From: Pseudomonas sp. CHM02
GTDB lineage: Bacteria > Pseudomonadota > Gammaproteobacteria > Pseudomonadales > Pseudomonadaceae
Direction of reading: 5' to 3'
Length of the DNA stretch: 64,000 bases
Assembly: GCF_000612585.1 (NCBI RefSeq)
Contig: NZ_JFCA01000036.1
Span: 1-64,000 of the forward strand
The translations under genes were made by a program, and so were the position numbers. The first letter of the stretch is position 1. The number at the start of each line of letters is the position of its first letter. This document shows, in pieces, positions 1 through 64,000 of the stretch. The notes under the pieces are model-generated. The model was not told the DNA's origin. It saw nothing but the letters and a program-made list of their open reading frames with translations, and made no database searches.

Positions 1-65
1 GCAAAAAGCCTTCGCCCCAACACTCGGTACCTCGCCTAGGCTCGGTATGCCCGTAATCCGACAGT

Positions 66-145
66 GATTTTGGGGGCCGCCGCCACGCGCCATCCATGGC
101 GCGGGGCGGCTAAACCGGCATCCCTGCCGGTTTACCCCCCCAAAT
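66..145. repeat. Nested stem-loop element
   Basis: An outer inverted repeat (GATTTTGGGGG near 66 against CCCCCCCAAATC ending at 145) encloses two further hairpins: a GC-rich one (GCCGCC..GGGCGGC, about 77-110) and one formed by TAAACCGGC/GCCGGTTTA (about 112-135). No reading frame with coding character covers it. It is probably an intergenic structural repeat; its family is not identified. Confidence 0.55.
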
Positions 146-273
146 CCCTGCCGAATTCCGGCCAGCGTGTTTGACGGGGCGCTTCAGATCAAAGTCAAAA
201 GCGAGAGCACAGCGGCCTGACAGCCGGCTTGAGTGGTGTAGAGCAAAGGCAAAGGCAAACGCGGTCCATTAAT

Positions 274-298
274 GTAGGAGCCGGCTTGCCGGCGATGG
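274..298. repeat. REP-like single element
   Basis: Contains GTAGGAGCCGGCTTGCCGGC followed by GATGG, a short imperfect palindrome of the kind scattered between genes in fluorescent pseudomonads. A similar core recurs at 16032-16052. Confidence 0.6.
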
Positions 299-342
299 TC
301 GTCAACAATGATGCTAAAAAACCAGGCAAAACGCTGAGCCCC

Positions 343-433
343 ACTGTGGGAGCTGGCTTGCCTGCGATGGCATCAACTGGGTGTGCCTGATGTACCGAGG
401 TGTTTGCATCGCAGGCAAGCCAGCTCCCACAGT
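343..433. repeat. REPIN (two REPs in inverted orientation)
   Basis: ACTGTGGGAGCTGGCTTGCC (343-362, continuing GCGATG) is repeated as its exact reverse complement at the other end (about 408-433), separated by about 40 bp. Two REPs facing each other form the REPIN unit known from P. fluorescens genomes, which is mobilised in trans by RAYT transposases. No RAYT gene is in the window. Confidence 0.8.
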
Positions 434-533
434 TGACCCGGGCCGACAGTTAGATACCGGTCGGCTACTAGGCCGCCGCGTGTGCTTTTGATTTTGATCT
501 TAGGCGCCCCGTCAAACACGCTGGTCGAACGCA

Positions 534-566
534 GGCTTTGGAGCGTGCGGCCCACGCTCCAAAGCC
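534..566. other. Strong stem-loop downstream of gspD
   Basis: GGCTTTGGAGCGT (534-546) pairs perfectly with ACGCTCCAAAGCC (554-566) around a 7-nt loop. It lies 38 bp beyond the gspD stop. It could end or protect the 3' end of the secretion operon mRNA, but no clear U-tract follows on the minus strand, so an intrinsic terminator is not certain. Confidence 0.5.
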
Positions 567-603
567 GGAGTTACCTAAATAACGGATATGTACACCAAAC
601 GAC

Positions 604-2727
604 CTACCTCCCCCCAGGCCGCAACAACTGCATCTGCTGCCGATAATCATCCGTCACCTGCCGCGCCTGCCCACTGCTGGTAATCACCTTAGGCGTAATC
701 AACACAATCAACTCCGTCCGATCCTTCGACTTGCTGGTACTCCCAAACAACCACCGCAACCCCGGCACCCTACCCAGATAAGGCACAGCACTCACACTCT
801 CCCCGTTGTCCTGCTTGATCAACCCCCCCAGCAACACCGTCTGCCCGCTCTGCACCGCCACCTGCGTCGACACCGATCGCGTCGAAATACGCGGATTCAC
901 CGGCGTGTCGCTATCAGCCGCCTGGTTCTCGGCATCACTGACCTGCTGCTGGATATCCATGTACACCAACCCACCCGGATTGATGCGCGGCACCACGTCC
1001 AGGATCACCCCGGTCTGCACGTACTCGACACTGCTCAACGTCGTGTCCGCATCCCCGGTGTTGACGGTGGTCTGGCTGATGGGAATGTTGTCCCCCACCT
1101 GAATCTGCGCCGGCTGGTTGTTCATCACCACCAGCGACGGCGCCGACAGCACCTGGGTGCGGCCGTTGGTTTCCAGGGCATGCAACGCCACCTGCAAATT
1201 CGAGCTGACGAACGAATAGAACAACGAGTCCGTCGCTCCCAGCCCTGCCCCACCACCGCCCAGCGCACCTTGGCTACCGGAGGCATTGGCCACGGTGGTG
1301 CTGGTGGAATTGCCCACCAGGCGCCCCAGGTACCACTGCACGCCAAGGTCCAGTTCACCGGTCAGTTTGACCTCGAGGATGCGGGTCTCGATCTGCACTT
1401 GCAGGGGCGGGTTGTCGAGGCGTTTGATCGCCGCTTCGATCTCTTTCCACTGCGCCGGCCGGGTGCGCACCAGCAGTTGGTTGCTGCTCTTTTGCGCGGT
1501 GATGCGGGTGCCGGCTTCGAGGCCGCTGGCGGGGGCGACTTCTTTCTCTTCCGGCTCCGGTTCTTCTGCGGCCGGCGGGATGTTCTGCAAGCCGCCGTTG
1601 GTGGGTGAGGACAAGGTGGTGGTGCGCAATCCCGGCGCGACCTTGGCTGGCGTGTCGTCCTTGATCACGCCGGTGCCGTAGATCTGCCGCAGGTACTTGG
1701 CCAGGTCGGCAGCCTTCATGTTGCGCACGTCGTAGACGTACATCTGCGGCTCGTTGCCGCCGCCCTCATCGATGGTTCGGATCCAGTCGCCCACTTCACT
1801 GAGGTACTGGGGCTGGGACGAAATCGCCACCACCGAGTTGGTCCGCTCGATCGGCAAAAAGCGCAGCATGCCGGCCAGGGGCATGCCGCTTTCAGGGCCA
1901 AACATGCTTTGCAATTGCGGCATCAACTCGGCCACCGACGCCCGTTGCAGACCGAAGACGCCCACCGACATGCCCTTGAGCCAGTCCACGTCAAAGGTGT
2001 CGATGGTGTCCTGGTAGTTGGCCAGTTCATCCGGCGTGCCGGCCAGGCTCAGTACGTTGCGCGCCGGGTCGACCAGCAGAAATGCATTCTCGCGGGCGAA
2101 CGGCTTGAGCAGTTTCTGCATCTCGGTGGCAGAGATGTAGCGCAGCGGAAACAAGCGCGCCGACAGGCCGCTGGAGGGTTGGGCCACGCTCATTTGCGGC
2201 ACCAGTTTGCCCACCACGGCCTGGCTGGCGGGCAGGATCACGTAGCGATTGCCCTGCTTGATCATCGCGTTATCGGTCCAGGACAGCAGGGTTTCGAGAA
2301 TCGACAGCGCCTGCTGCTTGTCCACCGGCTTGGAGGTGGAAAAACTCACGTTGCCCTTCACCCCCTGGGCGATGCTGTAGTTTTCGTGCAACAGGTCGCC
2401 CATCACACTGTTGATCACCGCTTCGATGGGCTGGTCGGCAAAGTTGAACACGATATCGCCGCCCTCCTCCTTCGCCACCGACTGCGCTGCAGGCGCGCGC
2501 ACGAATTGCTGAGTGCCGCGAATCAGCTGGCGCTGCGGCGGCGATTTGACTGCCGGCTGCGCCGTTTCAGGCACGGGTTGTTCTGCCGGCGGTCGTTGCG
2601 AGCCGGTGCCCTGCATGGCCTCGTGCAGCAGATCGTCGCCGGGTTCAAGACGGTCGGGGAAGGCGCCGCAGCCACCCAGGGCAAGGGCGGTGGCCAGGCA
2701 AAACGTTGAGGTGCGCATGTCGATCAA
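604..2727 (-). CDS. gspD: Type II secretion liposecretin GspD (HxcQ-like)
   Basis: Outer-membrane secretin, the channel through which folded exoproteins leave the periplasm. The N-terminal signal ends in a lipobox (LGGC; Cys 20 from the TTG, Cys 17 from the inner ATG), so it should be lipidated. HxcQ of P. aeruginosa is known to pilot itself to the outer membrane by such an anchor, and no separate pilotin gene is seen here. N0 domain about residues 90-170, N1-N3 repeats to about 430, secretin core about 430-690 with VLSAPSL, VGDNIPIS, VLLGGLI and GRVPGLRWLF. Last gene of the gsp operon. The TTG at 2727 overlaps the preceding stop as TTGA, like the ATGA and GTGA junctions upstream; ATG at 2718 is the alternative start. 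About 704-707 residues, normal for GspD. Confidence 0.95.
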   Translation of the reverse strand: MIDMRTSTFCLATALALGGCGAFPDRLEPGDDLLHEAMQGTGSQRPPAEQPVPETAQPAVKSPPQRQLIRGTQQFVRAPAAQSVAKEEGGDIVFNFADQPIEAVINSVMGDLLHENYSIAQGVKGNVSFSTSKPVDKQQALSILETLLSWTDNAMIKQGNRYVILPASQAVVGKLVPQMSVAQPSSGLSARLFPLRYISATEMQKLLKPFARENAFLLVDPARNVLSLAGTPDELANYQDTIDTFDVDWLKGMSVGVFGLQRASVAELMPQLQSMFGPESGMPLAGMLRFLPIERTNSVVAISSQPQYLSEVGDWIRTIDEGGGNEPQMYVYDVRNMKAADLAKYLRQIYGTGVIKDDTPAKVAPGLRTTTLSSPTNGGLQNIPPAAEEPEPEEKEVAPASGLEAGTRITAQKSSNQLLVRTRPAQWKEIEAAIKRLDNPPLQVQIETRILEVKLTGELDLGVQWYLGRLVGNSTSTTVANASGSQGALGGGGAGLGATDSLFYSFVSSNLQVALHALETNGRTQVLSAPSLVVMNNQPAQIQVGDNIPISQTTVNTGDADTTLSSVEYVQTGVILDVVPRINPGGLVYMDIQQQVSDAENQAADSDTPVNPRISTRSVSTQVAVQSGQTVLLGGLIKQDNGESVSAVPYLGRVPGLRWLFGSTSKSKDRTELIVLITPKVITSSGQARQVTDDYRQQMQLLRPGGR

Positions 2728-3242
2728 GGGAGGGGCTCGCGGGGCAAAGTAATGGGGGGCCGGCTGGACGGCGGCGGCAAGCGCTTGGCGTAGAGGCTCA
2801 AGGTTTGCGCGCGGCCATCCTGGCTGAAACGGGCGTATTGCGGGGTGAGGTGGTCCAGGCGCCAGCCGTTGGGCAGGGTCTGGCCCAGGCGGATCGTCAG
2901 GGCTGGGCCATCGGCCTGCTTGAGCATGGCCATTTGCAGGTTGCCGGTGATCAGGATGCCGCTGAGGGTCAGGTTCGCCAGGCTGCTCACCTGGGCTTTA
3001 CCCACCCGGCGATCCGGGCTGCGATCCGGACTGAACAGCGGCGCTTGCCAAGTCGCGGCCAGGTTGTCCAGCGGCACATTCGGCGCCACCTGCACCTGTG
3101 TGGCTGGATGGGCGCGCACAGGCGCTTCAGGCAGCCACTGCGGTTCATCGCCGATGCTGCTGAGGATCACCGCCATCAACCCACCGAGCAACCCGGCCAG
3201 GCCGAGCAAGCCCCATTCCACGGGGCGCAGTCTGCCGATCAT
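2724..3242 (-). CDS. gspC: Type II secretion inner-membrane clamp protein, GspC-like
   Basis: 172 residues: a short cytoplasmic N-terminus, one transmembrane segment (about residues 9-27), a periplasmic linker, then a single HR-type domain (about 85-155) with the pattern LTLSGILITGN...IRLGQTLPNGWRL...LSLYAKR. In GspC this domain contacts the N0 domain of the secretin and couples the inner-membrane platform to the channel. There is no C-terminal PDZ or coiled-coil region, so the protein ends in a Pro-rich tail and is shorter than classical GspC. A GspN/XcpP-like label would also fit. Start overlaps the gspM stop (ATGA) and it lies directly before gspD. Confidence 0.82.
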   Translation of the reverse strand: MIGRLRPVEWGLLGLAGLLGGLMAVILSSIGDEPQWLPEAPVRAHPATQVQVAPNVPLDNLAATWQAPLFSPDRSPDRRVGKAQVSSLANLTLSGILITGNLQMAMLKQADGPALTIRLGQTLPNGWRLDHLTPQYARFSQDGRAQTLSLYAKRLPPPSSRPPITLPREPLP

Positions 3243-3841
3243 GGCGTCACCCGTGCCGGCTGCAGGTAACCGCGCACCAGCAGGTGCACCACCAGCTTGC
3301 CCGCCCCGCCACTGGCGGGCGCCTGTTGGCTGCGGCGGATGCGCAGCTCATCCACAAACAGGAACGGCGGCTGGTATTCCAGCGCGTGCAGCAGCGCTTC
3401 CAGGGGTTCGATGGCGCAGTCGAGGGTCAGACTGACCTTGACCTGGCGGTAGGGCTCACCGTCGTCCTGCTCCGGGGTGATGGGCTTGCGCTGAGTCAGG
3501 CTGCAACCGCCACCGAGGTTGGCGTGGCTGTTGACCAGATCGGCGAGACGTTGCATCAGGTCGGCGGCCACCACGTCGGGGTCGTCCCCCGGCAACAGGC
3601 TGGTGCTGCTGGCCGGGTCCTGCTGTGCCTGCTCAAGCTGTTGGCGCAGCGCATCGCGTTGGCGCAGCACGCCGGCATAACGTTGCTGTTGTTCGCGCAG
3701 CTGTTCGGCCTGTTCGCCCATGTCGCGCAAAGGGCCGGCGAACCAGCTGTCGACCAGCAGCCAGTAGGCCGCGCCGACCACCAAGGCCAGCATCAGCAAC
3801 GCGGCGCCGCGGCGTTCACGGGGTGTGAGGGGTCGGCGCAT
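3239..3841 (-). CDS. gspM: Type II secretion platform protein GspM
   Basis: Bitopic inner-membrane protein, 200 residues: one transmembrane helix (about 13-30), then a Glu/Gln/Arg-rich coiled coil (about 38-75, REQQQRYAGVLRQRDALRQQ), then a small ferredoxin-like periplasmic domain (about 105-195). GspM pairs with GspL to link the ATPase GspE to pseudopilus growth. The ATG at 3841 (MRRPLTPRERR) is preferred over an upstream in-frame start because the basic stretch directly precedes the membrane helix. The 5' end overlaps gspL by 26 bp. Confidence 0.88.
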   Translation of the reverse strand: MRRPLTPRERRGAALLMLALVVGAAYWLLVDSWFAGPLRDMGEQAEQLREQQQRYAGVLRQRDALRQQLEQAQQDPASSTSLLPGDDPDVVAADLMQRLADLVNSHANLGGGCSLTQRKPITPEQDDGEPYRQVKVSLTLDCAIEPLEALLHALEYQPPFLFVDELRIRRSQQAPASGGAGKLVVHLLVRGYLQPARVTP

Positions 3842-4808
3842 CGGCGGCCTCCTGGCGTAGATGAGCGCGCAAGGCAAACTGGTCCTTGCCGGTGCGCGCA
3901 TCGGGCTGGATCACCCCTTCGAACTGGGCGTTTTCCAGGCTGCGGCAGCCTTTGATACGGGTGATCAGCGCACTGGCCTTGGCGCTCTGGCCGGAAAGGG
4001 AAATCTCACCGTCCTTCACGTCCAACTGATCCAGCCAGGTGTCGGCCGGCAGGCAGGTGGTCAGGTCGTTGAGCAGCGCGGCCAATGGTGGTTGCGCCAG
4101 TTTGCGCCGGGTGAGGTACTGCGCCGCGCCCCGGGTATTGAGCAGTTGCTGGCGCAGGGCATGCACCTCGGCGACTTGGGCTTTTTGCTGTTGGACGCTG
4201 GCGTGCATGGCATCGATGACACGCTGGCGGTCGTTGAGCCACAGCAGCATCGCCGCGATCACCAAGGCGCCGCACAGCCACGGCAGGCTGCGTTGCAAGC
4301 CCATGCCCGCCGGGCGTTGGCGCGGGCGCAGCGGTGCGGGCAGCAGGTCGATGCCGAGGTTGGCGGCATCCACGCGATGGGGATGCAGGCCGAGGGCGGC
4401 GCAGTCGGCGAGGATCTGGTCCAGGCGCTCGCGCAGGATCGCCACCAGTGTCACCTCAAGCTGAGTGGCCGTGCGTCGCTCCTGACGCGCAACAAAGTAG
4501 AGTTGGTCGGCCTCGAACGGGGTGTAGCGGTCCAGTTCATAGCCGACCACGGCACTCAGATTGCGCCCGGCGGCCAAAGGCAGTTGTACGCGTTGCAGCA
4601 GCACGGTATCGGCGGCGAGCATCAACACCTGGCGCGCACTGCCCGGTACGACCGGCGCGTCCAAGGGCCAGCGATGGATCTGCTCGGGCGGCTCTTGCAG
4701 CGCCAGCCAACCGGGCACACAGGCGCGCAACTCCGCGCTCCACACGCGCCACCCCTGTTGCAGCAGGCTGCCACGCCAATGCCGGGCGATGGGTTCCAGT
4801 CGATTCAT
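3816..4808 (-). CDS. gspL: Type II secretion platform protein GspL
   Basis: About 330 residues. The N-terminal half is an actin-like cytoplasmic domain (LPLAAGRNLSAVVGYELDRY, then TPFEADQLYFV), followed by one transmembrane helix (about 178-194, LPWLCGALVIAAMLLWL), a coiled coil and a periplasmic PilN-like domain. GspL recruits the ATPase GspE to the membrane and binds GspM. The cytoplasmic part is shorter than in Xcp/Out GspL, in keeping with an Hxc-like subtype. Start at 4808 gives an ATGA overlap with the gspK stop; a long upstream extension in the same frame is antisense-like Arg/Pro-rich and was discarded. Confidence 0.87.
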   Translation of the reverse strand: MNRLEPIARHWRGSLLQQGWRVWSAELRACVPGWLALQEPPEQIHRWPLDAPVVPGSARQVLMLAADTVLLQRVQLPLAAGRNLSAVVGYELDRYTPFEADQLYFVARQERRTATQLEVTLVAILRERLDQILADCAALGLHPHRVDAANLGIDLLPAPLRPRQRPAGMGLQRSLPWLCGALVIAAMLLWLNDRQRVIDAMHASVQQQKAQVAEVHALRQQLLNTRGAAQYLTRRKLAQPPLAALLNDLTTCLPADTWLDQLDVKDGEISLSGQSAKASALITRIKGCRSLENAQFEGVIQPDARTGKDQFALRAHLRQEAADAPTPHTP

Positions 4809-5506
4809 TCTTGCCAACGCAACACCCGGTAGGGTTGTGCGCTGTCCTCCGATGGGCTCAATAAAACGGTGACTTGCAGCCGCGCCTGATAACCACCGGG
4901 GCGCTCGGCGCGGCTGTCGATTACCAGCACTTCGCCCGGGTCTTTGCCCTCGGCGTTCTGGTGCGGCAGGTTGAGTGCCTTGCGCATCAGCGGGCTGGCG
5001 AAGGCGGGATCGGGACGATCCAGGTCGCTCCACAAGGTGATTTCAGGCAGCAATTGGCTGTAGAGGGTTTGGCTCATGCCGGGCAGTTGGCGCACTTCTT
5101 CCAGCACCCGGAACGGCGCCAGGCCCTGTTGGCGGCGCGCTTCAAGGGCCTTGGCCAGTTGCGTCGCCTGGGCCGGGGTAGCGCCGCAGGCCAGGGCCAG
5201 GCGCGTGAAGTCCTGCGGTTCGGCGTTGATCAGGTAGAGCTTGCCGCGCTCGCTGCGCAGGCTGACGTGCAATTGGGCGTCGTCAAAGGCCAGGGGCATA
5301 TCACGACCATCGGCAACCCAGCGCCGATCGGCCATGACCTGCGCGATACCCGCTTCGGCAGCCAGGACGGTCTGGGTATGCTGGCGCAACCACAGGGCTT
5401 GGCGGCTTTCCAGTTGCACCCACCCCGCCAGGCCACCGAGCAACACGCTGAGCAACGCCAGCACCCACAGCACCAGCAGCAAGGCCGCACCGCGCTGGCG
5501 CTTCAT
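4805..5506 (-). CDS. gspK: Minor pseudopilin GspK
   Basis: 233 residues beginning MKRQRGAALLLVLWVLALLS, a class III prepilin leader cut after Gly-6. As known for GspK, the +5 glutamate present in other pseudopilins is absent. The body resembles the alpha-helical GspK domain but is shorter than the 300-plus residues of Xcp/Out GspK. With GspI and GspJ it forms the tip of the pseudopilus; processing would need the type IV prepilin peptidase PilD, not encoded here. ATGA overlap with gspJ sets the start. Confidence 0.87.
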   Translation of the reverse strand: MKRQRGAALLLVLWVLALLSVLLGGLAGWVQLESRQALWLRQHTQTVLAAEAGIAQVMADRRWVADGRDMPLAFDDAQLHVSLRSERGKLYLINAEPQDFTRLALACGATPAQATQLAKALEARRQQGLAPFRVLEEVRQLPGMSQTLYSQLLPEITLWSDLDRPDPAFASPLMRKALNLPHQNAEGKDPGEVLVIDSRAERPGGYQARLQVTVLLSPSEDSAQPYRVLRWQE

Positions 5507-6072
5507 TCTTCGACGCTCCCGTTGGACAGGTTCAGGCGCAGGGCGATCACCTGGGTGACCCAGGGTACGGGCCCCTCGACGCTGGCAGTGATGCGCACCG
5601 CTGAAGGCAGGCGTTTGGGCCATGGCCATTCATTGACCCATCCAGTGGGTTGGCCCAGCGGTGAGACGCCGCGATAGCTGAACTGCAAATCTTTGATGTT
5701 TTTCAGCAGCACCTGGGGTTCACGCAGAGAAAACCCGACCTGCAAATCCTGTTCGACCTGTTGGAGGCTGAACCGGTGGATCCCGCCACCGAGCGCACCG
5801 GGCAAGGTCGAGACAAACGCCAGGCGCTGCGCCGTGCCGAGAAAAAAACCATCGCCCTCGCCCACCGCCAGCGGCAATGCCTCGCTGATCGCCGTGCGCA
5901 AGAACTGTTGCGCGGCGCGCACTTCGTCCAGGGTCACCGTATACGCCTGGGCCTTGGACACGGCCCGATTGGCCCCCAGCAATGCCCCGCCGACCAGCGC
6001 CAGCAAAACGCCAAGCAAACTGAGGACCACGAGGATTTCCAGCAAGGTAAAACCCTGCTCGCGGCGCTTCAC
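5503..6072 (-). CDS. gspJ: Minor pseudopilin GspJ
   Basis: 189 residues from a GTG start at 6072 that overlaps the gspI stop as GTGA. The next residues are KRREQGFTLLEILVVLSLLG: a prepilin leader with cleavage G/F, Glu at +5 and a hydrophobic helix. The C-terminal part is beta-rich. GspJ assembles with GspI and GspK at the pseudopilus tip. The GTG start is chosen because upstream ATG candidates would put 35 unrelated residues before the leader. Confidence 0.87.
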   Translation of the reverse strand: MKRREQGFTLLEILVVLSLLGVLLALVGGALLGANRAVSKAQAYTVTLDEVRAAQQFLRTAISEALPLAVGEGDGFFLGTAQRLAFVSTLPGALGGGIHRFSLQQVEQDLQVGFSLREPQVLLKNIKDLQFSYRGVSPLGQPTGWVNEWPWPKRLPSAVRITASVEGPVPWVTQVIALRLNLSNGSVEE

Positions 6073-6401
6073 AGGCGCGCCTTCAAGGTACTGAAACGGG
6101 CCTGGTGCGTGCCCTCGCTGAGGGTCAGGTCGAGGCGAAACACATGCGCCTGTTGCCGGGTGCTGGTCAGCTGCCAACGGATGCCATCGAGTTCGCCCTG
6201 GCTGATGCCATTGCTCAATCGCCCCGCCGTCTCCTGATCGAAAATCGTCAGCGCCGCGTGGGTGAGCCGATCACTGTGGGCAACCTGGGACAACGAGCGC
6301 GCACTCTGGCCGAACGCGACCAGCCATACCGTGCTGCACACCGCCATCAACGTCAGGGCGGCGAGCATTTCCAGCAGCGTGAACCCGGCCTGGCGCTTCA
6401 T
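6069..6401 (-). CDS. gspI: Minor pseudopilin GspI
   Basis: 110 residues, start MKRQAGFTLLEMLAALTLMA with the G/FTLLE prepilin cleavage site and +5 Glu. Length and order (after gspH, before gspJ) match GspI, the nucleating minor pseudopilin of the tip complex. ATG at 6401 overlaps the gspH stop (ATGA). Confidence 0.87.
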   Translation of the reverse strand: MKRQAGFTLLEMLAALTLMAVCSTVWLVAFGQSARSLSQVAHSDRLTHAALTIFDQETAGRLSNGISQGELDGIRWQLTSTRQQAHVFRLDLTLSEGTHQARFSTLKARL

Positions 6402-6823
6402 GGCAGTGCCTTGGACTGCACGCTGCCGGTGAGCCAGCCGATATCGATGCGCCAACGTCGCGCGCCATTGGCCACGAGAAGGTTGCCGCCGGTGGAGCTG
6501 CCATCGGCATAGAACTCGACGGCAGGTCCCACCTGTTCGGCAGTGTGCAGCGTCACGTGCAGCTCGGACGGCCAGCGTTGCAGCCCACGCCCCGGCGCCT
6601 GGAACGTGCGGCCGCGCAGATCAAACGTCGTACGCGCGGTCTGCCCGCTCACAATCGCCCCCGCCCGTGTGCTGCGCAGCGCCTCCACCATCTGCCCGAC
6701 CGCCCGGCGCTCTTTCGCCGCCTGCAAACCCTGGCGCACACCCAGCCCCAGCAAGCTGGCGGCCAGGCTGATCAACACGATCACCACCAGCATTTCCAGC
6801 AGGGTAAAGCCGCGCTGGGGCAT
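6398..6823 (-). CDS. gspH: Minor pseudopilin GspH
   Basis: 141 residues. The start at 6823 gives MPQRGFTLLEMLVVIVLISL, a short basic leader, G/F cleavage and +5 Glu; a longer in-frame start at 6871 would overlap gspG by 41 bp and bury the leader. The beta-rich C-terminal domain is typical of GspH, which sits between the major pseudopilin fibre and the tip. It begins 7 bp after the gspG stop. Confidence 0.87.
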   Translation of the reverse strand: MPQRGFTLLEMLVVIVLISLAASLLGLGVRQGLQAAKERRAVGQMVEALRSTRAGAIVSGQTARTTFDLRGRTFQAPGRGLQRWPSELHVTLHTAEQVGPAVEFYADGSSTGGNLLVANGARRWRIDIGWLTGSVQSKALP

Positions 6824-6830
6824 GGTCGCG

Positions 6831-7220
6831 TTACTCCCAATTGCCCAGGTCGGCGCTGTAGCCTTCGCCACCCGGTTGACCGTCCTGGCCGTAGAAGATC
6901 AGGTCGAACGCCCCGTGTTCGCCAGGGAAGCGATAACCGAAGGCGTGCCCGAACGGGTCCTTGAGGTCCGAAGGCTTGGCATAGCCGCCCGGCCGATCCA
7001 CCAGTTGTTGCAGGCTGCTGGGCGGTGCGCCAACGTCAAGGGCATAGCTGTCGATCTTCATGCTCAGGCTGGCGAGCTGGGCCTTGCCCGCACCGTACTT
7101 GCCCTTGTCCACATTGCCGCCGACCTGGCGCACGACGATAGTGGCGACGATGCCCAGCAGCACGATCACCGCGAGCATTTCCAGCAGGGTGAAACCGCCT
7201 TGGCGGCGTGGTTTTCTCAT
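6831..7220 (-). CDS. gspG: Major pseudopilin GspG
   Basis: 129 residues beginning MRKPRRQGGFTLLEMLAVIV, with the prepilin leader and +5 Glu. The C-terminal part has the GspG signature: PPSSLQQLVDRP, then DPFGHAFGYRFPGEHGAFDL and a final GGEGYSADLGNWE with acidic residues that bind calcium in the family. It polymerises into the periplasmic pseudopilus that pushes substrates through GspD. It follows gspF by 13 bp. Confidence 0.93.
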   Translation of the reverse strand: MRKPRRQGGFTLLEMLAVIVLLGIVATIVVRQVGGNVDKGKYGAGKAQLASLSMKIDSYALDVGAPPSSLQQLVDRPGGYAKPSDLKDPFGHAFGYRFPGEHGAFDLIFYGQDGQPGGEGYSADLGNWE

Positions 7221-7233
7221 CGGTTCAGCTCCT

Positions 7234-8430
7234 TCATATATTGCTGGTCAGGCTCATCAGCGGCAGCATGATCGCCAACATGATCACCGCCACCAGCACC
7301 GCCATGACCACCGTCAGGGACGGCACCAGTGCGGCGAGCAGGCGGTCGATGCCGCGCTTGGCGTCGACGTCGAAAATGTCGGCGACCTTGAGCAACAGGC
7401 TGTCGAGTTCGCCGGCCTGTTCGCCGACTTCAATCATTTGCAGGGCCAGTTCGGGCAGCAGCGGCTGGCTGCCAAATGCGCTGGCGAGGGTGCCACCGCC
7501 CTTTACCGATTCCGCCGCATGCCCCACCTGAGCCTGCAGCGCGCGGTTGGTACAGACTTGCCGCGCAATCACCAAGGCGTGCAGCAAGGCCACGCCATTG
7601 CTCAGCAGCGTGCCGAGGGTGCGAGTCAGGCGCGCCGCTTCGACGCGTTGCAGCAACGGGCCGATCACGCGAATGCCGAGCAGGTGCCGGTCGTATTTTT
7701 GCCGAAAGACCGGATCGCGCAGGCGTGCGGCCCATAACCAACCGATCACGATCAACCCGGCCAACAGCACCAGGCCATAGCGGCCGAGGAATTCCCCCAG
7801 AGCCAGAATCACCTCGGTGATCAACGGAATCGGCACGCCCAGGTCCTGGAAGATCGGCACGAACTGCGGCACCACATAGGCCAGCAACAGCGCCAGCGAA
7901 CCGAGCACACCCACCACCAGGAAAACCGGATAGATCAGCGCATTGATCACTTCACCGCGCAGCCGTTGGCTGCGCTCCAGGTAGTCGCTGAGTTGGCGCA
8001 GGGTGTGTTCCAACGCGCCACCGGCCTCCCCGGCGCGCACCATGCTCAGGTACAACGGCGAGAAACTGCCACCCTCGTGTTCCAGCGCCGCGGATAACGG
8101 CTTGCCCGCCTTGACGTGATCGCGGATGCGTTCGATCAGCGCGCGGACCTGAGGTGGACCAGGTTGTTTGAGCAACACGCTCAACGAGCGCTCCAGCGGC
8201 TGGCCGGCCCCCAGCAGCGTCGCCAGTTGCTGGGTGAAACTCACCAGCGCCTGGCCCTTCAACTGCCCGCGTGCGTTGCGCAGCAGGGGGCTGCCGGCGG
8301 GTTCAATCTGCAACAGCAACAGGCCGCGCTTGTGCAGCGCGGCGACGGCAGCGGCTTGATCCGTGGCTTCCAGCGTACCGTTCTGCGGCCCGCCCTGGCT
8401 GTCCAGGGCGCGGAATCTGAACAGCCTCAC
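7234..8430 (-). CDS. gspF: Type II secretion inner-membrane protein GspF
   Basis: 398 residues with two repeated GspF domains (about 65-185 and 268-390) and three transmembrane segments (near 165-190, 215-240 and 370-395). The first repeat carries FTQQLATLLGAGQPLERSL, the second TRTLGTLLSNGVALLHAL. GspF is the polytopic platform component that couples ATPase motion to pseudopilin assembly. Start overlaps the gspE stop (ATGA). Confidence 0.94.
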   Translation of the reverse strand: MRLFRFRALDSQGGPQNGTLEATDQAAAVAALHKRGLLLLQIEPAGSPLLRNARGQLKGQALVSFTQQLATLLGAGQPLERSLSVLLKQPGPPQVRALIERIRDHVKAGKPLSAALEHEGGSFSPLYLSMVRAGEAGGALEHTLRQLSDYLERSQRLRGEVINALIYPVFLVVGVLGSLALLLAYVVPQFVPIFQDLGVPIPLITEVILALGEFLGRYGLVLLAGLIVIGWLWAARLRDPVFRQKYDRHLLGIRVIGPLLQRVEAARLTRTLGTLLSNGVALLHALVIARQVCTNRALQAQVGHAAESVKGGGTLASAFGSQPLLPELALQMIEVGEQAGELDSLLLKVADIFDVDAKRGIDRLLAALVPSLTVVMAVLVAVIMLAIMLPLMSLTSNI

Positions 8431-10118
8431 GCGCCCTCTCCACGGGTGACGCGCAACACTTCTTCGAGTGAGGTGATGCCCGCCAGCGCCTGGCGCAACC
8501 CCTCTTCATGCAAGGTGCGCAGACCGGCACGCCGCGCAGCCTGCTCCAGGGTGGCGGCGTCGGCATGACGCATCAGCAGGCCGCGCAGTTCGTCGTTCAT
8601 CACCAGCAGTTCGGTGATGGCGCTGCGGCCGTGATAATCCCCACGGTAGAGCAGGATCGGGCGTTGTTCGGTGAGGCGATCCAGGCCGTGTTCAGCGATC
8701 AGTTCGGGCGGTGCTTCAAAGGCGACGCGGGTGGCCGGGTCCAGGCGCCGCACCAGGCGCTGGGCGAGGATGCCGCTGACGGTCGAGGCAATGAGGTAGC
8801 TCTCAACGCCCATGTCCAGCAGCCGCGTGATGCTGGCGGCGGCGCTGTTGGTGTGCAGGGTGGAGAGCACGAGGTGCCCGGTGAGGGACGATTGGATGGC
8901 GATGCGGCAGGTTTCGAGGTCGCGGATCTCGCCGATCATGATCACGTCCGGGTCCTGGCGCACGATGGAGCGCAGCGCCCCGGCGAAGTCCAGGCCAATG
9001 GCAGGCTTGACCTGGATCTGGTTGATGCCTTCGAGCTGGTACTCCACCGGGTCTTCCACGGTGATGATCTTGCGTTCGGCGGTGTTGAGCCGCGACAGCG
9101 CGGTGTAGAGCGTGGTGGTCTTGCCGGAACCGGTGGGCCCGGTGACCAGCAGGATGCCGTGAGGCCGCTCCAGCAAATCGAGGAAGGCGGCCAGGCGCTG
9201 GCCGTCGAAGCCCAGGCTGGGAAGGTCGAACTGCACGGTTTGCCGGTCCAGCAGGCGCATCACCACCGACTCGCCGAAACTGGTGGGCACCGTGGACACC
9301 CGCAGATCCAGCGCCTTGCCCTGGATACGCAGCATGATGCGCCCGTCCTGGGGCAGGCGACGTTCGGCGATGTCCAGCCGCGCCATGATCTTCACCCGCG
9401 AGATCACCGCCGCCGATGAACTGGCCGGCGGTGCTTCGGCGTCATGCAGCACACCGTCGATGCGGTAGCGCACCTTGAGCTGGTTTTCGAAGGGTTCGAT
9501 ATGGATGTCCGAGGCGCGCTGTTCCACCGCGCGCTGCAGGATCAGGTTGACCAGCCGGATCACCGGCGCTTCGGAGGCCATGTCCTTGAGATGTTCGATA
9601 TCTTCCTGGGCGCCGCCCTGCTCATCGAGGTTTTCGATCAGGGTGCCCATGGCCGAGCGACCCTGGCCGTAGTAGCGCTCGATCAGCGTGTCGACTTCCG
9701 TGCGCGGGCCGATGGCCAGCCACACCGGCACCTGGCAGGCATAGGCCAGGGCCTGGAAGGGATAGAGCTGCGCCGGGTGGGCGGCCAGCACCCGCAGGCC
9801 ACCTTGGTGCCAACCCATGGGTACCACCTGATAGTGACGCATGAAGCGTTCGGTCAGCGCCGGCAACGGATCGAGCAGTGGTGAAGCGGCGTCGGCCAGC
9901 AGCAGCGGCGCGCCAAGCAACGCCGCCCAGGCGCGGGCCAGTTCGACATCGGAAACCAGCCCCAGGCGCGTCAGCAGGCTCAGCAGGTCGTCGGTGGACA
10001 GGCGTCGGGCGCGCTCCAGGTCGACGGTTTTCAACCCGGCATGCTGCATCAGCCACGCGCACACCTGTTCGGTGTGCGGGATCTGCATCTGGCAGGCATC
10101 GATAGGCGCTGACGACAT
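8427..10118 (-). CDS. gspE: Type II secretion ATPase GspE
   Basis: 563 residues, cytoplasmic secretion ATPase that powers pseudopilus assembly. An N-terminal MshEN-like domain (about 30-150) is followed by the N2E region (ASDIHIEP) and the RecA-like domain: Walker A GPTGSGKTT near 328, Asp box EDPVEY, Walker B DVIMIGEIRD, His box TGHLVLSTLHTN. The CxxC zinc-binding module usual in GspE is missing: the region after LAQRLVRRL runs straight into a cysteine-free segment before GRSAITELL. First gene of the eleven-gene operon; the promoter should lie within 10119-10340. Confidence 0.94.
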   Translation of the reverse strand: MSSAPIDACQMQIPHTEQVCAWLMQHAGLKTVDLERARRLSTDDLLSLLTRLGLVSDVELARAWAALLGAPLLLADAASPLLDPLPALTERFMRHYQVVPMGWHQGGLRVLAAHPAQLYPFQALAYACQVPVWLAIGPRTEVDTLIERYYGQGRSAMGTLIENLDEQGGAQEDIEHLKDMASEAPVIRLVNLILQRAVEQRASDIHIEPFENQLKVRYRIDGVLHDAEAPPASSSAAVISRVKIMARLDIAERRLPQDGRIMLRIQGKALDLRVSTVPTSFGESVVMRLLDRQTVQFDLPSLGFDGQRLAAFLDLLERPHGILLVTGPTGSGKTTTLYTALSRLNTAERKIITVEDPVEYQLEGINQIQVKPAIGLDFAGALRSIVRQDPDVIMIGEIRDLETCRIAIQSSLTGHLVLSTLHTNSAAASITRLLDMGVESYLIASTVSGILAQRLVRRLDPATRVAFEAPPELIAEHGLDRLTEQRPILLYRGDYHGRSAITELLVMNDELRGLLMRHADAATLEQAARRAGLRTLHEEGLRQALAGITSLEEVLRVTRGEGA

Positions 10119-10340
10119 AATGTTCAGGTATCTAGTGTTGCGAGAAAGTATGGCTATTTGGAACTATGGAAAGATGCCATTAGTTAGCCACAACCCAAGC
10201 GAGAGTAAGCCGGGGTTATCGACTGGAAGTTATAGCGCTAGTTCCTGAGGAAGGGGAATAAAATAAACACAATTGCCAGGAAGCCCGAGCCAGGGCCTTA
10301 GCAGCTAATAGCCATCATCTTGCTAGTTGCAATTAGCCAC
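10119..10340. promoter_or_regulatory. Intergenic region upstream of gspE
   Basis: 222 bp between the lacI-type gene and gspE, clearly more AT-rich than its neighbours and with no ORF. It should hold the gsp promoter, but no convincing -35/-10 pair was found. It contains TAGCGCTA at 10233-10240, the same 8-bp core as the palindrome upstream of the TonB receptor gene, so the LacI-type protein encoded between the two sites may act here too. That link is an inference. Confidence 0.4.
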
Positions 10341-11381
10341 TTATGCACTCTCACGCGCAATCAAACGACATTCCAATAAATTCAAACGGCTTACTTCATC
10401 CTCAACAGGTAGCACGCCCAAACTTTCGAGTACTCGCGTGGCGGCCAATACACCAATGTCCAATGCCGGCGGTTTGATGGTGCTGAGGCTCGGCAACAGC
10501 ATTTCGGCAAACGGATAATCGCCGAAACCCAGCACCGCGCAGTCCTGGGGAATCTTCAGCCCGGCACGCTGCCCCGCCAGCAAGCCACCGGCCGCCAGGT
10601 TGTCGTTGGCGAAGAAGATCGCATCCGGCGGCGTGGCGTGGCTCATCAGCGCTTCCATTGCCTGTTTGCCCGCTTCGAAGGGCGCGCGGTCGGCGTCGGG
10701 AGCAAAGGCCCAGGGCTGCACGCCCAGCTTGGCCAGCGTCGCGGCAAACCCTTCGCCCCGCTCCATCGCACTGAAGTCCCCCGCTGCACTGTTCTGCACG
10801 AAGGCAATGCGCCGATAGCCCTGGCCATGCAGGTAACGCGCGGCGGTAACGCCCACGTCGTAGTGGGAAAAACCGACCTGCAAGGGCGCACGCTCGGGCA
10901 CGTAGTCCCAGGTTTCCACTACCGGAATATCCGCGTCGGCGATCATCTTCTCGGTGCCCGCGCTGTGGAAGCGGCTGGTCAGCACCAGCGCCGCCGGTGA
11001 CCAACCGAGGAACGCACGCACCGCGCTTTCTTCCTGCTCGGCACTGAAGTAACTCGACGCCAGCAACAGTTGATACCCATGCCGACTGAGGGTGTCGCTG
11101 AAGCCCTGGATGGTGTTGGCAAAGATCGGCCCCGAGATGTTCGGAATCACCATCGCCACGATGCGCCCGCGCGCCGATGCCAGCCCGCCGGCCACCAGGT
11201 TGGGCACGTAGCCCAACTCGGCCACTACTTGGGCGATCCGCTCGCGACGCTCGGGGGAAACCTGTTCCGGCTGGTTGAAGTAACGCGACACAGTAATCGC
11301 CGACACCCCGGCCTGGCGGGCCACGGTGTTCAAGGTGACGCGCCCGGCGCCACGGCGCTTGCGCGGTTTGTCTTCACTCAC
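10341..11381 (-). CDS. LacI-family transcriptional repressor
   Basis: 346 residues: N-terminal helix-turn-helix about 15-37 (TLNTVARQAGVSAITVSRYF) with the hinge helix LVAGGLAS, then a periplasmic-binding-protein fold that binds a small ligand. The TVSRYFN recognition helix resembles the GntR/gluconate branch of LacI repressors. It is divergent from the TonB receptor at 11591, and the shared 209-bp interval carries LacI-type palindromes, so it most likely represses that operon and itself. The ligand is not known from sequence. Confidence 0.9.
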   Translation of the reverse strand: MSEDKPRKRRGAGRVTLNTVARQAGVSAITVSRYFNQPEQVSPERRERIAQVVAELGYVPNLVAGGLASARGRIVAMVIPNISGPIFANTIQGFSDTLSRHGYQLLLASSYFSAEQEESAVRAFLGWSPAALVLTSRFHSAGTEKMIADADIPVVETWDYVPERAPLQVGFSHYDVGVTAARYLHGQGYRRIAFVQNSAAGDFSAMERGEGFAATLAKLGVQPWAFAPDADRAPFEAGKQAMEALMSHATPPDAIFFANDNLAAGGLLAGQRAGLKIPQDCAVLGFGDYPFAEMLLPSLSTIKPPALDIGVLAATRVLESLGVLPVEDEVSRLNLLECRLIARESA

Positions 11382-11467
11382 GGGATGATCCTGATAAAAA
11401 CCAAAAAGAATATAGGACTAATTTTTCAGTATTTGACGTTCTAAAACAGACCCACCAATAATGTCGA

Positions 11468-11511
11468 TGTTAGCGCTAACAAAGCGCTTTGTCTGCTACT
11501 CGCTCGAGCGA
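11468..11511. promoter_or_regulatory. Cluster of palindromic operators for the LacI-type repressor
   Basis: Three palindromes in a row: TGTTAGCGCTAACA (11468-11481, perfect 14 bp), ACAAAGCGCTTTGT (11479-11492, perfect 14 bp, overlapping the first by 3 bp) and TCGCTCGAGCGA (11500-11511). The first has the central CG and two-fold symmetry typical of LacI-family operators. They lie between the divergent repressor and receptor genes. Confidence 0.7.
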
Positions 11512-11590
11512 ATGCCCAAGACATGTTTACAGGCGCTGACGGTCGCAAGAACCGCAGCGGTTCAGGGCACTTTTTTCGAGCGGACACAGC

Positions 11591-13780
11591 ATGCACACAC
11601 TTCAACGCAGCACGTTCCTGATCCTGGCGGGGCTGACGGCTCTTCCCGTCGGCGGCGCCTTTGCTGCCGATGAGCAGGAACCTACCCTTAAGTCGGTAAC
11701 CGTCACCGCGACCCGCCGCGAAGAATCGCTGCAGAAAGTGCCGGTGGCGGTCTCTGTACTCGATGGCGAACAACTGGAGCGCGATAACCGCAACGGCGTG
11801 GCGAGCATCGCGCAACAGGTGCCGTCGCTGAACTTTCGCACGGGCGCCTCGAACAAGGACACCTCACTGTTCGTGCGCGGCGTAGGTACCATTTCCACCT
11901 CCCCCGGCGTTGAGCCGACGGTCGCCACGGTGATCGACGGCGTGGTCTACGCCCGCCCCGGCCAAGCCACCCTCGACCTGCTGGACCTGGAACGCATCGA
12001 AGTGCTGCGCGGGCCCCAAGGCACCTTGTTCGGCAAGAACGCCTCGGCCGGCGTGCTGAATATCACCAGCAAGGCGCCCACCGCCGAGACCCACGGCTAT
12101 GTCGACCAGTCCTTCTACAGCGGCAACGAAAGCCGCACGCGCTTCGGCATCGGCGGCAGCCTGGTGCCGGATGTGCTCAAGGGTTCGATCAGCACGCTGT
12201 TTGGCAGCTACGACGGTAACGTGGACAACAAGCACAACGGCCAGGAGGTCAACGGTTACAACCACAAAGGCATTCGCGGCAAGCTGGAATTCACGCCCAA
12301 TGACGATGTGAAGCTGACCCTGATCGCCGACTACATGCAGTCCCACGATGACGCACCGAATGGCGTGGTCAGCAAGTCCCTGACCCCGGCGTTCGCCAAC
12401 GCGCTGAGCCCGGTGCGGGCGTCCAGCGACAACCGTGACATCAACACCGATACCCGCACCCATGTGGAGGACACCAACAAAGGCTTGTCGGCGCAGCTGG
12501 ACTGGAACCTCGGCGACTACACCCTGACGTCGATCACCGCCTGGCGCGGCTGGGACAACAACCAGTACCAGGACGGCGACCGCCTCGGCACGATCACCGC
12601 CGCGTTCCCCGGCACTGCCGACAAGGGTGAGCTGGAGTTCAACCAGTACTCCCAGGAACTGCGCCTGGCCTCCCCCAAGGGAGAATTCCTGGAATACGTC
12701 GGCGGCCTGTTCTACATGCATGGCAAGGACGAAGAAACCTACCAGCGCACCCTCACGACCACCACACGCACCGACCGTGGCATCGCCGACTACAGCTCCA
12801 CCAACGACAGCTACGCGGTGTTCGGCGAAACCACGTTGAACTTCACCTCACGCTTTCGTGGCATCGCCGGCCTGCGCTATACCCACGATGACCTGAAATA
12901 CGATCACCGCCGCGTCTCCACCTCGACCACCACGGTCAGCGGGATTCAGCCGGCCACGTCCAGTTCGGGCTCGGTGGATGAAGACGGTTGGTCCGGTCGC
13001 CTGGGCGTGCAGTACGACCTGACCGACAGCATCACCAGCTACCTCACCCACTCCCGTGGCTACAAAGGCCCGGCGTACAACGTATTCTTCAATATGCAGC
13101 CGCGCGACACTGACGCGCTCAAGCCGGAAACCTCCAACACCTGGGAAGCCGGGATCAAGGCCAGCGCCTGGAACAACCGCCTGACCACCAACCTGGCGGT
13201 CTTCCACAGCGACTACGACAACTACCAGGCCAACTTTTTCGACACCGTCGCCGGCCAGGTGGTGACCCGTCTGATCAACGCCGGCAGCGTCAGCACCGAA
13301 GGCGTCGAACTGGATTACGCCTTGCAGGCCACCCAGCAACTCAAGCTGTCCGGTGCCCTGGCCTACACCCGAGCGCGCATCGACGAATTCGCCTGCCCAC
13401 CCGGTGCCGCCGCGTCCTGCAACGTGAATGGCAAGCCACTGCCCTTCAGCCCTGACTGGAAAAGCTACGTGCGCGCCGACTACACCATCCCGCTGGATAA
13501 CGGCCTGGACATCGAACTGGGCACCGACTACAGCTGGCAGAGCGAAGTGCAGTACGACATCAGCCAGAATGTCGACACCAAGCAAGGCGCCTATGGCATC
13601 TGGAACGCCAGCGTGGCCCTGGCCGACTACAGCAATGGCTGGCGCGTCGCGGTGTTGGCCAAGAACCTCGCCGACAAATCCTATTCACCGTTGCTGGCCA
13701 GTGGCGGCAATTACATCTACCGCGCCGTCCCCCGTGACGATGAACGTTACTTCGGCGTGCAACTGCGCAAGGATTTCTAA
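11591..13780 (+). CDS. TonB-dependent outer-membrane receptor (probable organosulfur uptake)
   Basis: 729 residues with a signal peptide cut after AFA (about residue 25), a plug domain (about 45-160: EESLQKVPVAVSVLDGEQL, VIDGV, LRGPQGTLFGKNASAG) and a 22-strand barrel ending in the required terminal Phe (LRKDF). It is translated as one unit with the monooxygenase (2-bp gap) and the binding protein. TonB receptors of this branch next to sulfonate or sulfate-ester genes import organosulfur compounds, so uptake of such a compound is inferred. No STN signalling domain is present; control is probably by the adjacent LacI-type repressor. Confidence 0.88.
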   Translation: MHTLQRSTFLILAGLTALPVGGAFAADEQEPTLKSVTVTATRREESLQKVPVAVSVLDGEQLERDNRNGVASIAQQVPSLNFRTGASNKDTSLFVRGVGTISTSPGVEPTVATVIDGVVYARPGQATLDLLDLERIEVLRGPQGTLFGKNASAGVLNITSKAPTAETHGYVDQSFYSGNESRTRFGIGGSLVPDVLKGSISTLFGSYDGNVDNKHNGQEVNGYNHKGIRGKLEFTPNDDVKLTLIADYMQSHDDAPNGVVSKSLTPAFANALSPVRASSDNRDINTDTRTHVEDTNKGLSAQLDWNLGDYTLTSITAWRGWDNNQYQDGDRLGTITAAFPGTADKGELEFNQYSQELRLASPKGEFLEYVGGLFYMHGKDEETYQRTLTTTTRTDRGIADYSSTNDSYAVFGETTLNFTSRFRGIAGLRYTHDDLKYDHRRVSTSTTTVSGIQPATSSSGSVDEDGWSGRLGVQYDLTDSITSYLTHSRGYKGPAYNVFFNMQPRDTDALKPETSNTWEAGIKASAWNNRLTTNLAVFHSDYDNYQANFFDTVAGQVVTRLINAGSVSTEGVELDYALQATQQLKLSGALAYTRARIDEFACPPGAAASCNVNGKPLPFSPDWKSYVRADYTIPLDNGLDIELGTDYSWQSEVQYDISQNVDTKQGAYGIWNASVALADYSNGWRVAVLAKNLADKSYSPLLASGGNYIYRAVPRDDERYFGVQLRKDF

Positions 13781-13782
13781 GC

Positions 13783-15114
13783 ATGAGCCGTCAATTGAAG
13801 CTCGGCGCCTTTCTCATGGCCACCGGGCACCACGTCGCCGCCTGGCGCCACCCGGACGTGCCGGCCAATGCCGGGCTGGACTTCGCCCAGTACAAACACC
13901 TGGCGCGCGTGGCCGAAGCGGCGAAGTTCGATGCGCTGTTCGTGGCCGACAGCATTGCCGCGGCCACGGGTGAGATCGCCAGCCATATGGCGCGTTCGGA
14001 CCATTTCGAGCCGCTGACCTTGCTGTCGGCGCTCAGTGCGGTGACCGAGCACATCGGCCTGATCGCCACAGCGACCACCACCTACAACGAGCCGTACCAT
14101 GTGGCGCGCAAATTCGCCTCGCTGGATCACCTGTCGGGAGGCCGTGCAGGCTGGAACCTGGTGACCTCGGACGCCGCCGCCGAAGCGCAGAACTTCGGCC
14201 GCGATGAACACCTTGGCCATGCCGAGCGGTACAGCCGCGCCAGGGAGTTTCATCAGGTGGTCACGGGGTTGTGGGACAGCTGGGAGGACGACGCCTTCGT
14301 GCGTGACAAGGCCAGCGGCAATTACTACGACCCGGCGAAGCAGCATGTGCTGGATCATGTCGGCGAGCATTTTCGCGTCAAAGGCCCGCTGAACGTGGCG
14401 CGCTCGCCCCAGGGCCAGCCGGTGATCGTGCAGGCCGGCTCGTCGGAAACCGGCCGTGAACTGGCGGCGCAAACCGCCGAGGTGGTGTTTACCGCGCAGA
14501 CGTCGCTGGCGAATGCCCAGGCGTTTTATGCCGACCTCAAGACGCGCCTGGGCCGGTATGGACGTGAGCCGGATTCGCTGAAAATCATGCCGGGGGTGTT
14601 TGTGGTGGTGGGCCAGACCGAGGCCGAAGCCCAGGCTAAATTCGAGGCGTTCCAGGACCTGGTCGAGCCCGAAGTGGGCGTGGCCTTGCTGGGGCGCATG
14701 CTGGGCAACTTCGACTTGTCCGGCTACCCGCTGGACGGCCCCCTGCCGGAACTGCCATTGACCGACAGCGGACAACGCAGCCGCCAGCAATTGCTCAGTG
14801 ACCTGGCCCACCGTGAACAACTGACGCTCGCCCAGTTGGGCCGTCGGATTGCCGGTGGACGCGGGCACTACAGCCTGATCGGCACGCCCGCGCAGATTGC
14901 CGACGAGCTGCAGCGCTGGTTCGACAATGGCGCCGCCGATGGCTTCAACATCCTGGTGCCGCACCTGCCGGGCGGGCTGGAGGATTTTGCCCAATGGGTG
15001 GTGCCCGAGCTGCAACGGCGCGGCCTGTTCCGGAGCGAATACACCGGCTCGACCTTGCGTGAAAACCTCGGTTTGGCACGCCCCGATAATCGCTTTAAAA
15101 AGGTTGATGCATGA
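13783..15114 (+). CDS. FMN-dependent monooxygenase, NtaA/SnaA/DszA family
   Basis: 443 residues, bacterial luciferase-like (LLM) flavin monooxygenase. Family marks: LSGGRAGWNLVTS, a long insertion with YYDPAK and GPLNVARSPQGQPVIVQAGSS, and LIGTPAQIADELQ near the C-terminus. Members use FMNH2 from a separate reductase to cleave C-S or C-N bonds in compounds such as sulfones, sulfonates or aminopolycarboxylates. No flavin reductase is in this operon. Placed between a TonB receptor and an SsuA-like protein, desulfonation for sulfur supply is the likely role; the exact substrate cannot be read. Confidence 0.88.
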   Translation: MSRQLKLGAFLMATGHHVAAWRHPDVPANAGLDFAQYKHLARVAEAAKFDALFVADSIAAATGEIASHMARSDHFEPLTLLSALSAVTEHIGLIATATTTYNEPYHVARKFASLDHLSGGRAGWNLVTSDAAAEAQNFGRDEHLGHAERYSRAREFHQVVTGLWDSWEDDAFVRDKASGNYYDPAKQHVLDHVGEHFRVKGPLNVARSPQGQPVIVQAGSSETGRELAAQTAEVVFTAQTSLANAQAFYADLKTRLGRYGREPDSLKIMPGVFVVVGQTEAEAQAKFEAFQDLVEPEVGVALLGRMLGNFDLSGYPLDGPLPELPLTDSGQRSRQQLLSDLAHREQLTLAQLGRRIAGGRGHYSLIGTPAQIADELQRWFDNGAADGFNILVPHLPGGLEDFAQWVVPELQRRGLFRSEYTGSTLRENLGLARPDNRFKKVDA

Positions 15115-16031
15115 AGATTCCGGCGCTGTTACTGGCCCTGCTGGCCGTCACCCAACCCGCACTGGCGGCCGACCCCGCTACCCTGCGCATCGGCTACCAG
15201 AAAGGCTCCATCGCCCTGGTGCTCGCCAAGGAGCATGGCCTGCTGGAACAGCGCTTCGCGCAGACCGCCGTGAAATGGATTGAATTCCCCGCCGGCCCGC
15301 AGATGCTTGAAGCGTTGAACGTGGGCGCACTGGATGTCGGTTCCACCGGCGACATCCCGCCCCTGTTCGCCCAGGCGGCCGGGGCCGACCTGGTCTACAT
15401 CGGCGCCGAGCCTCCCAAGCCCAGCGCGGAAACCATCCTGGTGCGCAACGACAGCCTGCTGCATTCGGTGGCGGATCTGAAGGGCAAGAAAGTTGCGTTC
15501 CAGAAGGGCTCCAGCGCCCATAACCTGATCCTGCGCGCTCTGAACAAGGCCGGGCTGAGCTACAAGGATATCCAGCCGGTGTACCTGCCACCTGCGGACG
15601 CGCGTGCAGCGTTCGAGCAAGGCAGCGTGGATGCCTGGGCGATCTGGGAACCCTATTCGTCGCTGGCCCTGATCCAGAGCCCCAGCCATGTGTTGGCCAA
15701 TGGCGAAGGACTGGGACTGTCAGGGCCGGTGTACACCGCCCGACGCGACTATGCCCAGGCCAACGCTGCGTTTATCCATGACCTGCTCGGTGAGCTCAGC
15801 GCCGCCGAAGCCCTCACTCGCAGCCAGCGTGAAGACAGCCTCAAGGTGCTCACCCGCTTCATGGGCCTGCCCGCCGAGGTGATCGCGCGCTACATGGACA
15901 ACCGCCCGCCTTCGCCGATCCTGCCGATTGACGACAAGATCATCCAGGCACAGCAGGCGACGGCGGATCTGTTCTACCAGAACCGGTTGCTGCCCAAGGC
16001 CATCGACGTGAAGCAAGCCGCCCCTCTGTAG
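15111..16031 (+). CDS. Aliphatic sulfonate-type ABC transporter substrate-binding protein
   Basis: 306 residues, signal peptide MKIPALLLALLAVTQPALA. SsuA/TauA-type periplasmic binding protein: LRIGYQKGSIALVLAKEHGL, FPAGPQMLEALNVGALDVG, DLKGKKVAFQKGSSAHNL, VDAWAIWEPY. It overlaps the monooxygenase by 4 bp (ATGA). The usual permease and ATPase partners (SsuC, SsuB) do not follow, so it must either use a transporter encoded elsewhere or have lost its own. The unit ends here and is followed by a decayed REP. Confidence 0.9.
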   Translation: MKIPALLLALLAVTQPALAADPATLRIGYQKGSIALVLAKEHGLLEQRFAQTAVKWIEFPAGPQMLEALNVGALDVGSTGDIPPLFAQAAGADLVYIGAEPPKPSAETILVRNDSLLHSVADLKGKKVAFQKGSSAHNLILRALNKAGLSYKDIQPVYLPPADARAAFEQGSVDAWAIWEPYSSLALIQSPSHVLANGEGLGLSGPVYTARRDYAQANAAFIHDLLGELSAAEALTRSQREDSLKVLTRFMGLPAEVIARYMDNRPPSPILPIDDKIIQAQQATADLFYQNRLLPKAIDVKQAAPL

Positions 16032-16086
16032 AGGCCGGCTTGCCGGCGATGGCGGTGGGTCAGTTACCTGAAGTCCCCACAGTTGA
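16032..16086. repeat. Decayed REP/REPIN
   Basis: AGGCCGGCTTGCCGGCGATG (16032-16051) followed about 22 bp later by CCCCACAGTTGA, the complement of the REP head. It looks like a REPIN with one arm eroded, in the space between two convergent genes. Confidence 0.55.
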
Positions 16087-16101
16087 ATCGGCGCACACCT
16101 C

Positions 16102-18507
16102 TTAGAAGTCGACAGTGGCCGAGAGCAGATAGGTACGCGGTGTCGACAAGGTCAACCCCGGCTCGCTGTCATCCGACGCACCGGCCGAACTCCAGTAGCG
16201 TTTGTCGGCGACGTTTTCCACATTCGCCCGCAGGGTGATGTGCTTGTCATCCACCTTGAACGCATAGCGCGCGCCGACGTCGAGACGGTTCCAGGCGTCG
16301 ATTTCCTTGACGTTGGACTGGTCCAGGTACTGCGAGCTGGAATAGATGCCACGGCTGGTCAGCGTCAAGCCTTCAAGGCCCGGCACGTCCCATTCGGCGC
16401 CGAGGTTGACGTTGTACTTGGGCGTCGCCGGGGCGCGGTTGCCGTCGAAGGTGCCGTTGGTGGTGCTGGTCAACTCACTGTCGATGTACATCACCCCACC
16501 CAGCAGGCGGAACCCCTTGAGCGGCTCACCCAATACACTCAACTCCACCCCCGAGTTCTGACGCTTGCCGTTGGGGCCGAACACCAATGAGGTGGCATTG
16601 GTTTCGTAAGCCGGCTGCTTGATGCGAAACACGGCAGCCGTCACGGCGAAGGCTCCGGCGTCGTATTTGGCGCCTACTTCAACCTGACGGCTGATAAACG
16701 GCGGGAAGATTTCGTCATCGTTGACCGAGGTGGAAGGCGCGATCTTGCCCTGGCTCAGGCCTTCCATGTAGTTGGCGTACAGCGACAGCTTGTCGGTGGC
16801 CTTGAACAGGATGCCGCCCGACGGCGAAACCTTTTCCTCGTCGTAGGCGGTGTCGCCTTTGACACCGTCGCTCCAGTCATCGACCTTCACGCGCTGCCAG
16901 CGGGCGCCGAGGGTGAGCAGCAGGCGGTCGTCGAAGAAGCCCAGGGTATCGGACAAGGCCACGCCGCTGAATTTGTTTTCGGTGTAGACCTTGGGATCAA
17001 ACCGCGTCGGCCGCAAAGGCGTCGGCGTTTGCACCGGGTTGTAGAGATTGCTCGACGGCGACGTATAACGCGCACCGCCGTTGGTGAAGTCCATATAGAA
17101 GTAGCTGGCGGCCAGGTTGACCTCATGGCTCACCGGCCCGGTATGGAACCAGTTACGCACGCCGGCCGTGTAGGTGCGCACGTTTTCATCACGGGTAAAA
17201 TCCCGCGGCTGCACGCTGAAATCACCGGCTGCGTTGCTCACTGACACCGCATGGCGCAGGAAGTCGTGGTTGCTTTTACGCGCGCCCACGCCGCCATAGA
17301 GCATCACGTTGTCGCTGAGGTCGTACTCACCGTTGACTGTACCGAACGTGTCGTTAGTGCTGGCCTTGCTCCAGGACTGCGCATAGTTGCGGCGCACGTC
17401 GTTGGCGCTCGGCACCGGGGCGGCCGCCGCCACCTGCACGCGCTCCTGCGGTGCATCGGTGTCGCGTTCGGTGCGGCCGAGATCGGTGGAAAGGCGCAGG
17501 CGCTCGCCGCGAAAATCCAGGCCCAGCACGGCCATTTCACGATCGACACGCTGGTGGTCCCATTCGGTATCGCCGGACTGCTTCACGCCGTTGAAACGGA
17601 TGCCGAACTTGTTGTCTTCACCAAAGCGTCGGCCAATGTCGACCGCGCCACCCGCCTGGCTGTCGGAAGCCCAGTTGCCGGTAAACGAGTTGATGTCCTT
17701 GTCGGTGGCGCGCTTGGGCACCACGTTGATCCCACCGCCGACGCTGCCACGCGGGGAGATGCCGTTGATCAACTGGCTCGGGCCTTTGAGGATGTCGACG
17801 CGGTCGGCCATTTCCATGTCGATGGTGTACGTCGGCAACACGCCGTACAGGCCGTTGTAGGCCACGTCACTGTTGAACAGGCTGAAGCCGCGAATGGTGA
17901 ACTGTTCGTAACGCCCGCCAGCCGGGTTGGTGGCGCGTACCGAAGGGTCGCTGGCGATCAGGTCGCCGAGGGTACGCGCCTGCTGGTTCTTCACCGCATC
18001 GGCGGTGTAGGTGGTGATGCTGAACGGGGTCTCCATGAAGTCCCGCGTGCCCAGCATGCCCTGTGCCGTGCGGCGGGCCACCTGGCCACCGGCGTAGGTG
18101 TCGCCGTCATACAGGCCGGTGGTGCCGAGGATCGACGTGGGTGCCAATTCCAGGCTGCTGCCGTCCGGCGCGGGGATCAGCCTGTAGGCCTGCTCACCCA
18201 TCGGTTGCAGTTGCAGGCCGGAGCCTTGCAGCAAGCGGGCAAAGCCCTCTTCCACGCCATACTCGCCAGACAACCCGGCGCTGCTGCGACCGTTGACCAG
18301 CGCCGGGTCCACCGACAGGTTGACCCCCGACAGCCCGGCAAAACGCGTCAGCGCCGCACTCAGGCTGCCGGCTGGCACCTGGTAGCTGCGGCGGGTGGCG
18401 GTGTCTTCGGCGTAGCTGACAGCGGCGAATAACGGGCTGGCGCTGAGGCTCAGCATCAGGCTCAGTTTCAGCAACGGGCGCAAGCGCAAGGGTCGGACTG
18501 CGGGCAT
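16102..18507 (-). CDS. TonB-dependent siderophore receptor with STN signalling domain (FecA/FpvA type)
   Basis: About 801 residues from ATG 18507 (MPAVRPLRLRPLL, basic n-region then hydrophobic core, cleavage near AEDT). STN secretin/TonB domain about 45-100 (YQVPAGSLSAALTRFAGLSG), plug with SITTYTADAVKNQQ and LKGPSQLINGISPRGSVGGGIN, then a barrel ending in terminal Phe (TVDF). STN-bearing receptors signal through an anti-sigma/ECF sigma pair, but no fecI/fecR genes adjoin. An upstream start at 18582 exists but would add a non-signal extension. Likely ferric-siderophore uptake; the ligand is unknown. Confidence 0.9.
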   Translation of the reverse strand: MPAVRPLRLRPLLKLSLMLSLSASPLFAAVSYAEDTATRRSYQVPAGSLSAALTRFAGLSGVNLSVDPALVNGRSSAGLSGEYGVEEGFARLLQGSGLQLQPMGEQAYRLIPAPDGSSLELAPTSILGTTGLYDGDTYAGGQVARRTAQGMLGTRDFMETPFSITTYTADAVKNQQARTLGDLIASDPSVRATNPAGGRYEQFTIRGFSLFNSDVAYNGLYGVLPTYTIDMEMADRVDILKGPSQLINGISPRGSVGGGINVVPKRATDKDINSFTGNWASDSQAGGAVDIGRRFGEDNKFGIRFNGVKQSGDTEWDHQRVDREMAVLGLDFRGERLRLSTDLGRTERDTDAPQERVQVAAAAPVPSANDVRRNYAQSWSKASTNDTFGTVNGEYDLSDNVMLYGGVGARKSNHDFLRHAVSVSNAAGDFSVQPRDFTRDENVRTYTAGVRNWFHTGPVSHEVNLAASYFYMDFTNGGARYTSPSSNLYNPVQTPTPLRPTRFDPKVYTENKFSGVALSDTLGFFDDRLLLTLGARWQRVKVDDWSDGVKGDTAYDEEKVSPSGGILFKATDKLSLYANYMEGLSQGKIAPSTSVNDDEIFPPFISRQVEVGAKYDAGAFAVTAAVFRIKQPAYETNATSLVFGPNGKRQNSGVELSVLGEPLKGFRLLGGVMYIDSELTSTTNGTFDGNRAPATPKYNVNLGAEWDVPGLEGLTLTSRGIYSSSQYLDQSNVKEIDAWNRLDVGARYAFKVDDKHITLRANVENVADKRYWSSAGASDDSEPGLTLSTPRTYLLSATVDF

Positions 18508-18598
18508 TGGAGGAAGCTCTCGATGATGTTCACTTACCTGGAATGACAGGCGAAGTGAAAAAAGGGGACAGCTGCCGCCCACAACTTTTAAAAAAGTT

Positions 18599-19081
18599 TC
18601 AACGGATGGGGACTTCCAGGCCCACCTTGACTCGATCCAGCGCCACCAGCGTCTTGAACCACTTCACGTTGGGATTCTCGGCGAACAGTTGCGCGGCAAG
18701 TGCCTGGTACTCCTGCATGCTGGCCACATTGAGCACCAGCACGAAATCCACCTCGCCCGTGACGTAGTAGCACTGCTGCACCTGGGGCACGGAGAAACTC
18801 GCCTTGGTCGCGGTCAGCGCGTCGATGCTGGTGCGCTCCACGGAGACCTCGGCCAGGATGGTGATCGGCTTGCCGGCCTTGACCGGGTCGACCACCGCCA
18901 CGTTCGCGGTGATCACCCCACCCTCTTCCATGCGCTTGATACGGCGTTGCACGGCGGCGGTGGAGAGGTTGACCTTCTCGGCCAGGGCACGCAGGGGCAA
19001 GCCATTGTCGCGTTGCACCAGGGCCAGGATCGACCAGTCGAAGCCGTCCAGGTCCAGCATGGAAGAAGCAGGTTTGGCCAT
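18599..19081 (-). CDS. Lrp/AsnC-family transcriptional regulator
   Basis: 160 residues: N-terminal winged helix (LDGFDWSILALVQRDNG, then LSTAAVQRRIKRMEEGGVI) and a C-terminal RAM ligand-binding domain (SVPQVQQCYYVTGEVDFVLV). Start at 19081 (MAKPASSM) is preferred to 19159 because family members begin just before the first helix. It is divergent from the permease gene, sharing a 119-bp control region, so it probably regulates that gene in response to an amino acid or carboxylic acid. Confidence 0.9.
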   Translation of the reverse strand: MAKPASSMLDLDGFDWSILALVQRDNGLPLRALAEKVNLSTAAVQRRIKRMEEGGVITANVAVVDPVKAGKPITILAEVSVERTSIDALTATKASFSVPQVQQCYYVTGEVDFVLVLNVASMQEYQALAAQLFAENPNVKWFKTLVALDRVKVGLEVPIR

Positions 19082-19122
19082 CGGGGGCGCTCTCGACAGG
19101 GTGAGAAATTTTATCGAAAACA

Positions 19123-19138
19123 GTCTCGAATCAGAGAC
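19123..19138. promoter_or_regulatory. Short inverted repeat between lrp-type gene and permease
   Basis: GTCTC-GAATCA-GAGAC, a 5+5 bp inverted repeat in the divergent promoter region. A possible binding site for the adjacent Lrp-type protein, but short and unsupported by other copies. Confidence 0.3.
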
Positions 19139-19200
19139 CAATGACGACCGGGACCTCAATACTATCCCAACTCCTCTGGCATGCAGAAATGGAGTGTCTC

Positions 19201-20612
19201 ATGGCGTTTTTGATCCACTTGTCACCGGTGTTGCTGGTGATGTCGATGCTGATGGTGCTGCGCCGCCCGCCGGTGCAGGCCGCCATTGCCGGCGCCGCGC
19301 TGGTGGCGGTGTTGTGGCTGTTCGAGGGGTTGCTGCCGAACGCCGCGCTGGCGGCCTTCCAGGACACGGCGGTGTTGTTCGCCAGCACTGCGTTTGTGAT
19401 TGTGCCGGGCCTGGCATTCGTGATTCTGATCGAACGCATGGGAGTCAACCAGGCCCTCAGTGAATGGGTACAGGCGCTGGGCTTGAAGCGCGCCGAGTTG
19501 GTGTTGTTCATCGTGCTGGGGCTGGCGCCGTTACTGGAGGCCATGACCGGCTTCGGTGTTTCGCTGATCGCCACGGTGCCGTTGCTGCTGAGCCTGTTCG
19601 AACGCCGCATCGCGCTGCGTGTGGCATTGACCGGCATGACGATCATGCCGTGGGGCACCCTGGGCCTGGCGACCGTGATTGGCGCATCACTGGCGCATCA
19701 CTGGCGCATGTGGACGCGACGGCGCTGGCGTCGACTTCGGCGCTGACCAGTGCGCCGGTCTTTATCGTGCTGGCCGCCCTGGCCTCGTACTACTGCGGGG
19801 TGGGCATCAGCCGCGCCTTTGTGGGGTTGGGGCTGCTGTTCCTGGGCGTACTCTACGGGGCGAGCCGTTGGCTGGGACCGGAAGTGGCCGGTGTGAGCGC
19901 GGGGTTGAGCGTGGCCGCCGCGACGTTGCTGCTGGCGCTGCATCGACGCCAGGGCACAACGGCACTGGCCTGGCCGCGCAAAGCCTGGCCCTACCTGGCG
20001 CTGATCATTTGCATCGTGCTGCTCAAGGGCCTCAATGCCTTCACCCACCTGGAAGATGCCTGGGTGGTGCGCGGCATGCATGTCGCCTGGAAACCGCTGG
20101 CCTCCCCCGGCATTGCCTTGCTGCTGGTGCTGTTATGGGTGCACCGCCGTGGCGGCGATGCCTTGCTCGGCGTGCTCGGTGCACGGGCACGGCGGCCGTT
20201 GCTGACGATTTTCTTCTTCCTGGCCATGTCGCAGATGATGGTCAAGGCAGGCTTCCTCGACGGCCTGGTGCAGGTGCTGAACGGGTTGCCGGGTATCGCC
20301 GCAGCGCCGTTGGTGGCGTTGCTCGGTGGGCTGTCGGGCTACATGACCGGCTCCAATGTCGGCGGCAACGCGATCTTCATGCCGGCCGTGGCGCTGTTGC
20401 CCGAGTCGTCACGCGGGTTGTTGGCGGCCGTGCAAAACAGCGCGGCCGGGCATGCCGCGCTGGGTTCGCTGTCGATCGTGATGCTGGTGCTCGGGTTGGC
20501 CAAGACCAGCGCCGAGGAGGAAGGCCAGTTGGTGCGCTTCGGCTTTGCCCTGGCCTGCCTGAACACCGGGCTGGTCGCGTTGGCGGGATGGGTGTTGCTT
20601 GGCGCGCAATAA
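19201..20612 (+). pseudogene. Lactate-permease-family transporter, frameshifted by an 11-bp tandem duplication
   Basis: The reading frame opens at ATG 19201 (GGAG 6 bp upstream) with a membrane protein of the LldP type (LEAMTGFGVSLIATVPLLLSL). After GASLAH near 19700 the frame is lost and stops at 19746; the rest of the protein (VDATALASTSALTSAPVFIV onward, including GGLSGYMTGSNVGGNAIFMP) continues in another frame to 20612. The cause is visible: GGCGCATCACT occurs twice in tandem at 19681-19702. Removing one 11-bp copy restores a single frame of about 466 residues with about 12 membrane segments. Both halves are otherwise intact, so the lesion is recent, reversible by slippage, or a sequencing artefact. 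Confidence 0.88.
19681..19702. repeat. 11-bp tandem duplication inside the permease gene
   Basis: Two direct copies of GGCGCATCACT (19681-19691, 19692-19702) followed by a partial third, GGCGCAT. One unit is 11 bp, not a multiple of three, so its gain or loss switches the reading frame. Confidence 0.95.
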
Positions 20613-20716
20613 TCCATAGCGCCGGGCGGGCATAACCTTAGCTGTCGATGTTCTTATTCTTCGCGCCCGGCCATGGGTAGATTGACAGTCACGTAGCTCA
20701 CTGGAGGATGTGACGG

Positions 20717-21445
20717 ATGGCTGAGTCAGTGGTGTGGATTGCCGGGGTCGGCGCGGTCGCGGGGCTGGGCGCGGCCCTGGCGCGACGGTTTGCCCGTGAG
20801 GGTTATCGCGTGGCGGTCAGCGGCAGGAGCCTGGACAAGTTGCAGGCGGTGGTCGCGGATATCGAAGCAAGCGGCGGCAAGGCGAATGCGGTGGTGGCCG
20901 ACTCGGGTATCGAGGCCGAGGTGCTAGAGGCGATCACGCAGGTGAATCAGCTCGGCACACTCAAGGCGGCCATCTTCAACGTGGGCAATTCGGTCTCGGC
21001 ACCGTCGCTGGAATTGAGCGCAGAGCTGTTCGAACAGACGTGGCGCGCCTCTACACTGGGTGGTTTTCTGTTCGCCCGCGAGGCCACCCGCGCACTGCTT
21101 GCCAATGGCGGCGGCAGCCTGTTGTTTACCGGGGCCACGGCCTCGTTGCGCGGCAAGCCGCCGTATACCGCATTCGCAGCGGGCAAGGCCGGGTTGCGCT
21201 CGGTGGCGCAGTCCTTCGCCCGGGAATTCGGCCCGAAGCATGTGCATGTCGCCCATGTGGTCATCGACGGTTCCATCGACGGCGAACGCATCAAGCGCCG
21301 CGCGCCGGAGTACCTGGCCAAGCTGGGTGAAGACGGCTCATTGAAACTCGACGATATCGCCGACGCCTATTGGTACCTGCACACCCAACCGCGCAGCGCC
21401 TGGACCCAGGAGCTGGACCTGCGGCCGTTCAAGGAACCGTTCTGA
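20717..21445 (+). CDS. Short-chain dehydrogenase/reductase, atypical active site
   Basis: 242 residues, Rossmann fold with a modified cofactor loop (GVGAVAGLGAALARRF) and NVGN in place of NAG. The catalytic YxxxK is not standard: the sequence reads PPYTAFAAGKAGLR, putting Phe where the Tyr belongs, with a Tyr three residues earlier. SDRs with FAxxK are known as a divergent subgroup, and their chemistry is poorly defined. GGAGG lies 8 bp before the ATG. It is followed after 14 bp by the CmcJ-like gene, so the two are probably one operon. Confidence 0.85.
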   Translation: MAESVVWIAGVGAVAGLGAALARRFAREGYRVAVSGRSLDKLQAVVADIEASGGKANAVVADSGIEAEVLEAITQVNQLGTLKAAIFNVGNSVSAPSLELSAELFEQTWRASTLGGFLFAREATRALLANGGGSLLFTGATASLRGKPPYTAFAAGKAGLRSVAQSFAREFGPKHVHVAHVVIDGSIDGERIKRRAPEYLAKLGEDGSLKLDDIADAYWYLHTQPRSAWTQELDLRPFKEPF

Positions 21446-21459
21446 CCTGGAGGTGTTTT

Positions 21460-22293
21460 ATGGGAACCCATCAGACTCAACTCGCCCCGGCCTCCGTGCT
21501 CGGCGTGCTCAACTACCTGCAGGACACCGGCGAACGCCCGGTGAACTACACCTACCCGCCGCCCGACGGCACGGTTCAACGCAGTGGCGTACTGGACCCG
21601 ACCCAGGTCACCATCCATAACGCACGGCTGCTGGATGAGCCCGCTAGCATCAATCGCCAGGGTTTCGAAAAGGTCGATCACACCAGTGCCGTGGAAAACC
21701 TGGAAGATGACGAGCAAGTGCGCCTGCACTACTACCCGGAAACCGAAGCCCTGCTCAAGCAGCAGACCGGTGCGGTCAAGGTGGTGATCTTCGATCATAC
21801 GGTCCGCGTCGACGACCCTGGCCGCGAGGCGCGTGGCTTGCGCGAACCGGTGCGCTACGTACACAACGACCAGACCGAGCGCTCGGCCATTCGCCGCGTG
21901 CGCGACCACCTCCCGGCCGACGAAGCCGAACAACGCCTGCTCAAGCGCTTTGCGATCATCAACGTATGGCGGCCCATCGGCTCGCCAGTGCTGAGCACGC
22001 CGCTGGCCTTGTGCGATGCACGCAGCATGGCCGACACCGACCTGCTGCCCAGCGACCTGGTCTACCGCGACAAGGTAGGCGAGACGTTTTCGGTCAAGGC
22101 CAACCCGGCGCACCGCTGGTATTACTACCCTCGGTTGCGCCCGGATGAAGCCCTGCTGCTGAAGATCCACGATTCGCGGCAAGACGTGGCCAGGCTGAGT
22201 GCGCATACCGCGTTCGATGACCCGACTACGCCCGAGGGAGCGCCGCCACGGCGGAGTATCGAGTTGCGGGCGCTGGTGTTCTTTGATGCGTGA
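21460..22293 (+). CDS. CmcJ/NvfI-like oxidoreductase (AsaB/GA4-desaturase family)
   Basis: 277 residues from ATG 21460 (TGGAGG 7 bp upstream). It matches the CmcJ/AsaB family by VLNYLQ..G..P.NYTY.PP at the start, a conserved VIFDHTVR, the segment VHNDQTERSA with potential metal-binding His and Asp, and INVWRPIGSPVLSTPLALCD. Members are Fe/2-oxoglutarate-like hydroxylases or desaturases in fungal and actinobacterial secondary metabolism (cephamycin, aspergillic acid, gibberellin); bacterial members outside those clusters have no fixed role. It is paired with the atypical SDR upstream. Function here unknown. Confidence 0.8.
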   Translation: MGTHQTQLAPASVLGVLNYLQDTGERPVNYTYPPPDGTVQRSGVLDPTQVTIHNARLLDEPASINRQGFEKVDHTSAVENLEDDEQVRLHYYPETEALLKQQTGAVKVVIFDHTVRVDDPGREARGLREPVRYVHNDQTERSAIRRVRDHLPADEAEQRLLKRFAIINVWRPIGSPVLSTPLALCDARSMADTDLLPSDLVYRDKVGETFSVKANPAHRWYYYPRLRPDEALLLKIHDSRQDVARLSAHTAFDDPTTPEGAPPRRSIELRALVFFDA

Positions 22294-22336
22294 GTGTCGG
22301 GAGGGTCATGCGGGGATGACGCTCACCGGCAATCCA

Positions 22337-23350
22337 TCAGCAACGATGGTGAGTCGTCAGCCCCCAATCAAACACAATGAACGGCTCATCGATGCGGCGG
22401 TCCAGCAGCGCACGGTAAACCCGCTGCGGATCGTCAGGCGCTTGCCTGCACACCATGCCTTCCACGGGAATCCGATCCTGCGCAAGCCAGCTCATGGCTT
22501 TGCGGAACCCCGTCATGATGCTTTGAGCGCTGTTGTTGTAACCCTCCAGCAGTTCCTCCCATTTGAATGACCGGGACACTAATGGGAAGGCCCATTCCCA
22601 ACCACTGCGCAACTCGACGAAACCATTGAATACGGCGTTGAGCAGTTCGTGCGCCGACAGTTCCGATTGGCGCCGCCACGGTACGCCGACAAGGACCACC
22701 TCACCGTTCTGGCGCACGATGCGACAACCCTCCAGCACCGCTTGTTCGTTCCCTGAACAGTCAACGACCAAGGCAATGTGTCCCACCAGTGCAGGCTGAT
22801 CAAACGGAAACGCGGCAAACACCGCGCTGAGCCCGGACGCCTGTGCCTGAGCGCGTCGCTTGGCGTCAGGTTCGACCACCACGACCTCGTATCCCGACAA
22901 CTGGAAGATGTGCGCTGCCAGGTAGCCGACCGGGCCAGCGCCGCAAATGACCACGCGGTCGCCAGGGCGCGCTTTGGTTGTCATCAATGTCGTCATCGAT
23001 ACACCGATAAGGCGGGCCAACAGGGCAATTTCAGACTTCATGTCGGCGGGAATGGAGACCGTATGGGCAACGTCAACCTGCTGGAAGCTGCGATGGCTGC
23101 CCATGCAGAACAAACGGTCGCCGATGGCAACCTCTGTCACCTCAGCACCCCATTCTTCAACCTCAAACACTGCCGAGTATCCCGGTTTGATCGGAAACTC
23201 ATCCCCGGCTGCCCAGGCCAGCTCGGTGCCTGGGCTTATCAGTGTCGCGATAGTGCGACCACGGACCTCACTCGGGTTCAGCGGCGACGGTTCGCAGTAC
23301 TGGAGAATGAATTGTCCCTTGGCTGGAAAACAGATTTCCTGTTGTTGCAT
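22337..23350 (-). CDS. Zinc-type alcohol dehydrogenase-like oxidoreductase (MDR superfamily)
   Basis: 337 residues from ATG 23350 (GGAGAG upstream). N-terminal GroES-like domain with SPGTELAW and the NAD-binding domain GAGPVGYLAAHIFQLSG ending in VVVVEPD, where the acidic residue after the second strand favours NAD over NADP. The four-Cys structural zinc site is absent, as in BchC-like or bi-domain members. It lies 102 bp downstream of the VOC gene on the same strand, so both may be under the palindrome at 24014. Substrate unknown. Confidence 0.85.
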   Translation of the reverse strand: MQQQEICFPAKGQFILQYCEPSPLNPSEVRGRTIATLISPGTELAWAAGDEFPIKPGYSAVFEVEEWGAEVTEVAIGDRLFCMGSHRSFQQVDVAHTVSIPADMKSEIALLARLIGVSMTTLMTTKARPGDRVVICGAGPVGYLAAHIFQLSGYEVVVVEPDAKRRAQAQASGLSAVFAAFPFDQPALVGHIALVVDCSGNEQAVLEGCRIVRQNGEVVLVGVPWRRQSELSAHELLNAVFNGFVELRSGWEWAFPLVSRSFKWEELLEGYNNSAQSIMTGFRKAMSWLAQDRIPVEGMVCRQAPDDPQRVYRALLDRRIDEPFIVFDWGLTTHHRC

Positions 23351-23452
23351 ATGATGTCTCTCCGAAGGTGCCAGCAAACTCTGCCTGCAGGGCTTGCGGT
23401 CCATTCATGGCGCGCTGCACGGAGCGCTCATGTCTCAGAATCGATGGGTATT

Positions 23453-23965
23453 TCAGGCCGAAAGCGGAACCCAAAGGAGGGGACCGTCATCCTGCTCATA
23501 GCCCAGTGGGCCGCTTCGGCTGACCAGTTCCAAAAACTGCCCCCAAGGCGTGCGCAGATAGACCCAAGTGAGGCCCTGCATCGGTCCGGCGTCGATGAAC
23601 GTAGGTCCCTCCAACACGTCCACCCCTTTCTCCCGCAAACGATCCGCGGCGGCGACCGCGTCATCGACCTGGAAGCCCAAGTGAAAACCACCCACTTCGC
23701 TATTGCGCTTGAGAGGACCACCCTGCACCTCGCCTGAGTATTCAAACAACTCCAGGTTGGCGCCGTTGCCACAGCGCAGCACCTTGATGTTTTCAATGCG
23801 GCACTGCTCAGGCACACCCAGGCGCCGGGCCATGAACGCGTTATCGACGACCACGGGCCCGGTTTCCATCGCAGTGACGGCGCCCAATACGTCTTCAAAG
23901 AAATGCACAGCCTGGTCAAGGTCAGGCACCGTGAAGCCAACGTGCTCCATACCGTAGAGTTTCAT
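23453..23965 (-). CDS. VOC (glyoxalase/dioxygenase-fold) metalloenzyme
   Basis: 170 residues made of two beta-alpha-beta-beta-beta modules. The start MKLYGMEHVGFTVPDLDQAV supplies the first metal His (His 8); GGFHLGFQVDD and FLELVSR supply the second His and the Glu. VOC proteins include lyases, isomerases and epimerases such as methylmalonyl-CoA epimerase, whose N-terminal HVGI motif is similar, so a CoA-thioester epimerase role would fit the acyl-CoA genes nearby, but this is only a possibility. It is the first gene after operator site A. Confidence 0.8.
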   Translation of the reverse strand: MKLYGMEHVGFTVPDLDQAVHFFEDVLGAVTAMETGPVVVDNAFMARRLGVPEQCRIENIKVLRCGNGANLELFEYSGEVQGGPLKRNSEVGGFHLGFQVDDAVAAADRLREKGVDVLEGPTFIDAGPMQGLTWVYLRTPWGQFLELVSRSGPLGYEQDDGPLLWVPLSA

Positions 23966-24013
23966 GATCTGTTTCCGTTTCGGGTTGGTTTAATTGTTTT
24001 ATACCCATCTATG

Positions 24014-24031
24014 TAACCAAACGGTTGGTTA
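24014..24031. promoter_or_regulatory. Operator site A of the catabolic regulon
   Basis: TAACCAAACGGTTGGTTA, an 18-bp inverted repeat with one mismatched pair, 49 bp upstream of the VOC start codon. It is one of four related sites (also 33551, 36963, 39406), all in promoter positions within the catabolic region. A TetR-type dimer is the likely ligand. A half-site GGTTGGTTTA lies nearby at about 23983-23992. Confidence 0.8.
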
Positions 24032-24135
24032 TATAAAGCAACCTTATGTGGAGAGTCGGCATGAGTCAAGGTAGGACTGACTCACTTCTCCTGGCATTCT
24101 CCAGACGCATTGAAATATGGATTTTTCGTCAGCCG

Positions 24136-24726
24136 CTAGGTACGCGGAGCCCATCCGAGCGTATTGACGATGAGCTTTTGGTAGTCGTGGATGACTCGAT
24201 GCAACGGGGTAGCGGGATCGGCGTCATTGAGGTCTATGACGCCGTCCAACAGGACCAGGATGCAGCGCTCCAGAAAGTCGTCGGCACAGGTGAATACTGA
24301 AGATCCTTTCTTGCCCCCCAGCATCTCGCGCAAGCGTTCGCAGTGCTCACTGCGCAAGGCGTTGATGATGTCACGCTGAGCGGAGTCGAGAGACCGCAGT
24401 TCCAGACGGGAAAGCAGGGCGGCATAGCGGTAGCGCAATTTGAAGCGAATGACGGTTTCCACATAACCGAGCAACGCGTCGCCGACTTCGTCCGCGGTTT
24501 TGGTCAACCTGCGCACTTCATCAAGCAACTGGCGCTCATGACGCTCAATGACGTCGAATAGCAGCGTTTGCTTGCTCTCCATGTGGTTGTACAAGGACCC
24601 GGGCTGGATGCCCAGCACAGCTGCGAGCCGGCGCACGCTGACCCGGTGGAATCCCTCGTCGACGAACAATTTGCAGGCAATGCGACGTACGTGCTCCTCG
24701 GTCGTTACGATTCTCTGATCAAGCAT
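24136..24726 (-). CDS. TetR-family transcriptional regulator (TetR1)
   Basis: 196 residues from ATG 24726 (MLDQRIVTTEEHVRRIACKL); a long upstream extension in frame is antisense to the MFS gene and was removed. HTH about residues 27-48: VSVRRLAAVLGIQPGSLYNHM; the C-terminal half is the helical ligand-binding domain. It lies 62 bp after the MFS gene on the same strand. It is a second candidate for binding the 18-bp palindromes, though no copy precedes its own gene. Confidence 0.87.
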   Translation of the reverse strand: MLDQRIVTTEEHVRRIACKLFVDEGFHRVSVRRLAAVLGIQPGSLYNHMESKQTLLFDVIERHERQLLDEVRRLTKTADEVGDALLGYVETVIRFKLRYRYAALLSRLELRSLDSAQRDIINALRSEHCERLREMLGGKKGSSVFTCADDFLERCILVLLDGVIDLNDADPATPLHRVIHDYQKLIVNTLGWAPRT

Positions 24727-24788
24727 GGAGGTCTTTTTCCAGAACGCTGAGCCACGGCCGTCAGGCACGCGGCTCGGCCAAGTGTTCG

Positions 24789-25988
24789 TCAGCTTGCCAA
24801 TGCCTGGCGCCCAAAACGACGTTCTCGCCTGGCCAGCCAGGCCAAAGGCACTTGCGCCAAGGCCACCGCCGCGACACCGGCCCACGGTGTCAGCGCCAAC
24901 TGTCCGTGAGCGACCAGTGCACTTCCGGTCGTTTCGCCCAGCGATATCCCAAGATTGAAACCCGAAATATTCAATGCCGATGCAAAGTCCACGGCTTTCG
25001 GGGTATATCGCTGGGCGGTGGCCAGCATCCCGCCCTGTACGGCAGGCGAAATACCAAAGGCCAGGCCGCCCCAGAAGAACAGCATGACCCCCATCGCCCC
25101 CTGGTACGGCAACACCCAGGCGATGACAATCAACACGATGGCCAGGGCCAGCAACAGCCAGCGCAACGTCGCCTGCCAACCGATGACGGCAGCGAGCCGT
25201 CCCCCGAGCAGGTTCCCCACCAGCGTCGCAGCCCCAAACACTACCAGCAACAGGCTCGCGGTAGCCGCCGAAAAGCCGGTGATGTCCGTCAGGATGGGCG
25301 TAATGAAAGTAAACGCCGCAAACGACGCCCCAAATCCCAGCACAGTGATCAGCATCATGGTGAGAATCGCCGGGTTGACCGCCGCCGCCAGTTGCTCACG
25401 AGGCTTGGCCACTGGCGGTGCTTCGATCGCGGGCAGCCAACGCCACGATGCGGCAAAGCCCAATGCTGCCAGGCCAACCACGGCGTAGAACGGCAATCGC
25501 CAGCCCATTCCATTGCCCAGGAAGCTGCCCAGCGGCACCCCGATCACCATCGCCAGTGTCAGCCCTGCAAACATCACCGCAATGGCATTGCTCTCCTGCC
25601 CCTTGGGCGCCAGGCGTGCCGCGACTGTAGCGCCAATGGCGAAAAAGCCACCGTGGGCCACGGCAGTGACGATGCGCCCCGCCAACAACGTGTAATAGTC
25701 AACGGACAGTGCCGAGACCAGGTTGCCGGCCAGGAACACCGCAATCAGCCACAGCAGCACCGGTTTGCGCGGAAAGCGGGCCAAGGCAAGCACCAGCAAC
25801 GGCGTGCCCGCGGCCAGCGCAAGCGCATACAGCCCCACCAGACTTCCCGCACGCGCCAATGGCACGCCCAACTCGCTGGAAATGGCCGGCAGCACACCGA
25901 CCACGATGAACTCCGCCACACCAATGGCAAACGCTGTCACCGCCAACGCCCAGACGCCGGGGTGCAGACGTTGCTTGGCCACACTCAT
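24789..25988 (-). CDS. MFS transporter, DHA1/AraJ-like
   Basis: 399 residues with 12 hydrophobic segments. Typical DHA1 sugar-efflux or drug-efflux start: VWALAVTAFAIGVAEFIVVG, and the motif-A-like LVLALARFPRKPVLLW. Its start overlaps the GlcG/HbpS-like gene by 4 bp. It may export an intermediate or toxic analogue of the catabolised compound; substrate unknown. Confidence 0.87.
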   Translation of the reverse strand: MSVAKQRLHPGVWALAVTAFAIGVAEFIVVGVLPAISSELGVPLARAGSLVGLYALALAAGTPLLVLALARFPRKPVLLWLIAVFLAGNLVSALSVDYYTLLAGRIVTAVAHGGFFAIGATVAARLAPKGQESNAIAVMFAGLTLAMVIGVPLGSFLGNGMGWRLPFYAVVGLAALGFAASWRWLPAIEAPPVAKPREQLAAAVNPAILTMMLITVLGFGASFAAFTFITPILTDITGFSAATASLLLVVFGAATLVGNLLGGRLAAVIGWQATLRWLLLALAIVLIVIAWVLPYQGAMGVMLFFWGGLAFGISPAVQGGMLATAQRYTPKAVDFASALNISGFNLGISLGETTGSALVAHGQLALTPWAGVAAVALAQVPLAWLARRERRFGRQALAS

Positions 25989-26374
25989 GGACGAGCAGCC
26001 CCTACCGCGATGATTTGATCGGCCTCGACAGTGGCGCCGGAGATACCTAGCGCGCCGACAACCTTACCTTGGGTGTCATGCAGGACCACCCCGCCACCGA
26101 AACTGATCATGCCGCCATTGGTGAACTCCAGCGAGTAGATCGGGCCACCCGGTTGAGCGGCGGCACCGATTTCAATGCTGTCGGTACGAAACAATGCCGC
26201 CGTGCGTGCTTTCTTGATCGCAATCTCAATGGCGCCGGGCAGCGCATCATCCATCCGCAGGAACCCGGCCTGCAGCCCGGAAGCATCGACAACGCTGATG
26301 CACACCGAAAACCCTTGTTCCCTGGCCAGGACTTTGGCGCGGGCGATAACGTCTTGAACCATCATTTCAAACAT
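25985..26374 (-). CDS. GlcG/HbpS/PduO-C-like protein
   Basis: 129 residues, one heme-binding/PduO-C domain: ISVVDASGLQAGFLRMDDA, IAIKKARTA, FTNGGMISFGGGVVLHDTQG, VGALGISG. Members bind heme or cobalamin or act as accessory proteins beside alcohol, glycolate or propanediol oxidation genes. Translationally coupled to the MFS gene. Start taken at MFEMMVQDV (26374); the second Met is possible. Confidence 0.85.
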   Translation of the reverse strand: MFEMMVQDVIARAKVLAREQGFSVCISVVDASGLQAGFLRMDDALPGAIEIAIKKARTAALFRTDSIEIGAAAQPGGPIYSLEFTNGGMISFGGGVVLHDTQGKVVGALGISGATVEADQIIAVGAARP

Positions 26375-26459
26375 GCAAGCGCTCCGTGGTACCGATTGGT
26401 TGGGCCCTTATGATCACGGCTTGATCCTTTGCAGAACAGATGCCCTGCCCGCTCGGGCA

Positions 26460-27179
26460 TCAAAGTTTGATCATGTCGTACATGTCGCGCATGACTTTGC
26501 CGGCGATAGCCACCAGCGTCGCTTGAGGCAGGCGCGACACCGGACCGGCAACCGATAATGACGCCACCAGGCGCCCCTGTTTTCTCAGGGGCAGTGCCAT
26601 GCAGTTGAGCCCCGGCTCAGCCTGCTCCAGATCAAGTGCGTAACCCTGCTCTACGATCAGGTTCAGATCATGCTCGAGGTCAGGCGTGAGCAAACCGGCC
26701 TTGCGCAGACTGCGTGACAGATCCTTGTCCAGCGCCAGGAAAACCTTGCCGATGGCCGAGGTGGTCAAGCCTTCCCGCTTGCCACGCGACGTGTTGGCAA
26801 GCGCCCCTTCACCGCGCTCCAGTACATCGATGTACACGTATTTTCGGGTTCCGCAGGGCACGGCCAGGTAGCAGGTTTCACCGGTCAGTTGTACGAGGGC
26901 CGACAATGCCGGCGCGAACGCCTCCTTGAGCAGCGCATCGGCATCATTGAGCGGCTGCGCGATCTCGCGCAGGCGCAGGCCCAGCGCATAACCCGTCCCC
27001 TGACGTGATACATACCCAAGCGCCGCCAGGGTATTGAGCAGCCCATGCATGGTGCTCTTGTGCAGGCCCATGGTTTCGGCCAGGTCCACCAGCCGTGCCT
27101 CTCCACCGGCGGCAGCAATGGTCTCCAGAATCGCCATCGCCCGCTCCACCGACTGAATCCGTTTGTTCTCATTGACCAT
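26460..27179 (-). CDS. IclR-family transcriptional regulator
   Basis: 239 residues: winged helix about 9-70 (IQSVERAMAILETIAAAGG, GLHKSTMHGLLNTLAALGY) and the IclR ligand domain (TTSAIGKVFLA, GYALDLEQAEPGLNCMALPL). It follows etfA by 23 bp on the same strand, so it may be made from the importer-etf transcript. IclR proteins usually control catabolism of aromatic or small organic acids, so it may sense an acid intermediate of this pathway. Confidence 0.9.
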   Translation of the reverse strand: MVNENKRIQSVERAMAILETIAAAGGEARLVDLAETMGLHKSTMHGLLNTLAALGYVSRQGTGYALGLRLREIAQPLNDADALLKEAFAPALSALVQLTGETCYLAVPCGTRKYVYIDVLERGEGALANTSRGKREGLTTSAIGKVFLALDKDLSRSLRKAGLLTPDLEHDLNLIVEQGYALDLEQAEPGLNCMALPLRKQGRLVASLSVAGPVSRLPQATLVAIAGKVMRDMYDMIKL

Positions 27180-27202
27180 GCAGATTAGGCTCTCGGATAC
27201 CG

Positions 27203-28132
27203 TTACAGGGCAGCCTGCAACAGTGGTACGGCTTCGAACAAGTCCGCCACCAGGCCGTAATCAGCCACCTGGAAGATCGGGGCTTCTTCGTCCTTGTTGA
27301 TCGCAACGATCACTTTGGAGTCTTTCATACCGGCCAAGTGCTGGATCGCGCCGGAGATACCGACGGCGATGTACAGCTGTGGCGCAACGATCTTGCCGGT
27401 CTGGCCGACCTGCATGTCGTTGGGTACGAAACCTGCGTCAACGGCCGCGCGGGAGGCGCCGACCGCAGCGCCCAGCTTGTCGGCCAGGGCGTACAGGTGC
27501 TTGAAGTTGTCACCGTTCTGCATGCCACGCCCGCCGGAAACGACGATCTTGGCAGCGGTCAGCTCAGGACGATCCGACTTGGCCAGCTCTTCGCCAACAA
27601 AGCTGGAAGTACCCGCGTCGTGGGCAGCCGCAACGGCTTCAACGGCAGCCGAACCACCTTCGGCGGCAACCGGGTCGAAACCGGTAGCACGCACGGTGAT
27701 GACTTTGACCGAAGCGTTGGACTGTACGGTCGCGATGGCGTTACCGGCGTAGATCGGGCGCTTGAAGGTGTCGGCGCTTTCCACCGAGATGATCTCGGAG
27801 ATCTGGTCAACGTCCAGCTGCGCGGCAACGCGTGGCAGGATGTTTTTGCCGTTGGAGGTGGCGGCAGCCAGGATGTGGCTGTAGCCAGCGCCCAGCTCTG
27901 CGACCAGCGGGGCAACGTTTTCTGGCAACTGGTGAGCGTAAGCGGCGTTGTCAGCCAGCAGTACTTTGCTCACGCCCGCGATTTTCGCAGCGGCTTCAGC
28001 CACGGCGCCAGCGCCTTGGCCTGCAACCAATACGTGGATATCACCACCGATTTTCGCAGCGGCAGCCACAGTGTTCAGGGTGGCCGGGGCCAGCACCTTG
28101 TTATCGTGTTCGGCGATTACGAGGATAGTCAT
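27203..28132 (-). CDS. etfA: Electron transfer flavoprotein alpha subunit
   Basis: 309 residues, FAD-binding subunit of ETF. It carries electrons from acyl-CoA and related dehydrogenases to ETF:ubiquinone oxidoreductase. The C-terminal FAD domain shows [48 protein letters not shown] and [12 protein letters not shown]. The start lies 2 bp after the etfB stop. The pair sits behind an ABC importer instead of beside the ETF-QO gene as in other Pseudomonas, which suggests a second, pathway-dedicated ETF for the acyl-CoA dehydrogenase at 39.5 kb, although the sequence is close to the housekeeping type. Confidence 0.95.
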
Positions 28133-28134
28133 GA

Positions 28135-28884
28135 TCAGATCACCTTCGCTTCGTTTTTCAGTTTCTCGACCAGTTCAGCCACCGACTTGACCTTGATGCC
28201 CGCGCTGCGTGCAGCCGGTGCTTCAACCTTGACGGTCTTGTTGGTGGAGGCGGTGGAAACGCCCAAAGCTTCAGGAGTGACCGACTCAAGCGGCTTCTTC
28301 TTGGCTTTCATGATGTTTGGCAGGGACGCGTAGCGCGGCTCGTTCAAACGCAGGTCGGTGGTGACGATGGCCGGCAGTTTCAGGGAAACGGTCTGCGCGC
28401 CGCCGTCGATTTCACGAGTCACAGCTACGCTGTCGCCGCTCACTTCGACTTTGGAAGCGAAGGTGCCCTGGCCGTAACCGGTCAGCGCAGCCAGCATCTG
28501 GCCAGTCTGGTTGTTGTCGCTGTCGATCGCCTGTTTGCCGAGGATCACCAGCTGAGGCTGTTCCTTGTCGACAACGGCTTTGAGCAGCTTGGCAACGGCC
28601 AGGGAGGTCAGCTCTTCAGCGGACTCGACCAGGATAGCGCGGTCGGCGCCCAGTGCCAGGGCAGTACGCAGCTGCTCTTGAGCAGTGGCAGGGCCGATGG
28701 AAACCACGACGATTTCAGTCGCCACGCCTTTCTCTTTCAGGCGTACGGCTTCTTCCACGGCGATTTCGCAGAAAGGGTTCATCGACATCTTGACGTTAGC
28801 GAGGTCGACGCCGGAATTGTCCGCCTTGACGCGAACCTTGACGTTGTAATCGACCACCCGTTTCACCGCTACAAGCACTTTCAT
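28135..28884 (-). CDS. etfB: Electron transfer flavoprotein beta subunit
   Basis: 249 residues, AMP-binding subunit of [70 protein letters not shown], and the recognition loop [20 protein letters not shown] that docks on acyl-CoA dehydrogenases. It begins 21 bp after the second permease gene, consistent with one long transcript starting at the binding-protein gene near 33.5 kb. Confidence 0.95.
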
Positions 28885-28905
28885 ATGGAATGCATACCCT
28901 CTTTT

Positions 28906-29853
28906 TTATTTGACGACAGGCAGTTTCGACCGATCAATGGTGAACGCCACCGCGATGATCAGGATCACGCCAAAGACAATCTGCTGCGCGAATACACTGA
29001 CCCCCACAAACGTCATGCCGATGCGTACGACAGAAACCAGCAACGCCCCGATCAGCGTGCGCCATATACCGCCGACACCACCGGTCAGCGCAGTCCCCCC
29101 CACCAAAACCGCAGCGATGGCCGGCAGCAGGAATTCATTGGCCAGCGTTGGCGAACCACTCGACAAACGACCGGCCATCATCACCCCGGAAAGTGCCGCC
29201 AAGCCGCCGGACAACGCAAAGCTGATGATTTTCACCCGCAGCACATTGATCCCGGAGGCCCATGCGGCTGGCTCACCGCTACCGATTGCGTTGGTGAAGC
29301 GGCCGAAGGCGGTTTTACGATGGATCACCACACACACAATCATCACCGCTATGGCGACCCAGACCTCATTGGGAATGCCCGCACTCTGCCCAATCACCCA
29401 GCCGAAGGAAGACGCGCGATCAGCCCCTTCAATATTGAGCGTACGGTTGCCCGACCACAGCATGTTCAAGCTTGCAACCACACCACCCACCGCCAGGGTG
29501 ACGATGAACGAGGGCAGTCGCAGACGCGTATGCAGCACGCCGCTGATTGCACCGGCCGCCGCCCCGGCGGCAATGGCGACAGGCACCGACCAGGTGCCGA
29601 AATCAGGCAGCAGCAACGCCACGATGACACTGGCCATCGAGGCCACCGCCTGGGACGACAGGTCGATACCCCCAATAAGCACCACAAACGTAATGCCCGT
29701 GGCCATGATGAACAGGGCCGCGGTATCGGCCGCCAGCCCCAGCACTGCGTTGGGCTGAATGAAGCCAGGGTCGTAGCCGGTAATCAGCGCCATCAGTAAC
29801 AGCAGTGCCAGCAATGGCGCCTGGCTGCGAAAATCAATCAGGGAAATAGGCAT
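28906..29853 (-). CDS. Ribose-type ABC transporter permease (second)
   Basis: 315 residues from ATG 29853 (GAGGT upstream), eight to ten membrane segments. RbsC/BPD_transp_2 marks: TGITFVVLIGGIDLSSQAV, LRLPSFIVTLAVGGVV, GINVLRVKIISFALSGGLAALSG. It follows the ATPase gene by 8 bp. Together with the permease at 31377 it probably forms a heteromeric channel, since only one ATPase and one binding protein are present. Confidence 0.92.
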   Translation of the reverse strand: MPISLIDFRSQAPLLALLLLMALITGYDPGFIQPNAVLGLAADTAALFIMATGITFVVLIGGIDLSSQAVASMASVIVALLLPDFGTWSVPVAIAAGAAAGAISGVLHTRLRLPSFIVTLAVGGVVASLNMLWSGNRTLNIEGADRASSFGWVIGQSAGIPNEVWVAIAVMIVCVVIHRKTAFGRFTNAIGSGEPAAWASGINVLRVKIISFALSGGLAALSGVMMAGRLSSGSPTLANEFLLPAIAAVLVGGTALTGGVGGIWRTLIGALLVSVVRIGMTFVGVSVFAQQIVFGVILIIAVAFTIDRSKLPVVK

Positions 29854-29861
29854 TGGAAACC

Positions 29862-31367
29862 TCAAACCATGTGTTTGATGAGGTCCACCTGTTGCGGTTT
29901 GCAACCTGGTGGGCAATCGAAGGACTGGGCAAACTCGCCATCGCGCATCACCAGAATCCTGTGGCTGAGCCCGATCATTTCCTCAAGCGTATCGGCGGTG
30001 AGGATCACCGATACGCCCTGGGCTGTAATCTCTCTGACGAGTTCATAGACATCCTCCTTGGCCCCCACATCCAGGCCACGGGTGGGATGGTCGAGAATCA
30101 GGATCGATGACTGCGCGTTGCGCCACTTGGCCAATACCACCTTCTGCTGGTTACCCCCACTCAGGTTCAGCAACAATGCGTCAGGCCCGGGTGTCTTGAT
30201 GTGAAGGCGGGATATCCAGTCTTCAGCGATTGCCCGCTCTTTGCCCGTTTCCAGCAGTCCGAAGGATGTCACCTGGCCGATGCGTGCCAAGGTCATGTTC
30301 TGGGCCACGCTGAGCATGGAAACGATGCCCTCGACCTTACGCTCGCGCGGGACATAGCCGATGCCGGCCCTGATCGAGGCCGCAGCGCCGTGATCGCGAA
30401 GCACTTTGCCGTGTACCGTTATCGCGCCACTGCTTTTACTCATCAATCCTGCCAGCACCCGGCAGAGTTCCTCACGCCCGGAGCCGATCACACCGGCAAT
30501 GCCCAGCACTTCACCGCGCCGCAACTCGAAATCGAGCGCATCGAAAACACCTTTGAGTGTCAGGCCCTCGACCTTTAACACCACATCGTCTTCGTTGCAG
30601 GCTTGCTGCAGGGTTTCGCGGTAGTACTCGGTGTGCAGCGAGCGACCGACCATCAGGGTGTGCAGGTGGTCTTTGGTGGCGTCGGCAGCCGGCATCTGCG
30701 ACACCACTTCGCCGTCCTTCAGCACATACACCCGGTCACTGAGTTCAAGCAGCTCGTCGAGCCGGTGCGAGACGAAAATGAACGACGCGCGGCTTTTGAG
30801 CTGACGCACCAGGCGGAACAGCGTGTCGATTTCTTTCTGCTCGAGCGCAGAGGTCGGCTCGTCCAGCAGAATCACCAACTGCCCATCGGTCATTTCTTCC
30901 AGCGCCAGAGACTTGGCCAGTTCCACCATCTGCCGCTGGCCGAAACTCAGTTCGCTGCACAAGGTGCCGGGGTCGATATCCAGGTTGACCTTGGCCAGCT
31001 GGAACCGCGCCGCCGCATAAAGCTTTTTCCAGTTGATGAAACCCAGACGGGTGAACTCGGCTTCGCGGCCCAGGAACAGGTTCTCCGCGACCGACAGGTT
31101 GGTGAGGATCGACTGTTCCTGATAGACCATGGCAATGCCCTTGGCGGTGGCGCCGCGCGGTCCGTCGAGGGTCACCGGCTGGCCATCGAGCTCAAGATGG
31201 CCCTCATCGGGCTGATAGACCCCCGTGAGAATCTTCATCAGGGTGGATTTTCCGGCACCGTTCTCACCGATCAAACCGACCACTTCGTTTTCCATGACCT
31301 CGATGGAAATGTTCTTCAGTACCGTGATGCCGTTGAAGCGTTTACTGACATTCTTGAGTGCGAGCAT
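29862..31367 (-). CDS. Ribose-type ABC transporter ATP-binding protein (tandem domains)
   Basis: 501 residues with two ABC domains, as in RbsA/MglA. Domain 1: Walker A GENGAGKST, signature LSFGQRQ, Walker B VILLDEPTSALE. Domain 2: degenerate Walker A GVIGSGREEL, signature LSGGNQQK, and Walker B ILILDHPTRGLD, where His replaces the usual catalytic Glu. Weakening of the second site is common in this family, but that substitution is unusual. A Cys-containing tail (DCPPGCKPQQ) precedes the end. Confidence 0.94.
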   Translation of the reverse strand: MLALKNVSKRFNGITVLKNISIEVMENEVVGLIGENGAGKSTLMKILTGVYQPDEGHLELDGQPVTLDGPRGATAKGIAMVYQEQSILTNLSVAENLFLGREAEFTRLGFINWKKLYAAARFQLAKVNLDIDPGTLCSELSFGQRQMVELAKSLALEEMTDGQLVILLDEPTSALEQKEIDTLFRLVRQLKSRASFIFVSHRLDELLELSDRVYVLKDGEVVSQMPAADATKDHLHTLMVGRSLHTEYYRETLQQACNEDDVVLKVEGLTLKGVFDALDFELRRGEVLGIAGVIGSGREELCRVLAGLMSKSSGAITVHGKVLRDHGAAASIRAGIGYVPRERKVEGIVSMLSVAQNMTLARIGQVTSFGLLETGKERAIAEDWISRLHIKTPGPDALLLNLSGGNQQKVVLAKWRNAQSSILILDHPTRGLDVGAKEDVYELVREITAQGVSVILTADTLEEMIGLSHRILVMRDGEFAQSFDCPPGCKPQQVDLIKHMV

Positions 31368-31376
31368 GATGCGTCC

Positions 31377-32321
31377 TCACTTCACGACACGTGCTTTCGC
31401 ACGGTCCAGCGCCATGGCCACGGCCACAATAATCAACACGCCCTGTACGCCCTGCTGGACATAGGGAGGGATCCCCATCAACACCATGCCATTGCTCAGT
31501 ACCACCACAATCAGCACCCCCAGCAACGTACCGAAGGGGCTGCCGTTGCCGCCGGCCAACGAGCAACCGCCGACGACAATCGCAGTGATCGCGGTGAACA
31601 ATTGCCCTTGAGCAATCAGCGCATGGCCCTGTCCGAACTGAGCCACCGCCAGGATCGCTGCCAGACCATAAAAACCACCGGCCAATGCGAATACGGCCAC
31701 TCGAATACGCCCCACCTGCACGCCGTTGAGGCGCGCCAGATCTTCGGCACCGCCTATGGCCAGGGCATGGCGCCCCAACACGGTATGACGCGACACCACA
31801 TGGGCAATGATCAGCGCGATGCCGACGATCCAGACCGACAGGGGCAGCCCCAACAGGCGATGCAACGCCACGGCGCGCACATCCATGTCGACCACGCGCA
31901 CGGTATTGCCCTGCAACAGCGCAGTGGCCAGGCCGATACCGACAAAGCCCAGGCCCAGCGTGCCGATGAATGACGGAATGCGCAGCCTGACCTGGAGCAG
32001 CCCGTTGAGCAGCCCCATCAGCGAACCGACCACGACAGCCACCGGTAACGCCCAGAGCCCGATGGCGTGATCGTTCAGGGTGTTGGAGATCAGCAGCGAA
32101 AAGCACACAGCGGCAATGGCCACCACGCCCTCGACCGACAGGTCGATACTGCCCATCTGAATCACAAACATGCCGCCCAGTGCCATGAGCAAGGGAATCG
32201 TCGACGCCGTGGCGATGCGCGTCAGGTTCATGGGATCAAAGAAGTGGTGGTTGATCGACCCCACCAGCAAGCCGATGAGCAGCAATACAATCAGCGAGGA
32301 AAACCGTCTCAGACGGGCCAT
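31377..32321 (-). CDS. Ribose-type ABC transporter permease (first)
   Basis: 314 residues from ATG 32321 (TGGAG upstream). RbsC family: GGMFVIQMGSIDLSVEGVVA, LRIPSFIGTLGLGFVG, VVGGCSLAGGNGSPFGTLLG. Differs clearly from the second permease, so the importer is heteromeric rather than the result of a recent duplication. It ends 9 bp before the ATPase gene. Confidence 0.92.
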   Translation of the reverse strand: MARLRRFSSLIVLLLIGLLVGSINHHFFDPMNLTRIATASTIPLLMALGGMFVIQMGSIDLSVEGVVAIAAVCFSLLISNTLNDHAIGLWALPVAVVVGSLMGLLNGLLQVRLRIPSFIGTLGLGFVGIGLATALLQGNTVRVVDMDVRAVALHRLLGLPLSVWIVGIALIIAHVVSRHTVLGRHALAIGGAEDLARLNGVQVGRIRVAVFALAGGFYGLAAILAVAQFGQGHALIAQGQLFTAITAIVVGGCSLAGGNGSPFGTLLGVLIVVVLSNGMVLMGIPPYVQQGVQGVLIIVAVAMALDRAKARVVK

Positions 32322-32395
32322 GACGAAAACTCCAGAAGACAGGAAATGACAGGACCGGCGCGCCATTGCGCCAGTAAACCGGCAACGGCGAGCGG

Positions 32396-33499
32396 CTACG
32401 AGTCGTAGCGGATAGGCCCGGCCACGCGAGACCAGTAGTCCGTGACATCAAGGCTTGGCGGTGTCTTGAAGTTCGCGCTGAAGAACGCCTCGACGTTGTC
32501 CCGGTTAACCAATTGCGGCCGGATGTAGAACTCGCGATGTTCGCGAGGCTCCTTGGCCGGGTCCAGTTTGCCCGTCTTGGCCGCATAGCCCAACGCCAGC
32601 CCCATGCTGCCAACCCAGTAGGGATCAATGGTGCTGGTGGCGATGTACTCGCCCGAGCGGATCGCCTGCACCGCTTGCTCGGTACCGTCCATGCCGACAA
32701 TCGGGATACTGCCGGCCAGGCCTTCACCGCGCAGCGCTTCCAGGGCGCCCATGCCCATGTCGTCGTTGCACGACCAGATACCCTTCAGGTCGCTGCCGAA
32801 TCGTGTCAGCCACGACTGAACGATGGCGAAGGCCTTGTTGGCACTCCAGTCGGCTGGCTGGAAGTCCAGCAGCTTGATGTCGGGGTATTTTTTCAGCGCC
32901 GCGTCCAGCCCTTTGCGACGGTTGATCGCTGGCACGTTGCTGAGGATTCCCCCCAAGGCAACGACGCCGCCCTTGCCGCCCATGGCCTCGAACAGTTGCG
33001 TGGCGATCTGCTCGCCCACAGCCTCGCCATCCTCGGACAGGTGCGACACCCAATAGGGATTGAAGTCCCAGGGGTGCATGTCGTCAGGCTTGTTCCAGAT
33101 GGTGGTCACGTAGACGCCGGCCTTCACGCATTCTTCAATGATCGCGCGGGTGTCTGCCGAGTCATTGGGGTCGACGGTCAGCACCAGGTTGCCGTCAGTC
33201 TTGGAGATCAGCGCGCGGATATCGGCGATGCCTTTTTGTGAATTGCCTTCGCTGACCAGCGGCGAGTAGGCAACCTGCTGACTCTTTGCAAAGGCTTCGC
33301 CACCTCGGTTGAACAGGGCGTGATAAGGGTTGGTCATGGAACGGAAGGAGTTGGAAAACGTCACCTGCCCCTGGGCCCAGAGCACCCGCGGGAACAGGCT
33401 GGCAACAGCGCCCGCACCTGCCAGGCTGGCTGCGCCGATCAGCAGTTTGCGGCGGCTGAATTCAAATTCATTGGTCGGGTCTTTGTCATTCTTGTTCAT
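32396..33499 (-). CDS. Ribose/sugar-type ABC substrate-binding protein with Tat signal
   Basis: 367 residues. The N-terminus holds a twin-arginine motif (FSRRKLLIGAASLAGAG) before the hydrophobic stretch, cut near LWAQ, so it is exported folded by Tat, unlike RbsB itself. The mature protein has the Peripla_BP_4 fold: VLTVDPNDSADTRAI, GGVVALGGILSNVPAINRRKGL, WSCNDDMGMGALEAL, IPIVGMDGTEQAVQAI. First gene of the importer-etf unit, with operator site B 52 bp upstream. The ligand is probably a sugar, polyol or related hydroxylated compound. Confidence 0.93.
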   Translation of the reverse strand: MNKNDKDPTNEFEFSRRKLLIGAASLAGAGAVASLFPRVLWAQGQVTFSNSFRSMTNPYHALFNRGGEAFAKSQQVAYSPLVSEGNSQKGIADIRALISKTDGNLVLTVDPNDSADTRAIIEECVKAGVYVTTIWNKPDDMHPWDFNPYWVSHLSEDGEAVGEQIATQLFEAMGGKGGVVALGGILSNVPAINRRKGLDAALKKYPDIKLLDFQPADWSANKAFAIVQSWLTRFGSDLKGIWSCNDDMGMGALEALRGEGLAGSIPIVGMDGTEQAVQAIRSGEYIATSTIDPYWVGSMGLALGYAAKTGKLDPAKEPREHREFYIRPQLVNRDNVEAFFSANFKTPPSLDVTDYWSRVAGPIRYDS

Positions 33500-33550
33500 G
33501 TTCCCTCCAGGTGCCGGGCACCGGACAATCAGTATTTTTATAGTTTTATG

Positions 33551-33568
33551 TAACCAACCGGTTATTTA
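33551..33568. promoter_or_regulatory. Operator site B of the catabolic regulon
   Basis: TAACCAACCGGTTATTTA. Its reverse complement is identical over all 18 bp to site D at 39406-39423. It sits upstream of the substrate-binding protein gene and so would control the importer and etfBA. Confidence 0.85.
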
Positions 33569-33679
33569 TAAATCCATACCAGCCAAGATGCAATCACTCG
33601 CGTTGATGTTTAGCTTGGAAGGGATTGATAAAGCGCCGTCTCGATGGCGCTGCGCGCACACGAGACGGTCGGCAAGGCT

Positions 33680-35335
33680 TCAGTGGGCGCGATCCCGTAC
33701 GCCTTGATCGACGGCCGAGCGCACCTCGGAAGGCGGCAACTGACGCCCCAGCAGCAGATCAGCGCCCTTCTCGGCGATCATGATTGAAGGCGCATTGGTG
33801 TTGGCACTGTTGAGTCGAGGCATCACCGAGGAATCGATGACGCGTAGCCCCTGGATGCCATAGACCCGCAGTTGTGGATCGACCACCGATTGCTCGTCGA
33901 TGCCCATCTTGCAGGTCCCCACCGGGTGGTAGCCGGTGCGGCCGCTTTCCCGGGCGTAGTCTTCATAGTCCGCCTGGGTCTTGATGCGGCTGCCGGGAAA
34001 ATGCTCGGCCTTGATATACCGCGCCAGGGAGGGTTGGGAAAGGATTTCCCGGCTGAGTTTGATGCCTTCGACCGACACGTGAAGGTCATACGGGTCGCTG
34101 ATGTAGGCGGGGTCGATCGACGGCGCCTGCAACGGGTCGGCACTGTTGAGCCTGACCTGGCCACGGCTGCGTGGGCGCAGGAAATAAGAGTTCAACGTGC
34201 ACCCCGACCCCGAAGGCACCGGGGGGATCCCCGCCTCGACCCCGGCGCCCGGCAGGAAATGGAACTGCAAGTCCGGGATCTGGGAGCGGGAATCGCCGTA
34301 CCAGAACGCGCCGGCCTCGGCGATGTTGGAGGTGACCGGGCCCTTGTTGAACAACAGGTACTCGAGGCCTGCCCATACGGTCATGTGGGGTTTCGCGTAC
34401 TTGTCCAGGCTCTTGGGTTCCTTCAGTTCGCAGACGATATCGATATCGAAATGGTCCTGCAGATTCTGCCCCACGCCCGGGAGGTCCTTGTGCACGGTAA
34501 TGCCGTGCCGCGACAGCTCCTGCGCCGGGCCAACGCCGGACAACATCAGAATCTTCGGCGAACCGATGGCACCCGCCGCGACGACCACTTCGCGAGACGC
34601 CTGGGCAAAGCGAACCTCCCGTGAATCACGGCCCTGAACGTACTCCACGCCCGTGGCGCGGCCATTTTCGATACGCACCCGAGTGACCAGGCATTCGGTC
34701 TGTATCGTCAGGTTCGGCCGCTTGCGCACTGCTTTGTTCAGGTAACCTTGAGCCGTACTGCAACGTCGGCCATTGCGCAGGGTCGTTTGATAGGCACCAC
34801 AGCCTTCCTGTTTTGCCCCGTTGAAGTCCGGGTTATGGGGGATTCCGGCTTCCTGCGCCGAACGAATGAACGCCTTGCTCACTTCGTTGAGGCTGATGGG
34901 ATCGGACACGCCCAGCGGTCCCTGGGTACCGTGGTACTCGTTGGAAAAGCGCTCGTTGTCCTCGGCACGCCGGAAGTACGGCAGCACGTCCCGATAAGAC
35001 CAGCCCTGGCAGCCTTCCTCGCGCTCCCAATCGTCGTAGTCGCGCGCATTGCCGCGGGTATAGACCATGGCGTTGATCGACCCACTGCCCCCCAGGACGC
35101 GTCCTTGCGGATACACAATGGAGCGGTTTTTCATCGTGGCCTGGTCAACGGTGTTGAAGCCCCAGGTCAGGGGCCCTCCGGTCATTTTGAAGAAACCCAC
35201 CGGCATGTGAATGTACGGGTTGGTGTCCGCCGGCCCCGCTTCGAGCAGCAGCACCTTGACGTTGTCCGCCTCGCTCAGGCGCGCCGCCAGTACACAACCG
35301 GCAGAACCGCCGCCAATGATGACGAAATCATACAT
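33680..35335 (-). CDS. GMC-family FAD-dependent alcohol/choline-type dehydrogenase
   Basis: 551 residues: N-terminal FAD motif [23 protein letters not shown] signature 1 [20 protein letters not shown], signature 2 [16 protein letters not shown], and a C-terminal catalytic region with [11 protein letters not shown] (His) and [15 protein letters not shown]. Members oxidise primary alcohols to aldehydes, passing electrons to the respiratory chain. It lies 52 bp after the aldehyde dehydrogenase gene on the same strand, so alcohol-to-aldehyde-to-acid oxidation by the pair is likely. Confidence 0.93.
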
Positions 35336-35387
35336 AGTGATACCTCATTTTTATTGTTGTCCTCGGGTCGATGCGGCCCGGTCCGGC

Positions 35388-36890
35388 TCAGCCCTGCACC
35401 CAGCGGGCACGCTCTCCCAGTTGCACATGCACGGACTTGACCTCGGTGTACTCCTCGACGCCGTAGCGCCCGGTCTCGCGGCCGATGCCCGATTGTTTGA
35501 AGCCGCCGGAAGGCAGTTCCGGGCCACCTGCGATGGTGGTATTGACCCATACCCTTCCCGCCTTTATCTGGCGCATGGCTTTCAATGAAGTGTTCAGGTC
35601 ACGACTCCAGACACTGGCCGCCAGGCCGAAGGGTGTGTCGTTGGCGATCTGCATCGCCTGGTCAAAGTCGTCGAAGGCGGTAATGGTCAGTACAGGGCCA
35701 AAGATCTCTTCGCGCGCCAACGTCATCTGCGGCGTTACCTGGGAAAAAACCGCCGGTTGCAGGTACATGCCCTGGGGCGATTCGATTCGATACCCGCCAG
35801 TCAGCAACTGTGCACCTTCGCGGCGGCCCTGACTGACATAGCCGAGAATTCGCTCCAACTGGCGCTGTTCAGTGATCGACCCGACCTGGGTCGCCTCATC
35901 CAGCGGATCACCGATGCGAACCTTGCCCAGCAGATCGAGAATCTTCGCCGTGAGGCTCTGCTCCACAGAGCGGTGCACCAGTAGACGGCTGCCACTGACA
36001 CAGCATTGGCCGGCGTTGAAGCAGATGCCGAAGACGATGGCGTCCGCAGCCACATCCAGATCCGCATCGGCGAACACCACCTGCGGATTCTTGCCGCCCA
36101 GCTCCAGGCCGGTTTTCTTCATGTTGCCGGCAGCGGCAGCCAGCGTCAGCCTGCCGACCTCGGTCGAGCCGGTGAACGACACCATGTCGATGTCGGCGTG
36201 TTCGGAAATGGCCTGGCCAACCACCGAGCCCGGCCCGGTCAGCACGTTCACCACGCCATCGGGCAGCCCCGCCTGTTGCAACAGGCCCGCCAGGATCAGT
36301 GTAGTGCCGGAAGTGAGCTCGCTTGGCTTGATGACCACGGTGCATCCCGACGCCAGGATAAATGGCAGGCGTTCGGCAAGAATGAAGAACGGGAAATTCC
36401 ACGGTGTGATCAACCCCACGACGCCTACCGGCTCACGCGTCACCAGGCCCAGCATGTCGTCGCCCAGGTTATTGAACGCGTCGCCGTGCAGCGCGCGCGC
36501 CTGTCCGGCGGCATATTCCCAGATGCCCGCGGCCGCCAGTACTTCACCACGGGACTGGGCGATGGGCTTGCCCGTTTCCAGGGTTTCGCACAGGGCCAGT
36601 TCTTCGCAGTGCTGGCGGATCAGTTGCGCGGTCTTGAGCAGCACGGTACTACGTGCCTCACCACTGCCGTGAGCCCAGGTGCCCTGCTCGAAGGCCCGGC
36701 GCGCGGCGATCACGGCCTGGTCTACATCAATGGCGCTGCCTGAAGGGTAAACGCTGACCGGCACATCGTGGGCGGGGCTGCGGCGGGTCACCGAACGTGT
36801 GGCCGAGCCTTGTGTCCATTGCCCGTCGATGAACATATCGAAGTGGCGAGGCTGAGCAGGCAGTGAATGAATCAAGGCATTATTGTTCAT
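35388..36890 (-). CDS. NAD(P)-dependent aldehyde dehydrogenase
   Basis: 500 residues from ATG 36890. ALDH family: PWNFPFFILAERLPFILASG, FTGSTEVGR, catalytic Glu in LELGGKNPQ, catalytic Cys in FNAGQCCVSGSRL, and EEIFGPVLT. Similar to betaine-aldehyde or gamma-aminobutyraldehyde types. It is divergent from the TetR2 gene; operator site C lies 72 bp upstream of its start. First gene of the ALDH-GMC unit. Confidence 0.94.
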   Translation of the reverse strand: MNNNALIHSLPAQPRHFDMFIDGQWTQGSATRSVTRRSPAHDVPVSVYPSGSAIDVDQAVIAARRAFEQGTWAHGSGEARSTVLLKTAQLIRQHCEELALCETLETGKPIAQSRGEVLAAAGIWEYAAGQARALHGDAFNNLGDDMLGLVTREPVGVVGLITPWNFPFFILAERLPFILASGCTVVIKPSELTSGTTLILAGLLQQAGLPDGVVNVLTGPGSVVGQAISEHADIDMVSFTGSTEVGRLTLAAAAGNMKKTGLELGGKNPQVVFADADLDVAADAIVFGICFNAGQCCVSGSRLLVHRSVEQSLTAKILDLLGKVRIGDPLDEATQVGSITEQRQLERILGYVSQGRREGAQLLTGGYRIESPQGMYLQPAVFSQVTPQMTLAREEIFGPVLTITAFDDFDQAMQIANDTPFGLAASVWSRDLNTSLKAMRQIKAGRVWVNTTIAGGPELPSGGFKQSGIGRETGRYGVEEYTEVKSVHVQLGERARWVQG

Positions 36891-36962
36891 GATAGTGTCC
36901 TTTTCCGAACGGGAATCCAATCGACTCCTGGCCTGGCTTACCGGCCAAAAGTCTAATGTATA

Positions 36963-36980
36963 TAACCAACTGGTTGCTTA
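36963..36980. promoter_or_regulatory. Operator site C of the catabolic regulon
   Basis: TAACCAACTGGTTGCTTA, 18 bp, in the 215-bp interval between the divergent ALDH and TetR2 genes. Its position beside a TetR gene is the main reason to assign the regulon to TetR2. Confidence 0.82.
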
Positions 36981-37105
36981 CTTTTTCAGTGACCTTTAAG
37001 CTCTTTTCGCTATGAATTTCCAGAAGCAGGTCAGGCGCAGATCGCCGTGCATCGCCGCCGAAAAACCCGCCTCGTTGATACAAGACTGTTACCGGAGCCA
37101 CCTGA

Positions 37106-37762
37106 ATGACGAATGAACCCATGGAAGAAAGTGCGCCGCGCGCCACCCGCGACTCGGAGGCAACCAAGCTTCGTATCCTCAAGGCCGCCACGGTCGAATT
37201 CGCCAAACTGGGGTTTGGCGGTGCACGCATCAACAGCATTGCCGAACGGGCCAAATCCAATAAACGCATGATCTACGAATATTTCGGCAGCAAGGAAGAG
37301 TTGTTCCAGGCCGTGCTGGAGACCGCCTACAACGACATCCGCATGGCCGAGCGCAAACTGAAACTCGAAGAGCTCGACCCGCAAACGGCGATCACTCAAC
37401 TGGTGACGTTCACCTGGAAGTACTACCTGAAAAACCCGCATTTCCTGACCCTGGTCAACAGCGAAAACCTGCACAAGGCCGCGCACTTGAAGCACTCCCG
37501 GGAGAAGATGCACGACATGCACGGTTCCATGGTGCAGATGGTCGCGAGCATTCTTGACCGTGGCGTCGCCGACGGTGTGTTCCGCCCCGGCGTGGATCCG
37601 GTGCAGTTGATCATTTCCATCGCCGCCATCAACTACTACTACCTCAACAACCGCTTTACCGGACAAATCATCTACGGCTTCGACCTCATGTCGCCCGAAG
37701 CCCTCCAGGCGCGAATCGACTTCAACGTCGAGACCGTTCTGGGAATGCTCAGGCCTCGATGA
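37106..37762 (+). CDS. TetR-family transcriptional regulator (TetR2), probable regulon controller
   Basis: 218 residues: HTH about 42-63 (INSIAERAKSNKRMIYEYFG), preceded by TKLRILKAATVEFAKLGFGG; a helical ligand domain with FTWKYYLKNPHFLTLVNSEN and INYYYLNNRF, resembling RutR/TetR_C_17-type members. It is divergent from the ALDH gene with site C between them, so it probably represses itself, ALDH-GMC and the units behind sites A, B and D. The inducer is likely a pathway substrate or a CoA ester. Confidence 0.9.
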   Translation: MTNEPMEESAPRATRDSEATKLRILKAATVEFAKLGFGGARINSIAERAKSNKRMIYEYFGSKEELFQAVLETAYNDIRMAERKLKLEELDPQTAITQLVTFTWKYYLKNPHFLTLVNSENLHKAAHLKHSREKMHDMHGSMVQMVASILDRGVADGVFRPGVDPVQLIISIAAINYYYLNNRFTGQIIYGFDLMSPEALQARIDFNVETVLGMLRPR

Positions 37763-37809
37763 CGCCATGCACCTCCCTTTCATGCCGGTAACGCCATGCA
37801 AGGGAGTGT

Positions 37810-39321
37810 TCATTTCAGCGCAGCGAGCATCGGCTCGCCTACCAACGGCATGAATGCCATGCGGTCCAGCACATCGCGCTGAACATCCACACCCTGGGCC
37901 ACTTCGATCAATTCCACGCCACCCTCCACCAGACGGAACACCGCCCGTTCGGTGACGTACAGCACCTCCTTTCCGGACAACAGGGCCTGGGGCCCACTGA
38001 ACGTAATGTGACTGACCTGCGCCACCAGTTTCGGCACCTCGCCGACCTGGGCGATTTCCAGCTCCGTGCCATGGCGGGCCACCTGCAAACCCTTGGCTTC
38101 AAAGGCACCACAGAACACCACCTTGCGTGCGCCCTGGGTGATATCGACGAAACCGCCGGGGCCGACCAGGCGACCGCCCAGGCTGGACACATTGACGTTG
38201 CCGAACTGATCCATTTCGCCCATCCCGAGAAACGCGAGGTCAACCCCGCCGCCACTGTAGAAGTCGAACTGATCCAGAGACGTGACGATCGCCTGGGGAT
38301 AACGCGCCGCGCCGAACATGGCTCCGTCCATCATTCGACCATTGTGGATGCCCTGCTCGATGGTGCCCCAGTACTGGTCCTGCAACCCCCGCTCGGCAAG
38401 CAATGAGGGAATACCCGCGGGGATCCCGAAACCGAAATTGAGCGACATGCCGGGTTTGAATTCATCCGCGGCCCGTTGCGCGATGATGCGGCGGATGTCC
38501 TCTGCCAGAGGCGCTTCAACAGCTTGCGAATCGGGCAGGCATTCGCCGCTGATCTGCGGGTCGTAATCGGCCACCAGGCACTGGCGCTGATCCGGCACAC
38601 GTACCACGGCGTCCACCAGCACACCCGGAATGCGCACCATGCGGGCAGGCACGAACGGGGTTTCGCTCACCCCACGAACTTGCACGTAAACCTTGCCACC
38701 ACTGTTGTGCGCCGCCAGGGCCAGGGCATAGGCGTCCAGGTCAGCCGCTTCATGGGCCAGGGTGATATTACCGCTGGGGTCGGCCAGGCTGCCCCGCACC
38801 AGTGCCACGTCAACCTTGAACGGTTTGTAGCGCAGGTACGGCCGGCCATCGATCTCGATTCGTTCGACAATGGTCTCGACTGCAGACTCGTTGCAGCGAC
38901 CGCCATTGACTACCGGGTCGGCAAAGGTGCCCAGGCCGATGTGGGTGATCAGGCCCGGCCGACCGGCACCGATTTCGCGCATCAGGGTCATGATCACCCC
39001 CGCCGGCAGGGTGTAGGCCGCAATTTCGTTGTCCCTGGCCAGGCGCTGCATTTTCGCCGACCAACTCCAGTGCCCACCTATCACCTTGCGCACCAGTCCT
39101 TTGTGGGCCAGACGCTCAAGACCGCTGCCCTGCCCGTCTCCAATGCCCAACGCATGGACGATGGTCAGGTCTCGCGGGTGGCCGGTGGTCAGGAAGGAAT
39201 GCTCGATTGCACTGAGCAGGGCATCAGGTTCCAGCAACGTCCCGGACCCGCAAATCGCCACGGTGGCGCCATCGGCAATGGCTGCAGCGACATCTGCGGT
39301 CGAACAACAGCGTCTTCTCAT
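37810..39321 (-). CDS. Acyl-CoA:acetate/3-ketoacid CoA-transferase, YdiF-like
   Basis: 503 residues, both CoA-transferase halves fused. N-half: VAICGSGTLLEPDALLSAIE; C-half: LNFGFGIPAGIPSLLAERGL, then GTIEQGIHNG holding the Glu that forms the glutamyl-CoA thioester, and DFYSGGGVDLAFLGMGEMD. It would activate the acid made by ALDH by moving CoA from a donor such as acetyl- or succinyl-CoA. Divergent from the acyl-CoA dehydrogenase gene, with operator site D between. Confidence 0.92.
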   Translation of the reverse strand: MRRRCCSTADVAAAIADGATVAICGSGTLLEPDALLSAIEHSFLTTGHPRDLTIVHALGIGDGQGSGLERLAHKGLVRKVIGGHWSWSAKMQRLARDNEIAAYTLPAGVIMTLMREIGAGRPGLITHIGLGTFADPVVNGGRCNESAVETIVERIEIDGRPYLRYKPFKVDVALVRGSLADPSGNITLAHEAADLDAYALALAAHNSGGKVYVQVRGVSETPFVPARMVRIPGVLVDAVVRVPDQRQCLVADYDPQISGECLPDSQAVEAPLAEDIRRIIAQRAADEFKPGMSLNFGFGIPAGIPSLLAERGLQDQYWGTIEQGIHNGRMMDGAMFGAARYPQAIVTSLDQFDFYSGGGVDLAFLGMGEMDQFGNVNVSSLGGRLVGPGGFVDITQGARKVVFCGAFEAKGLQVARHGTELEIAQVGEVPKLVAQVSHITFSGPQALLSGKEVLYVTERAVFRLVEGGVELIEVAQGVDVQRDVLDRMAFMPLVGEPMLAALK

Positions 39322-39405
39322 TTTTGCTTTCTCCCAGTGAAAGGTTTCGCTGTTTGCATCCCCGGTGTACAGAACGCTTGACGCGCTCTGGAAGGACGCC
39401 TTAAA

Positions 39406-39423
39406 TAAATAACCGGTTGGTTA
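39406..39423. promoter_or_regulatory. Operator site D of the catabolic regulon
   Basis: TAAATAACCGGTTGGTTA, exact reverse complement of site B. It lies 84 bp from the CoA-transferase start and 75 bp from the acyl-CoA dehydrogenase start, so one site could control both divergent units. Confidence 0.85.
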
Positions 39424-39498
39424 CATAAATCTCACTCTAGTCCAGCTCGAGATCGAAAACAACCCACCGTTCATTGCTCACCGGAAAGGAAAAAAACA

Positions 39499-40644
39499 AT
39501 GCAACTTTCTGAGATTCACCTGCAGATTCGCGACGTCGCCCGCCGCTTCGCCGATCAGACCGTGCGCCCCCTCGCCGAAAAGCTCGACCAGGAGGAAAGC
39601 TTCCCGGCCGCCCTGTATCGGCAAATGGGCGAATTGGGCTTGTTCGGAATCACCGTGCCCGATACCCAGGGCGGTGCCGGGCTGGACACCCTGGCCTACG
39701 CTCTGGTGATGGAAGAATTGTCGCGCGGCTATGCCTCGGTGGCCGACCAGTGCGGCTTGCTGGAATTGATCGGCACCCTGCTCTCGGTCCACGGCACTGC
39801 ACACCAACAGGCGCGCTACCTGCCCGAACTGCTCAGCGCACATAAGCATCCGGCTTATTGCATTACCGAAGCCGAAGCCGGCTCTGATGTGTCAGGTATC
39901 CGCACCACGGCCGTGCGTACCCCCAACGGCTGGACACTCAACGGTTCCAAGTTGTGGATTCACAACGCACCGATCGCCGACCTGGCGTTCGTGCTGGCAC
40001 GCACCGACCCTGAGGCAGGCAAGCGCGGCATGAGCATTTTCATCGTCGACTGCCACTTGCCAGGCGTATCCAAAGGCCCTAAAGAACACAAGATGGGCCA
40101 GCGAGCTTCCCAGGTGGGCGGCCTTAACTTCGACGATGTCGAATTGACCGAAGACGCACTGCTGGGCCAGGAAGGCCGCGGTTTCCACATCATGATGAGC
40201 GCGCTGGACAAAGGCCGCGTGGGCATCGCGTCACTGGCGGTGGGCATTGCCCAGGCCGGCCTTGAAGCCGCACTGGAATACGTGCCGCAACGCAAACAGT
40301 TCGGCAAGCCGATCGCCGACAACCAAGGTTTGCAATGGATGCTCGCCGACATGGCCAAGGACATTCGTGCAGCGCGGTTGCTGGTACAGGATGCTGCACA
40401 GCGCCTGGACGCCAATGACAACGCCACCATCGCTTGCTCGATGGCCAAATGTTTCGCTGCGGACGTGGCGGTCGCACAAACGGCCAATGCCGTGCAGATG
40501 TTCGGCGGCAGCGGCTTCATTCGCGGTTTTGAGGTAGAACGGCTGTACCGGGACGCCAAGATCACCCAGATCTACGAAGGCACCAACCAGATCCAGCGCA
40601 CCATCATCGCTCGTGAACTGCTGACCCAGGGAGCCCGCTCATGA
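39499..40644 (+). CDS. Acyl-CoA dehydrogenase
   Basis: 381 residues, FAD enzyme forming a 2,3-enoyl-CoA and passing electrons to ETF. Family marks: ITEAEAGSDVSGIRTTAV, GSKLWIHNAPIADL, RKQFGKPIADNQGLQWMLADM, and IYEGTNQIQR with the catalytic base Glu in the MCAD-like position. It starts the plus-strand unit with the SDR (4-bp overlap), DUF993, isomerase, MFS and AKR genes. GGAAAGGA precedes the ATG. The etfBA pair in the importer operon is a likely electron acceptor. Confidence 0.95.
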   Translation: MQLSEIHLQIRDVARRFADQTVRPLAEKLDQEESFPAALYRQMGELGLFGITVPDTQGGAGLDTLAYALVMEELSRGYASVADQCGLLELIGTLLSVHGTAHQQARYLPELLSAHKHPAYCITEAEAGSDVSGIRTTAVRTPNGWTLNGSKLWIHNAPIADLAFVLARTDPEAGKRGMSIFIVDCHLPGVSKGPKEHKMGQRASQVGGLNFDDVELTEDALLGQEGRGFHIMMSALDKGRVGIASLAVGIAQAGLEAALEYVPQRKQFGKPIADNQGLQWMLADMAKDIRAARLLVQDAAQRLDANDNATIACSMAKCFAADVAVAQTANAVQMFGGSGFIRGFEVERLYRDAKITQIYEGTNQIQRTIIARELLTQGARS

Positions 40645-41411
40645 GTTCCCGCCCGACTGCACTGGTCACCGGTGCACGGGGTGGCATCGGGCGCGCCTCG
40701 GCGGTTGGACTGGCCCGCGCGGGTTTTGACCTGGCCCTGGTCGACCTGCAAGTGGACGAGGCCCTGCAAGCCACCCTGCAAGCGGTGACCGAGCTGGGGG
40801 CCAACGCCGCCGTGCTGGCGGGCGACATTGCCGTGATCGAACGGCACGAGGCCCTGCTCGACGCTGCCCAGGCAGCAATCGGGCCGTTGTCCTGTCTGAT
40901 CAACAATGCTGGCGTCTCGGTCGCCAGCCGCGGTGACCTGCTGGATGTCAGCCCGGAAAGCTACGACCGCTGCCAGCGGGTGAACACCCGTGGCACGTTC
41001 TTCCTGACCCAGGCATTCGCCCGCCGTTTGCTCACCTACAAACCGACAGGGATGCATCGCTGCATCGTCACCGTCACCTCCTCCAACGTGCATGCGGTGT
41101 CGGTGCTGCGCGGCGAATACGGCATCTCCAAGGCGGGCCTGTCCATGGCATCGCGCCTATTCGCGGTACGCCTGGCCGATGAGGGCATCGGCGTATACGA
41201 GGTACAGCCGGGACTGATCGCAACGGAAATGACCGCGCCATCGAAAGCACGCTACGACGCAGAGATCGAACGTGGCCTCACGGCGATCAAGCGCTGGGGT
41301 ACGCCCGAGGACGTAGCCACGGTGATTACCACCATGGCCAGTGGTGGCCTGCCCTACACCGTCGGCCAGGCCGTGCCCGTCGACGGCGGCCTGTTGATTC
41401 CAAAATTCTGA
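40641..41411 (+). CDS. Short-chain dehydrogenase/reductase (3-oxoacyl reductase-like)
   Basis: 256 residues, classical SDR: TGARGGIGRASAVGLA cofactor loop, INNAGVS, catalytic Ser-Tyr-Lys in VTSSN...GEYGISKAG, and C-terminal GQAVPVDGGLLIP. An acidic residue after the second strand (VDLQVD) favours NAD. It overlaps the acyl-CoA dehydrogenase by 4 bp, so it may oxidise a hydroxy intermediate formed after dehydrogenation and hydration. No enoyl-CoA hydratase is seen in the cluster. Confidence 0.9.
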   Translation: MSSRPTALVTGARGGIGRASAVGLARAGFDLALVDLQVDEALQATLQAVTELGANAAVLAGDIAVIERHEALLDAAQAAIGPLSCLINNAGVSVASRGDLLDVSPESYDRCQRVNTRGTFFLTQAFARRLLTYKPTGMHRCIVTVTSSNVHAVSVLRGEYGISKAGLSMASRLFAVRLADEGIGVYEVQPGLIATEMTAPSKARYDAEIERGLTAIKRWGTPEDVATVITTMASGGLPYTVGQAVPVDGGLLIPKF

Positions 41412-41429
41412 CCTGCCGGAGACCCTGCC

Positions 41430-42602
41430 ATGTCACTGACTATCCAATTGCCAACGTTCGACCAGGGCAAGACTGCGCCCTACTCGCTGGTCGGCACGGC
41501 GCTGCCGATCATTCCAAAGCTCGCCAGCAATCATCGCATCGCGCTCAGCGCAGCCCATGTGGTGGCCGATCCTCTGGCACCTCGACACTCCGGGGCCGCG
41601 GCACCGATCGACTGGGAACGTACGCTCCATTATCGGCGCTTTCTGCTGGAACAGGGCCTGGGAATCGCCGAGGCCATGGACACCGCCCAGCGTGGCATGG
41701 GCCTGGACTGGCCAACGGCACTGGAACTGATCCAGCGCACGCTGGAGGAGACACGCGACATCAAGGGCGCAGTGATCTTTTCCGGCTGTGGCACCGATCA
41801 CCTGGCCGCCAGCGACGCCCGCACGCTGGACGACGTGCTGCGCGCCTACGACCAGCAACATCAGGCCATCGGCAAACTGGGCGGGCGCATTATCCTGATG
41901 GCCAGCCGTGCCCTGGCGCGCGTGGCCAAAGGCCCGCAAGACTATCGTCAGGTTTACCGCAATGTACTGGGCGATGCCCAGACACCTGTCATCCTGCATT
42001 GGCTGGGTGACATGTTCGACCCCGCCCTGCAGGGTTACTGGGGCAACACCGGGTTTGAAGCAGCGCTGGACACCTGCCTGGAGATCATTCACGAAAACGA
42101 AAGCAAGATCGACGGCATCAAGCTGTCGTTGCTCGACAAGGACAAGGAAATCGCCCTGCGCCGCCGGCTTCCGGCATCGGTGAAAATGTACACCGGCGAT
42201 GACTTCAACTACCCCGAACTGATCGAGGGCGATGAACAGGGCCATTCCCACGCATTGCTTGGCATTTTCGATGCCATCGCCCCAGCCGCTTCCCAGGCGC
42301 TGACTGCCCTGGAACAAGGCGACCGGGCGCGCTACAACGCGCTGCTCGCTCCCACCTTGCCGCTGGCGCGACTGATCTTCAGTGCGCCAACCCAGTACTA
42401 CAAGACGGGCGTCGTGTTCCTGGCCTGGCTCAATGGTCATCAGGATCACTTCACCATGCTCGAAGGGCATCAGGCGATGCGTCCACTGCACTATTTCTGC
42501 GAGGTGTTCCGATTGGCCGACCAGGCCGGGCTGCTGAGCAATCCGGAACTGGCCATCTCGCGCCTGCAGCAATGGCTGAAAGTGCACGGCGTCAACCCGT
42601 AG
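41430..42602 (+). CDS. DUF993 (dihydrodipicolinate-synthase-like) protein
   Basis: 390 residues matching the DUF993 family, a TIM-barrel group related to class I aldolases of the DapA/NAL type. Visible marks: GAVIFSGCGTDHL, VILHWLGDMFDPAL, and DGIKLSLLDKDKEI, whose Lys is placed to form a Schiff base. Members sit in sugar- and polyol-type catabolic clusters but lack a settled reaction. Here it could be a retro-aldolase that splits the oxidised intermediate. It follows the SDR by 18 bp. Confidence 0.85.
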   Translation: MSLTIQLPTFDQGKTAPYSLVGTALPIIPKLASNHRIALSAAHVVADPLAPRHSGAAAPIDWERTLHYRRFLLEQGLGIAEAMDTAQRGMGLDWPTALELIQRTLEETRDIKGAVIFSGCGTDHLAASDARTLDDVLRAYDQQHQAIGKLGGRIILMASRALARVAKGPQDYRQVYRNVLGDAQTPVILHWLGDMFDPALQGYWGNTGFEAALDTCLEIIHENESKIDGIKLSLLDKDKEIALRRRLPASVKMYTGDDFNYPELIEGDEQGHSHALLGIFDAIAPAASQALTALEQGDRARYNALLAPTLPLARLIFSAPTQYYKTGVVFLAWLNGHQDHFTMLEGHQAMRPLHYFCEVFRLADQAGLLSNPELAISRLQQWLKVHGVNP

Positions 42603-42651
42603 CCACGGGCCCGGGCCTCATGGCCCGGGCGATCTTTCCCAGGAGAAAACG

Positions 42652-43509
42652 ATGCCCCTACGTCCCTTGGTCAATCGACTGGATCTGTGTTCGATCAACA
42701 CCGCAACCCTCGGCCACCGCTTGCCCATCCAGAAAACCCTGGACCTTATCGCCAAGGCGGGATTTGGTGCCGTCGCGCCGTGGCGGCGAGACATGGAAGG
42801 CCAGGACCTGAGTGCCGTTCGCCGGCAATTGCGCGACAGCGGCCTGAAGGTCAACGCCTACTGCCGGTCCACCTACCTCACTGCTCGCGATACCAAGGGC
42901 TTCAAGTCCGCACTGCTGGACAACTGCGCGGCTATCGCCGAGGCCTCGGAGCTTCAGGCCGAATGTTTCGTCATGGTCGTGGGGGGAATGCCAGAGGGTT
43001 CCAGGGACATTGCAGGCGCCCGCGCCCAGGTGGCCGAAGGCATCTCGATGCTACGCGACCAGGCCCGCTGTTATGGCGTGCCCCTGGCCCTTGAGCCCTT
43101 GCACCCGATGTACGCTGCCGACCGCTCATGCTTGTCCACGCTGGAACAGACGCTGGACCTGTGCGAACAAATCGAGCCGGACGGATTCCAGTCACTGGGT
43201 GTCGCCGTCGATGCCTACCATTGCTGGTGGGACCCAACACTTCACCAGCAGATCAAGCGTGCCGGTCGTCAGCAGCGCCTCCTCGGTCTGCACGTGTCGG
43301 ACTGGCTTGTGCCCACCCGGGACATGCTGCTGGACCGGGGCATGATGGGCGATGGTGTGATCGACCTGCGTGGTTTGCGGCGCCACGTCGAAGCCGCGGG
43401 CTATCGGGGCCATGTTGAAGTGGAGATATTCTCGCGCGACCACTGGTGGACCGTCGATGAGGCACAGGTGCTGGAAACCTGCGCCCAACGTTTGCAGGAC
43501 GTGTGCTGA
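42652..43509 (+). CDS. Sugar phosphate isomerase/epimerase-like TIM-barrel protein
   Basis: 285 residues, AP-endonuclease-2-like barrel: LCSINTATLGH at the start, FVMVVGGMPEG, LALEPLHPMYAADRS with a metal Glu, VAVDAYHCWWDP with Asp/His, LHVSDWL and HVEVEIFSRDHWW. Family members include xylose isomerase-like, hydroxypyruvate isomerase and inosose dehydratase enzymes; all use a divalent metal. It is paired with DUF993 (49-bp gap), suggesting consecutive steps. Confidence 0.87.
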   Translation: MPLRPLVNRLDLCSINTATLGHRLPIQKTLDLIAKAGFGAVAPWRRDMEGQDLSAVRRQLRDSGLKVNAYCRSTYLTARDTKGFKSALLDNCAAIAEASELQAECFVMVVGGMPEGSRDIAGARAQVAEGISMLRDQARCYGVPLALEPLHPMYAADRSCLSTLEQTLDLCEQIEPDGFQSLGVAVDAYHCWWDPTLHQQIKRAGRQQRLLGLHVSDWLVPTRDMLLDRGMMGDGVIDLRGLRRHVEAAGYRGHVEVEIFSRDHWWTVDEAQVLETCAQRLQDVC

Positions 43510-43557
43510 TCTGCTGCTTGCACGCACCGCCAAAACAATAAGAAACGAGGCCGCACC

Positions 43558-44880
43558 ATGACCCACCCCTATCGCTGGAAGATTTGCGCGCTATTGTTTT
43601 TCGCCACCACCATCAACTACCTGGACCGCCAGGTGCTGGGGCTGCTCAAGCCCATGCTCGAACTGCAGTTCCATTGGAGCGAGACTGACTACAGCTACCT
43701 GGTCGTGGCCTTCCAGGCCTGCTATGCCGCCGGGCTGTTGCTGTTCGGCCGACTGATCGACCGCCTCGGCACCAAGCTCGGCTACGGGCTATGCCTGACG
43801 GTCTGGAGCCTGGCTGCCGTGGGCCACGCTGCGGCGCAATCAACCTTCAGCTTCATGATCATGCGTGCCCTCCTCGGGCTGGGGGAGTCCGGCAACTTTC
43901 CGGCGGCGATCAAGGCTGTGTCCGAATGGTTTCCCAAGAAGGAACGCGCCCTGGCGGTGGGCATCCTCACGGCCGGAACCAGTATTGGTGCCATTCTCGC
44001 GCCAGCCTGTGTGCCCTGGCTAGCGAGCCGCTACGGATGGCAGGCCGCGTTCGTGGTAACCGGGCTCACCGGCTTTGTCTGGCTGATCTTCTGGAAACTG
44101 TTCTACGACAAACCCGGCGCCCATCCGTGCGTATCCGTCACGGAACTGGCCTACATCAATCAGGACGCCAACGTGGAGCCCGAGCACGCCGTGAAATGGC
44201 GCACGTTGCTGACGTTGCGCACCACGTGGGCCTTCATCGCCGGCAAGTTCCTGACCGATCCCATCTGGTGGTTCATGCTGTTCTGGCTGCCCTCCTATTT
44301 CACCACGCGTTTCGGACTCAGCCTGGCTGACCTGGCACTGCCATTGATGGTCGTCTATTGCGCGACATCGGTAGGCAGTGTGATGGGCGGCTGGTTGTCC
44401 TCGCGCCTGATCGGCGCCGGATGGCCGGTACAGCGTGCCCGCCGCACCGCCATGCTGTGCATGGCGGTGCTGGTTACTCCGCTGGCGGGCTCCAGCTACA
44501 TCGACAGCTTGTGGGCGATGGTGGCGCTGCTGAGCCTGGCTGCCGCCGCTCACCAGGGCTGGTCGGCGAACATTTTCACGACGGTAGCCGACAACTTTCC
44601 TCGCTCCCAGGTTGCTTCGGTCATGGGGATCGGCAGCACTGCCGGTTCGGTCGGCGGCATGATCTTTCCACTGATCATTGGCCTGGTACTTGACCACTAC
44701 AAGGCTCTGGAACAGGTGAACCTGGGCTACAACATTCTCTTCATCCTGTGCGCGAGCGCCTACCTGTTGGCCTGGGTAGTCATGCGTGTGATCGATGGCA
44801 CACGCCCTCCGGCCCCTCTCACCGCGCAATCAGCGGATACCCGTTTCACCCCGCATCAAACCCGCAATCCCTCAAGGTAA
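43558..44880 (+). CDS. MFS transporter, hexuronate/ACS (ExuT-like) family
   Basis: 440 residues, 12 membrane segments. ACS-family start WKICALLFFATTINYLDRQVLGLL; also LLFGRLIDRLGTKLGYG (motif A) and ALLGLGESGNFPAAIKAVSEWFP, typical of hexuronate and other sugar-acid/H+ symporters. A second uptake route beside the ABC importer, possibly for an acid form of the substrate. It follows the isomerase by 48 bp. Confidence 0.9.
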   Translation: MTHPYRWKICALLFFATTINYLDRQVLGLLKPMLELQFHWSETDYSYLVVAFQACYAAGLLLFGRLIDRLGTKLGYGLCLTVWSLAAVGHAAAQSTFSFMIMRALLGLGESGNFPAAIKAVSEWFPKKERALAVGILTAGTSIGAILAPACVPWLASRYGWQAAFVVTGLTGFVWLIFWKLFYDKPGAHPCVSVTELAYINQDANVEPEHAVKWRTLLTLRTTWAFIAGKFLTDPIWWFMLFWLPSYFTTRFGLSLADLALPLMVVYCATSVGSVMGGWLSSRLIGAGWPVQRARRTAMLCMAVLVTPLAGSSYIDSLWAMVALLSLAAAAHQGWSANIFTTVADNFPRSQVASVMGIGSTAGSVGGMIFPLIIGLVLDHYKALEQVNLGYNILFILCASAYLLAWVVMRVIDGTRPPAPLTAQSADTRFTPHQTRNPSR

Positions 44881-44912
44881 TTCCCTAACCTGATACCTCT
44901 GGAGAACCACGC

Positions 44913-45929
44913 ATGCAGCCGTCAACAAAAAGAAAACTCGGCCGAGTCAACCTGGAAGTCTCAAGCCTTGCGTTCGGCACCTCGCCGGTCGGCAACCTGT
45001 TCGCGCCCACCGATGAAGCCACTTCCGACGCCATGTTCCAGCGCGCCTGGGACGGTGGCGTGCGCCTGTTCGATACCGCGCCCATGTATGGCCATGGGCT
45101 GGCGGAACTGCGGACCGGGCATTCGTTGCGGTGGAAACCGCGCGACGAATTTGTCATTTCGTCCAAGGTCGGCCGGGTGCTGAAAGCCAAGCCTCGTGCG
45201 CAGATCGATTTCAGTCCGTGGAACAATGCCGCCCCCAACGAGATGATCTTCGACTACAGCTACGACGGCACCATGCGCTCGTTCGAAGACTCCCTGCAGC
45301 GTCTGGCGCTGGAGCGCATCGACATCTGCTTCATCCACGATATCGATGTGTTTACCCGCGGCGCCGATCAGCCTGAAGTGTTCGCACAGGCCATGAATGG
45401 TGCCTGGCGAGCGCTGGAATCGCTACGCGATCAGGGCGTGGTGAAGGCGATCGGGGTTGGCGTAAATGAATGGCAGGTGTGCCACGAAGCCTTGAAACGG
45501 CGTGACTTTGACTGCTTTCTGATGGCGGGCCGCTACACCCTTCTGGAACAGGAATCCCTGGATGCGTTTCTGCCGCTGTGTGAGGAACGGGGGGCCTCGG
45601 TGTTAATCGGTGGCGGTTTCAACTCCGGCATATTGGCCACCGGCGCTGTACCGGGCGCCCGCTACAACTATGCCCCCGCCCCTGCTGCGATACTGGAAAA
45701 GGTTCGAGCAATCGAAACGATCTGCCGGGAGTTTGAAGTGCCCCTCCCCGCCGCGGCCATGCAATTTGTGGTGGCCCACCCGGCCATCGCCTCTTTTGTT
45801 GCCGGCACCCGCACGCTGGATCAAATCGACAAAAACGTTGAATGGTTCAGCCATCCCATCCCCGGTGAATTCTGGATACGCCTCAAACAAGCCGCGTTAA
45901 TCCGCGAAGACGCACCGACACCCGTCTGA
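44913..45929 (+). CDS. Aldo/keto reductase, D-threo-aldose 1-dehydrogenase/fucose dehydrogenase type
   Basis: 338 residues, (beta/alpha)8 AKR: LGRVNLEVSSLAFGTSPVGN, LFDTAPMYGHGLAE (catalytic Asp and Tyr), VISSKVGR (Lys) and CFIHDID (His). This branch oxidises aldose sugars such as L-fucose or D-arabinose, or pyridoxal, with NAD. Last gene of the plus-strand unit; a terminator hairpin overlaps its stop region (45936). An aldose-like substrate would agree with the sugar-type importer. Confidence 0.9.
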   Translation: MQPSTKRKLGRVNLEVSSLAFGTSPVGNLFAPTDEATSDAMFQRAWDGGVRLFDTAPMYGHGLAELRTGHSLRWKPRDEFVISSKVGRVLKAKPRAQIDFSPWNNAAPNEMIFDYSYDGTMRSFEDSLQRLALERIDICFIHDIDVFTRGADQPEVFAQAMNGAWRALESLRDQGVVKAIGVGVNEWQVCHEALKRRDFDCFLMAGRYTLLEQESLDAFLPLCEERGASVLIGGGFNSGILATGAVPGARYNYAPAPAAILEKVRAIETICREFEVPLPAAAMQFVVAHPAIASFVAGTRTLDQIDKNVEWFSHPIPGEFWIRLKQAALIREDAPTPV

Positions 45930-45935
45930 TCGGAC

Positions 45936-45960
45936 AGCGCCGGCAAGGAAGCCGGCGCTT
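45936..45960 (+). terminator. Rho-independent-like terminator
   Basis: AGCGCCGGC (45936-45944), loop AAGGAA, GCCGGCGCT (45951-45959): a perfect 9-bp stem right after the AKR stop. The T-tract is weak, so termination efficiency is unclear. Confidence 0.65.
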
Positions 45961-46247
45961 GATGCCTTTGATCGCTTCTCGATTGACCAAGCCTCACGCC
46001 CCTGGGAAAAGCAAACGCCAACCTTGCTCTCAAAAGAACAAGTACTGTTCGCTATCGGAAGTTTATCTCCGTTGCAGGCATCAATAGAGTGCACGCAGTC
46101 CCCGGTAATCCTTCTGTCGCTGGTTGCGCAGACAGGATACGAGCACTTCGATGTCGTCCATGTACCCGGCGAATGACTCAAGCACTTTACTGAATCCAGG
46201 CATACGTCGGACCAATCCGCCGCCATGCCCACTGCTGGAGATACACC
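45961..46247. other. Intergenic region, no gene seen
   Basis: 287 bp between the terminator and the next SDR gene, without a credible ORF on either strand. It must contain the promoter for the SDR; a good Shine-Dalgarno (TGGAG) precedes the SDR start by 8 bp. None of the 18-bp regulon palindromes is present, which supports ending the regulon at 45.9 kb. Confidence 0.5.
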
Positions 46248-47042
46248 ATGAATCTGCAACTCACGGGCAAGACAGCCATCATTACCGGAGCCACGGCTGG
46301 CATTGGCTTGGCTATTGCGAAAACGCTGGCCAGCGAAGGTGTGATCGTCACCATCACCGGGCGCAGCGTTGACAAGCTCGATGATGCAGCAGCGCAGATC
46401 TCGACTGCAGCACCCGGCAGCAGCATCAAGACAATTGTTGCCGATGTGAGCGAAACCCAAGGTGTGGCCAGGCTCATCGAAGCACAGCCAGACGCCGACA
46501 TTCTCGTGAACAACCTCGGTTTTTACGAAGCCAAGCCGTTCGCTGACATTACGGATGAAGACTGGTTTCGCATGATCGATGTCAACCTGATGTCGGGGGT
46601 GCGCCTGTCTCGCCACTATTTCCCTCGGATGCTCGCGAAGAACTGGGGCCGGGTGATATTCATGTCCAGCGAGGTCGGTGCATTCACCCCGCCGGACATG
46701 GTGCACTACGGCGTCAGCAAGTCGGCGCAGCTCGCCGTTTCCCGCGGAATGGCCGAGCTGACCAAGGGCACCGGTGTCACCGTCAATAGTGTGCTGCCAG
46801 CCGCTACTCGCTCGGAGGGCATCGTCAATTACCTCAGGCAGACCGCTCCGCGGGCAGGGATGACTGATACCGAAATAGAAGCGCACTTCTTCAACACCTA
46901 CCGACCCAGCTCACTGATCGCCCGGATGATCGAGGCCGAAGAAGTTGCGGCGATGGTTGCCCTCCTGGCCAGCCCTCTGGGTGCCGCATCGAACGGTGCC
47001 GCTGTGCGTGTTGAGGGTGGCACCTTTCGCTCGATTCTCTGA
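46248..47042 (+). CDS. Short-chain dehydrogenase/reductase
   Basis: 264 residues, classical SDR: ITGATAGIGLAIAKTLA, VNNLG, catalytic Ser and YxxxK in MSSEVGAFTPPDMVHYGVSKSA, C-terminal GAAVRVEGGT. Lacks the acidic residue after strand 2 (TGRSVDK), so NADP is likely. Alone in its transcription unit or co-transcribed with the secreted protein downstream (159-bp gap). Substrate unknown. Confidence 0.88.
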   Translation: MNLQLTGKTAIITGATAGIGLAIAKTLASEGVIVTITGRSVDKLDDAAAQISTAAPGSSIKTIVADVSETQGVARLIEAQPDADILVNNLGFYEAKPFADITDEDWFRMIDVNLMSGVRLSRHYFPRMLAKNWGRVIFMSSEVGAFTPPDMVHYGVSKSAQLAVSRGMAELTKGTGVTVNSVLPAATRSEGIVNYLRQTAPRAGMTDTEIEAHFFNTYRPSSLIARMIEAEEVAAMVALLASPLGAASNGAAVRVEGGTFRSIL

Positions 47043-47201
47043 GTAGAACGCCGGATATCAAACCTCGGCTTCGTTGCCCTTGTGCAAACCAACCTGACGT
47101 TGCCTGGTCGCACCGCAGCGGCTATCCGCTCAGTGCGGCCAGGTTATTTCATGCGCATCGCTTTACTGGATGCCACTCAACACCAACAACGGTGCTTCAT
47201 C

Positions 47202-48425
47202 ATGTCTCCTCGCCCGCTCTCCCTGACCACGCTCATGCTGGCCACGGCCATCACCTTCCTCCAAACCGCAAGTGCAGCCGATGGCGCTCGACTGGAGCGC
47301 TGGCGCAGTTACGCCGGCGTGAGTTGGGAGCCCGCAGTTGAAAACACGAGCGCAACGCCTTTCGCCGACTCGGTGAACGCCCCCATTGCCGGGTTGCATT
47401 TCGACAACCAAGGCAGGGCCTTTGTGAGCACGCCTCGCTTGGCGTCAGCATCCCTTACAGCAACGCTGAGCATACTGGACACCCGCGTGCAGACCGGCCC
47501 GGCTCGCCTGACAGCGTTCCCGTCGATACAAGCCAATGCCGTCGCGGGCTCTGCGGCAGACAGCCTGCGCAGCGTGCTTGGTTTTTATGTGGATAACCGC
47601 AACGGCTGGCTGTGGGCCCTGGACATGGGATTTGTCGCGGGTGAGTCTGAAGCACCCGCGAATTCTCAGAAGGTACTGGTACTCGACCTGAAGTCAGGAC
47701 GCACGGTGAAACGCATTAAACTTGACCAGGTAGCCGACCGCGCTGGCAGCCTTCTCAATGACATCGTGGTCGATGAGCGCCGCCGCGTGGCCTATATATC
47801 AGATAGCGGCTCACGCAGTGCGCCGAACAACAAGGTGGGCCTGATTGTTGTGGATTTCGCCTCGGGCACGTCACGGCGTGTATTGGACAAGCACCCGGCA
47901 CTGGATGTGGAGCCCGGCGTGAATGTCATCGCTCACGGCGCAGAGGTGTGGCCAGGTAAACCACTGAAGATTGGTATCAACGGAGTTGCATTGTCTCCGG
48001 ACGCCGACACTCTTTACTGGACGGTGACAACCGGCACCCGCGCCCATTCGATTCCAACCTCGATCCTGAGAAAACCCGACGCCACCACGGCACAGGTCGC
48101 AGCGGCCATTGAAGATCTGGGCCCGGTAGGCGGTAACACGGATGGGATCGTGACGGATGCCAAAGGCAATCTCTATATCACAGACGTCACACACAATGGC
48201 ATCGTCAAGTATGACGCCCACACCAAAGTGATGGCATTGATTGCCGCAGATGACAATGTGCATTGGCCTGATACACCGTCCTTGATGCCCGACGGCGAAC
48301 TGCTTTTTACATCAAGTGCGCTGAACGATCACCTCGCGGGCTCAGTCAAGCCCGGCGCTGAACGTTTTGACCTGTGGCGCCTCCTGTTAGGCGACCAAAC
48401 GTCTCAGACAGGTTCGGCGCCTTAG
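47202..48425 (+). CDS. Secreted royal-jelly/SMP-30-like beta-propeller protein
   Basis: 407 residues from ATG 47202; the signal peptide MSPRPLSLTTLMLATAITFL continues to a cut near SAA. The mature part resembles bacterial members of the major royal jelly/yellow family: IAGLHFDNQGRAFVSTPR, LNDIVVDERRRVAYISDSG, GINGVALSPDADTLYWTVTT, NTDGIVTDAKGNLYITDVTHNGI. The six-bladed propeller may bind a small ligand or act as a lactonase-like enzyme; the bacterial role is not established. Upstream in-frame ATGs would place residues before the signal and were rejected. Confidence 0.82.
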   Translation: MSPRPLSLTTLMLATAITFLQTASAADGARLERWRSYAGVSWEPAVENTSATPFADSVNAPIAGLHFDNQGRAFVSTPRLASASLTATLSILDTRVQTGPARLTAFPSIQANAVAGSAADSLRSVLGFYVDNRNGWLWALDMGFVAGESEAPANSQKVLVLDLKSGRTVKRIKLDQVADRAGSLLNDIVVDERRRVAYISDSGSRSAPNNKVGLIVVDFASGTSRRVLDKHPALDVEPGVNVIAHGAEVWPGKPLKIGINGVALSPDADTLYWTVTTGTRAHSIPTSILRKPDATTAQVAAAIEDLGPVGGNTDGIVTDAKGNLYITDVTHNGIVKYDAHTKVMALIAADDNVHWPDTPSLMPDGELLFTSSALNDHLAGSVKPGAERFDLWRLLLGDQTSQTGSAP

Positions 48426-48462
48426 GCTTACGCGAACCTCCGGAGCAACTGAGGAGAACACA

Positions 48463-48699
48463 ATGAATCAACGCAGCCAACCGCCGCAGGACTCAGCGGC
48501 CAAGCGCATCCTGATCGGCTATCTCGGCCTATATCCGACGCTCTTGCTGGTCCTGACGTTACTGGGGCCGGTTACCCATGACTTGAGCTTTCCATTCATG
48601 GTGCTGGTGGAAGTCGCGGTTCTGGTTCCCGTGACCCAGCTCGTGTCTTTCCCACTCGTTCGGTGGCTGATTTCCCGGTTCAGTCTCGCCAGAACATAA
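48463..48699 (+). CDS. Small inner-membrane protein, DUF2798-like
   Basis: 78 residues with two predicted membrane helices (about 16-34 and 44-66) and a basic N-terminus. Pattern and length resemble DUF2798 proteins, whose role is unknown. GAGGAG lies 8 bp before the ATG. 37 bp downstream of the propeller gene. Confidence 0.6.
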   Translation: MNQRSQPPQDSAAKRILIGYLGLYPTLLLVLTLLGPVTHDLSFPFMVLVEVAVLVPVTQLVSFPLVRWLISRFSLART

Positions 48700-48863
48700 G
48701 CCGCGTGCTCTAAGTGCGGCGCGACCTTCGGGCGAAGTTTGCCTCTGTCGGAGACCTCTTCCAGGCCTTCGGCCAGCAGATTACGCACGACACCCTTGGC
48801 GTCGGCGTTGGTCACGAGCAGATTTCACTTGGGCGTGATCGTGGAGGGCATTTCGCAGACATG

Positions 48864-48892
48864 AAAAAGCCCAACCTTTTCAGATTGGGCTT
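48864..48892 (-). terminator. Terminator downstream of tRNA-Pro
   Basis: On the minus strand AAGCCCAA, a 10-nt loop, TTGGGCTT and then TTT. It lies 15 bp beyond the tRNA 3' end and fits a rho-independent terminator. Confidence 0.8.
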
Positions 48893-48907
48893 ACTCATTG
48901 AAAAATA

Positions 48908-48984
48908 TGGTCGGGACGGAGTGATTCGAACACTCGACCCCTAGCACCCCATGCTAGTGCGCTACCGGACTGCGCTACGCCCCG
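48908..48984 (-). tRNA. tRNA-Pro (anticodon GGG)
   Basis: 77-nt cloverleaf on the minus strand: acceptor CGGGGCG at 48978-48984 pairs with CGTCCCG before the encoded CCA (48908-48910). The anticodon arm is CTAGC-ATGGGGT-GCTAG with anticodon GGG; the T-loop is GTTCGAATC. Its place downstream of ihfA and the merR-type gene is conserved in Pseudomonas, where this tRNA is a known integration site for genomic islands. No integrase or duplicated 3' end was seen here. Confidence 0.97.
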
Positions 48985-49074
48985 ACTAGGCGTGTTACTG
49001 GGTTCGCTTCTTGACGAAGCGATCCGGAATATACCGCAAGCTTTTGAAATGTGGAAGTATTTTAAAAGCCGGAA

Positions 49075-49431
49075 TTACTTTTTCAGAACCACCAGCACAT
49101 CTTCGAGTTCGGAGATCATCTGGCGGATCAGTTGCTTGTATTGGGTGGTGTCGTCTTTGGCTTCATCACCGGACATGCGCTGGCGTGCGCCGCTGATGGT
49201 GAACCCTTGATCGTACAGCAACGCGCGGATCTGTCGGATCATCAGCACATCCTGGCGCTGATAATACCGACGGTTCCCGGTGCGTTTGACGGGGTTGAGT
49301 TGAGGAAACTCCTGCTCCCAATAGCGCAGCACGTGCGGTTTTACCGCGCAGAGCTCGCTGACTTCACCAATGGTGAAGTAGCGTTTGCCTGGGATGACGG
49401 GTAGCTCGTCGTTATGACTTGGTTCCAGCAT
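49075..49431 (-). CDS. MerR-family transcriptional regulator
   Basis: 118 residues from ATG 49431 (MLEPSHND). MerR winged helix: [40 protein letters not shown], then helices ending in a dimerisation coiled coil. It overlaps the ihfA 3' end by 20 bp, an arrangement conserved in Pseudomonas. No metal-binding Cys cluster is present at the C-terminus, so a metal sensor is unlikely. Confidence 0.93.
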
Positions 49432-49714
49432 AAGCCTCAACTCGGGCCTTCAACTTCTGCCCTGGACGAAAGGTGACCACACGGCGAGCCGTGATCGGGA
49501 TTTCTTCTCCCGTTTTTGGATTGCGGCCAGGCCGCTGGCGTTTGTCCCGCAGGTCAAAATTGCCGAAACCGGACAATTTGACCTGTTCGTTGTCTTCCAG
49601 AGCGTGTCTGATCTCTTCAAAAAACAGCTCGACCAATTCCTTGGCCTCGCGCTTGTTCAGACCCAACTCTTCGTACAGACGTTCCGCCATCTCAGCTTTC
49701 GTCAAAGCCCCCAT
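49412..49714 (-). CDS. ihfA: Integration host factor alpha subunit
   Basis: 100 residues, DNA-bending HU/IHF family: [65 protein letters not shown] with the Pro that intercalates at the kink. It begins 3 bp after pheT. In Pseudomonas IHF supports sigma-54 promoters among other roles. Confidence 0.98.
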
Positions 49715-49717
49715 ACG

Positions 49718-52096
49718 TCACTTCCTTAACGTGGCGTTCAACCTTTGTTCGAGCGAGGTGAGGATATTTTGTGTCGTGGTATTCACCTCATCGTCATTAA
49801 GAGTGCGCGATGGATGCTGCCAGGTCAAGCCAACTGCAAGGCTTTTTCTATGCGGATCAATACCTTTACCCTGATAGACGTCAAATAGCCTGAGGTCTGT
49901 CAGCCATTCCCCTGCATTTTCACGGATTACATCCAGAACGGCAGTGGCGGCCACTTCGCGGTCGGCAATCAACGCCAGGTCACGACGCACTTCAGGGAAG
50001 CGCGACAGCTCGCTGAATTTAGGCATTTTGCCCGAAGCGACTTCAGCCAGAACCAGCTCGAAGACGAAAACCGGACGGTCAAGACCCAACGTTTTCGAGA
50101 GTTCAGGGTGAATTGCGCCGATGAAGCCCACCAAGCGCCCTTCGCGCTCGATGCGGGCCGTCTGGCCCGGGTGCAACGCCGGGTGGCTGCCAGGTACGAA
50201 GGTGAACGCATCCAGAGCACCGGCAAAGCCCAGTACCGCTTCCACGTCAGCCTTGACGTCAAAGAAGTCCACGGCATCGCGACCCTGTGCCCAACCTTCC
50301 GGCAGGCGGCTACCGCACACCACGCCAGCCAGCATTGGCTCTTGCTTCAGGCCGTCGAGTTGGCCGACGAAGCGCAGGCCGCTTTCGAACATGCGCACGC
50401 GGTCTTGCTGACGGTTCAGGTTATGGGAAAGTGCTTTCACCAGGCCAGGCCACAGCGACGAACGCATGGCTGCCATGTCGTTGGAAATCGGGTTGGCCAG
50501 CAGCAGCGGCTCGACACCTGGATTGAACAGCTCGAACTGCTTGGGATCAATGAAGCTGTAGGTCACTGCTTCCTGGTAACCACGAGCGACCAGCAAACGA
50601 CGCAGCTCAGGCAGGTGCGCACGCGCTTCGGCCTTCGGCTGTGGCGCCAGGCGCGCTTGCGGGTAACGGACCGGCAGACGGTTGTAACCGTAGAGGCGGG
50701 CCAGTTCTTCGATCAGGTCGACTTCCAGGCTGATATCGAAGCGATGGCTTGGTACTTCAACGTGCCACTGCCCTTCCCCACTTGAGGAAATACCCAGGCC
50801 GAGGGCGGACAGCAGTTGCTCGATTTCAGCCGGCGCGATCACCAGGCCGAGCATCTGCTCGACACTTTTGGCGCGCAGGGTGATCGGCGCAACGGACGGC
50901 AGGTACTGCTCGTTGACGGTTTCAGTGATCGGGCCAGCTTCGCCACCGGTGATTTCCAGCAGCAGGCCTGTGGCGCGCTCCATGGCTTCACGCGCCAGCT
51001 TCCAGTCCACGCCGCGCTCATAGCGGTGCGATGCATCGGTGTGCAGCCCGTAGGAACGGGCCTTGCCGGCGATAGCGATCTGGTCGAAGAAGGCACTTTC
51101 AAGGAACACGTCACGGGTGGTCTCGGACACACCGCTGTGCTCGCCACCCATTACGCCGGCAATCGCCAGGGCACGGGAGTGGTCAGCGATGACCAGGGTG
51201 TCGGCACGCAGGCTGACTTCCTGACCATCGAGCAGCACCAGCTTCTCGCCCTCTTCGGCCATGCGTACACGGATGCCGCCGTTGATTTCGGCGAGATCGA
51301 ACGCGTGCAACGGTTGACCCAGCTCCAGCATCACGTAGTTGGTGATGTCGACGGCAGCGTCGATGCTGCGTACGTCGGCGCGACGCAAGCGCTCAACCAT
51401 CCACAGCGGGGTGGGCTTGGACAGGTCGACGTTGCGGATCACACGGCCCAGGTAACGCGGGCAGGCGTTTGGCGCCAGCACGTCAATCGGGCGTACTTCG
51501 TCGTGCACAGCCGGCACGGCGGCAACGGCTGGACGAGTGACCGGAGCGTTGTACAACGCACCCACTTCACGCGCCAGGCCGGCCAGGGACAGGCAGTCGC
51601 CGCGGTTCGGGGTCAGGTCGACCTCGATGCTGGCGTCTTCCAGTTCCAGGTAAACACGGATGTCCTGGCCCACTGGCGCATCGGCCGGCAGTTCCATCAA
51701 GCCATCGTTGCCCTCGCCTACCTGCAGCTCCGCCTGGGAGCACAGCATGCCGTTGGACTCAACGCCGCGCAGCTTGGCTTTCTTGATCTTGAAGTCGCCC
51801 GGCAGCTCGGCACCGATCATGGCGAACGGAATCTTCAGGCCCGGGCGCACATTGGGCGCTCCGCACACGACCTGGAAGGTTTCCACACCATTGCTGACCT
51901 GGCACACACGCAACTTATCGGCATCAGGGTGTTGCTCGGTGCTCAGCACCTCGCCCACCACCACGCCACTGAAGACACCGGCGGCCGGGGTAACGCTATC
52001 GACCTCAAGACCGGCCATCGACAGACGCGCAACCAGCGCGTCGCGATCTACCTGCGGGCTTACCCAGCCACGCAGCCATTGTTCACTGAATTTCAT
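49718..52096 (-). CDS. pheT: Phenylalanyl-tRNA synthetase beta subunit
   Basis: 792 residues, the normal length. N-terminal EMAP/tRNA-binding domain, B3/B4 editing domain, B5 (ITLRAKSVEQMLG), a catalytic-like core and a C-terminal ferredoxin-fold anticodon-binding domain (FPEVRRDLALIADREV). Works as an alpha2-beta2 tetramer with PheS. It starts 26 bp after pheS. Confidence 0.98.
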   Translation of the reverse strand: MKFSEQWLRGWVSPQVDRDALVARLSMAGLEVDSVTPAAGVFSGVVVGEVLSTEQHPDADKLRVCQVSNGVETFQVVCGAPNVRPGLKIPFAMIGAELPGDFKIKKAKLRGVESNGMLCSQAELQVGEGNDGLMELPADAPVGQDIRVYLELEDASIEVDLTPNRGDCLSLAGLAREVGALYNAPVTRPAVAAVPAVHDEVRPIDVLAPNACPRYLGRVIRNVDLSKPTPLWMVERLRRADVRSIDAAVDITNYVMLELGQPLHAFDLAEINGGIRVRMAEEGEKLVLLDGQEVSLRADTLVIADHSRALAIAGVMGGEHSGVSETTRDVFLESAFFDQIAIAGKARSYGLHTDASHRYERGVDWKLAREAMERATGLLLEITGGEAGPITETVNEQYLPSVAPITLRAKSVEQMLGLVIAPAEIEQLLSALGLGISSSGEGQWHVEVPSHRFDISLEVDLIEELARLYGYNRLPVRYPQARLAPQPKAEARAHLPELRRLLVARGYQEAVTYSFIDPKQFELFNPGVEPLLLANPISNDMAAMRSSLWPGLVKALSHNLNRQQDRVRMFESGLRFVGQLDGLKQEPMLAGVVCGSRLPEGWAQGRDAVDFFDVKADVEAVLGFAGALDAFTFVPGSHPALHPGQTARIEREGRLVGFIGAIHPELSKTLGLDRPVFVFELVLAEVASGKMPKFSELSRFPEVRRDLALIADREVAATAVLDVIRENAGEWLTDLRLFDVYQGKGIDPHRKSLAVGLTWQHPSRTLNDDEVNTTTQNILTSLEQRLNATLRK

Positions 52097-52122
52097 CCTG
52101 CTCTCCTAAAGATTCGTTACGA

Positions 52123-53190
<1,068 letters not shown>

Positions 53191-53247
53191 TTTATGACGT
53201 TTAACACCTTGGGCTACAGCGTAACCCAGGGTGACTGTCGGGGGTAC

Positions 53248-53604
53248 TTAAGCCAACGTGGCTTTAGCTTTCTCGACAATCGCAGCAAACGCCGCTTTTT
53301 CGTTCACTGCCAGATCAGCCAGAACCTTACGGTCGATCTCGATGGACGCTTTTTTCAGGCCGGCGATGAAACGGCTGTAGGACAGACCGTTAACACGTGC
53401 ACCAGCGTTGATACGAGCGATCCATAGAGCGCGGAACTGACGTTTTTTCTGACGACGGTCACGGTAGGCGTATTGGCCTGCCTTGATTACCGCTTGCTTG
53501 GCAACACGGAATACGCGTGAACGCGCGCCGTAGTAGCCTTTAGCAAGTTTCAGAATTTTTTTGTGACGTTTACGGGCAATGACGCCACGCTTTACACGAG
53601 CCAT
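53248..53604 (-). CDS. rplT: 50S ribosomal protein L20
   Basis: 118 residues, very basic: [52 protein letters not shown]. Binds 23S rRNA early in 50S assembly and in other bacteria represses its own operon. It follows rpmI by 30 bp. Confidence 0.98.
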
Positions 53605-53634
53605 GAGTTACTTCCTCTATTCTTGATCCAAAAA

Positions 53635-53829
53635 TTAACGAAGGCGCAGCATGCGCTCGACTTTTGCCACGTCAGACGGATGCAGCAAGCTGCTACCGCG
53701 CAGTTGACGCTTACGCTTGGTCGACATTTTGGTCAGGATGTGGCTCTTGAAAGCGTGCTTGTGCTTGATACCGTTAGCAGTTTTCAGAAACCGCTTAGCA
53801 GCACCACTTTTAGTCTTCATCTTTGGCAT
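53635..53829 (-). CDS. rpmI: 50S ribosomal protein L35
   Basis: 64 residues, basic: [40 protein letters not shown]. Standard place between infC and rplT. The 60-bp space to infC may hold the L20-dependent control element, not resolved by eye. Confidence 0.97.
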
Positions 53830-53889
53830 GTTCGGATACTCCGCATTCAGTTGATAAACATAATCAGAAGGCCTGCCGTGCCCTGTTGA

Positions 53890-54438
53890 TTACTTCTTCT
53901 TTTTCGGGGCGATGACCATGATCAGCTGGCGTCCTTCCATCTTAGGATGCTGTTCGACCGAACCGTACTCAAGCAGGTCAGCTTCAACCCGCTTGAGGAG
54001 TTCCATCCCCAGCTCCTGGTGGGCCATCTCACGGCCGCGGAATCGCAAGGATACCTTGGCCCTGTCCCCATCACTCAGGAAACGTACCAGGTTGCGCAGT
54101 TTTACCTGGTAATCCCCTTCCTCCGTCCCTGGACGAAACTTGATTTCTTTTACTTGAATCTGCTTTTGGTTCTTCTTCGCCGCAGCAATCTGCTTCTTCT
54201 TTTCGAAGATCGACTTGCCGTAGTCCATCACCCGGCAAACAGGCGGGACTGCGTCGGCGGAGATTTCCACCAGGTCCAATTTGGACTCTTCAGCGATACG
54301 AAGCGCTTCATCAATCGAGACGATGCCAATCTGCTCGCCGTCAGCGCCAATTAACCGAACCTCGCGTGCCGAGATATTCTCGTTGATCGGGGCTTTCGGT
54401 GCAGCTCGTTTATCTTGTCTCATTTCACGCTTAATAAT
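53890..54438 (-). CDS. infC: Translation initiation factor IF-3, AUU start
   Basis: 182 residues. IF-3 N-domain ([20 protein letters not shown]), linker and C-domain ([38 protein letters not shown]). The true start is probably ATT at 54438, giving [11 protein letters not shown], with GGAG five bases before it inside the end of thrS; the first ATG is at 54423. AUU starts are the known basis of IF-3 autoregulation, since IF-3 itself rejects non-standard start codons. Two bases separate it from thrS. Confidence 0.95.
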
Positions 54439-54440
54439 AA

Positions 54441-56363
54441 TTACTCCGAATCTGGGCGACCACGCCGGGAAACCGCTTGCGCGAGGAACTCAGCGAACTG
54501 GGCGACGGGCATCGAGCCCAGGTCAGCACCTTCACGAGTACGCACAGCGACAGTCTGCATCTCGACTTCCCGATCTCCGATAACCAAAAGATAGGGAACC
54601 TTGAGCAAAGTATGCTCGCGGATTTTAAAGCCGATCTTTTCATTTCTCAAGTCGGACTTGGCACGAAATCCGCTTTCGTTGAGTGTTTTTTCAACTTCAG
54701 CGGCAAAATCTGCCTGTTTATCAGTGATATTCATGATCACTGCCTGGGTCGGAGCCAGCCACGCAGGGAACGCACCCTCGTAGTGCTCGATCAGGATCCC
54801 GACGAACCGTTCGAACGAGCCGAGGATCGCCCGGTGCAGCATAACCGGGTGTTTACGGCTGTTGTCTTCGGAGACGTATTCGGCTCCCAGACGGATCGGC
54901 AGGTTAAAATCGAGCTGCAGGGTACCACACTGCCAGACGCGACCAAGGCAATCTTTCAGCGAGAACTCGATCTTCGGACCGTAGAACGCGCCCTCACCCG
55001 GCTGCAGGTCATACGCGAGGCCCGCGCTGTCCAGTGCTGCGGCCAGTGCAGCTTCGGCGCGATCCCACAGCTCGTCGGAGCCGACGCGCTTTTCCGGACG
55101 AGTGGACAGCTTCATTTCGACTTCGGTAAAGCCGAAATCGCGATAAACGTCCATGGTCAACTTGATGAATGCGGCGGATTCGGCCTGCATCTGCTCTTCG
55201 GTGCAGAAGATGTGGGCGTCGTCCTGGGTAAAGCCACGCACACGCATGATGCCGTGCAGCGCACCCGATGGCTCGTTACGGTGGCAGGCACCGAACTCGG
55301 CCAGGCGCATCGGCAACTCGCGGTAGCTCTTCAGACCCTGGTTGAAGACCTGCACGTGGCATGGGCAGTTCATCGGCTTGATGGCGTAGTCGCGGTTTTC
55401 CGACTGGGTGGTGAACATGTTGTCGGCGTAGTTGGCCCAGTGCCCGGATTTCTCCCACAGGCTACGGTCAACGACCTGAGGCGTCTTGATCTCCAGGTAG
55501 CCGTTCTCGCGCTGGACCTTGCGCATGTACTGCTCGAGCACCTGGTACAGGGTCCAGCCGTTCGGGTGCCAGAACACCATGCCCGGCGCTTCTTCCTGGA
55601 GGTGGAACAGGTTCAGGCGCTTGCCGATCTTGCGATGGTCACGTTTCTCGGCTTCTTCGATGCGCTGGATGTAGGCCGCCAGCTGCTTCTTGTCAGCCCA
55701 GGCAGTGCCGTAGATCCGTTGCAGTTGCTCGTTCTTCGCGTCGCCACGCCAGTAGGCACCGGACAGCTTGGTCAGCTTGAACGACTTGAGGAAGCGCGTG
55801 TTCGGCACGTGCGGGCCACGGCACATGTCGACGTATTCTTCGTGGTAGTACAGGCCCATGGCCTGCTCGTCCGGCATGTCTTCCACCAGGCGCAGCTTGT
55901 AGTCTTCACCACGGGCGGTGAACACATCGATCACTTCGGCGCGCGGCGTGACTTTCTTGATCACGTCGTAATCTTTTTCGATCAGCGCGTGCATGCGCTG
56001 TTCGATGGCGGCCAGGTCGTCCGGGGTGAAAGGACGCTCGTAGGCGATGTCGTAATAGAAGCCTTCTTCAATGACCGGACCGATCACCATCTTCGCGGTG
56101 GGGTACAGCTGCTTGACCGCATGGCCAATCAGGTGCGCGCAAGAGTGGCGAATGATCTCCAGCCCCTCTTGATCCTTGGGCGTGATGATTTGCAGGCTGG
56201 CGTCACTGGTGATCAAGTCGCTGGCGTCGACGAGCTTGCCGTCGACCTTGCCGGCCACGGTGGCCTTGGCCAGGCCTGCACCAATGGATGCGGCGACCTC
56301 GGCTACGGAAACCGAATGATCGAATGAACGTTGACTGCCGTCGGGAAGAGTAATAGTTGGCAT
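54441..56363 (-). CDS. thrS: Threonyl-tRNA synthetase
   Basis: 640 residues from ATG 56363 ([11 protein letters not shown]), the usual length. TGS domain, editing domain with [14 protein letters not shown], class II core (motif 2 [20 protein letters not shown]; zinc ligands Cys in MNCPCHV and His), and a C-terminal anticodon domain. First gene of the thrS-infC-rpmI-rplT-pheST-ihfA-merR run. Confidence 0.98.
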
Positions 56364-56731
56364 GGCGCCTCCTCTCCTAGTGGTGACCCCTACCAAAGGT
56401 CACGTGGGTTGGGATGAGCCAGTACAAGATCCAATACCAGGCCGTTCAGTGATGAACGCCTGCCTTACAGCGGCAGGAGCCTTTCGGCCAACCGATAATC
56501 GAACCAGAGTGACTGGAGTGAGCTAAAAAAGAACCTGGCAAGGCGGCAACTGGCACGCCTGGAAATAGCCAAGCGCAAGATGCTAGCACAGATGAACGGT
56601 CATCGCGGCGCTGCTATCTTGCGTAACGACAAAATCCGGCCTTTATAGCTGCAAAAGTGAACTTGAGCTGTACGCAATGCCTCAAACCCACTGAGAATCG
56701 CCGTTCGTCCTCGACCCAAAGGAGCATCCTC
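56364..56731. other. Divergent promoter region thrS / small secreted protein
   Basis: 368 bp without a credible gene. On the minus strand it is the thrS leader and includes a possible hairpin CTGCCGCTGTAAGGCAG (about 56460-56476). No T-box or known riboswitch was recognised. AAGGAG at 56719-56724 serves the plus-strand gene. Confidence 0.45.
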
Positions 56732-57046
56732 ATGATGCGTTTTACCTCTACCCTCGCTCTCGCCGTTTCCCTGACCCTCCTTTCCCTTGGCACGCAGGCA
56801 GCAGCCCCGTCGAACTGGCCAGCCGGTGCTCGCGACAGCTTCGTCAGCGATTGCAGCGCAGCCGCCAGCCAGAACGTAGACGTCAAAACTGCCAAAGCCC
56901 ACTGCGAATGTGGCGCTGACAAGATCAACGCCGAATTGAGCACCGCCGAAATCAAAGAGCTCATGACCAACCAGAACGCCAGCCCGGAGCTTAAAAACAA
57001 AGCCGTCGCGGCCATTTCGTCCTGCAAAGTCGTGAAGAAAAAGTAA
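56732..57046 (+). CDS. Small secreted Cys-containing protein, unknown function
   Basis: 104 residues. Signal peptide MMRFTSTLALAVSLTLLSLG ending near TQA, mature part about 80 residues, mostly helical, with four cysteines (SDC..., HCEC..., SSCK) that could form two disulfides in the periplasm, and a Lys-rich tail. I do not recognise the family. Strong Shine-Dalgarno AAGGAG 7 bp before the ATG; the ATG three bases later would serve as well. Monocistronic, followed by a terminator. Confidence 0.8.
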   Translation: MMRFTSTLALAVSLTLLSLGTQAAAPSNWPAGARDSFVSDCSAAASQNVDVKTAKAHCECGADKINAELSTAEIKELMTNQNASPELKNKAVAAISSCKVVKKK

Positions 57047-57157
57047 GATCTGCCACTGATCACACGGCTTTTTTACGGGTAAAACAGCCCAAAAACTGCC
57101 ATTTCTCACAAATTACGCAGCTTTTACGGGTTTTTTTACCAGTTGATATTTCGAACC

Positions 57158-57180
57158 AAAGCCCCGTAGATCGGGGCTTT
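57158..57180 (+). terminator. Rho-independent terminator
   Basis: AAAGCCCCG, loop TAGAT, CGGGGCTTT: 9-bp stem ending in TTT, 111 bp after the small secreted protein gene. Confidence 0.75.
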
Positions 57181-57335
57181 CAGCCGAAAAGGGTACTAAA
57201 CGCAACGCTATTGATTAGCAAACAATGCCTTGGGGGGGCTCCCAAGCCGAACATTTCGACTATGATAGCCCAGTGTGCCCAGTTGGCCTGAGCAGCACAG
57301 CACTACTGAAAATATATGTTTCTTGGAGATACACC

Positions 57336-57548
57336 ATGTCTAATCGCCAAACCGGCACCGTTAAATGGTTCAACGATGAAAAAGGCTTCGGCTTCATCAC
57401 TCCTCAAGGTGGCGGTGACGACCTGTTCGTACACTTCAAAGCTATCGAAAGCGACGGTTTCAAAAGCCTGAAAGAAGGCCAAACCGTTTCCTTCGTGGCT
57501 GAGAAAGGCCAAAAGGGTATGCAAGCTGCACAGGTTCGCGGCGAGTAA
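57336..57548 (+). CDS. Cold-shock family protein
   Basis: 70 residues, single cold-shock domain: [20 protein letters not shown] (RNP1 KGFGFI) and DLFVHFKAI (RNP2 LFVHF). Binds single-stranded RNA or DNA as an RNA chaperone. The 155-bp interval before it could contain a structured cold-shock 5' UTR. TTGGAG precedes the ATG; upstream in-frame Met residues are not part of the domain. Flanked by terminators, so a separate unit. CspA/CapB-like, exact paralogue undecided. Confidence 0.96.
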
Positions 57549-57562
57549 TTCTCCGCTGAGCT

Positions 57563-57594
57563 AAAAAAACCCCGTCCATGTGACGGGGTTTTTT
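57563..57594 (+). terminator. Rho-independent terminator after the cold-shock gene
   Basis: AAAAAAACCCCGTC, short loop, GACGGGGTTTTTT: 9-bp core stem with six T residues, 15 bp after the stop. The A-run on the other side means it may also stop transcription from the minus-strand gene at 57622. Confidence 0.93.
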
Positions 57595-57621
57595 ATGGGC
57601 GCTGCAAAAGCCAAAAAAGGC

Positions 57622-57942
57622 TTAGCCGCAATTGACGCGCGTGATCACCAGGTTGTCGTCGGTGTTCAGGTTCAGGCGGTCGGAGCGGTATTCCAGGGTG
57701 ATCATATCGTTAGGCTTGAGGATCCGTGCGTTCTGCGCACCGGCACGGGTACGCGCCTGCTCCAGCAACTGGGGCGACGCTTTCTGGCCGATGGTGAATT
57801 CGGCGGCCTTCGACTCACAGCGGCTATGACCGGCATCGGCCACGGCGGCGTCTTTGGCTGGCTCAGAGGCACCCGGGGTGCTGCAACCCGCCAACGCGAG
57901 TGCTGCCAACAAAGTACCGAATGATGCGAGCTTCCAAGGCAT
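57622..57942 (-). CDS. Lipoprotein with I78-type peptidase-inhibitor domain
   Basis: 106 residues; signal with lipobox LAGC (Cys 20), then a linker and a domain of the I78 family: RCESKAAEFTIGQKASPQLL, ARTRAGAQNARILKPNDMIT, LEYRSDRLNLNTDDNLVITR, ending in VNCG. Family members resemble elastase inhibitor AFLEI. Residue +2 after the Cys is Thr, so outer-membrane sorting is expected. Its role in Pseudomonas is not established. Confidence 0.87.
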   Translation of the reverse strand: MPWKLASFGTLLAALALAGCSTPGASEPAKDAAVADAGHSRCESKAAEFTIGQKASPQLLEQARTRAGAQNARILKPNDMITLEYRSDRLNLNTDDNLVITRVNCG

Positions 57943-58086
57943 GAAGCCTCCTATGATAAAAAATGGACAGAGATCGTGCGACAGCGATTGGGCGGATTGG
58001 TTTCAAGACGTAAACCGCCGCTGGGCAAGTCTGCCTGACTCTCGAGAGGCATTCGCCCGGTCAATCGTGACCAGATATGAATGTGT

Positions 58087-58395
58087 TCAGTAGATGTCGA
58101 TGTAGTCGGACGCCGGCTTCGGCCAGTTTTCGTTCAGTGCATTGAAAATCTGCGTCACCCAGACTTCATCGCTGGCAGCCACATTGCCTACGTATCCGGA
58201 CCCCTTGGCCCAGGTCTCCAGACGAAACAGCAGCCCGTCGATGTCCACGCCACCTACGACCCTCCCTGAGGAGATATAGGCGATCCCGGCCTTGTTCACC
58301 CGCAACTGGGCATGTTCGCCGTCACTGGCGCTGGCGAGAAGCTGTCGGACATTCGCCAGCGTCAGGTTCTCGGGGTTGTTCAAGTCGATCTGCAC
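58087..58395 (-). CDS. Conserved hypothetical protein
   Basis: 102 residues, no signal or membrane segment, acidic, mixed alpha/beta: MQIDLNNPENLTLANVRQLL, then LRVNKAGIAYIS and WAKGSGYVGNVAASDEVWVT. The layout suggests a small cytoplasmic single-domain protein. I do not recognise a function. Codon use is like the neighbours, so it is likely real. Confidence 0.65.
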   Translation of the reverse strand: MQIDLNNPENLTLANVRQLLASASDGEHAQLRVNKAGIAYISSGRVVGGVDIDGLLFRLETWAKGSGYVGNVAASDEVWVTQIFNALNENWPKPASDYIDIY

Positions 58396-58566
58396 GCGGT
58401 GTTCCCCGGCAATTAAACAGGCGGACAGTGTCGCACAGCACCGCCGTCATTCCGAATCGCCTCATGCCTAAGTATCAGTGCCAAATACGATGCAAAATGG
58501 TTAACTGGCCCGGTAAGAACCGCGTTCCAGCGCATTGCCCAGCACTTTCAGCCCCACGAGATATCC

Positions 58567-58779
58567 ATGACCACCGTAACGCTTCAAGCCGACATCAAAG
58601 CCAAGTGGCCCCAAGGACAGAGCTCCTACAGCCCTGGAAGCCCAGAGGAATTGGCGATCATTGGTATCGACCTACTGGTCAAGGAACTGGGCACACAAGC
58701 GGCGCAAGCGTTCATCGGCCAGATATTCGAGAAATACCCGGCCGATCACATGGGGGCACACGACCCCGAGCGCGAATAA
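58567..58779 (+). CDS. Small hypothetical protein
   Basis: 70 residues, cytoplasmic, with a Pro/Ser-rich N-terminal part (WPQGQSSYSPGSPEE) and an amphipathic helix LAIIGIDLLVKELGTQAAQA. Family unknown to me. The gene is convergent with the nucleoside hydrolase gene, with a hairpin between. The Shine-Dalgarno is weak (CGAG), so expression is less certain. Confidence 0.55.
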   Translation: MTTVTLQADIKAKWPQGQSSYSPGSPEELAIIGIDLLVKELGTQAAQAFIGQIFEKYPADHMGAHDPERE

Positions 58780-58781
58780 GA

Positions 58782-58805
58782 ACCGGCCGGCGAACGCCGA
58801 CCGGT
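58782..58805 (-). terminator. Terminator hairpin at the end of the rbs-nucleoside hydrolase unit
   Basis: ACCGGTCGGC / GCCGGCCGGT on the minus strand around a 4-nt loop, one mismatch, followed by TCTTATT. It lies 8 bp after the nucleoside hydrolase stop. Confidence 0.55.
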
Positions 58806-58812
58806 CAACCCA

Positions 58813-59841
58813 TTATTTCAGACGCGCCAGGCGCTCGGTCAGCAGATCGAAGAAGCCCTGGGCATCGCCGTTCTCCACCCAGAACGCATTCTTCGGTTGT
58901 TTCAGGCCGTCGTACCAGTCGACGATGGTCTGGCCGAAAGTCGGGCCTTCACGGCTGTCCACTACCACGTTGACTTCACGGCCACTGAACAGCGAAGGCT
59001 TGAGCAGGTAAGCAACGACGGTAGCGTCATGCACCGGGCCGCCTGGAATACCGTAGTGTTCCATGTCGCCCTTGACGTACTCGTTGAGAATATCGCCAAC
59101 GACCTTGCTTGCGTTGTTCTTGAGGTCGGCGATCTTTTTCAGGCGCGTTTCGCTGGTCAGTACCTTGTGGGTCACGTCCAGCGGCAGGTAGGTCAGCTTG
59201 ACGCCACTCTTGAGCACAATCTCGGCCGCGACCGGGTCGGCGAACAGGTTGAACTCCGCCACCGGCGTGATATTGCCGCCGTTGAAATGAGCACCGCCCA
59301 TCACCACCACTTCCTTGATGCCTTGGGTGATTTCCGGTGCCTGGGTCAGCGCCAGCGCCAGGTTGGTCTGTGGGCCGAGCATGGCGATGGTGATGCTGTG
59401 TGGCTTGGCGGTGCTCAGGGTCTTGACCAGGTAGTCAACGGCATTGCCGTCAGCCAGGCCTTTTTTGGGCTCGTGCACAGTGACGCCGGAAATACCTTCC
59501 TTGCCGTGAATGTTCTCGGCGTAGATCGGCGTGCGCAGCAGTGGCGCTGGCGCACCGGCGTACACCGGAATGTCCTCGCGCCCTGCCCACTCGCGGGCCA
59601 GACGGGCGTTACGGGAGGTCTTGTCCAGGCGCACATTGCCGGCGACGGTGGTCAGCGCACGAATGTTCAGCTCCTCCGGAGAGGCCATGGCGAACAGCAA
59701 TGCCACCACGTCATCGGCACCTGGGTCGGTGTCGATGATCAGGTCGATTTTTTCCGCCGCCTGGGCGCTTGCAGCAGTGAGTGCGGACAAGAGCAGAACA
59801 CTCCGGAACAGGTTTTTCAGGGTTGGGAGACCACGTTGCAT
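58813..59841 (-). CDS. Periplasmic nucleoside hydrolase
   Basis: 342 residues; signal peptide ending AQA (about residue 28), so exported, unlike cytoplasmic Rih enzymes. Inosine-uridine hydrolase fold with the Ca-binding Asp cluster IDTDPGADDVVALLFA, TTVAGNV, MGGAHFNGGNITPVAEFN and VHDATVVAYLL. It hydrolyses nucleosides to a base and ribose. Last gene of the rbs operon (25 bp after rbsD), so it supplies ribose for the Rbs importer. Confidence 0.92.
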   Translation of the reverse strand: MQRGLPTLKNLFRSVLLLSALTAASAQAAEKIDLIIDTDPGADDVVALLFAMASPEELNIRALTTVAGNVRLDKTSRNARLAREWAGREDIPVYAGAPAPLLRTPIYAENIHGKEGISGVTVHEPKKGLADGNAVDYLVKTLSTAKPHSITIAMLGPQTNLALALTQAPEITQGIKEVVVMGGAHFNGGNITPVAEFNLFADPVAAEIVLKSGVKLTYLPLDVTHKVLTSETRLKKIADLKNNASKVVGDILNEYVKGDMEHYGIPGGPVHDATVVAYLLKPSLFSGREVNVVVDSREGPTFGQTIVDWYDGLKQPKNAFWVENGDAQGFFDLLTERLARLK

Positions 59842-59866
59842 AAAACACTCCTTGTCGTTGGGAATT

Positions 59867-60271
59867 CTAGAACGTTACGCCGGACACCAGCGCGATATTG
59901 CAGTAAGGCTGGCACTCGCCGGTGCGCACCACGGCGCGCGCCTTGTGGCTGAGCTGCTTGAACTCTTCATGGCTGACCAGCCGCCGTTCACCAAGAGCGG
60001 CCTGCTCTGTGAGCGTATTGAGCTCGGCCAGCGCCGCTGGTTGCTTGAGCAGGATTTCTTCCGCCAGCACGTGGCGCTCCACCTGCATTTCGCTGAGCAC
60101 GACACGCAAGGTGCTGATGAAATCCGGAATGCCCTGGGTCAACGCCAGGTCAATCAACTCGACGCCCGGCGGCACTGGCAGGCCAGCGTCACCGATCACC
60201 AGGATGTCACCATGGCCAAGAGAGGCGATGACACGCGACAGGGCGATATTGAGCAAAGGTGTCTTTTTCAT
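59867..60271 (-). CDS. rbsD: D-ribose pyranase
   Basis: 134 residues: [40 protein letters not shown] with the catalytic His/Asp region, C-terminal [11 protein letters not shown]. Interconverts pyranose and furanose ribose so that RbsK receives the furanose. ATGA overlap with rbsK. Confidence 0.96.
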
Positions 60272-61185
60272 GAGGGCACAAAACCTTGTACGTCGTGCAG
60301 CGTTGGAATAGAGGGTTGCGCGCCGGCGCGGGTGACCGACAGCGCGGCAGCGACCTGGCCAAAACGAATGGCCTCGGCCTCGCTTTTGCCATTGGCCAGT
60401 GCCGCAGCAAAACCACCGACGAAAGTATCGCCCGCCGCTGTGGTGTCGACCGCCTTGACCTTCGGCGCCAGCAGGTGCTCGAAGCCCTGGCCATCAGTAA
60501 ACAGCGCCCCCTGGGAGCCCAAGGTGATGATGACTTTGCCGGCACCCGCCTGGATAAGCTGGGTCGCCGCGACCTTGGCACTGTCAAGGGAGTCGACCGT
60601 CACGCCGCTCAGTGCGGTGGCTTCGCTTTCATTGGGAATCAGGTAGTCGATCGAGGCATACCACTCGGCCGGCAACGGAGCGCTGGCCGGAGCCGGGTTG
60701 AGGATCACGGTCTTGCCCAGCTCACGACCGCGCTTGAGGGCATGGCCCACCGTATTCATCGGCACTTCCAGCTGGCAGACGATCACATCAGCCGCTTGCA
60801 GCACCGCGTCAAACGCCTGCAACGAGGCTGGCGTCAGTTCGCCGTTACTGCCCGCAACAATCACAATCGCGTTCTGGCTGCTGTCATCGACCACGATCAG
60901 GGCCACGCCGCTGGAGCCGTCCACGGTACTGACGGCCTGGCAATCGATGCCCTCCACCAGCAACGCGTCTCGCAATTGGGCGCCGTAGGCATCGGTACCG
61001 ACACAGCCAATCATCGAGACATCGGCCCCCAGGCGTGCCGAGGCCACCGCCTGGTTGGCGCCCTTGCCGCCGGGCACGGTGGAAAACGTCTGACCGATCA
61101 AGGTCTCACCGGCACGCGGCAGCCGGCTGGCGCGGGTCACCAGGTCCATGTTCAAGCTGCCTACTACCACTACTTTTGCTGGCAT
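60268..61185 (-). CDS. rbsK: Ribokinase
   Basis: 305 residues, PfkB family: [35 protein letters not shown], and the C-terminal [17 protein letters not shown] holding the catalytic Asp and anion hole. Phosphorylates ribose to ribose 5-phosphate. It lies 23 bp after rbsR. Confidence 0.96.
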
Positions 61186-61208
61186 ACATCAGTACTCATC
61201 AATTCGGT

Positions 61209-62231
61209 TCAGCGGTATTGGGCGAACGTACCGGCGACAGGCGCCGTCGACTCACGCAATACGATGCTCGGCGTCACGATGCGTTGATCGATCGGCAGTT
61301 GGGGTGTCGCAATTCTTCGCAGCAACAGCTCGGCCGCCGTCTCGCCCAGTTGCACGATCGACTGCCCGACCGTGGTCAACGCCGGGTAGACGTACCGGCC
61401 CATTTGAATGTCATCGAAACCGATCACCGACAGCTCGCCCGGCACACGAATATTGCGCTCTGCTGCTGCGCGCAACACGCCGAAACCAATCATGTCGTTG
61501 CTGGCGAAGATCGCACTGGGCGGGTTGTGCGCCAGCAACTGCACGGCAGCGGCATACCCGCCGGTGCTGGTGAAGTCGCTTTCCTGGGTGCGATTGGCCG
61601 CCACCTCCACGCCCGCCTCGCGCAACGCACGGTGATACCCCGCCAGGCGCATTTGCGCGACACGGGTACGGGCCGGGCCGCCAATGCAGGCGATGTCGCG
61701 GTGGCCCAGTTCGAGCAAGTGCCGAGTCGCCAGGTAGGCACCTTCCTCGTGATCGATACGCACAAGGTCCACGTCAATGCCGTCCAGCGCCCGGTCGACG
61801 ATCACCATCGGCGTGCGCACCGCGCTCAAGCCGGCGGCCAGGCCGCTGTCGTCGCCGCCGACCGAGGTCACGATCAAGCCGTCGATACGCTTCTCCAATA
61901 ACACGCGCAAATAGCTGCGTTGCTTTTCAGCGTTGTCGTCGGAGTTGCAAAGGATCACGCAGTAGCCGTTACGCTCGCAGTAATCCTCGATGCCGCGGGC
62001 CAGCTCCGCAAAATACGGGTTGAGGCTGTTGGGCACCAGCAGACCAATGGTGGCAGTGGTCTTGGCCTTGAGCGAACGCGCGACGGCACTGGGCACATAG
62101 TCGAGCTGCTTGATCGCCGCCTCGACCTTGATGCGCACCGGCTCGCTGACCGGGCGCGTCTTGTTCACCACATGGGACACCGTCGTGTAGGAAATACCTG
62201 CAAGCGCTGCCACATCCTTGATCGTTGCCAT
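61209..62231 (-). CDS. rbsR: Ribose operon repressor, LacI family
   Basis: 340 residues: HTH at the N-terminus (MATIKDVAALAGISYTTVSH), hinge with SAVARSLK, ligand domain IGLLVPNSLNPYFAELARGI. Placed inside the operon between rbsC and rbsK, as in other Pseudomonas; it should bind upstream of rbsB, outside this window. Confidence 0.94.
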   Translation of the reverse strand: MATIKDVAALAGISYTTVSHVVNKTRPVSEPVRIKVEAAIKQLDYVPSAVARSLKAKTTATIGLLVPNSLNPYFAELARGIEDYCERNGYCVILCNSDDNAEKQRSYLRVLLEKRIDGLIVTSVGGDDSGLAAGLSAVRTPMVIVDRALDGIDVDLVRIDHEEGAYLATRHLLELGHRDIACIGGPARTRVAQMRLAGYHRALREAGVEVAANRTQESDFTSTGGYAAAVQLLAHNPPSAIFASNDMIGFGVLRAAAERNIRVPGELSVIGFDDIQMGRYVYPALTTVGQSIVQLGETAAELLLRRIATPQLPIDQRIVTPSIVLRESTAPVAGTFAQYR

Positions 62232-62234
62232 GGT

Positions 62235-63212
62235 TCAGCCTCGCCGACTGGCGCGCTGGCTGCGGTAGGTATCGAGGACCACGGCAATCACGATCACGGC
62301 ACCGGTGATGATGCGCTTCGTGGGTTCCGTGGCACCGATCTGCGCCAGGCCAGCCGCCAATACCGAAATAATCAACACACCAAAAAAGGTACTGATCACC
62401 GAGCCACGCCCGCCCATCAGGCTGGTGCCGCCGATCACTACGGCCGCGATCACTTGCAGTTCCAGGCCGGAACCGGCATTCGGATCCGCCGCTTCCAGGC
62501 GCGAAATCTGAAACAGCGCCGCCACACCGGCCAGCAGGCCCATGAGGCTGAACACCAGGATCTTGTACGGCTTGGGATTGATCCCCGCCAGGCGCACGGC
62601 CTCTTCGTTGGTGCCGATACCGATCAGGTAACGACCAAACACCGTGCGGGTCAATACCAGTTGCGCGGCGATGATCACCAGCAAGGCAATGATGAATGAT
62701 GGCGAGATGCCAAAGGCAATCGGGTTGGACAGCCAGGCGAACGAATCACCGATGTAAGCGGTGCGCGAGCCGGTCATCTGGTACGCCACGCCACGGGCCA
62801 TTTCCAGCACGCCGAGGGATACGATGAACGACGGAATACGCCAAGCCACGGTGATCGAGCCGGTGATGGTACCGGCCAATGCCGCGCAGCCCATGCCCAG
62901 CACGGCAGCTGGCAACACGCTCCAGCCCCAGCCGAGAATCGCCACGCTGACCGCCGACGCCGCCAGTGCGAGTACCGAGCCCACCGACAGGTCGATACCG
63001 CCGATGATCAGGATGAAGGTCATGCCCACCGCCAGTACCATCAGGTCCGGAATCTGGTTGGCCAGGGTGCTGAAGGTGTCATAGGACAGGAAGTGATCGC
63101 TGAGCACAGAGAACAGCGCAATCATCGCCAGCAAGGCGCCCGCCAGGCCCAGGTAGGTGCCCAGGCCGTAGAAGTTGCCGCCAGTCTTGCCGGGGGAAGT
63201 TGTGGTTTTCAT
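62235..63212 (-). CDS. rbsC: Ribose ABC transporter permease
   Basis: 325 residues, eight to ten membrane segments: VGMTFILIIGGIDLSVGSVL, WRIPSFIVSLGVLEMARGVA, GINPKPYKILVFSLMGLLAG, GGTSLMGGRGSVISTFFGVL. ATGA overlap with rbsA. Confidence 0.95.
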   Translation of the reverse strand: MKTTTSPGKTGGNFYGLGTYLGLAGALLAMIALFSVLSDHFLSYDTFSTLANQIPDLMVLAVGMTFILIIGGIDLSVGSVLALAASAVSVAILGWGWSVLPAAVLGMGCAALAGTITGSITVAWRIPSFIVSLGVLEMARGVAYQMTGSRTAYIGDSFAWLSNPIAFGISPSFIIALLVIIAAQLVLTRTVFGRYLIGIGTNEEAVRLAGINPKPYKILVFSLMGLLAGVAALFQISRLEAADPNAGSGLELQVIAAVVIGGTSLMGGRGSVISTFFGVLIISVLAAGLAQIGATEPTKRIITGAVIVIAVVLDTYRSQRASRRG

Positions 63213-64000
63213 GGGGTATCCCTAAGCACTGCGTCGTTGAGCAGCGCATCACGTTTCTGATAGCCGGCGAAGGCGGCGGCGAGCAATTCGTCCTGGGTCC
63301 AGCTGTCGCGCTCGAACGTCTCGATCAAGCGCCCGGCGGACAACACGCCGATGCGGTCACAGATCAGCATGAGTTCACGCAGATCGCTGGACACCACCAC
63401 CAGCGCTTTGCCCTGGCGGGTCAATTCGCCCAGCAAGGCATAAATATCGAATTTGGCACCGACGTCGATGCCGCGGGTCGGCTCGTCGAACAGCATCACC
63501 GAACAGTCGCGCTCCAGCCAGCGGCCGATCACCACCTTCTGCTGGTTACCGCCGGACAGTTCGGAAACCAACTGCGCCGGGCTGGAACTGCGGATGCGCA
63601 TGGCATCGATCTGACGCTTGGCCAAGGCCGTTTCGTCGCGACTGTTGACCACGCCGCCGCCGGAGATTTCCGGCATGTTACCCAAGGCAATGTTGGCGCT
63701 GATGGATTGGGTCAGCAGCAGGCCTTCGCCTTTGCGGTCTTCGGTGATCAGCGCAATGCCATGACCCACCGCATCCACGGGCGAGCGAATGCTCACTACC
63801 TGGGCCGGCGAGCCGAGCGCCACCGTGCCGCTGTCGGCCAGGTCGGCGCCGAAGATCAGGCGCAACAACTCGGTGCGACCGGCGCCGATCAGGCCGGAGA
63901 TGCCATAGATCTCGCCTGCGCGCACTTCGAAGGACACATCGCGCACCTTGTCCGAGCGCGTCAAGCCTTTCACCGTCAGGGCCGGGCCACCGATCGTGCG
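63209..64000 (-). CDS. rbsA: Ribose ABC transporter ATP-binding protein (5' end outside window)
   Basis: Open at the right edge: the frame runs unbroken to base 64000, and the visible part is the second ABC domain (about 264 residues). Walker A-like GLIGAGRTELLRLIFG, signature LSGGNQQKVVIGRW, Walker B VMLFDEPTRGIDVGAK. Here the catalytic Glu is present, in contrast to the importer ATPase at 29.9 kb. The first domain and rbsB should lie beyond the window. Confidence 0.95.
   Translation of the reverse strand, partial: RTIGGPALTVKGLTRSDKVRDVSFEVRAGEIYGISGLIGAGRTELLRLIFGADLADSGTVALGSPAQVVSIRSPVDAVGHGIALITEDRKGEGLLLTQSISANIALGNMPEISGGGVVNSRDETALAKRQIDAMRIRSSSPAQLVSELSGGNQQKVVIGRWLERDCSVMLFDEPTRGIDVGAKFDIYALLGELTRQGKALVVVSSDLRELMLICDRIGVLSAGRLIETFERDSWTQDELLAAAFAGYQKRDALLNDAVLRDTP

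Follow-up and report, generated by a model that had tools for sequence, protein, structure and literature searches.

Genes put out of frame by a short tandem duplication form an already known class of frameshift pseudogenes, with a repeat unit that is not divisible by three, a short direct repeat bounding it, and an intact copy of the gene in relatives. A frame-breaking duplication is also described in a related fluorescent Pseudomonas, P. tolaasii, where a review gives a 661-bp unit in the regulator gene pheN (gacS) and a reversal of the change (PMC10928948). Tandem duplications in Xenorhabdus lrp mutants were not seen to revert, according to the accessible part of that study (PMC6786866), and the available text on frameshift scars in M. 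tuberculosis makes no mention of tandem duplications (PMC8339072). By the criteria of a 2025 review, phase variation affects a single locus, is reversible, and occurs at a rate that can be detected without selection (PMC11868660). Our literature searches found no 11-bp duplication with revertants and no account of Pseudomonas tandem repeats acting as genetic switches, and searches on short tandem duplications and slippage found nothing on the permease gene studied here.

We analysed a permease gene in a 64-kb stretch of Pseudomonas DNA, referred to in its entirety as the window. This gene shares all three features of the frameshift pseudogenes described above, and we found no difference from them; the event is of an ordinary kind, and only the instance is new. 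We conclude, with a probability of roughly 0.85, that the gene belongs to a group of short LctP-like permeases and was inactivated recently. The frameshift is probably an ordinary, recent one that arose by slippage in a single lineage, and the duplication could be confined to one isolate. The features of the locus are as follows:

18599–19078, minus strand: divergent, intact gene for an Lrp/AsnC-family regulator (Pfam HTH_24 and AsnC_trans_reg)
19201–19746, plus strand: first part of the permease gene (ORF list; 29.9 bits against PF02652, cut-off 27; 96% identity to P. marginalis locus L035)
19681–19709, plus strand: tandem array, 2.6 copies of the 11-bp unit GGCGCATCACT (sequence reading, Tandem Repeats Finder and genome comparison)
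19710–20612, plus strand: second part of the permease gene, in another frame (inside the ORF at 19464–20612; 94% identity to L035 over 298 residues)

The first part begins with the ATG at 19201; the ORF program starts it at an upstream ATG, at 19141, and homology favours 19201, where the alignments of relatives begin. True permease sequence continues to about 19698 and is followed by out-of-frame residues up to the TGA at 19744–19746, while the second part is read in a different frame and has its stop at 20610–20612. These positions agree with the frame break proposed in a preliminary description of this DNA, made from the sequence alone. That description also saw no other damage in the two halves and gave the restored transporter a length of 466 residues; neither part contains a stop in its own frame, and the gene of the intact relative encodes 466 residues. 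The 11-bp duplication shifts the frame after about residue 160–166, giving a predicted product of 182 codons with ~16 foreign residues at its end, as against the 466-residue protein. Such a product would lack about two thirds of the protein and would not be expected to transport. Slippery heptamers of the XXXYYYZ type and homopolymers of at least six bases are both absent from the frame of the first part, and there is therefore no obvious route to translational bypass; we rejected programmed frameshifting because the heptamer is missing.

The array itself reads, over positions 19680–19709, as T followed by two full units of GGCGCATCACT (19681–19691 and 19692–19702) and a 7-bp partial unit, GGCGCAT (19703–19709), just as the preliminary description had it. 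Tandem Repeats Finder, counting from 19680, reported a period of 11, 2.7 copies, 100% matches and a score of 60, the top score among its 23 rows for the window. We also scanned the window for perfect arrays (period 5–60, two or more full copies, matched run of 10 or longer) and found two: the 11-bp array, whose run is 19, and another of period 6, whose run is 11. None of five simulated 64-kb first-order Markov sequences contained more than one array (0 or 1 in each), and the longest run among them was 10; on this comparison with the run of 19 we rejected a chance origin of the 11-bp repeat. In a 400-kb background sample of this genome (20 segments, each of 20 kb), the scan returned 11 perfect arrays with periods of 15, 18, 6, 18, 12, 6, 9, 8, 6, 9 and 8; a period not divisible by three was seen only in the two arrays of 8 bp, both of which had a run of 10. 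The genome does contain longer arrays, since the sample included runs of 30, 25, 18 and 18. A separate 18-bp unit, GCAAGCCCGCTCACCACA, is tandemly repeated on two contigs of the genome (L097, 64–106; L104, 16121–16156) and could be part of a family of intergenic repeats.

The sequence of the array suggests how it could have formed. The unduplicated parent would have carried the direct repeat GGCGCAT, CACT, GGCGCAT, and mispairing of the two 7-bp copies during replication would duplicate exactly 11 bp; a single replication-slippage event, in which unduplicated GGCGCATCACTGGCGCAT slipped by one register, would yield precisely the array observed. The window contains the perfect 7-bp repeat, at a spacing of 11 bp, and the 6.66-Mb genome has just two occurrences of the 18-mer GGCGCATCACTGGCGCAT, which overlap within the array. 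The nearest relative has GGCGCGTCACTGGCACAT at this position (GGCGCGT...GGCACAT), which differs from the perfect repeat at two synonymous positions, and the exact parent sequence is absent from the 43 other genomes read at the site. Some insertion sequences duplicate about 11 bp of their target, and a departed element could in principle have left both copies of such a duplication behind; there is, however, no remnant of an element between the units, and the partial third copy GGCGCAT would have to be explained by coincidence alone, which makes this origin extremely improbable.

We compared the locus with other members of the genus by searching 398 Pseudomonas genomes with the intact protein (E 1e-60 or better). 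The permease was matched in 51 of them, the genome of the window included, and its distribution in the genus is patchy; the searches drew on essentially one sample of genomes, such that their results are not independent of each other. A full-length open frame was present in 47 of the 50 other gene-bearing genomes. The site of the array could be read in 44 loci from 43 other genomes, G127 and G221 among them, and measured 18 bp in all 43, as compared with 29 bp in the window. A second unit of GGCGCATCACT was found in none. Seven further gene-bearing genomes outside the site comparison gave stop-free matches from residue 2 to residue 463 or 465 of 466. The nearest relative found was P. marginalis ICMP 3553 (locus L035, which matches L036 of genome G268 without a difference over 4389 bases), in which the 466-residue permease is intact and which has 90.1% DNA identity to the window over 3.9 kb spanning the end of a TonB receptor gene, the regulator and the permease.

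Three of the 50 gene-bearing genomes lack a full-length frame. In G127 the gene is cut by a contig end. In G237 (L043) it is out of frame, one base off an intact relative in an A7 run; a G run and another A run nearby each differ by one further base, and this break may thus be a sequencing error. The third genome, G038, has a truncated gene. Its locus (L008, 1005–2504) is a regulator–permease remnant set within other sequence, with both outer ends truncated, and retains residues 1–111 of the regulator and 1–304 of the permease. We also considered a plasmid-borne gene and rejected it: the plasmid matches were mainly to the regulator, and the best of them (20 of 82 listed) covered at most 15% of the query.

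An error in assembly or sequencing, the former also among the options of the preliminary description, would mean that the chromosome has one unit and an intact gene, and the single unit in all 43 relatives, a permease gene otherwise free of decay, and a draft genome in 132 contigs would all fit such an error. Against it, the 3.9-kb alignment with L035 shows no net change of frame other than the array, its remaining coding gaps being balanced, and the array, at 29 bp, is shorter than ordinary short reads. Assemblers rarely create a false 11-bp duplication where the array fits inside the reads, and we consider an error of this kind unlikely.

The intact relative's protein, P0001, scored 38.0 bits against the Pfam profile PF02652 (Lactate_perm; cut-off 27), which places it in the superfamily, and 25.1 bits against TIGR00795 (lctP; cut-off 341.15), which leaves it outside the subfamily. 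The assignment to the lactate-permease family in the preliminary description therefore holds for the superfamily and fails for lctP itself. P0001 resembles the LctP/LldP family in passing the Pfam cut-off; it differs in length, with 466 residues against profiles of 522–530, and the match falls mostly in its first half. The second part of the window's gene, searched alone, gave no match to PF02652. The protein is thus best described as distantly LctP-like, and the superfamily match is a weak basis for predicting lactate transport. The genome encodes one other PF02652 member (C27:32407–34017), which scores 700 bits, has an open frame of 574 residues and is presumably the real lactate permease. 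We rejected a lactate-specific function for the broken gene on the failed TIGR00795 cut-off and the presence of this separate, intact LldP-like gene, and for the same reasons a growth test on lactate might well reveal no effect. No meaningful structural match emerged (closest E 0.054), and a hydropathy scan gave overlapping peaks, from which no helix count was taken.

The divergent regulator is read as 160 residues, with its end coordinate inferred from the start codon of a relative; the mechanical ORF extends to 19159. A regulator of this type, divergently oriented, adjoins the permease in 25 of the 43 genomes (flanks of ~1.5 kb, less in G127). It was present in all 25 genomes whose first part is at least 70% identical to that of the window and in none of the 18 with 60–62% identity. 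This arrangement suggests that the regulator may control the permease and that the substrate may be an amino or organic acid. In one relative (L037, genome G327), a one-base frame shift at ~3391 lies near the end of the Lrp-type regulator, placing residues 1–126 and 128–159 in different frames, and the permease beside it is intact. Downstream of the permease, the window contains a short-chain dehydrogenase gene (20717–21445) that has an 86% match in G017, a genome without the permease, and that is absent beside the permease in P. marginalis L035, indicating that the two neighbours have separate histories.

We next consider the age of the break. Relative to L035, dN/dS was 0.063 for the first part, 0.136 for the second part and 0.074 for the neighbouring regulator. 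Pairs of intact relatives gave 0.051–0.094 for the first part and 0.128–0.205 for the second, and the values for the two parts in the window, lying within these ranges, are not out of line. We then assigned changes to branches using L037, L038 and L039 as outgroups, requiring two of the three to agree; sites without two agreeing outgroups, sites at which both ingroups differed from the outgroups, the array and the last codons were left out of the counts. The window branch carried 31 synonymous (12+19 in the two parts) and 8 nonsynonymous (3+5) changes, and the P. marginalis branch 45 (17+28) and 11 (1+10), a match (Fisher p = 1.0) that points to a break that is probably recent. In the first part alone, 3 nonsynonymous changes fell on the window branch and 1 on the P. 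marginalis branch, numbers too small to carry weight. With only 39 changes on the window branch, the 95% interval for its nonsynonymous share is 0.09–0.36, and we estimate by hand, taking a neutral share of ~0.72 from site counts, that no more than about a seventh of the branch was free of constraint. An old, decaying pseudogene was rejected, as there is no nonsynonymous excess on the window branch. The gene shows the pattern of a recent pseudogene, with intact orthologs, one disabling change and no relaxation of selection as yet. Recent inactivation, one of the options raised in the preliminary description, is thus supported by the 18-bp site in 43 of 43 genomes, the full-length frames in 47 of 50 and the lack of excess amino-acid change.

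The same description had also offered a slippage-based on/off switch, that is, phase variation in which the number of 11-bp units changes at a high rate and turns the permease on and off. The tandem repeat is perfect, its unit is not a multiple of three and the reading frame is otherwise sound, all of which such a switch would share, and the reversible duplication in P. tolaasii offers a precedent from a related species. That precedent, however, as described in the review (PMC10928948), involves a regulator and a 661-bp unit with reported reversal, as compared with a permease and an 11-bp unit seen in one assembly. The array holds fewer than three units. What we observe, in the one assembly, is a change at a single site. 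The 2025 review (PMC11868660) demands switching that is reversible and frequent enough to be detected without selection. A tract that is kept or varies among relatives would be expected, though not required, of a phase-variable locus, and the absence of the second unit from all 43 genomes leaves the proposed switch unsupported; we regard it as very unlikely. Also very unlikely is the specific proposal of a young switch that can still revert, broken with two units and working with one, that operates in this strain at a rate relevant in the rhizosphere and whose direct repeat came from synonymous changes in this lineage. Back-slippage from the three-copy remnant is possible, as in any short tandem duplication, but selection of the array as a switch finds no support. 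Were the switch real, a metabolic transporter would join the phase-variable genes of soil pseudomonads.

A recent, ordinary inactivation of the permease carries a caution for the reading of similar loci: one slippage mutation suffices to leave a perfect short tandem repeat in a single genome, and it is comparison with relatives that tells such a mutation apart from a maintained switch. For the family, the short LctP-like permease and its Lrp/AsnC regulator emerge as a pair that is patchy in Pseudomonas and easily lost.
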